A stretch of 40,157 bases of DNA from Candidatus Hydrogenedentota bacterium (GTDB lineage Bacteria; Hydrogenedentota; Hydrogenedentia; Hydrogenedentales; CAITNO01): assembly GCA_903902895.1 (NCBI GenBank), contig CAIUWO010000677.1, positions 1-40,157 on the forward strand, read 5' to 3'. Positions 1-40,157 of this stretch are shown here, one piece after another. Position 1 is the stretch's first letter. The number at the start of each line of letters is the position of its first letter. A model generated the notes under the pieces. The model did no database searches. It was not told where the DNA came from and worked only from the letters and a program-made list of their open reading frames with translations. The translations under genes and the position numbers were made by a program.

Positions 1-1679
1 GCCAGGATGACGGTGCCGGCCTTCTTGATGTAGAGCCAGGTGCGCTCCCAGGTGTGGAGCAGGACGCCGCGCAGCACGGGCACATGGTAGGGCGGCAGTT
101 CCATCACGAAGGGGGTCTGCTCGCCGCGTATCACGAAGCGGCGCAGCGCCCAGGCGGCGGACAGCGCCACCAGCCATGAAATCGCCCAGAGCAGCAGCAT
201 CATCTGCGTGCGGCTTGCGGGGAAGAAGGCGGCGATGAGCACGGCGTAGACGGGCATCTTGGCGCCGCAGTTCATGAACGGCGCCACCAGCATCGTCACC
301 AGCCGGTCCTTCTCCTCGCGCAGCGTGCGCGTGGCCATGATGCCCGGCACGGCGCAGCCGCCCGCGCCCAGGCCGCCGGACACGATGAGCGCCAGGATGG
401 AGTTGCCCTGCATGCCAAACATGCGCAGCAGCCGGTCCAGAATGAAGGCGACCCGCGCGATGTAGCCGCTGTCCTCCAGCGCCGAGATGAACAGGAACAT
501 GAAGAAGATGAGCGGCACGAAGCCCAGCACGCCGCCCACGCCGCGCACCAGCGCGGCGTCAAACAGCGAGTGCAGCATGGGCATGCCCTGCTGCGCCGGG
601 GCCAGCAGGTCGGACAGGCGCGCGAAGGCCCAGTTGATCAGCCCCGTGGGGCTGACCCAGCCGCCAAACCACGGCAGCCACGCCCATTCGTCGGACAGTT
701 TGAACACCCAGAAGAACAGGGCCGTGACCACGCCCACCAGGATCACCGGGCCCAGCACCCGGCCGCACACCACGTTGTCGATGCGGTCGGTCAGGTCCAC
801 GCGCGACTGGACCGAGCGCGACACGCACTGCCGCACCGCGCCCGCCGCCACGCCGTAGCGGCGCTCGGCGATGATGGTGGCCGTGTCGTCGCCGTAGTGC
901 TTCTCAATCCGCGACACGGCCCCGTCCGCCGCCGCCGCGATGACCCCGCGCCGCGCGCCCGCCATCAGGCGCACCCGCGCCGCGGTCACCGGGTCCTTTT
1001 CGAGCAGCTTCACCGCCAGCCAGGCCGGCTCGAAACGCCGGTCAAGCCGCGTGTTGTCGGTGATGGCCTTGGCCAGCGCCTCAATCTCCTCATCCACCTG
1101 GTGCCCGTAGTGCAGGGCATGGGGAAGCGCGCCCAGTTTGCCGTCCAGCACGGCGGCGCAGGTTTCTATCAGCTCGTCCACCCCCCGGCCCCGGCTGCCG
1201 ACCGTGGCCACCACGGGCACACCGAGCAGCAGCGACAGCCGCGCCCGGTCTATCTGGATGCCCCGGCTTTCCGCCACGTCGGTCATGTTCAGCGCGATCA
1301 CCAGCGGCACGCGCATTTCCATAAGCTGCACCGCAAGGTACAGGTTGCGCTCCAGGTTGGACGCGTCCACCACGTCCACCACCAGCGCGGGCTCCTCGTC
1401 AATGATGAAATCGCGCGCGACGCGCTCCTCCAGCGAATAGGCCGTCAGCGAGTAGGTGCCCGGCAAATCGACCACGGGGATGCGCCGGTCGCCGTGGCGC
1501 ACCACCCCCTCCTTGTGCTCCACGGTCACGCCCGGATAATTGCCCACCTGCTGCGAGGCGCCCGTCAGCCGGTTGAACAGGCTTGTCTTGCCCGAATTGG
1601 GATTGCCCGCAATGGCGATGATTTGCCGCCGGGTGTTCGCCGCGGGCGACGCCGCCTCCGGCAGCTGCGGGACGGTCAT
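1..1679 (-). CDS. feoB: Ferrous iron transport protein B, C-terminus truncated by window edge
   Basis: Own reverse translation from 1679: [58 protein letters not shown]...[17 protein letters not shown]1 ([12 protein letters not shown]), G3 (DLPGTYSL) and later [15 protein letters not shown] segment. Missing from ORF track because the ORF has no stop inside the window. Confidence 0.96.
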
Positions 1680-1927
1680 GACTCCTCCGGTTCCACTTCG
1701 ATTTCGCGCGCCTCGTTCATGCGCAGGGCTAGCCGGTAGTTGAGTATGGCGATTTCCACGGGGTCCCCCATCGGCGCGTGCCGCTCCACCCGCACCAGCG
1801 CGCCCCGGGTGATGCCCATGTCCAGCAGCCGCTGGCGGATGCCCTTGGAACCCGTGCTGTGAATGCGCACAATGCGCGCGCTTTGACCGCTGGTCAGGTC
1901 AAACAGGGTGACTGCGGCGGTCTTCAT
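1676..1927 (-). CDS. feoA: FeoA family protein (SH3-like)
   Basis: [80 protein letters not shown]; 4-bp ATGA overlaps with both feoB and the upstream small ORF. Confidence 0.93.
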
Positions 1928-2106
1928 TTTCCGTCCTCCGGCCCGGGTGGGCAACACCCTTTTGGGCTGTGGGCGGGGCAGTTTCCACAAGAGCCGCAGT
2001 CCGGTTCCGGCGCGCGCAGCGACCGAAAGACATACCGCGCCACGACCGTAGCGGCTACGGCCACCAGAAGGGCGGTGATGAGCAGCTCAACAACATTCAT
2101 ATGCAT
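1924..2106 (-). CDS. FeoB-associated Cys-rich single-TM protein
   Basis: [60 protein letters not shown]: one TM followed by CxxCxxCP...CC; position directly upstream of feoA. Confidence 0.85.
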   Translation of the reverse strand: MHMNVVELLITALLVAVAATVVARYVFRSLRAPEPDCGSCGNCPAHSPKGCCPPGPEDGK

Positions 2107-2158
2107 GACTGTCCCGATTGCGTACATGCGCAATCATTGGTTCATTAGGCTAAACAAA

Positions 2159-2188
2159 ATTATAGCGCCAATGATTGCCGTGTGTCAA
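2159..2188 (-). promoter_or_regulatory. Sigma70-type promoter for feo operon
   Basis: Minus strand TTGACA (2188-2183), 18-bp spacer, TATAAT (2164-2159); an 11-bp inverted repeat has one arm in the spacer. Confidence 0.7.
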
Positions 2189-2273
2189 AATGAGGGGGAA
2201 AGGCCAGAAAAAACGGCAGGATTGCGGGTTTACACCGGGATTGGGGAGGCTTTCCGACAGATACATCACCCGC

Positions 2274-2579
2274 CTACCAGCCTGCATCCTCAGGGAAACA
2301 GTTGGCAAACTTCACGCTGCTACGCGGTTCGGCCATCATGTCGGCGACGGTATTGCGCCAAAGTATGTAGTGGGTGCTTTCCTTGTGCGCGGCGGGGGCT
2401 TCCGGGGTGCGGTAGGCTTCTACGAGCACAAAGTGGGTGGGGTCGGCCGTGTCCTGCATCACGTCAAAGCGGGCAATGCCGGGCTCGTTGACGCTTTGGC
2501 GGGCGTTGGCAATGGAGGCCGCGCGAAACGCGTCCACACACTCCGGCTTTACGCGCACCCGCACGTGCACGACCAGCAT
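2274..2579 (-). CDS. Antibiotic biosynthesis monooxygenase (ABM) domain protein
   Basis: [82 protein letters not shown]: typical YgiN/LsrG-like ABM pattern. ORF-track start (2825) is too long. Confidence 0.85.
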
Positions 2580-2584
2580 GGCGG

Positions 2585-2953
2585 TCAGGACGCCTCGTTG
2601 TCGGGGGCGTCCAGATCGTGGTGCACGAAGTGGTTGATGGCGTCCTGATCTTCCGTCGTCAGGCGGGTGAAAAGGATGGCCACCCGGAAGTGGTCGTCGC
2701 CGCATTCGTCGGCCTCGCAGCGCACGACCACGCCCTCGGCGTCGATGCGGTGGTCGAAGGGTTTGGGCAGTTCGAGCGCGATGCCGATCTTGGTCATGAG
2801 CGGCACGGGACGGACGGTGTGGCACAGGACGCCGGCACCGCTGATGTTGTCCACATGGTTCAACAGGCCCGGACCGGCATCATCCAGAATGATGCTGACC
2901 CCGCGCCGGGACCGCGGATACCGTCTTCTGTCGTCTGCCGAGTCAGCGTGCAT
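2585..2953 (-). CDS. PilZ domain protein
   Basis: [17 protein letters not shown]...[13 protein letters not shown]...IGIALELP...[39 protein letters not shown]; RxxxR plus (D/N)xSxxG pattern. Confidence 0.8.
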
Positions 2954-3090
2954 GATTGTGCTCCCATCGCGTCCAGTCAAAAACTATGCCGCCTCCGCGC
3001 GCCGCAGAACCGAACATCCCCATAATCATAACCGTAGAGGGGACTTTTTTCAATGACCCCGTCGGTGATAGGCTGGTGCCCGGGAAAACC

Positions 3091-4791
3091 ATGAACGAAC
3101 GCACCACACGCATTGTCCGGTCAATAGACACCGCGGCGCCGGTCCTGCTGGCGCTGGCCATGACCGCCTACTGCCTGGTGTTTGCGCTCCGAACAACCGC
3201 CGGGGTGCAGTGGCCCTACGAGTGGGACGCGTTTCGCGACATTGGCGCGGCGCAGACGATGCTCGACGGCCGCTATCCGGAAGACCCGATTCTGCTCGGC
3301 AAGACCCTGTGGTACAACCCCCTGACGGCGGTCTGCAACGCGGTCTTTTCGGCGGCGACCGGGGTGCCGCTGCCGCGCGCAAACGTCCTGCTCGGCCCCT
3401 GGCTGCAACTGCTGACGCCGGCGGGCTTCTTTGTGCTGGCATGGGTGCTCTTTGGCCGCTGGACGGCGGTGCTGGCGCTGGCGGCCTTCCTCTTCGGCAA
3501 GACGGGCGGCGTCTCGGCGGCGAACTGCGCCACCTATTCGCCCTGGCTGCTCGCCCTGGTGTTTGCGCAGGGATTCTTCTATCTCACGCTTGCAGGATTC
3601 ATTCTTGTCCGGCGGCGGCGTCCGGCGGGCATTGCCTGGCACGCCCTGGTGGGACTGCTGCTGGGGCTGACCTTCATGACCCACACTGCGCCCGCCATCA
3701 ACGCGGGCGGCATAATGGCCGTCATCACCGCCGCCGGGGCATGGGGCGCGGCGCGCCGCGGCGGGTTGCGCGCCGCGTGGCGCGAGGCGGCGGGGCCCTT
3801 TCTGGCGCTGCTGACCGTGGCGTTTGCCGTGAGCCTGCCCTACACCTGGTCCATCCTGCGCGACTACCATTTTCACGTGCGCAACCCGTGGCCGGGCCTC
3901 TATGCCTTGTCCTACGTGGAACTGGCCCAGCTTCCCGACCGGCTGCGGGAGGCGCTCAACTGGAAGAACCTCCTCGCTGTGGTGGGAGCCGGGGCGGTGC
4001 TGGCGCGGGCGGACTGGCGGCGCGCGTCGCTGGCGCCGTTCGCATGGCTGGCGCTGGCGGCGCTGTTCCTGGCACAGAACTACGCATCGCAGGCGCTGCT
4101 GCGCCGGGGCGTGGTCATGACGGCGCTGGTGCCGGGCCACCATGCGGCGGTCTATCTGTCCGCCGTGCGCTGGGTGTTCTTTGGCGCGGGCGCCGCGGCG
4201 CTGGGCCAATTGGCGGCGGGTCTGCTGCTGCGGGCGGCGGGGGGCCGAGGTGGCGCGGCGGGTGAGGGCGGCGGGGCAATCCTGATTAAAGGGGCCTGCT
4301 GCGCGGTCGTGCTGGCCGCGGTGGTGGCGGCGCTTTTTGCGCAGCGCCCCTACCGGGACTGGCCGGAAATGGCCATCACCCGGGACCGCGCGGGGTACGC
4401 GGCGGCCCACGAATCCAAGGCGGCCATGTATGCGTGGATACTGAAGCACACGCGGCCCGACGCGGTGTTCCTCACGGAGGACGACCCGGTGGGGCTGCAG
4501 GTGGTCATGCCGGCCGCCCGCAAACTGGCGGGGGCCATGCTGCTGTATCTGAACCCCTACGTTGACGCGGGCTCCCTGCTGGACGACCAGCGCAAAATGC
4601 TTCAGGCCATGCGCGACGGCGATGCCGGACAGTTTTACGAATGCGCCGCAAGGCGCGGGGTGACCCATTTTCTGGGCCGGGAGAAAGGGTCCGACGGCGC
4701 CCCCGCCGCGGCGCCCCGCTTCTTCCGGGAAGTCTACCGCTCGGACGGGCTGGTGGCCTGTGAGCTCGAGCCCGCCCCCGCGGGCGGCTGA
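3091..4791 (+). CDS. Multi-TM GT-C-like membrane glycosyltransferase-type protein
   Basis: MNERTTRIVRSIDTAAPVLLALAMTAYCLVFALRTTAGVQWPYEWDAFRDIGAAQTMLDGRYPEDPILLGKTLWYNPL...; many hydrophobic segments, acidic residues in first loop, C-terminal soluble region. Confidence 0.6.
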   Translation: MNERTTRIVRSIDTAAPVLLALAMTAYCLVFALRTTAGVQWPYEWDAFRDIGAAQTMLDGRYPEDPILLGKTLWYNPLTAVCNAVFSAATGVPLPRANVLLGPWLQLLTPAGFFVLAWVLFGRWTAVLALAAFLFGKTGGVSAANCATYSPWLLALVFAQGFFYLTLAGFILVRRRRPAGIAWHALVGLLLGLTFMTHTAPAINAGGIMAVITAAGAWGAARRGGLRAAWREAAGPFLALLTVAFAVSLPYTWSILRDYHFHVRNPWPGLYALSYVELAQLPDRLREALNWKNLLAVVGAGAVLARADWRRASLAPFAWLALAALFLAQNYASQALLRRGVVMTALVPGHHAAVYLSAVRWVFFGAGAAALGQLAAGLLLRAAGGRGGAAGEGGGAILIKGACCAVVLAAVVAALFAQRPYRDWPEMAITRDRAGYAAAHESKAAMYAWILKHTRPDAVFLTEDDPVGLQVVMPAARKLAGAMLLYLNPYVDAGSLLDDQRKMLQAMRDGDAGQFYECAARRGVTHFLGREKGSDGAPAAAPRFFREVYRSDGLVACELEPAPAGG

Positions 4792-7436
4792 CCCCCGGGA
4801 CACAGCCGGTCCAGCGTCTCCAGCAGGGATGCCGGGAGCGGCGCGCCGCCCGACAGTTTGCCGTAGCTTTCCATCGCGGCGGCGCGGTCATGGCGCACAT
4901 AGAGCGCATCAATCAGGGGGTTGATCACGGCGCGGATATTCGGGTCGCCTTCGGCGATCTTCCGCAGCGCGCCGCCCGCCTCGGCATCCCGCCGCCCGTG
5001 CGACAGAATGCGCCACATCAGCAGGTTAAACTGCGGGTCCGCCGGTATTCTTTCCAGCAGGAGCCCCATCTCCGCCTCGGCTTCGTCCCATTTTCCCAGC
5101 CGCATCAGCGCTTCCACGCGCAGGCACAGCAGGTCGTCGGCCTGCGGCGTCTGTTTCAACCGTTCGGCGACAAGCGCCAGCGCGCGCCCGGCGTCGCCGC
5201 ATTCAACGTGTGCCTCCGCCAGCCTGAACGCAAGCATGGCGTCAAGGGGATCATGCGGATAGCCCTGCTCCAGCACCCGAAGCGCGTCGGAACAGCGTCC
5301 CATGCGGAGATAAGTATCGCCGAGGGCGTGATAGATGCACCCGAGCTGGACCGGGTCCAGCGCCACGGCGCGTTCCAGGTTTGGAAGGGCGTCGCCGCCG
5401 CGCCCATCGTCATAATACTGCCTGCCCAGATAGGCGTACCCCTGCGAATAGTCCGGAAAGGCTCTGATCATCCGGCCCGCGATATCCCGCAACTCGTCAA
5501 ATTGCCCGCGCTCAAGGAGGGACTGAAGCACCTGGCGCAGCACGGGAACGCGCTCGGGGGCGTTCTTGATGCGGCCAAGAGCGTGCTCGGCCAGCGGGGC
5601 AAAATCGCCCTGACCGGAAAGGCCGCGCTGCAGGAGGACGAGGTCCACCAGGTGGGCGGGAAAGCGGGCCAGCGCCTCGTCAAGAACGGCCGCGGCCAGT
5701 TCCACCCGCCCCCGCCGCGCCAGGTCCACACCAAGCCGCAGGTATCCCCCGCCCTCCTGGTCGGACCGGGTGCGCATGGCCTCCTGGAAAGCCGCGATGG
5801 CGGGGTCGGCGGGGTGGTCCGCCATGGCGCGGGCCACATCGAGCAATGCGGGCGGGGCGGTCTCAACCGTTCCCCGCGCGGCGCCCGGGGGGGATGCAAT
5901 GCGGAAAAGCTCAAGCACCCGCTCTCCGGGGAATTCAGTCCTTTCCAGAAGCACGCCGCGCGGCGCGGCGGCGGACTCGAAGCGGCCTGCCTGTCCGTGT
6001 ATGGCGTCGACCAGCACGGCCCAGCAGGATGGGTTTGCGCCGGGTTCAACGGCGGAAATGGCCCCCGCGAGAAAGACCGCCATCTCGGCCATGGCCTCCG
6101 GTTCAAGCACGGCCGTGACACTGCGGTCCTGGGACGGCAGGTTTGCCTCGAAAATGGGCTTCCAGAAGACACCCTGCACCAGTGTTATGGCCCGCACGCC
6201 GTCGGCGGCCTCAATCATTCTTCCGGCCTGTTTCCAGTCGGTGCGGGTCTGCGGCGGCAGGGCAAGCGACAGCTGCCAGGCGTAGACGGTTATCAGGAGT
6301 GCCACGCACAGGGCGCGGACGCGTCCCGGCAGCCATGCCATGAGCCCGCCAAGGAGCAGATAAAGCGCGAGCGAGGCATGGGTCAGATAGCGCGAGGCAT
6401 AGACCGGTTTCCACGCGAAGGATAGCGCCACCATCAGGGCCGGCGGGACCACGGCCCAAAGCACAAGATATCCCGTGCGCGCGACCCGCGCGGGAAGCCG
6501 TTTGAAGAGCCGCAGGACACCCCACAGCAGGGCCGCGGAAAACGCCCCGGCTATCAGGGTGTCGGCAAAGGGGTGCGCGGCGACAACGGCACGGCGCACC
6601 ACCTCCGGCGCGAAAAACCATGCGCGGCCCGAGGGGAAATAGGCCGAGGAGGACCAGTGCACCGCATCGCCCGCAATGAGATTGCGCACGATGAGCGCCA
6701 GGCCGGGCATGGTGTAGTAGTCATGCAACTCCTGCGGCTGCGGGGCGATTCCGGACATCCAGACCACCACGGGAAGCAGCAGCAGCCCCTGCGCGCCCAG
6801 CCAAAACAGCAGTGTGCGCCAACGGACACCCGGGGTGAAAAGCAGCCACAGCGCCTGAACCGGCCAGAGAAACACGGCGAAGTAGTGGCTCCACACCAGC
6901 GCGGCGTTGGCCGCGAGATTGACCGCCCACCAGCGCCGCCGTCCAGTGCGGGCGGCCCGCAGCAGGGACAGACTCGAGAGCGCGGCAAAGAGGGCCACAA
7001 AGGCGTACATGCGCGCCTCCTGCGCCTGAAACAGGTGCGCGGGCGACATCGCGGCGCACAGCGCCGCGATGAGTCCGGCGATGCGCGCCTTCCGGGGGCT
7101 GTCGGGCCAGATTTCGCGCGCAAGCAAAGCGAGCATGAGGATCAGCGCCGTTCCGGCCAGCGCGCTGAGCAGGCGCACCGCGGCGATGCCCGTTCCGAAC
7201 AGGCCTGACCAAAGGTAAAACAGCAGCGGTGCCAGCGGGGCGCCGTAGGGGTACAGGGCGCGCTGCTCAATCAGAAATTGATGCAGTCCGCGGGTGTGCA
7301 GCGCGCCGGTGCACGCATACTCCTCCAAGTCGACCGACTCCGCGCCGATCCCGGCCAGTCGCAACACCGCGCCGCCCGCCACAATCGCGGCAAGCGTCCA
7401 CGCCCAGGAGCGGCTGCTGTCCGCATCACCGTTCAT
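4734..7436 (-). CDS. GT39/PMT-like membrane glycosyltransferase with C-terminal TPR repeats
   Basis: MNGDADSSRSWAWTLAAIVAGGAVLRLAGIGAESVDLEEYACTGALHTRG...ARMYAFVALFAALSSLSLLRAARTGRRRWWAVNLAANAALVWSHYFAVFL; C-terminal TPRs (YAYLGRQYYDDGRGGDALPNLERAVALDP; LGDTYLRMGRCSDALRVLEQGYPHDP). Confidence 0.75.
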   Translation of the reverse strand: MNGDADSSRSWAWTLAAIVAGGAVLRLAGIGAESVDLEEYACTGALHTRGLHQFLIEQRALYPYGAPLAPLLFYLWSGLFGTGIAAVRLLSALAGTALILMLALLAREIWPDSPRKARIAGLIAALCAAMSPAHLFQAQEARMYAFVALFAALSSLSLLRAARTGRRRWWAVNLAANAALVWSHYFAVFLWPVQALWLLFTPGVRWRTLLFWLGAQGLLLLPVVVWMSGIAPQPQELHDYYTMPGLALIVRNLIAGDAVHWSSSAYFPSGRAWFFAPEVVRRAVVAAHPFADTLIAGAFSAALLWGVLRLFKRLPARVARTGYLVLWAVVPPALMVALSFAWKPVYASRYLTHASLALYLLLGGLMAWLPGRVRALCVALLITVYAWQLSLALPPQTRTDWKQAGRMIEAADGVRAITLVQGVFWKPIFEANLPSQDRSVTAVLEPEAMAEMAVFLAGAISAVEPGANPSCWAVLVDAIHGQAGRFESAAAPRGVLLERTEFPGERVLELFRIASPPGAARGTVETAPPALLDVARAMADHPADPAIAAFQEAMRTRSDQEGGGYLRLGVDLARRGRVELAAAVLDEALARFPAHLVDLVLLQRGLSGQGDFAPLAEHALGRIKNAPERVPVLRQVLQSLLERGQFDELRDIAGRMIRAFPDYSQGYAYLGRQYYDDGRGGDALPNLERAVALDPVQLGCIYHALGDTYLRMGRCSDALRVLEQGYPHDPLDAMLAFRLAEAHVECGDAGRALALVAERLKQTPQADDLLCLRVEALMRLGKWDEAEAEMGLLLERIPADPQFNLLMWRILSHGRRDAEAGGALRKIAEGDPNIRAVINPLIDALYVRHDRAAAMESYGKLSGGAPLPASLLETLDRLCPGGQPPAGAGSSSQATSPSER

Positions 7437-9691
7437 GGGCCGCCTTCCTTCGCCTCGCGAAGCGTCTTTTCCGCGGCGCGCACCGCCGCGCGCGAGACGG
7501 GCGCGTTGCTGTCCCGGCACCAGCGGATATAGTTCCCCGCCCCGGTGAGGTCACCGCTCTTCAGCATCGTGCCAAGATAGGCGTCGCACAGATAGGAGCG
7601 CAGTCCGATCTTGTCCGTGACCGCCTGCAGCACCGCCCTGGCCTCGTCAAAGCGCCCCGCCTCGGACAGCGCCACGGCCAGTTTTGCCCGGGCGTAGGGC
7701 TGGTCGGCATGAACGCCGGCAATCTTTGTCCACAGCGCGGCGGCGTCCCAGCGGTCCGGCTGACGCCGCAGCAGCGCGTCTATCCCGTCATAGAGCGGCA
7801 AATCGGCGGGATGCCAGCGGAGCAGCCTTTCGTAGCGGGCCAGCGCCGAGTCGGGATTGCCCATGCGCGCCGCCATGTCCGCCCAGAGGCCGCCGAGCCG
7901 GCCCTCGAGCGCAATGGCGTTGTGCCTGCGGAAGGCGGCGGTGTCCCGGGGCAGCCACAGGTAGGGCAGCAGGCTCATGGGCGCCGTGTCGGTCACCCGG
8001 CAAAGGGCTTTTACGCATCCCCCATTCCCTTCGGCCACGGAGAGGCCGAGAAAACGCCCCCGATGCCAGGGAATGGGTCCGGTGTGAATGGTCAGCCTGC
8101 CCTCGGGCGGAAGAATGGCCGACGTCTCATAGACTGGAAAGAAGAAACGCACCATGCCGCCGTCCCCGTCCGGCGGCGGTTCCACGTTGATGGTGTGGGT
8201 GAAATTGTTGCCCGACACGCGCCGGTCATACTCGACCGTGACCGGGATAAGCTTTCCGCCCGTGTCGACGTCAACGGCCAGATACTCCCACGAAACCTCC
8301 ATGGGCGGTTTCGATTCCGAGTCCGCAAGGCCCTTCGGGCGCGCGGCGGGCCGGATCATCACGCGGCCGTCGGCGCTTTCACGCAGCGTTTCGACCGGTT
8401 CCAGCGCCGCGTCGGCGCAGGCGCGGACCATGCCGTCCACCCGCGCGTGCTGCCATGCCCGCGCCGCCGCCAGGGGCAGCGCAAGCGCGGCCGCGGCCAC
8501 GGCAATAAGCATGACCGCCCGGGTAACCCGCACGGCCGCCGCGCGCATCGGAAACGCCTTTGCATCTTCCGGCCCGCGCAGGCGCTGGAAGAGCGCAGCC
8601 AGGCCGCGGCCCGCCATGGCCAGCAAGAACGCGGCGGCCCACCAGGGCATGAACGCGAGATGAAATGCGTGCCGGTACTGGAAGAGCAGGCTTGTGTAGC
8701 CGCCGAAATAGAGCAGCGCGAACGCGGCGACGAGGGCGGCGCGCAGATCGCAGGCGCCAATGGCCGCGAGCGCGACGATGGCGTAAAGCAGGCCCCACCG
8801 GGCAAAGTGGGCCGCGGCGGGCGCATAGAGGCGCACCAGGCCCCGCGCAAAGTCATTGTCCATCCCCTTGACAAAGGCCATCTGCCTTGGAAACTCTTCC
8901 GGCACCCGGAACACGGCCAGCACGGCGGCATAGGCCCGGCCAATCAGGTCGCCGGGGAAATCGCGCGCCACCTCAAGGAACATGCGGCGGCCGGCCCGGC
9001 CATAGGCGGGGCTCAGATAGTTATCCATGGGATCGGTGTCGCCATGGCGGCGGGCATGGGCGTTGATGACCGAATGGACCAGATTGTCCGCGGGCGCGGG
9101 CAGCAGAGAGTAGGAGGCGCCGGAAAAGTCGAGCTTGGACTCCGTTTCCAACGACAGCCCCTGAAACAGGGTGTGGCTGGACACCGCGCCCTGCTCCGCG
9201 CTGATCGCGCGCAGGATCGGCGCGCCCGCAAGTAAAAAGACGGCGAGCATCACGGCCGGCGCCGCAGCGCGCATCCACCACCGCAGCGGCGCGGCGCCCC
9301 GGGCAAGCGCCGCGGCCGCCAGCGCGGGCGGCAGCGCAATCATGGCGTCCTGGCGGAAGCCCAGGCCGATTCCCAGCAGCAGACCCAGCACCGCCGAGAG
9401 GCCGAAGAGGCCGCGCCATGACCGGGGCTTCACGGCCAGCAGGGCCGCCAGATAGAGGGCGCCCAGAATGAAGGGTGCCTTCGAGAAATCACGGATGGAG
9501 ACCGTCATGGCAAGCATGGGCGGCGAGCACATGACCGCGAGGGAGAACAGCGCCGACAACAGACGGCCCATGCCGAGACGGAACAGGCCGTACAGAATCG
9601 CGGCGGCGGCCACGAACAGGACCAGCGGAACCAGCTTGACGCTCTGCCACGAGATGCCGAAACAGCGCCACACGACGCCCACCGCCGTCAT
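7433..9691 (-). CDS. Multi-TM GT-C-like protein with C-terminal TPRs, 3' part of a split gene
   Basis: Alternative start MTAVGVVWRCFGISW at 9691; YGLFRLGMGRLL...SIRDFSKAPFILG...GLGFRQDAMI aligns with YGLFRLGMNRWL...NMRDFSKAPFLLG...GMGFRQDAII of the 15515-18535 protein. Confidence 0.7.
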   Translation of the reverse strand: MTAVGVVWRCFGISWQSVKLVPLVLFVAAAAILYGLFRLGMGRLLSALFSLAVMCSPPMLAMTVSIRDFSKAPFILGALYLAALLAVKPRSWRGLFGLSAVLGLLLGIGLGFRQDAMIALPPALAAAALARGAAPLRWWMRAAAPAVMLAVFLLAGAPILRAISAEQGAVSSHTLFQGLSLETESKLDFSGASYSLLPAPADNLVHSVINAHARRHGDTDPMDNYLSPAYGRAGRRMFLEVARDFPGDLIGRAYAAVLAVFRVPEEFPRQMAFVKGMDNDFARGLVRLYAPAAAHFARWGLLYAIVALAAIGACDLRAALVAAFALLYFGGYTSLLFQYRHAFHLAFMPWWAAAFLLAMAGRGLAALFQRLRGPEDAKAFPMRAAAVRVTRAVMLIAVAAAALALPLAAARAWQHARVDGMVRACADAALEPVETLRESADGRVMIRPAARPKGLADSESKPPMEVSWEYLAVDVDTGGKLIPVTVEYDRRVSGNNFTHTINVEPPPDGDGGMVRFFFPVYETSAILPPEGRLTIHTGPIPWHRGRFLGLSVAEGNGGCVKALCRVTDTAPMSLLPYLWLPRDTAAFRRHNAIALEGRLGGLWADMAARMGNPDSALARYERLLRWHPADLPLYDGIDALLRRQPDRWDAAALWTKIAGVHADQPYARAKLAVALSEAGRFDEARAVLQAVTDKIGLRSYLCDAYLGTMLKSGDLTGAGNYIRWCRDSNAPVSRAAVRAAEKTLREAKEGGP

Positions 9692-10026
9692 GAGTAGTAG
9701 TGGGACTGGCAGAAGGGGCTGAGTTGCCAGACGCCGAACTTGTCCGGAATGTCCGCGGGATTGAACACGGCCGTCTTCATCCGCAGAAAGTCGGACAGGG
9801 CCGGTATGTCCATCTCGACGGGGCACACCATGCCCTTTCCCGAAGCGAACATGACGGAGGGCGTGAACCAGACCAGCTCGTTTGAATGGTCCGGACCCAG
9901 GGGACCGACCACGGCGAACAGAAACACCCCGCCCGCCGCCGCCGCGGCAAGCATGACCAGGAGAAGCGTCAGCCCGCCCGCGTGCCGGGACAGGAAAGCG
10001 CAGACTTTTTTGAAACCATCGTTCAT
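9688..10026 (-). CDS. N-terminal part of the split GT-C-like protein
   Basis: MNDGFKKVCAFLSRHAGGLTLLLVMLAAAAAGGVFLFAVVGPLGPDHSNELVWFTPSVMFASGKGMVCPVEMDIPALSDFLRMKTAVFNPADIPDKFG corresponds in position and pattern to the N-terminus of the 1006-aa paralogue (...ISCPTTFLAQPLMMAAGRGSFHPVIESVPGLLAFLEHTTATFDPDTLPARIP). Confidence 0.65.
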   Translation of the reverse strand: MNDGFKKVCAFLSRHAGGLTLLLVMLAAAAAGGVFLFAVVGPLGPDHSNELVWFTPSVMFASGKGMVCPVEMDIPALSDFLRMKTAVFNPADIPDKFGVWQLSPFCQSHYYS

Positions 10027-10030
10027 GCCG

Positions 10031-12226
10031 TCAGTTTACCGCACCGGGGGGCGCCGGTGCGCCGTTGACCCTGGCAGCCAGTTCCGCCGGCACGGGCACG
10101 CCGTTCTCCGCGCAGCGGCGCAATTCCTCGCGCGCGCCCTGCGCGTCGCCCGCCGCCAGCAGAACCTCCACAAGCTGGACGCGCGCGTGCCCGGCGAACT
10201 GCGGGCTTAGGGTCAGCGCCCGGCGCAGCGCGGCGGCGGCACCGGCGTGGTCGCCTTCCTTCTCCAGAGCGTGTCCAAGCTGCAGCGGGATCATGTGGTC
10301 ATACGGGTCGTGCTGTTCGGCATCGCCGTAGGCCAGCGTGGCATCCTTCCAGTGGCCCCCGTCGGCCAACGCCTCCCCAAGCTGGAATCTCGGGGGCGCA
10401 AGGGCGGGCTGCTCCTCCGCCGCCCCCCGCCACAGCGCGGCGCGCTGTTCCGGCGACATGCGCGCCGCAAGGAGCGCGTCCAGTTCCCGGTACGCCGGCG
10501 CAAAGCCGGGCACGCGCTCGATGGCCGCGCGGCAGGCGCGCTCCGCCTCGTCGGGCCGCTTGAGCGCGGCCAGGGCGCGCGCCAGACAGCAGAGGGCGTT
10601 CGCGTCCATGGGGTCGTGGTCCGTGACATAGCCGCGGTACAGGCGTTCGGCCTCGGCCCAGTCTTTTTGATCGGCGCAGAGCGCGGCCAGTTCACGCGCG
10701 CCCTCCGGATCGTCCGGATAGACGGCAAGCAGCTTGCGATAGGCCGTTTCCGCCCCGGGGGGGTCCCCCGACGCGCGCAGCGACTGCGCCACCAGGCGCA
10801 TGGCTGCGCGCGACACGGGAAGTTCCGTGCGAAGCTTCTCCGCCTCGGCCAGCGCCTCGGCGGGGCGCTTGGCGTCCAGCAGCGCCCTGGCGAGTTTTTG
10901 CCGGGTCAGGCGGTTCTCCGGCGTGAGGTCCGCCGCGGCGCGCCAGTCATCGGCGAGGCGCTGTTTCCAGTCGGTCCCGACCACCGGCGCCAGCTCGTCG
11001 TGCCGCGCGCGGATGCGCTGCGCCGAATAGTCGTCAAAAACGGCCCGCATCTGGTTTTCAAGCAGTTCATACTCGGCCGCGGGCGTCCATGCGAGGCGTT
11101 TGGCGCACTCCCCCTTTTCAAGGGGGGCGGCGGGCAGTGGCGCGCCGGCAGGCCGCCCGCCCGCCTCAAGGGTGGACCGCACCGAATCGTACATCGCGGA
11201 GGCGACCGCGTAGTTTCCATCAAAGGTAAAGTGGACGTTGTCGCAGAAGAGGTCATATCCGGGAAGCCCATCGGGGCTGGCCGCGGCAAGCGCCGCCTCC
11301 ACATCGCACAGAACGACGCCGGCGGAGGCGTGCCGCGCGGTCACCCCCCGCAGCGCGCCGTTGATGGTGGGCATCGGTTCGGGCAGCGGTGAATCGGGCA
11401 CGGGCACCCCGCCCAGTCGCCTGTTGCTGGTGAGCGTGCACAGCACGATGCGCGCCCCGGCGGAAAGCCCCGCGCCGCACATCGCCTCCAGATTACTTTG
11501 GTAATGGGCCACGGCCGCGCTGTTCTGCGTGACACCCGGCGTCATCGAGGCGATGGCGGTCTTGTCCGGCACCAGCCACGGCTTGGGCCCCGAACCGCCC
11601 GCCCACTGGACCAGCCGCAGGTCGCTCATGCCGATCAGCGCGTGAATCACGGGCATCCGCCAGAGCAGGGGGTGGGCGCCCAGCGGCGTGGTGGGGCCGT
11701 AGGGGCCCACGGCCTCGTTGTTGCCCATGTAGACGAGGAACAGATCCGGTTGCAGGCGCGCGCAGGCGCGCGCGGCGGCCCACATGGTGTTGGAGTTCAT
11801 GCCGGGGCATGCGGCGCTGTAAAACTCCCAGCGCACGCCGGGGGCGGCCGCGCGCAGCATGGTTTCGAGCACGCGCGAGGCGTTGCGCGGCCCGTAAATG
11901 GCGGAACTGCCAAACACAAAGACACGGAACGCGCCGGGGTCCTTTTTCACCGGAACCTGGAAGTCCAGATCGTCCCACGTCATGATGCGGTCGACGGGCA
12001 GGGCGGTGAACTGCTGGTAAAACGCGCGGTTGGTGACTTTCCATTCTCGCCCGCCGTCCGCGCGGTCAAGGAAAAAGCGGGTGGAGTGGCCGTAGCCGGC
12101 GGCGCGCAGGGCGCACTCGGCGACGCCGAGAAGAAGAAACGCGCCGGCCAGGCTCACGGCGCCGAGCACCAGCGCCCCCCGGATGCGCGCGCGAAGGGCG
12201 GCGGGCGTGCGACGGCATCGGATCAT
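10031..12226 (-). CDS. SGNH/GDSL hydrolase with C-terminal TPR repeats
   Basis: FRVFVFGSSAIYGPRNASRVLETMLR...FYSAACPGMNSNTMW...DLFLVYMGNNEAVGPYGP...YDLFCDNVHFTFDGNY; GSS, GNNE and DxxH blocks, then several TPRs. Confidence 0.82.
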   Translation of the reverse strand: MIRCRRTPAALRARIRGALVLGAVSLAGAFLLLGVAECALRAAGYGHSTRFFLDRADGGREWKVTNRAFYQQFTALPVDRIMTWDDLDFQVPVKKDPGAFRVFVFGSSAIYGPRNASRVLETMLRAAAPGVRWEFYSAACPGMNSNTMWAAARACARLQPDLFLVYMGNNEAVGPYGPTTPLGAHPLLWRMPVIHALIGMSDLRLVQWAGGSGPKPWLVPDKTAIASMTPGVTQNSAAVAHYQSNLEAMCGAGLSAGARIVLCTLTSNRRLGGVPVPDSPLPEPMPTINGALRGVTARHASAGVVLCDVEAALAAASPDGLPGYDLFCDNVHFTFDGNYAVASAMYDSVRSTLEAGGRPAGAPLPAAPLEKGECAKRLAWTPAAEYELLENQMRAVFDDYSAQRIRARHDELAPVVGTDWKQRLADDWRAAADLTPENRLTRQKLARALLDAKRPAEALAEAEKLRTELPVSRAAMRLVAQSLRASGDPPGAETAYRKLLAVYPDDPEGARELAALCADQKDWAEAERLYRGYVTDHDPMDANALCCLARALAALKRPDEAERACRAAIERVPGFAPAYRELDALLAARMSPEQRAALWRGAAEEQPALAPPRFQLGEALADGGHWKDATLAYGDAEQHDPYDHMIPLQLGHALEKEGDHAGAAAALRRALTLSPQFAGHARVQLVEVLLAAGDAQGAREELRRCAENGVPVPAELAARVNGAPAPPGAVN

Positions 12227-13179
12227 CCGGCGGCGTCCCCGTCCGACTCCCCGCGGCGCAGGGTTTCACGGACGATGTACGCGGGGTGGCCCTGAAGGAT
12301 CACAAAGCAGCGGATGGCGAACTCGCCGACTAGGGCAAGCACCGCAAGCATCGCGAGCAGGGAAAACACGGTCACATTGAGCAGCAACCCCGTGGTCACC
12401 CCGTCGAGCACGTTGAAATCGACAAAGAAGGCCGATGCGATGCGCAGCAGGAACAGCACGCTTGCCGCCAGACACAGTCCCGCAATAATCTGAAAAGGCC
12501 GCTGCGACATGGAGACCAGATTGTCCATGTTGTACTGCCAGAGCTTGCGGAAGGTGAACCCCGAATTGCCGTAGCGGCGGGGCTGATGGGTGACGGGCAC
12601 CTCGGCCCAACGCTGGAGCCGCGCGATGGCGTCCACGTTCGAGAACACGCGCGCGGGGCCGAAACGAAAGGCGCGGATCAGGTCCGCGTTGTATATTTTG
12701 AAGGTGCAGCCGAAATCGCGCATGGTGCTCCGGGACGCGCGGCGCATGATGACGTTGGCGAGCCGGGAGGGGATGACCCGCCAGAAGGAATCGCGCCGGT
12801 TCTTGCGGTAGCCGCTCACCAGGTCGCAACCCCGGTCATATTCGGCGACCAGCAGGGGCAGTTCCTCGGGCATGAGCTGCAGATCGCTGTCCATGAGGAT
12901 GAACGCGCGGCCCCGGGCCTCGCACATGCAGGCCGTGGCCGCCGCCTGCTGCCCCGCGTTTCGGAAGAAATCCATCGCGACGCGCACATGCGGGTCCTTT
13001 TCAAAAATGGCCCTTATCTTGTCCCAGGTGCCGTCCGTCGATCCGTCGTTGACCATGATGATCTCGTAGCTGCGGCCGAGGGACTCCAGCGCGGCGGACA
13101 GGCGCGCATGAAACTCCTCAATGCTGCGCTCCTCAAAATGGCAGGTCACCAGCATGGAGAATTCCGGCGCGGCGCTCAT
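12223..13179 (-). CDS. Glycosyltransferase family 2, ArnC/DPM1-like with C-terminal TMs
   Basis: FSMLVTCHFEERSIEEF...YEIIMVNDGSTDGTWDKI...FFRNAGQQAAATACMCEARGRAFILMDSDLQLMPEELP...VSGYRKNRRDSFWR; DGSTDGT and DSDLQ motifs. Confidence 0.92.
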   Translation of the reverse strand: MSAAPEFSMLVTCHFEERSIEEFHARLSAALESLGRSYEIIMVNDGSTDGTWDKIRAIFEKDPHVRVAMDFFRNAGQQAAATACMCEARGRAFILMDSDLQLMPEELPLLVAEYDRGCDLVSGYRKNRRDSFWRVIPSRLANVIMRRASRSTMRDFGCTFKIYNADLIRAFRFGPARVFSNVDAIARLQRWAEVPVTHQPRRYGNSGFTFRKLWQYNMDNLVSMSQRPFQIIAGLCLAASVLFLLRIASAFFVDFNVLDGVTTGLLLNVTVFSLLAMLAVLALVGEFAIRCFVILQGHPAYIVRETLRRGESDGDAAG

Positions 13180-13952
13180 GGGGCGTCCTTCCCGCGGGCG
13201 TCGGCCTCACAGACGGAGAAGAGCGAGCCGCACAGGTCCGGGTGCTCCAGGCCCAGCCGGTAAAGGCCGTTGATCTGGGAGGCGCCCAGAATCCCCAGTT
13301 CCATCAGCCTGTCCAACTGGAAGTCGGCGAGGATCTTCAGCATCACCCCCCCCTGGGCAACCGTGCGAAACCCGGCGGCCTCCAGGTCACGGTTGAAGGC
13401 GGGCCGGTCGTACACGCGCCGGTGGCCGTGGTGGTGGTCGTGCGCGGTCAACTCGTACGCGTGGCCCAGCAGGCCCATGTGCACGGCCAACTGGCGCGAC
13501 AGGGCGCGCGCGTTGGGCACCACCGCAAACAGTTTTCCGCCGGGCCGCAGCACGCGGCGCGCCATGGCCAGGACCGCGGCGGGGTCGGCCACATGCTCCA
13601 GCACATAAACGGCGAAGACCGCGTCGTAGGGCGGCTCGCCGGCGGGCGGCGTGAAGTCCTCAAACATGGACAGGATGGGGCGCACCTTGGGCAGGGCGCG
13701 CGCCGCAAGATCGTCGTGAAAGAGGCGGCTGCCCTCGACCACGTCGAGCGAGCCCACCAGCGGGGTGAGCAGCTCCGTGTCAACGCCCTCGGAGAAGCCG
13801 AGCTGCAGCGCCCGGTCCGAAGGGGTCAGATAGGGCGCGAAGGTGCGCGCGATGAGTTCCCGGATGGCGCGGTCCTGCCGCGATCCGCGGGTATAGGTTG
13901 CCCCCACGGCATCCAGTTGGTCAGGCGTGTCGGGGTTGGTGTGTCCGGGCAT
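13176..13952 (-). CDS. Class I SAM-dependent methyltransferase
   Basis: ALQLGFSEGVDTELLTPLVGSLDVVEGSRLFHDDL...PPYDAVFAVYVLEHVADPAAVLAMARRVLRPGGKLFAVVPNARALSRQLA; methyltransferase_11/23-type motifs. Confidence 0.9.
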   Translation of the reverse strand: MPGHTNPDTPDQLDAVGATYTRGSRQDRAIRELIARTFAPYLTPSDRALQLGFSEGVDTELLTPLVGSLDVVEGSRLFHDDLAARALPKVRPILSMFEDFTPPAGEPPYDAVFAVYVLEHVADPAAVLAMARRVLRPGGKLFAVVPNARALSRQLAVHMGLLGHAYELTAHDHHHGHRRVYDRPAFNRDLEAAGFRTVAQGGVMLKILADFQLDRLMELGILGASQINGLYRLGLEHPDLCGSLFSVCEADARGKDAP

Positions 13953-14087
13953 GTTTATGGCTTTCCAACAGGCCTGCGGCAAACCAGGCCCGCATGATTA
14001 TGGGGCATGGCCCGGCACGGTGCAAACCCGCGCATCAGCCCGCCGGCCGGGCAGGCGGCGGGATGTCAACATCCAGGGCGCGGCCCG

Positions 14088-15380
14088 CTATTTTCCGGAC
14101 AGTTCATGCGCCTGCAGCTCTGTTTTCAGCAGGGTGGAAAGCAGCTTGCCGAAGAGGGCGTGGCCGGCGGCCGTAAAATGGCCGTCCAGTTCAAAAAACA
14201 GTGTTGGATCATCCTTGTGCGCGCGAAACGCGTCGGTTACCGAAAAGCAGGGTGCGCCCGCCCCCGCAAAGACGGCCGCAACGGCCCGGTCCGGCACGTC
14301 TGAATCCACCAGTTCGGGCGACACCTTGTATCCCACCCGGCGATAGCTGTCCAGTGCGGCCCGGTTTACATAGGCGCCCAGCGGCACCGAGACCCCGAGC
14401 AGCCGCGCGCCGTACAGCGCCGCCACCTTCTTGACGCGCGCCATCGAACGCGCCGAGCGTTCGACGCACTGCACAAACGCGTAGGAATCGCCTTCATTGG
14501 CAAAGTCCAAAAGGAAATTGGGCCCCCTGACGGCGGAGGCCACCAGACAGGGGTTCAGCGTGCCTTCCAGGAACTGCGTCCGCACCTTTTCCTCAAGCGC
14601 GTCAAAGCGTGCCCGGACATCGGGGGGCAGTTTGTCACGCTCGTTCCTGGCAATCTCCGCCTGGCCTTTGTTGTTCTGCTCCGCGGAGCAGAGGAGCGCC
14701 CCGTGAATCCCCTGAGTGTCCGTCACGGGCCCGACTTTGCCCTGGCGGTGACGGAGCGCCTCAACAAACCGGGGCCAGCACAACTCGGCAAAGCGCGCGA
14801 GTGCCGGCGCGGGTTCCGGCCTGGCCGACGGGTCGCCGCCGCCCACGGCGGCAAGGTCGTCCGCCTGCAGCATGCCCACGATCACCATGTCGGGCCGCAA
14901 TACGGGGATGGCCCGCTCCGCCGTTTCGGCGTAGCCCGCCGGGTCCCCGCCCGGCCTGCCCAGGTTAATCGTCTCGACGTTCAGACCGGCCTGTTGAAGG
15001 TTCTTCTCCAACAGTTTCACCCAGGCCTGTTCCAGCTCCACACCCCAGCCATAGGTGAACGAATCGCCCAGCACGGCAATTTTGAAGGAGTCTTTCTTGA
15101 GCGAAGAGAACTCGCGGTCGCGGTATCCAAAGGAGTTTATGTTCGCGGTGTAGTGGAATTGGGGCGTTTCAAATTCCATCTTCGAGTTGGGGGGGAAAAC
15201 CAGTTCCATCGCGCCGGGCACGGGACGCCGGAGCAGCTTCGCGCCAACAATCCGGTCGGCCCCCAGGCTGAGCGCGAACACCAGCCCAACCGAGGCGGTC
15301 ACCAGGGCGGCATTCGCCATGATGCGTTTCAGACGGCCTCCGCCCGTCGGTGCCCCGCCCGCCTTAAGTTCTTCCGTCAT
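14088..15380 (-). CDS. Membrane-anchored SGNH/GDSL hydrolase family protein
   Basis: N-terminal TM; NINSFGYRDREFSSLKKDSFKIAVLGDSFTYGWGVELEQAWVKLLEKNLQQAGLNVETINLGRPGGDPAGY...DGHFTAAGHALFGKLL; GDSFT and DxH blocks. Confidence 0.83.
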   Translation of the reverse strand: MTEELKAGGAPTGGGRLKRIMANAALVTASVGLVFALSLGADRIVGAKLLRRPVPGAMELVFPPNSKMEFETPQFHYTANINSFGYRDREFSSLKKDSFKIAVLGDSFTYGWGVELEQAWVKLLEKNLQQAGLNVETINLGRPGGDPAGYAETAERAIPVLRPDMVIVGMLQADDLAAVGGGDPSARPEPAPALARFAELCWPRFVEALRHRQGKVGPVTDTQGIHGALLCSAEQNNKGQAEIARNERDKLPPDVRARFDALEEKVRTQFLEGTLNPCLVASAVRGPNFLLDFANEGDSYAFVQCVERSARSMARVKKVAALYGARLLGVSVPLGAYVNRAALDSYRRVGYKVSPELVDSDVPDRAVAAVFAGAGAPCFSVTDAFRAHKDDPTLFFELDGHFTAAGHALFGKLLSTLLKTELQAHELSGK

Positions 15381-15514
15381 GGATTCAAACCGTCTCCAAG
15401 GCGCGTGTCTGTTGTGTCATGCCTGCACGAAGGCAATCCGCGCCCGTTTGCGCCAGCATACCACACGGTGCGGAAACGAAAGAAAACGCCTGCGGCCGGT
15501 TGGCGTCGGCACAC

Positions 15515-18500
15515 TCAGGGGGCCGCGGGCGGCGGCGCCACCGCATCGGGCGGTCGGGCGGCTTCGGCGGCGTGCGCCTTGGCTTCGTCCAGGCGACCGT
15601 ACACATAATCCAGTTTGGGGTTCAGTGCAAGCGCGTTCCCGTAGGCGGCGACGGCGTCGTCCCAGGCGCCGGCGGTCGCCAGCGCGTCGGCGGCGAGGAC
15701 AAGGTAATACCATTGCTCCGGCGCGAGGCGCCGGGCGGAGTCAAAGGCCTCCTTCGCCGCAGCGGTGTCGCCGGTCGCGGCGCGGGCCGTTCCGCAAAGC
15801 GTGGCGACGTGGGCATTGCCGGGATTCTCCTTCCAGACCGTTTCCCACACGCTTCGGCGCGCCGCGGGGCTGCCCTTGGCCAGGAGTTCGTCCAGACGCA
15901 GGACGGGCCCGTTGTTGAGCGGGTTGAGCGGAATGGCCTCGCAGTGGGCGGCTATCGCGCCCGGCAGGTCCCCCGCGGCTTCCAGCAGCGCCGCCTTGCT
16001 TATAAGCAGGCCCTGGAGTGTGGCGGCGGACACGAGGTCGTCGGGCGCGATGCGCAGCAGTTGGCGCAGCGCGTGCATGCGCCACTCGGCATCCTTTTCA
16101 TCGAGCGACCTCTCGTAGGCCCACCACACGTGGCGGGACGGTGTCTGCCGGGCGAGTTCCTCCCACACGGGGGGGGCCGGAACCTCGGCCGCATTCCTCT
16201 TGAGAAAATCCTCCAGTGCGACGCAGCTCTCCAAATCCCCCCCGGAGGACAAAACCTTTGATTTGCGCAGCCGCAGCGACTCTTGCGTTTCGCCGGCCTG
16301 TTCAAAAACGAGGGCGATGGCGCCCATCAGTTCGCTGGACGGCTTGAGCGCGTTTGCCGCGCGGGCGTAAAGGAGCGCGATTTCGGTGCGGCCCAATTTT
16401 CCGGCGTTCTGGCTGGATAGCACCATGCCCAGCCAGTCGTTTTCTGGAGTGAACATCCGCATTGGGTCGTAAGGCTGCTCCAGTCTGGCGGTCAGCCGCC
16501 TTGACGCGTCAGGTTCGTTCAGCGTCACGCAGGGAAGCAGGGCCGCCCCCGCATGGTCCTCCACGCGGTACAGCCCCAGAAAATCGCCGGCATTTTCGCC
16601 GGGCAGGGCAACACCCTCAAAACGGGTCCGGTCTGCAATGTCATAGGCGGGAAAGAAAAACCACGTTTCACCGCCGTCCTCGCGCGCTCCCGACACGCGC
16701 ATCAGTTGGGAAAACTCCGTGGCCGAGCCCTCTCCCCGGTACTTGGCCATGAAGACATGCCCGGCCCGGCGCGCGCGAAAACACGCCGCGTAAAGTTGGC
16801 AACTTGCTTCCCAGTATTGGGGTTCTTGGCTGCCGCCCAGCAGCTCTCCCAGAATGGGGATTTTCGCCAGCCCCGCAAAGCCGGCGGCTATGGATGGGCC
16901 GCGCCCCATCCTGAACAGGGTCCAATCCCGCATGGACTCCGCCCGGGTGGGCACTTCGGCGCGCGGCGCGGCGGCATACTGGCGCAGCACGCCGTCCAGC
17001 GTGCGATGCTGCCAGAGCCGCGCCGCCTGCCATGGCGCCCACAGCGCCAGCGAACCCAGCACCAGAAACACAGCGGCCCGCCGCAGCCAAAGGCCCCACT
17101 GGGCGGTGCCCCGAAGGCTCTGCCGGAAGGCGGAAGACAGTTGCTGCAGCAGAAATCCCGCTGCCCAGAAACACACAAAGGAGAGGTGAAAGGTGTGCCG
17201 CCATTCATTGTCGAGGCTGACATAGCCGCAGAAATAGAGCGCCAGCAAAAGCAGCGCCAGCCCCGGCCGGATGCCCGCCGCCGCCGCCGCCAGCAGCGCA
17301 AGCACCGCAATGGGCGGGCCCGCCACGCGAAAGAAAGCCGCAATCCGGCGGTGCCCGTCCGTCAGCATTGCGGAAAAACCGCTGTGATAGGACAGGCTGG
17401 CCTCGAAGGTGTCCGCGCCCGCCAGCAGGTTCAGGGTCGCCCCGTACCCGCGGGCAATGGTGTCGGCGGGAGACTGCAGCGCCGTCCGGATCACCCAGTC
17501 CCGGGTGAACTGGGCATCCTCAGGATCACTGTAACCGAAATAGAGCCGGTCATTGCCCGTGACCCTGCGGGCGTAGGAGAAGATGGTGGCGAAGACAAAA
17601 TTGTCGTGGCCGTTGGCCAAAGGTTCGCACACGCCCGGCACCAGCGCGCAGCGGTCCAGATGTTTCATGGAAAAACCCTGCGCCAGCGGGTGGTACGGCT
17701 GGGCGCTGCCCTCCATGCGGGTGAGCATGGGCGCCGCGGCCGCGAGAAAGGCCAGCAGATAGAGAAGCGCCGCGCGGGCGCGGCGACGGAACGCGCCAAG
17801 GCTCTCCCGCGGCGCAAGCGCCAGAAGGACAGCCAGACTGGCCGGCACGAGAATAATCGCATCCTGGCGGAAGCCCATCCCCACCCCGGCAAGCACCCCC
17901 ATGAGGGCGACAGACAACCACAGAAAACGCGGCGGCGCGCGCCGCGTGACAAGCCAGCCGATGGCGAACAGCCCCCCGAGCAGGAAGGGGGCCTTGGAGA
18001 AATCGCGCATGTTGTTCACCTGATCCAGCACGGCCGGCGAGCTGACAAACAGCGCCGTGCCGGCCAGACTCAGCCAGCGGTTCATGCCCAGGCGGAACAG
18101 TCCATAGGCGCAGGCCGCGCACAGGCCCAGGGCAATCGCCATCAATGGCTCCAGCACCCGCCAGGAAATGCCGAAAACGCGCCAGATCGTCGCCACCGTC
18201 CACCCCAAATAGCGGTGGTACTCCGCCGCCGAATCCTCCACCGCGGGAATGCGCGCCGGCAGCGTGTCCGGGTCAAATGTGGCGGTGGTGTGCTCCAGAA
18301 ACGCCAACAGCCCGGGCACCGACTCGATAACCGGGTGGAACGACCCGCGGCCCGCTGCCATCATCAGCGGCTGGGCAAGAAAGGTGGTGGGGCAGCTGAT
18401 GGAGGAGCGCCCCTCGGGGCTCCGGTCCGTTTTGAACCTAGCCATGCCCAGGCCGGTCCCCGCCGCAAAGACCGCCAGCACGAGCGCCAGTTCAAGCCAG

Positions 18501-18535
18501 TATCGGCGGGAAACGCCGCCGCAAATCAGTCCCAT
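15515..18535 (-). CDS. Large multi-TM GT-C-like protein with C-terminal TPRs, paralogue of the split gene
   Basis: 1006-aa ORF; long N-terminal hydrophobic half and TPR C-terminus (AIAAHCEAIPLNPLNNGPVLRLDELL...AWDDAVAAYGNALALNPKLDYVYGRLDEAKAHAA). Confidence 0.7.
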   Translation of the reverse strand: MGLICGGVSRRYWLELALVLAVFAAGTGLGMARFKTDRSPEGRSSISCPTTFLAQPLMMAAGRGSFHPVIESVPGLLAFLEHTTATFDPDTLPARIPAVEDSAAEYHRYLGWTVATIWRVFGISWRVLEPLMAIALGLCAACAYGLFRLGMNRWLSLAGTALFVSSPAVLDQVNNMRDFSKAPFLLGGLFAIGWLVTRRAPPRFLWLSVALMGVLAGVGMGFRQDAIILVPASLAVLLALAPRESLGAFRRRARAALLYLLAFLAAAAPMLTRMEGSAQPYHPLAQGFSMKHLDRCALVPGVCEPLANGHDNFVFATIFSYARRVTGNDRLYFGYSDPEDAQFTRDWVIRTALQSPADTIARGYGATLNLLAGADTFEASLSYHSGFSAMLTDGHRRIAAFFRVAGPPIAVLALLAAAAAGIRPGLALLLLALYFCGYVSLDNEWRHTFHLSFVCFWAAGFLLQQLSSAFRQSLRGTAQWGLWLRRAAVFLVLGSLALWAPWQAARLWQHRTLDGVLRQYAAAPRAEVPTRAESMRDWTLFRMGRGPSIAAGFAGLAKIPILGELLGGSQEPQYWEASCQLYAACFRARRAGHVFMAKYRGEGSATEFSQLMRVSGAREDGGETWFFFPAYDIADRTRFEGVALPGENAGDFLGLYRVEDHAGAALLPCVTLNEPDASRRLTARLEQPYDPMRMFTPENDWLGMVLSSQNAGKLGRTEIALLYARAANALKPSSELMGAIALVFEQAGETQESLRLRKSKVLSSGGDLESCVALEDFLKRNAAEVPAPPVWEELARQTPSRHVWWAYERSLDEKDAEWRMHALRQLLRIAPDDLVSAATLQGLLISKAALLEAAGDLPGAIAAHCEAIPLNPLNNGPVLRLDELLAKGSPAARRSVWETVWKENPGNAHVATLCGTARAATGDTAAAKEAFDSARRLAPEQWYYLVLAADALATAGAWDDAVAAYGNALALNPKLDYVYGRLDEAKAHAAEAARPPDAVAPPPAAP

Positions 18536-18628
18536 TATTCCATCCCCGCGGAAGAGGACGCGGGCGCCGTGTTCGTGGGAAAAGCTTTCTGGCTGTGGGG
18601 GGCGATCATGGCGGCTTCTTTCCGCGTG

Positions 18629-18880
18629 CTAATACAGGCGCTCGATGTTGGAGGGCGGCTCCGCGCCCGCGGCGGGACCGAAACCCATTTCGATCTCCTC
18701 CTTGCCCGACTCATACTCTTCGATTGAGATGCTGCCGACAACGGTGACGCGCAGGTGCGTCGCCATGTTGATGAAGCTGATGCCGGTGCCGTTGGGCAGC
18801 ACTTCGGGTGTGGAATCGGCCTTCCACTTTTTGGCCGGGCGGCCGCCCGACCACATGGTCACGACATAGACGGTTTTCAT
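18629..18880 (-). CDS. Small hypothetical protein
   Basis: 83 aa: MKTVYVVTMWSGGRPAKKWKADSTPEVLPNGTGISFINMATHLRVTVVGSISIEEYESGKEEIEMGFGPAAGAEPPSNIERLY; fits in the gap between minus-strand neighbours; family not recognised. Confidence 0.5.
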   Translation of the reverse strand: MKTVYVVTMWSGGRPAKKWKADSTPEVLPNGTGISFINMATHLRVTVVGSISIEEYESGKEEIEMGFGPAAGAEPPSNIERLY

Positions 18881-18907
18881 ACGGCTTCACCCCATGTTTG
18901 CGCGCGC

Positions 18908-19927
18908 CTATTGTTGCAGGAACGGCAGGGCGGCTTCCACCACGGCGTCCGCGGCGATGCGGGTCATGCAGCGGTGGTCGGTGGAGCAGATGGGTTTCTG
19001 GCAGGGGCCGCAGTCCACATCGACACGGAGCAGGCGCCCCTTCTCCCACGGGCTGTCGGTGTAGCGGGGCGAGGTGGGGCCCATGACGCAGATGACCGGC
19101 CTGCCGAAAGCGATGGCGATGTGGCGCGGGCCGCTGTCGTTGCCGATCAGCAGGTCGGCCTCGGCGAGGACGGCCTTGAGCCGGGCGATGCCGCCGCCCG
19201 GAAACTCCAGCAGGGGGCGCTTCACCGCAGCCAGCACGGCCGCCCTGGTCTCCTCCTCGCCGGGGCCGGTCAGCAGGACGCAGCGCGCGCCGCGCCGCGC
19301 CGCAAGCGCGTCGGCAACGGCGGCGAAGCGTTCCGCCGGCCAGCGCTTGGCGGGGCCAAAGGCCGCGCCGGGCGCGAGGGCCACGAGCGGGCCGTCGCCC
19401 GCGAGGCGTTCGCGCACCGCCGCGCGTTCCGCCGGGTCGGCGGCCAGTTCCAGGCCAAGCCCGTCATCGGCGCAGCCGAGCGGGGCGACCAGTTCCAGAT
19501 ATTCATGGGCCATGTAGACAGGCGTGACCACGCCGTTCTCACGGTGAGGTTCGGGCGCGTCGGTCAGCAGCCAGCTGCGGTTGTCGCGGTTGTACCCGAC
19601 GCGGCGCTTTGCCCGGGCGAGCCGCGCCAGCAGCGCGGCGCGAAAGGAGTGGGGGAAGACCACGGCCAGGTCCTGGGCGTCTTCGTTCACGGTCCATGAC
19701 GCGGACAGCAGGGAGAATAGGCCGCGCAGCGAGGGCAGCGGGTGCAGCCGGTCAACCCATGGCAGACCGTCCAGCAGCGCGCATATGGCGGGCTGCCCCG
19801 CGACGGCGAGGGTGGACTGCGGAAAACGGCGCTTGATCGCGCGCAGCGCGGGGGTGCACATCACCGCGTCGCCCAGCCAGTTGGGGGCGATGGCCAGGAT
19901 ATGGGCGGGGTCGGGCATGTCGGCCAT
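18908..19927 (-). CDS. waaF: Glycosyltransferase family 9, lipopolysaccharide heptosyltransferase II-like
   Basis: ILAIAPNWLGDAVMCTPALRAIKRRFPQSTLAVAGQPAICALLDGLP...GYNRDNRSWLLTD...VALAPGAAFGPAKRWPAERFAAVADAL...LIGNDSGPRHIAIAFGRPVICVMGPTSPRYTDSP...VDCGPCQKPICSTDHRCMTRI. Confidence 0.87.
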   Translation of the reverse strand: MADMPDPAHILAIAPNWLGDAVMCTPALRAIKRRFPQSTLAVAGQPAICALLDGLPWVDRLHPLPSLRGLFSLLSASWTVNEDAQDLAVVFPHSFRAALLARLARAKRRVGYNRDNRSWLLTDAPEPHRENGVVTPVYMAHEYLELVAPLGCADDGLGLELAADPAERAAVRERLAGDGPLVALAPGAAFGPAKRWPAERFAAVADALAARRGARCVLLTGPGEEETRAAVLAAVKRPLLEFPGGGIARLKAVLAEADLLIGNDSGPRHIAIAFGRPVICVMGPTSPRYTDSPWEKGRLLRVDVDCGPCQKPICSTDHRCMTRIAADAVVEAALPFLQQ

Positions 19928-19937
19928 GGCCGGCGCG

Positions 19938-20465
19938 TCAGTCCGCGGCGTTGGGTGCCGCTTCGGCCTCTGGCGCGGCCCCGGCATCCTGCACGGGAAC
20001 TTCGGAGGTCTCGACCGGTTCCACGGAGATATCGTCCACGGCGGCGGTTGCCACGGCCTCCGGCTGGGGCAGTTCCTCGGGCGGCGAATCCGGTTCAGGT
20101 TCAGGCTCGGGCGCCGGCGGGGTCACAGCCGCAACGGCCTCCCGCAGCCGGGTGGCGTCCTCAATGCGGCGCCTGCGCTCTTCCTGGCGCTGCTGCCGGA
20201 TTTCCGCGCTGACGGTCTCCCATTCCGGACGGGTTTCCTCCAGATGGGTGATGAGCGCGGCGCGCACCGATTCACGGGTAAACTGGGGCTCGCCCGCGGC
20301 GAAGGTCTCCCGCCAGTTGCGCTGGCGCACGATGCCGTAAAAGGCCGGGCGCTGCCGCACGTATTCGGTGACGCAGACCACCGGGTCCGTCTCGTCAAAA
20401 GCCGACATGAAGTCCGCCGGCCGCATGCCCTGCATATAGATGTTCCAGAAGTCTATTGGTTCCAT
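19938..20465 (-). CDS. Hypothetical protein with acidic Pro/Glu-rich C-terminus
   Basis: MEPIDFWNIYMQGMRPADFMSAFDETDPVVCVTEYVRQRPAFYGIVRQRNWRETFAAGEPQFTRESVRAALITHLEE...TPPAPEPEPEPDSPPEELPQPEA. Confidence 0.6.
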   Translation of the reverse strand: MEPIDFWNIYMQGMRPADFMSAFDETDPVVCVTEYVRQRPAFYGIVRQRNWRETFAAGEPQFTRESVRAALITHLEETRPEWETVSAEIRQQRQEERRRRIEDATRLREAVAAVTPPAPEPEPEPDSPPEELPQPEAVATAAVDDISVEPVETSEVPVQDAGAAPEAEAAPNAAD

Positions 20466-20521
20466 GGGCCGCATTGTATCAGAACCGCGCAAAAAACAAG
20501 GAGTCCCTTCCCCGCACGCGC

Positions 20522-21418
20522 CTAGAAGAGGTGTTTCCAGGTAATCGAGAAGACCGTGCCGCCAAAATCGTCGTCATGGGCGAAAAAGATACTGCGACCG
20601 ATATTGACGTTGACCTGGTTGCGGCGGTTGACGGGCACATCCATGCCCACGTTCAGGTTGACGCTCCAAATTCTCCAGGTGTCTTCAAGATGGATGTCTA
20701 TGAGCTTTTCCACGGGTCCCAGCCCGAGTTTCACATCGGCCTTGTACCCGGCATGGGTCCATGGAACGCGCACCCCAAGCATGGGCCGGGAGGCGCGCAG
20801 CCGGTCCATAAGACCGTGATAGTCGCGCTGTTCCACCATGCCGAAGGGGAAATAGTCAACGCCCGGGGTGACGGTGAAGGCGCTCCTCTTCATCTTGAAG
20901 TAGAGGTGAAGGGGAAGAAGGAATATGGAACGCTGGTCATCCTCGGTGGTCACCGGCCCGGCACCGTAGCCCAGGGTGAGGAACAGGGAAAAATGGCGCG
21001 AGATGTTGTAGCCGCCGCCGACATTGGGCACCCAGAGCAGGCAGTTGTCCCGCATGTCGCCGAAGGTGTTCACCTGCTCGATTCCCGGGGCGATGGCCCC
21101 CATGAGCGGGTCAAAAATATTGTTAATCAAGTCCTCGCTTTTCAGGCCGGGATAGGCGTTCGCCATCACCAGCATGGCGTACCGGCGATAGGTCGACGGC
21201 GCTTCTTCCGGCAGTTCCGCCGGGGTTTCCTCCTGCCGCCAGTCGTTGCGCAGCGCAAGGCCGGGTTCCGGCGCTGAGACCGCGGCGCCGGCGGCGCCGC
21301 ACGCGCCGTCTCCCTGCCCGGCCCGGGCGGGACATGAAGTCAGCAGGCCCGCCACGACACCCAGGAGCATGGGGAGCAGCAATAGGGGGTGTGGGAGAGG
21401 TCGGTGCTTCATCGGCAT
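20522..21418 (-). CDS. Probable outer-membrane beta-barrel protein with signal sequence
   Basis: MPMKHRPLPHPLLLLPMLLGVVAGLLTSCPARAGQ signal; alternating amphipathic strands (FSLFLTLGYGAGPV; SAFTVTPGVDYFPFG; WSVNLNVGMDVPV) and C-terminal aromatic FSITWKHLF. Confidence 0.65.
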   Translation of the reverse strand: MPMKHRPLPHPLLLLPMLLGVVAGLLTSCPARAGQGDGACGAAGAAVSAPEPGLALRNDWRQEETPAELPEEAPSTYRRYAMLVMANAYPGLKSEDLINNIFDPLMGAIAPGIEQVNTFGDMRDNCLLWVPNVGGGYNISRHFSLFLTLGYGAGPVTTEDDQRSIFLLPLHLYFKMKRSAFTVTPGVDYFPFGMVEQRDYHGLMDRLRASRPMLGVRVPWTHAGYKADVKLGLGPVEKLIDIHLEDTWRIWSVNLNVGMDVPVNRRNQVNVNIGRSIFFAHDDDFGGTVFSITWKHLF

Positions 21419-21513
21419 GGAAGGGTCTATTCCAAAGTTGCTTTGTTTCGTCCGGCCATGGTGCGGGAACGCCCGGCCGACGGCGTGATCATACCAGACG
21501 GCGGCACCGAAAC

Positions 21514-22203
21514 TCAGCGTTTTGTCTCCGAGGCCGGGAGGACTGCCCCGGGCGTTGCGCCGCGTTGCGCCGTTATGAGCCACGCCTCGCCGCCCGCCGC
21601 CTCACGGACGAAGCACGCGCGCACGGCCTCCGTGACACCCTGGGCTTTCCAGTCCGGCGCAACCACCAGAAGTTCATCGGCATTGCCAATGCCGTCACCG
21701 TCCGCATCGGCGGAGCCGTGCCACCACGCAACCCGGTCGGTCGCCCCGCCGCAGCGCACCGCCACCGGCAAGGGCTGTATATAGTCGTCCGCTTTGAAGT
21801 GGGGTGCCCAAAACTTGGACCCTTCCCTGAAATCCGTTGCGTACTGCTCGCCGGTGGTGATCAGGAGCGGCAGGAGGTTCTTTCCCATGGTGCCGGCGAT
21901 AAAGCCCGCCTGTTTCTGGAAGGTGTCATAGTTGTGGTCCCAGGCGCGGCGCGTTTCGGCGTACTTGGGATGCTCCGGATTGTTGACCACCGTCAGGAAA
22001 AGGTCGAAGAGGCAGTAAAAGGGGAGGGCGTCGGCCTGCAAATGGGCGTTGGTTTCACCCTCCAAATGCGCCTTGGGCTTGTACTTGGTCAGTTCCGCAT
22101 CCAACTGCGCAAAGGTGGGAATGGGCGCGGCCGCGGCCGTGCCCGCCGCAAGGACGGCATGAATTGCGGCACATGTGAACAAGACGGGCTTTAGTGACCG
22201 CAT
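21514..22203 (-). CDS. Secreted hypothetical protein with a Ca-binding-like DxDxDG loop
   Basis: Signal MRSLKPVLFTCAAIHAVLAAGTAAAAPIP; internal SADADGDGIGNADELL. Confidence 0.65.
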   Translation of the reverse strand: MRSLKPVLFTCAAIHAVLAAGTAAAAPIPTFAQLDAELTKYKPKAHLEGETNAHLQADALPFYCLFDLFLTVVNNPEHPKYAETRRAWDHNYDTFQKQAGFIAGTMGKNLLPLLITTGEQYATDFREGSKFWAPHFKADDYIQPLPVAVRCGGATDRVAWWHGSADADGDGIGNADELLVVAPDWKAQGVTEAVRACFVREAAGGEAWLITAQRGATPGAVLPASETKR

Positions 22204-23195
22204 GGCGCAGCCCTCCTGCCAAGCATGCCCGCGTCGGCAAACCATTCAAAGACGTCCTTCAGGGTCTTGCTGAAGGGGCGCGGATGGTAGCCGAGGGCGC
22301 CGGTGGCCTTGTCATGGGACACCGCCTGGTGATGCGCCAGCGTGTGCAGCGTGAATTTTGAAAAGCGCGGCTCCCGGCCGCGCAGGCTGGCCCAGCCCTC
22401 GGCTAGGGGGGCCGCGGAGCGCATCACCCACAGGGGCACCACGAAGCGCGGCGCCCTGCGGCCGGCCAGTTTGGACACGGCACGGCCCATCTCCGTGACG
22501 GAAACGTGGTGGCCGGAAAGAATATAGTTTTCTCCCTTCCCCCCACGCTCCTCCGCGGCAATGGCCCCGGCGCACACGTCCCGCACATCGACCCAGTTGA
22601 ATCCGCCCGCGACCAGCGCGCGGGTGCGTCCGAAGTAGATGTCCAGCAGCGCCCGGCCCGCCTGGGACGGCGCGAAATCACCGGGTCCAAGTATTCCGGT
22701 GGGATGGACGATCACCGCGTCCAGTCCCTGCCGGACGAGTTCCAGGACGGAGCGCTGTCCCCGCGATTTGGACCGGTCATAGGGGAACGGGTGGTCATCG
22801 CCGCACAGCGGGCGGGTTTCCACAACCGGCTCGTGGATGGGATGGGGGGAGAAGGCGTGGATGGAACTGAAATGCACCATGCGGCGCACGCCGCAGCGCA
22901 GGCAGGCCTCCGCCACGATGCGGGCCCCCTCGGCATTCACCCGCTCCGCCAGGACGTTCCGTCGGCTGCGGAGCGTGATGACCGACGCAAGGTGGTAGAC
23001 CGTTTCGGCCCCCCGCAGCAGGACGCGCATGGCGGAGGGGTCGAGGAGGTCGCAGCAAACCCTTTCCACGTCCATGCCGTCCAGGGGACGGGTGTCCCCG
23101 TAGGTAAGCACCTTCACCCGGTCACCCCGCGCGAGCAGCATACGGACCAGATTGGCCCCTACCATGCCGTTGGCCCCCGTCACAATCGTGTTCAT
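22191..23195 (-). CDS. NAD-dependent epimerase/dehydratase (extended SDR)
   Basis: MNTIVTGANGMVGANLVRMLLARGDRVKVLTYGDTRPLDGMDVERVCCDLLDP...VYHLASVITL...VHFSSIHAF...HPTGILGPGD; GxxGxxG. Confidence 0.9.
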   Translation of the reverse strand: MNTIVTGANGMVGANLVRMLLARGDRVKVLTYGDTRPLDGMDVERVCCDLLDPSAMRVLLRGAETVYHLASVITLRSRRNVLAERVNAEGARIVAEACLRCGVRRMVHFSSIHAFSPHPIHEPVVETRPLCGDDHPFPYDRSKSRGQRSVLELVRQGLDAVIVHPTGILGPGDFAPSQAGRALLDIYFGRTRALVAGGFNWVDVRDVCAGAIAAEERGGKGENYILSGHHVSVTEMGRAVSKLAGRRAPRFVVPLWVMRSAAPLAEGWASLRGREPRFSKFTLHTLAHHQAVSHDKATGALGYHPRPFSKTLKDVFEWFADAGMLGRRAAPCGH

Positions 23196-23830
23196 GAGAG
23201 ACTCCCCGGGCCGTCCCGGTACAAGGCAAGCAGCATCCCTGTCAGGGTCTGGACGACCTTTTCGCGCGGCGCCCGCACCGGGTCTTCCATCCACCACTGC
23301 AGGAGACCAAGCACCATGGCTACCAGCGCATGCGCCGCCAGCGCGGGGTCAATGTCCAGCGTGAGGCGTCCGGCCTGCATCTCGGACCGCAGGATTTGCG
23401 CCGTCTGCTCAAACCAGAACTGCCTCCATTGCGCGATAAACTCCTGTCCCTCCAAGGTGGTCAGGGGCGCCAACTGCAGCAGGAACATGAATTCCTTCCG
23501 GTTCTTTTCTGCAAAGGTGACCACGGCCTCAATCGTGGCCCGTGTCCATTCCCGGCGGTCCTGGAGGTCGTTGACGCGAAGTCGGTCAATTTCGGCGATC
23601 AGTTTCGCGTAGCTTTCCAGCGCCGCCTCCCGGGTCAGCGACTCCTTGTCCTTGAAGTGGCAGTAGAAGGTGCCCACGGCCACCTCGGCCTTTTCCGCAA
23701 TCTGGCTGATTGTCGCGCCCTGCTGCGGCTGCGCCAGCGCCAGTTCACGCCAGGCGTCCACCAACCGGTTGCGCGTGGCCAGACGGCTCCGCTCCCGCGC
23801 ATTCTTGGGGCGCTCGCTTTTCATGGGCAT
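23192..23830 (-). CDS. TetR family transcriptional regulator
   Basis: RSRLATRNRLVDAWRELALAQPQQGATISQIAEKAEVAVGTFYCHFKDKESLTREAALESYAKLI: TetR_N HTH; 4-bp ATGA overlap with epimerase. Confidence 0.92.
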   Translation of the reverse strand: MPMKSERPKNARERSRLATRNRLVDAWRELALAQPQQGATISQIAEKAEVAVGTFYCHFKDKESLTREAALESYAKLIAEIDRLRVNDLQDRREWTRATIEAVVTFAEKNRKEFMFLLQLAPLTTLEGQEFIAQWRQFWFEQTAQILRSEMQAGRLTLDIDPALAAHALVAMVLGLLQWWMEDPVRAPREKVVQTLTGMLLALYRDGPGSLS

Positions 23831-23901
23831 GCGTGTCTTCCTTCCGGGGTGGGTTGTTCTTGCGCCGCTGACCGCTACGGCAACCTTGAATCATATCTCA
23901 A

Positions 23902-23915
23902 TGAATGAACATTCA
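23902..23915. promoter_or_regulatory. Palindrome upstream of tetR, candidate operator
   Basis: TGAATG-AA-CATTCA, perfect 6-bp arms, 72 bp upstream of the tetR start. Confidence 0.55.
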
Positions 23916-24105
23916 CTCTGTGAACCTATAATACAGTAAAGGCTCGTTTAACGCAAGACCCCCTGCTGTCATGGCCCAGCTTTAGAATTAAGGCAGGGAC
24001 CTTAATCATCGGCTAAGGAGGCACCCGTCTTGGGGCACCCTTAACTTTCGGGTGGCGGGCGGCCTTGGCTGTCATCGGTTGTCCCGTTGGGACAAAACAA
24101 CAGGC

Positions 24106-24177
24106 CTTATGGACGTTATGAACAGGGTCCGGCGCGTGATTGAGACTGTTGTCCATCGCGTCCATAACGTCCATAAG
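24106..24177. repeat. Inverted repeat built of 9-bp-periodic ATGGAC/GTCCAT units (site A)
   Basis: CTTATGGACGTTATG (24106-24120) and its exact reverse complement CATAACGTCCATAAG (24163-24177); GTCCAT at 24151, 24160, 24169. Confidence 0.85.
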
Positions 24178-24474
24178 TCCCACCGGTCTGGGCCCTTGCC
24201 CCCCAAACCGTCTGCCGTTTCGGGGTTTGGCGATGTTTGGCGCGATGGGTGCGGGTTTTCCCGGCGGCGCCCAAAAACAGCCCCGGTCCGCACTGTGCCT
24301 GAAAAGTCCTGCGCCCCGGGGATAAAGCGCCTTCTCGAAACCACCATGAAGGGGTGTCCCGGCCCCTGGGGCCGGTTGGGTCGCTCAAGCATGAGGAAAC
24401 CCGGCAGGTTGGTCTGTTAGAATAAACGCCACTTTTATGGAATTTCCGCAACACCAACATAGGAGACATGAGTC

Positions 24475-25233
24475 ATGCGTTTGAAGGACAAAGTTGCCAT
24501 TATCACCGGCGCGGGCATGGGCATGGGCCGCGAGGCGTCAGTCATTTTTGCGCGCGAAGGCGCGAAGGTTGTGGTCTTTGACATCAACGAGGCGGCCGCC
24601 ACTGAGACCGCCGCGCTGATCGCCGCGGACGGCGGCGAGGCGCTGGTCGTGGTCGGCGATGTGAGCAAGGAAGCCGACGTGAAGGCCGCCATCGACGCGG
24701 GCGTTGCCAAGTTCGGCAAGCTTCACATTCTTTACGCCAACGCGGGCGTGCTCAACAAGAAACTCGACCTGTCGGTCATCGACACGACCGAGGAGAACTG
24801 GGACCGCATGCAGGCGATCAACCTGAAGGGCCCCTTCTTCCTGACCAAGCACGGCATTCCGGCGCTCAAGAAGAGCGGCGGCGGCTCGATCATCCTGATC
24901 GGGTCCATCTCCGCCCTGGTCGGCTTCACGCTCGCCCAGGACTCCTACACCTGCGCCAAGGGCGCGCTCATCTCGCTGACCAAGTCGCTCGCCATCCAGT
25001 TCGGCCCGGACAACATCCGCACCAACATCATCCACCCCGGCATGATCGACACGCCGCTGCAGGCCCCCTACCTCAACGAGGACAAGAAGAAGGCCATCGC
25101 CGCCGAGATCCCCATCCGCCGCCTCGGCGTCGCCAGCGACATCGCCAACGCGGCGCTCTACTTCGCCAGCGACGAGTCCAGCTTCTGCAATGGCGCGGAA
25201 CTGGTGGTTGACGGCGGTTTCTTCGCCAGCTAA
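24475..25233 (+). CDS. Short-chain dehydrogenase/reductase, glucose-1-dehydrogenase/FabG-like
   Basis: MRLKDKVAIITGAGMGMGREASVIFAREGAKVVVFDINE...YANAGVLNKK...GSIILIGSISALVGFTLAQDSYTCAKGALISLTKSLA...NIIHPGMIDTPL; TGxxxGxG, NAG and YxxxK. SD aggaga 8 nt upstream. Confidence 0.95.
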   Translation: MRLKDKVAIITGAGMGMGREASVIFAREGAKVVVFDINEAAATETAALIAADGGEALVVVGDVSKEADVKAAIDAGVAKFGKLHILYANAGVLNKKLDLSVIDTTEENWDRMQAINLKGPFFLTKHGIPALKKSGGGSIILIGSISALVGFTLAQDSYTCAKGALISLTKSLAIQFGPDNIRTNIIHPGMIDTPLQAPYLNEDKKKAIAAEIPIRRLGVASDIANAALYFASDESSFCNGAELVVDGGFFAS

Positions 25234-25259
25234 GCAAAAGGCAACCACGAGCCCATTCA

Positions 25260-25290
25260 AGCGCGGCCGGGACCCTGTTCCGGCCGCGCT
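25260..25290 (+). terminator. Rho-independent-like terminator after SDR gene
   Basis: AGCGCGGCCGG-gaccctgtt-CCGGCCGCGCT (11-bp perfect stem) followed by CCTTCTTTCT. Confidence 0.75.
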
Positions 25291-25322
25291 CCTTCTTTCT
25301 CCGGAAAAGCCCCACCGCCAAC

Positions 25323-25351
25323 TTGACAAGTTATGAGCATATGCTTATAAT
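25323..25351 (+). promoter_or_regulatory. Consensus sigma70 promoter with embedded palindrome, upstream of DUF134 gene
   Basis: TTGACA (25323-25328), 17 bp, TATAAT (25346-25351); palindrome TTATGAGCATATGCTTATAA (25331-25350). Confidence 0.85.
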
Positions 25352-25371
25352 AACGACCTGGAGGTTTTCTC

Positions 25372-25920
25372 ATGGCCCGGCCCCGATGCTGTCGCTCCAT
25401 TGACGCGCTGCCCAAGGTGACCCACTTCAAGCCGCAGGGGGTTCCCCTGCGGACACTGGAGGTGGTGCAACTGGCGGTGGAGGAATTGGAGGCGCTGCGA
25501 CTGGCCGACCTGGAGGGCCTCTACCACGAAGCGGCGGCGGAACGCATGAACGTTTCGCGGGCCACCTTTGGACGGATTGTTGCGGAGGCGCGCCGGAAAG
25601 TCGCGGAAGCGCTGGTTTCCGGAAAGGCGCTGCGGATCGAAGGAGGTGATTTTGCGATGCCAGAGACAACCGAGACAAGAATGAGGACCTTTGTGTGCGA
25701 CGACTGCGCGCATGCGTGGCCGTTGGCGTGCGGCACGGGCCACCCGGAGGCGTGCCCGGCATGCGGCGGACTGAATATCCACCGGTCGGCCGAGGAGGCC
25801 GGCAAGGGCTGCGGCCACGGACCCGGCCACGGGCACGGACAGCACCACGGCGAGCAGGGCCACCACGGCCATCATGGGCAGGGCTGCTGCGGTGGCAAGA
25901 AGCAACACTGCAAGAGCTGA
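25372..25920 (+). CDS. DUF134 (UPF0251) HTH protein with His/Cys-rich C-terminal tail
   Basis: MARPRCCRSIDALPKVTHFKPQGVPLRTLEVVQLAVEELEALRLADLEGLYHEAAAERMNVSRATFGRIVAEARRKVAEALVSGKALRIEGG; tail CGHGPGHGHGQHHGEQGHHGHHGQGCCGGKKQHC. Confidence 0.9.
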   Translation: MARPRCCRSIDALPKVTHFKPQGVPLRTLEVVQLAVEELEALRLADLEGLYHEAAAERMNVSRATFGRIVAEARRKVAEALVSGKALRIEGGDFAMPETTETRMRTFVCDDCAHAWPLACGTGHPEACPACGGLNIHRSAEEAGKGCGHGPGHGHGQHHGEQGHHGHHGQGCCGGKKQHCKS

Positions 25921-25962
25921 ACAAGGGTGTGCTTGCGCGCGGTGCGCAGGCCGCCCATCGTC

Positions 25963-25996
25963 TTCCCGCCGAGTCTGCGGATTGCATCGGCGGGAA
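25963..25996. terminator. Hairpin between convergent genes, candidate terminator
   Basis: TTCCCGCCGA (25963-25972) / TCGGCGGGAA (25987-25996), perfect 10-bp arms; second hairpin CAGGGG-CATT-CCCCTG at 26008-26023. Confidence 0.5.
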
Positions 25997-26043
25997 TTCT
26001 GTTTGTGCAGGGGCATTCCCCTGGAGGCGTTCGCGGCGGCTTT

Positions 26044-26589
26044 CTAGCCGCGCTTCTTCTTGTCCAGCGAGTCGCGCAGCGCCTTGAGACTGTCCATGGT
26101 GGAGGTGTCGAGGCGGTCCTCTAGCAGGTTGGGCTGGGCGGCGTTGCGGCTGTGCATGGCCAGTCCGTCGCGCAGCTGGCCCTGGTGGTCGCGCACGGCC
26201 TTGATGAAGTGGTCGGCGTCCATGGACATGGAGCCGAGGCCGCGGCACAGGTTGCGCAGGCTGTTGTCGTTGCTGACCACGATGCATTCAAGGCGTTTGA
26301 CCGTGGTGTAGACCATGCGCTCGATCACGGCGTCGGCCGACAGGTGGCCCGGCGAGTATATGATTTCCAGGCCGGGCACGCCGCGCGCGCTCTGGCTGTC
26401 GTGGATGCGCGCGTACTGGTCGCGGCCGTCGAAGACGACGGTAACGCGGTGGCGCGTGGCAAGGCAGAACCCGACCAGCTTCTCGACGAAGGCCTCGCGG
26501 GCCGCCTCGAAATTCTTGAGGGCGAGCGGCCGCAGCAGCGAGGACTGGTGGACCACGTTGTAGCCGTCCACGAGATAGTGTTCCGCCAT
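26044..26589 (-). CDS. NYN domain (YacP-like) predicted ribonuclease
   Basis: MAEHYLVDGYNVVHQSSLLRPL...RHRVTVVFDGRD...GLEIIYSPGHLSADAVIERMVYTTVKRLECIVVSNDNSLRNLCRGLG; DGYN and (V)VSND motifs. Confidence 0.88.
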   Translation of the reverse strand: MAEHYLVDGYNVVHQSSLLRPLALKNFEAAREAFVEKLVGFCLATRHRVTVVFDGRDQYARIHDSQSARGVPGLEIIYSPGHLSADAVIERMVYTTVKRLECIVVSNDNSLRNLCRGLGSMSMDADHFIKAVRDHQGQLRDGLAMHSRNAAQPNLLEDRLDTSTMDSLKALRDSLDKKKRG

Positions 26590-26596
26590 GGTCCTG

Positions 26597-27733
26597 CTAT
26601 TCCTCTTCCCCGCCGCCGGTGTATTCGCGGACAACCCGCTTTCCGATGCCGGTGAGGATGTCGTAGGAAATGGTGCCGGCGCGGCGCGCCAGTTCCTCGG
26701 CGGTGACGGTCTCGTCGCCGTCGCCGCCGATCAGCGTGGCCGTGTCGCCGGGGTGCACCTCGGGCAGCGCGCTCACATCGACCACGGTCTGGTCCATGCT
26801 GATGATGCCGCGCACGGGGCAGCGCCGGCCGCGAAGCAGCACGTCGGCGTTGTTGGACAGGTGGCGGCGGTAGCCGTCGGCGTAGCCGACGGGGAGCACG
26901 GCAATGCGGATCGGCCCGTTGGCCGTGAAGCTGCGGTTGTAGCCGATGCTCGCGCCGTCGGGCAGGTCGCGCACCTGCACCACGTGCGTTTCCCAGCGCA
27001 GCACGCGCCGCAGCGGCGAGCGCTCCGAACTGTCGGCCACGGGCCACACGCCGTAGCTGATCAGCCCCGGCCGCACGGCGTCAAAGAGGCTGTCGGGGTA
27101 GTTGATGATGGCGGCGCTGTTCGCCGCGTGGGCGAACTCAAAGGGGATGCCGCGTTTTTCGATCTCGCGCACCGCCTGCCGGAAGACCTTGATCTGGGCA
27201 AGCGTGAACGGGTCGTCGGGCACGTCGGACGAGGGGAAATGGGTGGCAATGCCCTCAATGTCGATGTGGGTGATGCGCGAGATGGCTTGGAGCGCGTCGG
27301 GCGCCTCATTGGCGGCAAAGCCCTGGCGGCCCATGCCCGTGTCCACCTTGCAGTGGACCGAGGTGACCCGGCCAGCCTCGCGGGCCAGCTCGCCCAGCCG
27401 CTGCGCCGTGGCAATGTCCGAAATCATCAGCGTCAGCCGGTGTTCCACAACGAGGCCGAGCCCGTCCGCGTGGGGGTTGACCATGACCAGAATGGGTGCG
27501 TCGATACCCGCCGCTCGCAGGACCACCGCCTCCTGCACGGTGGCCACGCCGAGCATGCCTGCCCCGGCCCGCAGCGCCGCGCGGCCCAGCGGCACTGCCC
27601 CGTGCCCGTAGCCGTCCGCCTTGATGACGGCGATGATGCGCCGCTTGGGGCCCGCAAAATTGCGGACCACGCCCAGGTTGTGGGCGTACGCGTCGAGATC
27701 AATGATGGCCCGCGACGGGCCTTCGTATTTCAT
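26597..27733 (-). CDS. alr: Alanine racemase
   Basis: RAIIDLDAYAHNLGVVRNFAGPKRRIIAVIKADGYGHGAVPLGRAAL...VHCKVDTGMGRQGF...AANSAAIINYPDSLFDAVRPGLISYGVWP...GYADGYRRHLSN...CPVRGIISMDQTVVDVS. Confidence 0.96.
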   Translation of the reverse strand: MKYEGPSRAIIDLDAYAHNLGVVRNFAGPKRRIIAVIKADGYGHGAVPLGRAALRAGAGMLGVATVQEAVVLRAAGIDAPILVMVNPHADGLGLVVEHRLTLMISDIATAQRLGELAREAGRVTSVHCKVDTGMGRQGFAANEAPDALQAISRITHIDIEGIATHFPSSDVPDDPFTLAQIKVFRQAVREIEKRGIPFEFAHAANSAAIINYPDSLFDAVRPGLISYGVWPVADSSERSPLRRVLRWETHVVQVRDLPDGASIGYNRSFTANGPIRIAVLPVGYADGYRRHLSNNADVLLRGRRCPVRGIISMDQTVVDVSALPEVHPGDTATLIGGDGDETVTAEELARRAGTISYDILTGIGKRVVREYTGGGEEE

Positions 27734-27752
27734 GGGACAAAACCTCGCGCGC

Positions 27753-28331
27753 CTACGCGGCGTCGTGCAGTTTGAGCGCCTTCCAGTTGGCCCAGCCGAA
27801 CTGCGCGCCCGACCACACCGTGTACACGGAAACGGCAATAATGCCCCACATGGAGCAGAAACGCAGCCATTCAAGATGCTCCGCGCCGAAAATGAGGCGG
27901 TGGAGAATCGCCAGCGCCAGGAACACAAACACAAAGACCATCTGGATGACCGTTTTGGCCTTGCCGTAGGCGTTGGCCGGCAGTATGAGCCCCTCGGCCG
28001 CGGCCAGCGACCGCGCGCCGGTGATCAGAAACTCGCGCCCGAGAATGGCCACCACGGTCCAGCCGGGCAGATGCAGCTCGGGCATGCGCATCATCATCAC
28101 AAACGCCGCCACCATGAGCACCTTGTCCGCGACCGGGTCCATGAGTTTGCCGAAATTGCTGACCAGGTTGCGCTCGCGGGCAATCTTGCCGTCGTAGTAG
28201 TCGGTGACCGCCGCCGCCGCAAACAGCACATACGCCAGCGCGTACGAGCCGGTGTGGTCAAACGACATGAAAACCACGAAGAACACCGTGAGCACACACC
28301 GGGCCATGGTCAGTTGATTTGGTAGGTTCAT
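27753..28331 (-). CDS. pgsA: CDP-diacylglycerol--glycerol-3-phosphate 3-phosphatidyltransferase
   Basis: MNLPNQLTMARCVLTVFFVV...AVTDYYDGKIARERNLVSNFGKLMDPVADKVLMVAAFV: CDP-alcohol phosphotransferase DGx2ARx8Gx3Dx3D motif. Confidence 0.95.
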   Translation of the reverse strand: MNLPNQLTMARCVLTVFFVVFMSFDHTGSYALAYVLFAAAAVTDYYDGKIARERNLVSNFGKLMDPVADKVLMVAAFVMMMRMPELHLPGWTVVAILGREFLITGARSLAAAEGLILPANAYGKAKTVIQMVFVFVFLALAILHRLIFGAEHLEWLRFCSMWGIIAVSVYTVWSGAQFGWANWKALKLHDAA

Positions 28332-28386
28332 GCATCCATAGTAACATTTTGCGGGGAAATGCCGCATCTCCGAAGGGGACTGGCAT

Positions 28387-28552
28387 CCTGTTTCCGCCGA
28401 GGACCGGTGTCCGCAAGAAGGCCGGTACCGGAAACAGGCGCCTGTACCCGGGAATCGAGGGCCGTGCGGATGGGGGCGGGCACGGGTACAGCCACCGATT
28501 TCATGGCGGTGCTTTGCAGGCGCGGTCGGGCGCTTGGTGTGAAATCGGTGGC
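28387..28552. repeat. Three consecutive inverted repeats in pgsA-cysE intergenic region
   Basis: CCTGTTTCCG/CGGAAACAGG (28387-28438), CTGTACCCG/CGGGTACAG (28442-28491), GCCACCGATTTCA/TGAAATCGGTGGC (28491-28552); all arms perfect. Confidence 0.85.
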
Positions 28553-28672
28553 AGTCCCCCTGCGGGTATGATTTTTCCCCGGCGGATGTTCCTCATGCTA
28601 TCCTATGCGGATTCCGGCGCAGCAGGACGGGGTCGGCCCGCGCATTTCTACCGGAATTGGAGCCCCTTTTTC

Positions 28673-29581
28673 ATGACAAACGACACCCCCCGGGACGTGA
28701 TTTGGGAGACGATCCGCAGCGAGGCCGCCGAGGGCGTCTGGCGCGAGCCGATGCTGTCGAGTTTTCTGCATTCGTCCATTTTGAGCCACAAGACGCTCGA
28801 AGACGCCCTGTGTTTCGTGCTGGCGCACAAGTTGGAGAGCGTGACGCTGCCGGCGCTGTCGCTGCGAGACCTGATGGAGGAGGCGCACACCGAGGACCCG
28901 GAACTGGGCGCCTGCGCACGGGCCGACATTGAGGCCGTGCGCCACCGCGACCCGGCCTGCCGCATGTATTCGCAGCCCCTGCTGTACTTCAAGGGATACC
29001 TCTCGCTGCAGGCCTACCGCATCGCCCACCATTATTGGCACCAGGACCGCATCCACCTGGCGCTGTTCCTGCAAAGCCGCATTTCGGAGCGTTTTGCCGT
29101 TGATATCCATCCGGCCGCGCAGATAGGCCGCGGCATCTTCATTGACCACGCCACCGGCGTGGTCATCGGCGAAACCGCCGTGGTCGAGGACAACGTGTCC
29201 ATGCTGCACGCCGTCACCCTGGGCGGCACCGGCAAGGAATGGGGTGACCGCCATCCCAAGGTGCGCCACGGCGTGCTCATCGCCGCGGGCGCCAAAATCC
29301 TCGGCAACATCGAGATCGGTGAGGGCGCCAAAGTGGCCGCAGGCGCCGTGGTGCTCAAGTCAGTGCCCGCCCATGCCACCGTGGCCGGGGTGCCCGCCCG
29401 CCGCATCGGCATGGAAACCTCCGACCAGCCCGCGCTCGACATGGACCAGCAAATTGGCGACAGCGCCGTCTGCGCGCCGCCGTGCAACTGTCCCATTGAC
29501 TCCTGCAAACGGGAAACCCTGCCACGGTGCATGTTCCCCAATGGTTCTGAAGAGGAGCAGGACGGGGCGGAGAAGAAGTAG
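28673..29581 (+). CDS. cysE: Serine O-acetyltransferase
   Basis: MTNDTPRDVIWETIRSEAAEGVWREPMLSSFLHSSILSHKTLEDALCFVLAHKL...AYRIAHHYWHQDRIHLALFLQSRISERFAVDIHPAAQIGRGIFIDHATGVVIGETAVVEDNVSMLHAVTLGGTGKEWGDRHPKVRHGVLIAAGAKILGNIEIG: LbH hexapeptides. Confidence 0.95.
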   Translation: MTNDTPRDVIWETIRSEAAEGVWREPMLSSFLHSSILSHKTLEDALCFVLAHKLESVTLPALSLRDLMEEAHTEDPELGACARADIEAVRHRDPACRMYSQPLLYFKGYLSLQAYRIAHHYWHQDRIHLALFLQSRISERFAVDIHPAAQIGRGIFIDHATGVVIGETAVVEDNVSMLHAVTLGGTGKEWGDRHPKVRHGVLIAAGAKILGNIEIGEGAKVAAGAVVLKSVPAHATVAGVPARRIGMETSDQPALDMDQQIGDSAVCAPPCNCPIDSCKRETLPRCMFPNGSEEEQDGAEKK

Positions 29582-29594
29582 ACAAGGCCAAGGT

Positions 29595-29688
29595 ATGGAC
29601 AAAATGGACAAGCTGGACGGCATGGACTGAATCCGAAAAGAACCGTACAATCCCTGCCCATCCCGTCCATATAGTCCATCCCGCCCAT
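29595..29688. repeat. Hairpin-forming 9-bp-periodic ATGGAC/GTCCAT repeat (site B)
   Basis: [A/C]TGGAC at 29595, 29604, 29613, 29622 and G[T/C]CCAT at 29656, 29665, 29674, 29683, all exactly 9 bp apart. Confidence 0.88.
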
Positions 29689-29727
29689 CCATTCAGGCGG
29701 ACCCCGCAAGCTCCTCCGTCACTTCTA

Positions 29728-29783
29728 TTGACCTTTTCCCCGCAGCAATGTATACTTTACCCACTCAGACTGAGTGGATAAAG
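29728..29783 (+). promoter_or_regulatory. Promoter and operator of nucleotidyltransferase/wHTH module
   Basis: TTGACC (29728-29733), 17 bp, TATACT (29751-29756); palindrome CTTTACCCACTCAG-A-CTGAGTGGATAAAG (29755-29783), 13 of 14 arm positions paired. Confidence 0.8.
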
Positions 29784-29784
29784 C

Positions 29785-30381
29785 ATGAATATCGGCCCCA
29801 ACGAACTCGATAAAGCGTTGCGATTGCTCGGCGGACATCTGCGCTTGCAGGAAGCCCCGCCCATGAGCCTTGTCGTGTGCGGCGGGGCGGCGTTGCTGGC
29901 CCGGGGGTTCCAGACTAGGACCACGCAAGATGTTGATATTCTTGCCTTTATGGACGAAGAGCGAAACCTGGTGACACCCGTTCCGCTGCCCGATGACCTG
30001 ATTGAGGCGGCTGACCGCGCGGCGAAAACGCTTGGTTTGCCGGAAAACTGGCTCAACAACGAACCCAGCGCGCGGGAGAGCGGCCTGTTTCAGCGGGGCC
30101 TTCCCGAGGGCATCACGCAGCGCATGGTTTGCCGCGAGTATGGCAGCCATTTGCGGGTGTTTTTTGTTGGACGGCTGGACCAGATTCATTTCAAACTGCT
30201 GGCGGCTGCCAATGTGGGCGGCCGTCATCTGGACGATTTGCTCGCGCTGGCGCCCACGGCCGATGAGCTCGAACAGGCGGCGCGGTGGGCGATAGCCCGC
30301 AAGCCCGACCCCGCCTTTGCGCAAACACTGACCGGCCTGCTGGGGTATCTCGGTTATGGCAACCTCGCTGAAAGACTATAG
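29785..30381 (+). CDS. Nucleotidyltransferase-like protein (DUF6036/AbiEii-like)
   Basis: MSLVVCGGAALLARGFQTRTTQDVDILAFMDEERNL...: GGxA...RxTxDVD pattern of MNT/AbiEii-type nucleotidyltransferases. Confidence 0.78.
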   Translation: MNIGPNELDKALRLLGGHLRLQEAPPMSLVVCGGAALLARGFQTRTTQDVDILAFMDEERNLVTPVPLPDDLIEAADRAAKTLGLPENWLNNEPSARESGLFQRGLPEGITQRMVCREYGSHLRVFFVGRLDQIHFKLLAAANVGGRHLDDLLALAPTADELEQAARWAIARKPDPAFAQTLTGLLGYLGYGNLAERL

Positions 30382-31366
30382 CGGCGGCGTCCTCGACGGC
30401 ATGCTCGGTTTTCTCTGGCGTCAATGGTCGGCGCTGGGGGTGGCCGGCTATGGGGGCCAGTCGCACCGTCATTTCGTGGACCCTGAAGCGGCGCTGATGC
30501 TCCTGTGCGCCTGCGGCCGCTACGACGCGCGGCTCTTTGACGAGGCGCTTGACTGGCTGGTGAAGTACGAGCGCTTCGTCAACGTGCAGCGCCTGCGCAC
30601 GATAGTCGGCCAGGAACCCTGCACGGGCACGGCCGTGCTGGCCGGTGTGGCCCGCTTTCTGGCCAAACGCACCAAGCAGCGGCGCTGGGACAGCCTGTGC
30701 CCCGCCAAAGAGTCCACTGCGGAGCCCATACCGCTGTTTCTCGGGCGCGACGGCCGTCCGCTGCCCGTGCTCACCGAGCCGGACCCCGATTTCCTGCACG
30801 CCGGACTGCTGCGCGGTCCCGCCCTGCTGCGCGGCCATTCGGGCTTCCGCACTGTGGGCAAGGGCGCGGCGCTCACCCGGCTGCGCGCCCTGCTCGGCGT
30901 CAACGCGCGCTGCGAAATCCTGCTCTTCCTCATGACCCATCCCTTCGGCTATCCGCGCCGCATTGCCGCCGAAGGCCACTACGCCCAGAAGACCATCCAC
31001 GATGCGCTGGACGACATGGCGCTGTCCGGCTTCATCCGCGCCATCAAGGGCAAGCGCGAACGGCTGTGCCGGCTTGAAACCCGCGAATTCGTCAAAACCC
31101 TGCTCGACAAGGGCGCCGCGCCCGAATGGGTGAACTGGCCCCGCGTGCTCGGCGCGCTCGACCAGGCATGGACCGCGCTCGACGCGCTGGCCCGGGACGA
31201 GTCAGACCCGCTTTTGGAGCGCAGCCAGGCCCAAGCAGTCGCCGACGCGCTCACCCTGCGCCTGCACGGCGCGGCCACGCTGCCCGAACTGCCCGCCCCC
31301 AAGAACGACGAACTGGCCGCCGCCCTGCTGCCGTTCCAGCAGACGCTCAAATTGCTGGAGGGGTAA
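30356..31366 (+). CDS. Winged-helix protein encoded downstream of nucleotidyltransferase
   Basis: Internal wHTH-like NARCEILLFLMTHPFGYPRRIAAEGHYAQKTIHDALDDMALSGFIRAIKGKRERLCRL; start overlaps upstream ORF by 26 bp. Confidence 0.7.
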   Translation: MATSLKDYSGGVLDGMLGFLWRQWSALGVAGYGGQSHRHFVDPEAALMLLCACGRYDARLFDEALDWLVKYERFVNVQRLRTIVGQEPCTGTAVLAGVARFLAKRTKQRRWDSLCPAKESTAEPIPLFLGRDGRPLPVLTEPDPDFLHAGLLRGPALLRGHSGFRTVGKGAALTRLRALLGVNARCEILLFLMTHPFGYPRRIAAEGHYAQKTIHDALDDMALSGFIRAIKGKRERLCRLETREFVKTLLDKGAAPEWVNWPRVLGALDQAWTALDALARDESDPLLERSQAQAVADALTLRLHGAATLPELPAPKNDELAAALLPFQQTLKLLEG

Positions 31367-31438
31367 ACAGCGCCTTTTCGCAGAGGGTGACAAAGCGGCG
31401 GGCTGTCCTGAACGGGTGAAACAAAGCGGTCCTCCGGC

Positions 31439-32041
31439 TCACTCGCCGATGTCGCTGTTCCAGTAGGCAAGGTCCACGAAGCGCTGCCAGGACATCAGGT
31501 CCTCGCGGGGGATGTGGGCGCCGAAGCGCGGCAGCCAGCGCGGCGCGGCCGGCCGGCGCAGCAACGGCATGCGCGCCTCTTCGGGGGTCATGTCGCGCTT
31601 CCTCATGTTGCAGGCCACGCAGGCCAGCACAAGATTTTCCCAAGTGTCGCGGCCGCCGCGCGAGCGCGGGACCACGTGGTCGATGGTGAGCTCGGGCTTG
31701 GTGTGCCTGTCCCCGCAATACTGGCACACGTGGTGGTCGCGCAGGAAGATGTTGTGCCTGGACAGGCGCACCTCCCGGCGGACGCAGCCGTTGAAGTCGG
31801 AGAGCACGATCACCTCGGGCACGCGCACGCGCATCGAGGGGGTGTGGATGAAGCGGCGCCCGCCGAGACTCTCGCCGACAACGGACAATTCACACCAGGA
31901 TTTGAAGTCGTAGAGGGCGTAGTCGAGGGGGTGAACAACGCGCGCGTGGCCCTGAAAAAGAAGAGTAAGCGCCCGCTTGAGTGGCGCCACATTGACGGCC
32001 ACCCAGGATTTGTTGAGCACGAGCACTTGCGCGTCTGTCAT
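31439..32041 (-). CDS. HNH endonuclease
   Basis: HNIFLRDHHVCQYCGDRHTKPELTIDHVVPRSRGGRDTWENLVLACVACNMRKRDMTPEEARM: CxxC...DHVxPRSRGG...N...CxxCN. Confidence 0.94.
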   Translation of the reverse strand: MTDAQVLVLNKSWVAVNVAPLKRALTLLFQGHARVVHPLDYALYDFKSWCELSVVGESLGGRRFIHTPSMRVRVPEVIVLSDFNGCVRREVRLSRHNIFLRDHHVCQYCGDRHTKPELTIDHVVPRSRGGRDTWENLVLACVACNMRKRDMTPEEARMPLLRRPAAPRWLPRFGAHIPREDLMSWQRFVDLAYWNSDIGE

Positions 32042-32133
32042 GGGCGTTCTCCCGGCGGCTTGGCCGGATGTGCCCTTTCAGTATACGCCCGTTCACCGCG
32101 GCGTATCAAAACGCGCGAAGGCGCGTGTCGCGC

Positions 32134-32511
32134 CTAGTAGTACTCGCCCGCGAAGGTGGCTGAAAGCGCGGGCACTTCGCCAACATCGTCCAACTGCAGC
32201 AGATGGTGCAGCCGTGCCGCGCTGTCGGCGCACATTTCGTCAAACACGATGGCCACTCCGCGCGGGTCGAGCCGGGAGACGGTGCCCTGGCAGTCAATGC
32301 GGTGTTCACAAGATCCCCCTTCGCGCACCAAGGTCACCTTCACCGGACAGTCCAGCGGCAACATGCGCTCCGTCTCCAGCAGCAGTCCGCTGAGACTGAG
32401 ATCCAGCGCCGCGCCGTCGACTATCACGCCGCACTTGAGCCGCACTTCGACCCGGATAATCACCCGGCTGCGCGGGCACGCCCTATGCTCGACCCGCTTG
32501 TCCTCCATCAC
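32134..32511 (-). CDS. PilZ domain protein
   Basis: VEHRACPRSRVIIRVEVRLKCGVIVDGAALDLSLSGLLLETERMLPLDCPVKVTLVREGG...DCQGTVSRLDPRGVAIVFDEM; RxxxR and DxSxxG. Confidence 0.82.
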   Translation of the reverse strand: MMEDKRVEHRACPRSRVIIRVEVRLKCGVIVDGAALDLSLSGLLLETERMLPLDCPVKVTLVREGGSCEHRIDCQGTVSRLDPRGVAIVFDEMCADSAARLHHLLQLDDVGEVPALSATFAGEYY

Positions 32512-32716
32512 GCAATCCTCATGCCGGCGGTTGTGTCATGCACGCTCCGCCCCGGAGCGTCGGGACAGGTTGCCGACAGCCTATCCCTCTAAAGAATAGC
32601 ACATAAACACGATTTCGGCCAGTACTTTTTGCGGGTTTTTATGCCCCGTGGCGGGGCGGAACAAAGGGGGGCCGCAGAGGGGAAATCACTTGACGCGAAG
32701 GTGCCAAAATCGACCG

Positions 32717-34936
32717 CTATTGGCCCATGTCCGACAGCTGGTCCAGCAAATCCTGCGGTGCGCCCGGCCATTGGCACAGACTCATGCCGCCACTGACGTA
32801 AACGGTCCTGCCGTCATCGGCGGGCGTGCCGGTGGGCCAACTGCTTTCCGGAAGCCGGTACTGGCGCAGCAGCGTCCCGTCGGCCACGGAGTAGAGCGCC
32901 GCCGGGGCGTAGTTGTCCCCGTTGCAGACAAAGGCAAAGCGCCTGTTTGCACTGAGCGCAATCTGGTTGCTGATACGACCGTCCCGGTTCCGTTTCTCCG
33001 GCAGCCGCGTGTGGATGGCATGAAGCATGCGCCCTGATTCAGCGTCCCAGACGCGGAGGATCTGGCCCGCCGTGTGGGTGATGACGCGGGAGCCCCCTTC
33101 GGCGAAGGTGGCCGACAGATAGCTTCCCGCCTTGAAACGGTCTGTGACCAGCCCGGCCCAGTCCTTGGCCGTTTCGGCCAGGCCGCTCCAGAATCCGCCC
33201 CGGTAGGAATACAAGTCGGCAAAGCGCTCGGTTTCCTCGAAGCGGTGCAGCAGCGCGCCCGAGGCCGTGTCGAAGAGCCACGCGGTGTTGTATTCACCAA
33301 ACAGCAGGCGCTCGCCGTTGGGGGAAAAGCACAGGCCGCCCCCCCACAGCCTTTTCTGTTCATCCATGGCCATCGACCGGCGCGGAAAGTCCCCGGAGAG
33401 CTCGGTCACTTCGATGGCGTCTCTGGTGTTCAGGGCCACCCGCTTCCCGTCGTCGGAGAAGACCGCGTTCATGCTGCGCTGGCCCTGTTCCGCGCCCGTC
33501 GCGGTGTATTGGGCCACAAGGCGGTCGGCCTCCGCGTCATACAGGCAGGCCACCTGCTTGTCTGTCTGCAACGCCAGGTATTTCCCGTCGGGCGACATCG
33601 CCAGAACTCTTCCCGGACCGGTGCGCAGTGGGGCTTCGCAGTCCTGCACATACAGGCCAAAGACCATGTTTTGCGGGTTGCTGTAGCCGTCCGAATTGAC
33701 CGGGTAGGAGCCGGCGGCATGGGTCAGGGCCTTGTTGACGCTGAAGCCGCCGTAAATCTGCTTGGGCACGCGGCAGCGCCACTCGGCCAGTTTGCGCATG
33801 CCGTCCAGCGCATAAACGGCGTACACCCACAAGCGGTCCTCCTCCATGCCCATGGTGATCAGGCGCCCGGGTTCGGAACGGTCAAAATAGAAGCCGGCGG
33901 GGGCAATGAGCGACCCGTCGAGCACTTTGCGCGGCGCGCCGTCCGGCGCCAGGTTCCATGCGTAGCGATGGTTGGCCCCGTCTTTGGAAAAGACCCATGC
34001 GGCGCCCGCCTCATCCTCAAACAGGGTGTTCAATGCGAAACGATGGCCGTCGCGGGAAAGCGCAAACTGCACCGCGCCCGTTTCCGCATCGACCACGCGC
34101 AGCTCTTTCCGGTCCGCCGTGACGCACAGGAGCCGTTTCCCGTCCCGCATCCAGGACACATAGCGGCTCAGGCCGGCGGTGTCCTTGAACTCGCGCAGCA
34201 CCGTTCCCGTGCGCGCGTCGCGTATCTTCAGCGTCCCCCCGTCGTCCCCGTCCCCCGTCAGTTCCGCGAACTGTCCCAGACTGGAGAAGGAGGGTGCTGG
34301 AATCTCCCAGGAATAGGGCTCCTCCCAGCACGGGGTGACCGTGCCGGTGTCGGCGTCCATGATCCGCCATTTGCGCACCTGGTTTTCGTTGCCGCGGTCG
34401 TACTGCGCGAACATCATTGCCTGGCCGCCCGGCAGCCAACCCTGGAACCCGGGCATCGCGGGCAGCACGCGCTGCGTGCGGTCGGTCACGCCGTAGAGCA
34501 GGCAGCCCCGCTCGCCAATCACCACGGCCCGGCTTTCATCGGGCGAAAGGCGGGCGGCGTACACGTCGCCGCACTGGCTGTTGCGCCGCCACCAGGTTTC
34601 GCGGCCCGTGGCCGCGTCCAGCAGAAACACCCCCTGCTCCGACCACCCCAGCACCTGCCGCTTGCCGAAAGTGACGCCCTGGTATCCACGAGTCGAAACA
34701 AGATACCGGTGCCAGCGCTGCGCCCCCGACGCAGCATCAAACGCGTACACCCCGCCGCCGTTGGCCATTAACAGCAGGTTCTCCGCCTGCAGGAACGCAC
34801 ACTGCTGGGGGATGCCGAGAAAGAGGCGCTTCTCCGGCTCCGTCACCGTGTCCACCGCGTGGGCGGAGACGGCAAAGTGCAGCGTCGCAAAGAACAGCAG
34901 CGCCGGGACTGCAGCGGCTCGGGAGAACCAGTTCAT
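32717..34936 (-). CDS. Secreted PQQ/WD40-like beta-propeller protein, paralogue P1
   Basis: Signal MNWFSRAAAVPALLFFATLHFAVSAHA; TEPEKRLFLGIP...NGGGVYAFDAASGAQRWHR...ILRVWDAESGRMLHAIHTRLPEKRN. Confidence 0.82.
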   Translation of the reverse strand: MNWFSRAAAVPALLFFATLHFAVSAHAVDTVTEPEKRLFLGIPQQCAFLQAENLLLMANGGGVYAFDAASGAQRWHRYLVSTRGYQGVTFGKRQVLGWSEQGVFLLDAATGRETWWRRNSQCGDVYAARLSPDESRAVVIGERGCLLYGVTDRTQRVLPAMPGFQGWLPGGQAMMFAQYDRGNENQVRKWRIMDADTGTVTPCWEEPYSWEIPAPSFSSLGQFAELTGDGDDGGTLKIRDARTGTVLREFKDTAGLSRYVSWMRDGKRLLCVTADRKELRVVDAETGAVQFALSRDGHRFALNTLFEDEAGAAWVFSKDGANHRYAWNLAPDGAPRKVLDGSLIAPAGFYFDRSEPGRLITMGMEEDRLWVYAVYALDGMRKLAEWRCRVPKQIYGGFSVNKALTHAAGSYPVNSDGYSNPQNMVFGLYVQDCEAPLRTGPGRVLAMSPDGKYLALQTDKQVACLYDAEADRLVAQYTATGAEQGQRSMNAVFSDDGKRVALNTRDAIEVTELSGDFPRRSMAMDEQKRLWGGGLCFSPNGERLLFGEYNTAWLFDTASGALLHRFEETERFADLYSYRGGFWSGLAETAKDWAGLVTDRFKAGSYLSATFAEGGSRVITHTAGQILRVWDAESGRMLHAIHTRLPEKRNRDGRISNQIALSANRRFAFVCNGDNYAPAALYSVADGTLLRQYRLPESSWPTGTPADDGRTVYVSGGMSLCQWPGAPQDLLDQLSDMGQ

Positions 34937-34948
34937 GGAAAAGCGCTC

Positions 34949-37120
34949 CTATGGATTCGTTCCCGCATCCTTCGGCCGGCCCGGCCAGCGGTACAGGTTG
35001 CGGTCGCTCTGGACATAGACGGCCGTGCCGTCGTCGGCGGGCACGGCCTCGGTAAACAGGCTTTCGGGCAGTTTATATTGGCGCTGCAGCGTGCCGTCGG
35101 CCAGCGACCACAGTGTCGCCGGGGCGGCGCCGTCGCTGCTGTGGCAGAAGGCGAAACGGCCGGTTGCGCTGAAGACAACGCTTTTCTGAACGGGCCTATT
35201 CTTGACCCGCTTTTCGGACAGGCCTGTTTGGATGGTGTGCAGCAACGCGCCCGAGCCGGCGTCCCACACGCCGATGATCTGCTTCCCCGCAAGCGTGACT
35301 ACCCGGGCACCCCCGTCGATGAAGAACGCTTCTGCGAGACTGCTCTCCGCACCGGGGCCGAAGGCGCGGTGCACGGCGGGATCGGGTTCCTCAAAGCTGC
35401 GCAGCAGCGCGCCCGTGGCGGCGTCGAACAGCCGCACCCCTCCGCCTCCCCCGCACAGCACGCTTGCCCCGTCAGGTGACAGACAGGGCTTTGCCCACCC
35501 GATTCGTGCGTCCTTCCCGATGGCCATGGACCGCCGGGCATAGCCTTCAGCCAGGTCGGTGACTTCGAGCGACGCGGTGGTGTTCAGCACGAACCGCATG
35601 CCGTTGTCTGAAAAGGCCGCATGCATGCGGGGAGGGAACCGGTCCTCTTTGCTGTCTGCGGCATACTGGCAGACGGCCCTGCCTGTTTGCACCTCGTACA
35701 GGCAGGCGGTGGTGTCGTCGCTTTGCACGGCCAAAAATCGGGCATCGGGCGAAACGGCGAGGGGATTGCCCGTGCCCTTGAACACGGGCGCCGTCTTGCC
35801 CTGAACATAGACGCTGAAGGCCCTTTTCCTCGTCGGATCTTGGACATCCCTGTCGACTTGCCCGACACTGACAAAGTGGGTCATGGACCTGTTGATAAGG
35901 GGCTGGCGCCTGTCCAAGTTGCCTTGGGGAATGCGCCACTCTGCGAGCTTCTGTCGGCCATCCAGTGTGTACGCGGTAATTGTGCGGGTGCGATCTTCGC
36001 TGAACTTGGAGAACAGGGCATAGTTGGGGTCGGCAACATGGAGTTTGAAACTGCCTTGCGGTCCAAGAAGCGTTCCGTCAAACACCTTCCGGGGTGCGCT
36101 GTCCGCAGTCATGGGCCATGCATACAAGTTCCTTGCCGCATCCAGCGAGAAAGCCCAGGCATTGCCCGCGGCGTCTTCGAAGGGCAGGTGCATGGTGAAC
36201 TCGTGGCCTTCCTTGGAAAGGGAACACTGCACCATGCCCGTCTCGGCATCCACGACATGCACCTGCTTCTCGTCGGTGGTCCGGTAAAGTACCCGTTTGG
36301 AATCTCCCAACCAGAAGAAACGCTTTGTTCGCCCGGGCACGCTCTTGAATTCGCGCAGGGGCGCGCCGGTGCGCGCATCCGAGATTCTCAGGGTCGTGCC
36401 GTCTTTCCCTTCGCCGATGGCCTCCGCGCACAGGCCCATGGAAGAGATAGTCAGTCCGGGCGCATCTCGGGAAACGGTCCGTTCCCAGGGCGGACCAACC
36501 TCGCCGGTGCTGATGTCCATCAAAGACCACTTATAGACGCCGCCAGACGGCTGTTCTTCCCGCTGGGTGAGCACCAGTGCATTGATTCCCGTCAGCCAGC
36601 GGGCCCCGAGGGCGTTGTCCGACTTGGGCAGGACGCGCTGCGTGCGGCCGGCCACAGAGAACAGGATGTGCTGCTTCGTGCAACTGGCCAGCACCTGTGA
36701 TTCATCGGGTGACAGTTCCGCCCACCGCATGTCGCCGAACTGGGTGTCGCGCTGCCGCCACGTTTCCTGGCCCGTCTTCATGTCCAGCAGAAACAGCTCC
36801 GGGTCCGACCAGAACAAAACGTGCCGCCGGCCGAGGTCCGCGCCGCAACCGTGAAATTTGCCGGAAGCGTCCATGTGTGAGGGGAGGTGTCGATGCCAGA
36901 GCTCTTTTCCGGAGGGGATGTCAAAGGCATACACCCCGCCGCCGTTGACCATCACAAGCAGCTTGTCCTCCTGCAAATAGGCGAGTTGGTAGGGAAATCC
37001 CAGGAAGACACACTGCTCCGGCTCCGTCACCAGGTCGTCCCCGGCAATCGCGGGGAGTGTGTGCAATGACGCGAAAAACAGCAGCATCCAGATCGCCGTG
37101 CGTTGGGAAAGCGACTTCAT
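34949..37120 (-). CDS. Secreted PQQ/WD40-like beta-propeller protein, paralogue P2
   Basis: Signal MKSLSQRTAIWMLLFFASLHTLPAIAG; TEPEQCVFLGFP...NGGGVYAFDIPSGKELWHR...GVWDAGSGALLHTIQTGLSEKR...LYRWPGRPKD. Confidence 0.82.
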   Translation of the reverse strand: MKSLSQRTAIWMLLFFASLHTLPAIAGDDLVTEPEQCVFLGFPYQLAYLQEDKLLVMVNGGGVYAFDIPSGKELWHRHLPSHMDASGKFHGCGADLGRRHVLFWSDPELFLLDMKTGQETWRQRDTQFGDMRWAELSPDESQVLASCTKQHILFSVAGRTQRVLPKSDNALGARWLTGINALVLTQREEQPSGGVYKWSLMDISTGEVGPPWERTVSRDAPGLTISSMGLCAEAIGEGKDGTTLRISDARTGAPLREFKSVPGRTKRFFWLGDSKRVLYRTTDEKQVHVVDAETGMVQCSLSKEGHEFTMHLPFEDAAGNAWAFSLDAARNLYAWPMTADSAPRKVFDGTLLGPQGSFKLHVADPNYALFSKFSEDRTRTITAYTLDGRQKLAEWRIPQGNLDRRQPLINRSMTHFVSVGQVDRDVQDPTRKRAFSVYVQGKTAPVFKGTGNPLAVSPDARFLAVQSDDTTACLYEVQTGRAVCQYAADSKEDRFPPRMHAAFSDNGMRFVLNTTASLEVTDLAEGYARRSMAIGKDARIGWAKPCLSPDGASVLCGGGGGVRLFDAATGALLRSFEEPDPAVHRAFGPGAESSLAEAFFIDGGARVVTLAGKQIIGVWDAGSGALLHTIQTGLSEKRVKNRPVQKSVVFSATGRFAFCHSSDGAAPATLWSLADGTLQRQYKLPESLFTEAVPADDGTAVYVQSDRNLYRWPGRPKDAGTNP

Positions 37121-37132
37121 GGTAAAGGGCTC

Positions 37133-39586
37133 CTATGGCGTCATGTTTGTCGGCCGGCCCGGCCAGCGGTGGAGGGTGTCGCCGGCCATCACATACACAC
37201 ATGCGCCGTCGTTGGGAACAGCGAAGGTGAATGGAATCTTGTCCGGGAACTGGTAGCGCCGGATCCGCTCGCCGTCCGCCAGCGACCATAGGGACGCGGG
37301 GGCAAAGTTGTCGCGGTTGTAGAAGAGGGCGTAATCGCCGTTGTCGCTGAGCACGACGCGATTGCTAATCATTCCGTTTTGGTTTCGTTTCTCGGGAAGC
37401 CCGGCCTCAATGGTGCGGAGCAGGTCGCCTGTGTGGGTGTCCCAGACGCGGACGACCTGCCCGCCGGCCTGGGTGAGGATGCGGTCACCGAAGGCGGCAA
37501 AGGCGACATGAACCGGGCCGGGGCTCTTGTAGCGGTCCGTGGCCAGACCGGCCCAGTCGCGGGCGGTCTGCTCCAGCGATCTCATGAAACCGCCCTGGGC
37601 GTAGGGTTGGGCCTCGTAGAACTGCCGCGTTTCGGTGAAGCTGTGCACGAGCGCGCCGCTGTCGGCGTTGTGCAGCCATGCGCGGCCATAGCCGCCGCAT
37701 AGCAGCAGGGTTCCGTCCGGCGAGAAACACATGCTTTGCCCGTTGCCGAAGTTCCATGTACCCTGCGAGCAACTGAAACCCTCTTTGCCACTGTCGGGGG
37801 CCATCTTGCGCCGGGGGAAATCGGCCGTCAGGTCGACCACTTCCAGATTGGGGTATGCATTGACGGCTACCCGGCGTCCGTCATCGGAGAACACCGCCTG
37901 TCCCTGACCGTCCCAATCCAACACGAAATCGAATACATGCACCGTCCGCTTCTCTTGCAGATCCTGAAGCACAACCCGCTTTCCCGAGGTCTGCACGACA
38001 AGGAAGCGTCCGTCCGGCGACAGGGCCAGCGGGTCGCCCTTGCCGGAAGACAACGCGGTTTCCACGCCGTCGGCGTACACTTCAAAACTGTTTGACTCGG
38101 ACCTGCCATTCCCGCCAAAGCCTCTGTTGACGCAGTGGGTCATGGTCCGGTTAAACAATCCATATCCATACTGCATGTTTTGTTTGGGCAACCGCCACGT
38201 GCCTGTCTTTGTCATGCCCTCCATCTGGTAGGCGGTGAGCGCGTCCTTTCCGGACACCTCGGTGTGCGCCGTCAAATAGCCGCCACGCTGAAAGCCCAGC
38301 GCGCTGCCCGGTGCGATCCGTTGTCCGTCAAACAGCCTGGTCGGCGTGGCATCGGGCGCGGGCGGCCAGAACCAGATATTGCGATCTTCGTCCTGTGAAA
38401 TGACCATGTCCGGGCCTTCGTCAGGACTTTGAATCCGTACCTTGAGCATCTTGTGTCCGGGCCGGGAAAGGGTCTGCTGGAGCGCACCGGTCTGGGTGTC
38501 GAGCACGCAGGCCTTCTTCTGGTCATAGGTCGTAAAATACAGGCCCTTCTCGTCGGCCGTCCAAGTTGGCCGGGCGAATTCTTCCGGGATTTGTCCGAGA
38601 TCGCGAACCAGCGCGCCGGTGGCTGTGTCGAGTACCTTCAGTCCCGTGGGGCCGCCTATTTTCTGGGAACAGACGGCGAAAAGGCCCGATGCCGACAAGC
38701 CCCCCCAGGGGCTGTAGCTTGTCGCTTGAAGCATATGCCCCTCGGAGGCACTGCCGCTGTCCAGGTCCACGCGAAAGAATTCCTTGGGCAGGTCGGGGGA
38801 CAGCATTGAGGAGGTTTGGTTGGCCATGACCCGGCAAAACAGCGCGGTCCTGAAGTCGGGCAGCACTGCCACAGGAAAGGCGTTTGGCATATCCGAAAAG
38901 ACGCGCTGGTTTCGACTGGCCGTTTCGTAGACGACGGTGGTCAGGCGGGGCCGGGCATTTCTATCGTTGTTGTTTGGGTCAAAGAGCGCCACCACACGGG
39001 ATCCGTCGGGCGAAAGCATGGCACTTGCCACGTGGCCGTAGCGGTCTTCGCGCCGCCACCAGACTTCGCGGCCCGTGGCCTTGTCGAGCAGGAACAGTTC
39101 ATTGTTTGTCCAGCCCAGAACGTGTTTCCTGCCCCACGCCACATTGGCGCCCTGCTTGCGGTGCCAGCGCTGCGCGCCGGACTGGATGTCAAAGGCGCAC
39201 AGGCCGCTTTGGGCGGTCATGACAAACAGATTCTCTTCGGCCATGAAGTCCACCCCGCGGTCTTGGGGGTTGCCGAACAAGACGCATTCCTCCGGCTCGG
39301 TGGCCATGGGTGCCTCGGCGCGGGCGGCGGAAGAAGGCAGAAACAGTGCGGCAAGCAGCAATGCCGCCAAGAGAGTCGCTCGGATAAGTGTGGGACAGCC
39401 GCCCTCGGCTGTCGTGCCCCGTGCATGATCTTCCACCTTCTTCTCCCTCCCCTTGGCAAGGGGAGGGGCGGGGTGGGGTTCTTCTAGCGAAGCGACGCTT
39501 GGCAGCGCCGGGGCGGCATGGCCGCAAGCACTCAAAAAGGACATGTGTTCACCCCTTTGAATAACACGAACCGGATTTAGAACCAT
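37133..39586 (-). CDS. Secreted PQQ/WD40-like beta-propeller protein, paralogue P3 (start uncertain)
   Basis: TEPEECVLFGNPQ...LCAFDIQSGAQRWHR...VRVWDTHTGDLLRTIEAGLPEKRN...LHRWPGRPTN. ATG at 39586 has SD AAGGGAGG 6 nt upstream; ATG at 39544 also possible; N-terminus precedes a late hydrophobic segment. Confidence 0.78.
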   Translation of the reverse strand: MVLNPVRVIQRGEHMSFLSACGHAAPALPSVASLEEPHPAPPLAKGREKKVEDHARGTTAEGGCPTLIRATLLAALLLAALFLPSSAARAEAPMATEPEECVLFGNPQDRGVDFMAEENLFVMTAQSGLCAFDIQSGAQRWHRKQGANVAWGRKHVLGWTNNELFLLDKATGREVWWRREDRYGHVASAMLSPDGSRVVALFDPNNNDRNARPRLTTVVYETASRNQRVFSDMPNAFPVAVLPDFRTALFCRVMANQTSSMLSPDLPKEFFRVDLDSGSASEGHMLQATSYSPWGGLSASGLFAVCSQKIGGPTGLKVLDTATGALVRDLGQIPEEFARPTWTADEKGLYFTTYDQKKACVLDTQTGALQQTLSRPGHKMLKVRIQSPDEGPDMVISQDEDRNIWFWPPAPDATPTRLFDGQRIAPGSALGFQRGGYLTAHTEVSGKDALTAYQMEGMTKTGTWRLPKQNMQYGYGLFNRTMTHCVNRGFGGNGRSESNSFEVYADGVETALSSGKGDPLALSPDGRFLVVQTSGKRVVLQDLQEKRTVHVFDFVLDWDGQGQAVFSDDGRRVAVNAYPNLEVVDLTADFPRRKMAPDSGKEGFSCSQGTWNFGNGQSMCFSPDGTLLLCGGYGRAWLHNADSGALVHSFTETRQFYEAQPYAQGGFMRSLEQTARDWAGLATDRYKSPGPVHVAFAAFGDRILTQAGGQVVRVWDTHTGDLLRTIEAGLPEKRNQNGMISNRVVLSDNGDYALFYNRDNFAPASLWSLADGERIRRYQFPDKIPFTFAVPNDGACVYVMAGDTLHRWPGRPTNMTP
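39394..39467. repeat. Two palindromes inside the 5' part of the P3 ORF
   Basis: GACAGCCG-CCCT-CGGCTGTC (39394-39413) and CCCTCCCCTTG-G-CAAGGGGAGGG (39445-39467), both perfect. Confidence 0.85.
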
Positions 39587-39599
39587 GGTCATCCTCCCT

Positions 39600-40157
39600 T
39601 CACATTTCATCTTTCGGCCGACCCGCCCAGCGGTACAGTTGTCCGTTGCCGATCATGTACACGGCGGTTCCGTCGTTGCTGACGGCCACGCCTTCCTGAA
39701 AGGGCCCGGACAGTTTGTAGCGCCGAACCAGAGCGCCGCTGTTCAACGACCACAATGACGCCGGACCCGCGTTGCTCCGGTTATAGCAGAAGGCGTAATC
39801 GCCCAGCGGGTTGAGCACAACCATGTTCTGGATGATGTCCCCATTGCTGTTGCGCTTCTCGGGGAGTTCCGTCTTGATCGTTTGAAGCAGCGCGTAGGTG
39901 TTGCCGTCCCAAACGCGGATAATTTGGCCCACGGCGTGGGTGATGATGGTGGCGCCGCCGCTGCCAAAGGCAACTTCAAGGCGTTTGGTCGTCTTGAACC
40001 GGTCGGTGACCAGGCCCGCCCAGTCCCTTGCCCGGTTGGCGATGCCGTCCAGCGTTTCACCGCCCCAGCCGCGCCATGTTTCCGCGTACCGCTCGGTCTC
40101 CTCAAAGGTGTGCAGCAGGGCTCCGGTGTCCGCGTCGAACAGGCTTGCACGGCCATA
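39600..40157 (-). CDS. Beta-propeller paralogue P4, C-terminal part; N-terminus beyond window
   Basis: Reading frame continues past the ORF-track start (39932) to the edge: YGRASLFDADTGALLHTFEETERYAETWRGWGGETLDGIANRARDWAGLVTDRFKTTKRLEVAFGSGGATIITHAVGQIIRVWDGNTYALLQTIKTELPEKRN...LYRWAGRPKDEM. Confidence 0.88.
   Translation of the reverse strand, partial: YGRASLFDADTGALLHTFEETERYAETWRGWGGETLDGIANRARDWAGLVTDRFKTTKRLEVAFGSGGATIITHAVGQIIRVWDGNTYALLQTIKTELPEKRNSNGDIIQNMVVLNPLGDYAFCYNRSNAGPASLWSLNSGALVRRYKLSGPFQEGVAVSNDGTAVYMIGNGQLYRWAGRPKDEM

Follow-up and report, generated by a model that had tools for sequence, protein, structure and literature searches.

The window analyzed here, a stretch of 40,157 nucleotides from a Candidatus Hydrogenedentota bacterium, carries two overlapping genes behind a promoter and a palindrome:

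29728..29756, plus strand: sigma-70-like promoter TTGACC-17-TATACT (-35 at 29728-29733, -10 at 29751-29756, spacer of 17 nt)
29755..29783, no strand assigned: 29-bp palindrome CTTTACCCACTCAG-A-CTGAGTGGATAAAG, with 14-bp arms and one mismatch, a probable operator
29785..30381, plus strand: ORF1, 198 aa, a DUF6036/AbiEii-like nucleotidyltransferase and probable toxin (GG33-34, R45, T47, D49xD51, K137, D151)
30356..31366, plus strand: ORF2, 336 aa, of an unnamed family, a probable antitoxin and autorepressor (central ArsR-type winged helix, residues ~184-251)

The two genes overlap by 26 nt, stop included, and the coordinates agree with a first-pass annotation that had been made from the letters of the sequence.

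ORF1 carries the motifs CGGAALL and RTTQDVD, which the first-pass annotation had read as a nucleotidyltransferase signature. The window copy matched DUF6036 (PF19502) at 6e-5, which is 0.3 bits under the Pfam gathering score. The same profile matched 59 of the 62 full-length ORF1 relatives (best 2.7e-8), whereas Pfam AbiEii matched 26 of the 62; PADLOC AbiEii models were also weakly matched. The nucleotidyltransferase reading held on alignment: G34, T47, K137, D151, and both aspartates of the DxD motif, D49 and D51, were invariant across the 62 sequences, and G33 and R45 were at least 90% conserved. The motif III arginine of AbiE-type enzymes was not conserved in the window ORF1. An AlphaFold2 model of ORF1 was confident (pLDDT 94.6, pTM 0.90), and its six best PDB matches in Foldseek were MenT1 and TglT/MenT3 toxins, with a best probability of 0.99 but a remote structural likeness (TM 0.44-0.47, Foldseek E 0.03). 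Mutation has identified residues that matter in AbiEii (G49, R63, D67, D69, K173, and D192; PMC3985639) and in MenT1 (T39, D41, K137, and D152; PMC11375011). By motif and spacing, not by coordinates, ORF1 G33/G34, R45, T47, D49, D51, K137, and D151 pair with AbiEii G49/R63/D67xD69/K173/D192 and MenT1 R37/T39/D41xD43/K137/D152. ORF1 T47 occupies the position of MenT1 T39 and MenT3 S78, which lie two residues before the DxD and are auto-phosphorylated under antitoxin control (PMC11375011, PMC10435456). The assignment of ORF1 as a nucleotidyltransferase of the AbiEii/MenT kind is thus supported at the level of sequence and predicted fold.

The window ORF2 gave no sequence match in Pfam, NCBIfam, PADLOC, or the PDB. 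A profile of 80 relatives matched ArsR-type winged helices at residues 184-251 (E 0.003), and individual members matched generic HTH models only. The structure model was confident (pLDDT 89, pTM 0.90) and contained the same internal winged helix, a feature already noticed in the first-pass annotation, flanked by helical N-terminal and C-terminal domains. Invariant residues of the N-terminal domain were W21, W24, G28, G31, D42, E44, R59, D62, and W67. Foldseek found no whole-length relative of ORF2 in the PDB or among viral models, and no fold-level kinship with a known antitoxin, though AbiEi and Rv2827c structures were among the PDB entries searched. None of the 80 members matched AbiEi; in Pfam, NCBIfam, PADLOC, and the PDB they matched wHTH models only. 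By these searches, ORF2 shares with known proteins only its central ArsR-type winged helix.

A search with the ORF2 profile, in which each species was represented by one genome, returned 168 relatives, and the best 80 were analyzed as loci. ORF1 lay directly upstream of ORF2 on the same strand in 75 of these 80 loci; contig ends cut three of the other five. The toxin-like gene came first in all 75 linked loci, which generalizes the order remarked on for the window. Of the 72 pairs whose overlap could be measured, 51 overlapped by 26 nt and a further 13 by 20 nt. The pair spans more than ten phyla, among them Hydrogenedentota, Verrucomicrobiota, Lentisphaerota, Kiritimatiellota, Elusimicrobiota, Spirochaetota, Thermodesulfobacteriota, Nitrospirota, Omnitrophota, and Planctomycetota. 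When each gene served as its own query in 390 Verrucomicrobiota genomes, 31 had ORF1, 35 had ORF2, and 30 had both. Against two congeneric species, dN/dS was 0.12-0.14 for ORF1 and 0.09 for ORF2, indicating that both genes are under purifying selection. By gene order and co-occurrence, ORF1-ORF2 is a conserved unit.

The first-pass annotation had linked this unit to AbiE and MenTA. That kinship stood for ORF1, through its MenT folds and AbiEii motifs, and was not supported for ORF2, which had no AbiEi match beyond the winged helix. The AbiE system (AbiEi/AbiEii, type IV) likewise is a two-gene operon with a wHTH partner, promoter inverted repeats, and a polymerase-beta-type nucleotidyltransferase with GG, R, DxD, K, and D motifs (PMC3985639). 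Its motifs I-IV (G, R/DxD, K, D) are all present in ORF1, invariant or at least 90% conserved in the 62 members. A true AbiE or MenAT system with a very divergent antitoxin would account for the AbiEii matches in Pfam and PADLOC and for the MenT folds, and it would agree with the AbiEi plan of a wHTH plus a neutralizing domain (PMC3985639). However, AbiE is antitoxin-first (PMC3985639), whereas every linked locus here is toxin-first, with a single palindrome over the start site in the window. The AbiE toxin is DUF1814, while DUF6036 is the better family for ORF1. AbiE antitoxins belong to the AbiEi families (COG5340/COG4861) and carry an N-terminal wHTH, whereas ORF2 belongs to another family and carries its wHTH centrally. 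AbiE is further defined, beyond sequence, by a non-interacting (type IV) toxin and antitoxin and by phage resistance. MenAT1 and MenAT3 of Mycobacterium tuberculosis (PMC11375011, PMC10435456) provide the closest solved folds of ORF1, and their T39/S78 correspond to the invariant T47. ORF1 has the nucleotidyltransferase fold with S/T-x-DxD, K, and D that marks MenT toxins, at remote similarity; the defining activity of MenT toxins is nucleotide transfer to tRNA 3' ends. MenA antitoxins, in contrast, are unrelated to ORF2, and MenAT1 is without transcriptional autoregulation (PMC11375011, PMC10435456). We therefore regard membership in AbiE or MenAT as improbable. By its antitoxin family and gene order the pair falls outside AbiE; by analogy it would work like AbiE/MenAT, yet it is not AbiE.

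The two genes decayed unequally. ORF1 was frameshifted, deleted, or absent while ORF2 stayed open in 11 genomes (G058, G065, G011, G100, G187, G314, G437, G444, G291, G331, and G353), and the opposite occurred in one. This count covers Hydrogenedentota and Verrucomicrobiota, the phyla surveyed with both genes. In G444, the ORF2 reading frame was open up to the contig end. The lone reverse case, G346, kept ORF1, but its ORF2 was truncated to 25 residues; the breakpoint is possibly an assembly join. With gene lengths taken into account, a split of at least 11 in 12 had a binomial probability of 1.5e-4, or of 0.012 with gross losses only; some single frameshifts may be assembly errors, which are expected in both genes in proportion to length. 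The 11 to 1 pattern is as expected for a dispensable toxin and a retained antitoxin, a general trait of toxin-antitoxin operons, as is a conserved overlapping pair; a second function of ORF2 would fit too. Solo ORF2 genes also occur, and these fit an antitoxin relic and equally a regulator with a role of its own.

The promoter upstream of ORF1 matched the consensus at 10 of 12 positions, and 0.2 promoter-like sites are expected per shuffle of the region. The palindrome takes in the final 2 nt of the -10, the expected transcription start, and the Shine-Dalgarno region, and leaves 1 nt before the ORF1 ATG (29785). Both elements are as the first-pass annotation had described them. The palindrome core, CCACTCA-N3-TGAGTGG, had a single zero-mismatch occurrence across the 7.6-Mb genome. 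The 40-kb window held one further inverted repeat of equal quality (14-bp arms, at most 1 mismatch, spacer 0-10), a GC-rich, near-perfect, terminator-like or structural element at 25260-25290 (AGCGCGGCCGGGAC..GTTCCGGCCGCGCT). Two congeneric species retained the -35, the -10, and the palindrome but not the DNA further upstream. A palindrome with CACT half-sites followed the -10, equally far from the ATG, in other Hydrogenedentota, Elusimicrobiota, Bacillota, and Planctomycetota (for example TATACTTATTCCACTCGTAATAAGTGGAATAAGTT at locus L073), while Verrucomicrobiota had different palindromes at that position (GTGCG..CGCAC; ATACCC..GGGTAT). A chance palindrome was rejected for the window copy and its genus. 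At the other loci, palindrome scores of single sequences were mostly not significant (9/73 at p of 0.05 or less versus shuffles), so the operator claim rests on conservation. Read across genomes, the promoter palindrome is a phylogenetic footprint, in keeping with the autoregulatory look that the module had been given at first reading.

Because it covers the Shine-Dalgarno region, the palindrome could instead act as an mRNA hairpin hiding the ribosome-binding site. However, a transcription start about 7 nt after the -10 leaves most of the left arm untranscribed, and the remaining RNA folded no better than shuffles (z +1.27). The hairpin was rejected on this result, and we consider it very unlikely to be the explanation. 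Toxin-antitoxin operons in general are autoregulated by the antitoxin at a palindromic operator. Across the loci, the type of site tracked ORF2 recognition-helix residues 211-212 (Fisher p 6e-6 to 1e-3, with motifs picked post hoc and ~2 independent contrasts on the tree): QK with CACT, ER with GTGCG, RR with TACCC, and HR with GCCG. This apparent recognition-helix code is a lead only, since the independent contrasts are few and the motifs were chosen after inspection.

The window copy sits among housekeeping genes, with cysE upstream and an HNH gene downstream. The cysE-module order was kept in two other species of the genus; the HNH gene was particular to the window genome among the three congeneric genomes compared, and it was rejected as a part of the module since it is not near the module in the congeneric species. 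The HNH gene and a repeat boundary had been proposed as signs of accessory DNA. With the cysE order kept in the genus and the HNH gene not, neither is evidence of this, and the repeat boundary itself was not borne out. Carriage of the pair as accessory cargo of a mobile element, bounded by the nearby repeats and the HNH gene, would suit its patchy presence in Hydrogenedentota (13 to 14 of 68 genomes). Against this stand the conserved cysE context and the absence of relatives from 2.9 million viral contigs, PLSDB plasmids, and phage records. A mobile element was rejected for the latter reason, and we leave the cargo explanation only the slimmest chance. From its setting, the window copy is a solitary chromosomal module and not part of a defense island.

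Several other features of the window and its genome were recorded. GTCCAT/ATGGAC repeats lie at 29595-29680 and 24151-24174, with 28 copies of GTCCAT in the window against about 10 expected; those between cysE and the module face either way and might fold into a hairpin. On the minus strand, 32717-40157 holds a tandem array of four paralogues, each of ~740 aa, with 36-44% identity to the first and the last cut by the window end, a lineage-specific family expansion. A second DUF6036-like gene in the same genome (L226, G000:C866) stands behind a 133-aa ORF and has no ORF2 relative; with that ORF it forms a candidate for another two-gene pair.

Surveying the neighborhoods for defense genes revealed a linkage that the first-pass annotation had not foreseen. 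Type I restriction genes, whose families were confirmed with Pfam, surrounded the pair in 27 of the best 80 of 168 loci, typically in the order hsdM-ORF1-ORF2-hsdS-hsdR. In 23 of the 80 loci, a same-strand hsdM ended no more than 200 nt before the pair, and in four more it lay one gene away. Directly 3' of the pair, hsdS started in 22 of the 80, followed by hsdR and a YgjP-type peptidase gene. Parsimony on the ORF2 tree gave ~10 changes between embedded and free forms (27 embedded versus 49 free rows), which indicates that the association with restriction genes recurs. Linkage was rarer in an even sample of Verrucomicrobiota, at about 5 of 35 loci. Within a Thermodesulfobacteriota lineage the linkage was tight: in a survey of 396 genomes, close relatives of the L106 hsdM were followed by ORF1 and ORF2 in 6/6 cases with readable downstream DNA. 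The hsdM-ORF1 gap in loci of this lineage was typically 2 nt, and no palindrome preceded ORF1. Instead, coupled loci without the ORF1 palindrome (L101, L106, L109, L114-L117, L122, L124, L236, L241, and L243-L245) carried a conserved inverted repeat of 29-35 bp, AGTTTAWC-N-GWTAAACT, ahead of the hsdM promoter. This position suggests that ORF2 may control the entire operon; all 6/6 compared close hsdM relatives carry ORF1, so the comparison holds no pair-free hsdM.

These loci raise the alternative that the genes form no toxin-antitoxin pair: ORF2 would, as RptR or C proteins do, serve mainly to control type I restriction operons, and ORF1 would tune this control as an accessory enzyme that modifies RNA or protein. 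The tight hsdM-ORF1-ORF2-hsdS coupling, the repeat upstream of hsdM, and the outliving of ORF1 by ORF2 are all consistent with such a role. However, restriction genes are absent from the surroundings of most loci, including that of the window, and these solitary forms keep both genes with intact catalytic residues. Four hsdM-like genes occur in the window genome, all of them away from the ORF1-ORF2 locus. We give this alternative a small chance, similar to that of AbiE or MenAT membership.

The best explanation, which we hold to be probable, is that ORF1 and ORF2 together make up a toxin-antitoxin module belonging to a new family. ORF1 would stop growth through nucleotide transfer to RNA, most likely tRNA to judge from the fold. 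ORF2 would neutralize ORF1, either by binding it or by promoting auto-phosphorylation at T47, and probably binds the palindrome at 29755-29783 and so represses its own operon. Where the pair lies between hsdM and hsdS, it is probably a back-up abortive-infection arm or an operon regulator. The back-up role draws on analogy with PrrC in ecoprrI (PMC12707154) and with DarTG2 (PMC12255303). PrrC, in a type IC operon, is likewise a growth inhibitor within an hsd operon directed at tRNA, as ORF1 is presumed to be, but it is a single-protein anticodon nuclease held by the restriction enzyme, and no separate antitoxin gene is present. DarTG2 likewise is a toxin-antitoxin pair embedded in an hsd operon, which also encodes an M48-type peptidase and a repressor of its own; it differs in transferring ADP-ribose to DNA, in using the separate small repressor RptR, and in its occurrence in Gammaproteobacteria. 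A defense role finds its best evidence in the recurrent embedding of the pair in type I restriction operons, and on genomic grounds the pair looks like an uncharacterized toxin-antitoxin family tied to anti-phage defense. A more specific scenario is speculative and, in our judgment, rather doubtful. A type I restriction subtype known from Thermodesulfobacteriota, Nitrospirota, Omnitrophota, and other groups would have a built-in nucleotidyltransferase guard, with ORF2 repressing the whole hsd operon and silencing ORF1. A phage that blocks or removes the restriction enzyme would free ORF1 and thereby shut down translation through tRNA modification; the window copy would then be a free-standing ancestor or descendant.

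Among the papers searched, none dealt with DUF6036 or with a pair of this nucleotidyltransferase kind inside type I restriction operons. The analysis adds an uncharacterized antitoxin-like family for which neither Pfam nor NCBIfam has a dedicated model, and it offers a testable role for DUF6036, which is annotated as "of unknown function". The restriction linkage is the most interesting feature of a pair that otherwise resembles the known AbiE/MenAT kind. If the embedded form is a true toxic module, it would be a third kind in type I restriction operons beside PrrC and DarTG2, and the operons that bear it come mostly from little-studied phyla.

Some restriction loci carried additional genes. 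A HigA-like helix-turn-helix sequence, possibly a second regulator or antitoxin, lies between hsdM and ORF1 in L063 and L069. A TIR/SEFIR-domain protein with a piece matching HSDR_N is encoded within a type I restriction locus at L087:10288-10962. A RadC-like gene lies just 5' of hsdM in L124, L122, L109, L101, L115, L236, and L237.
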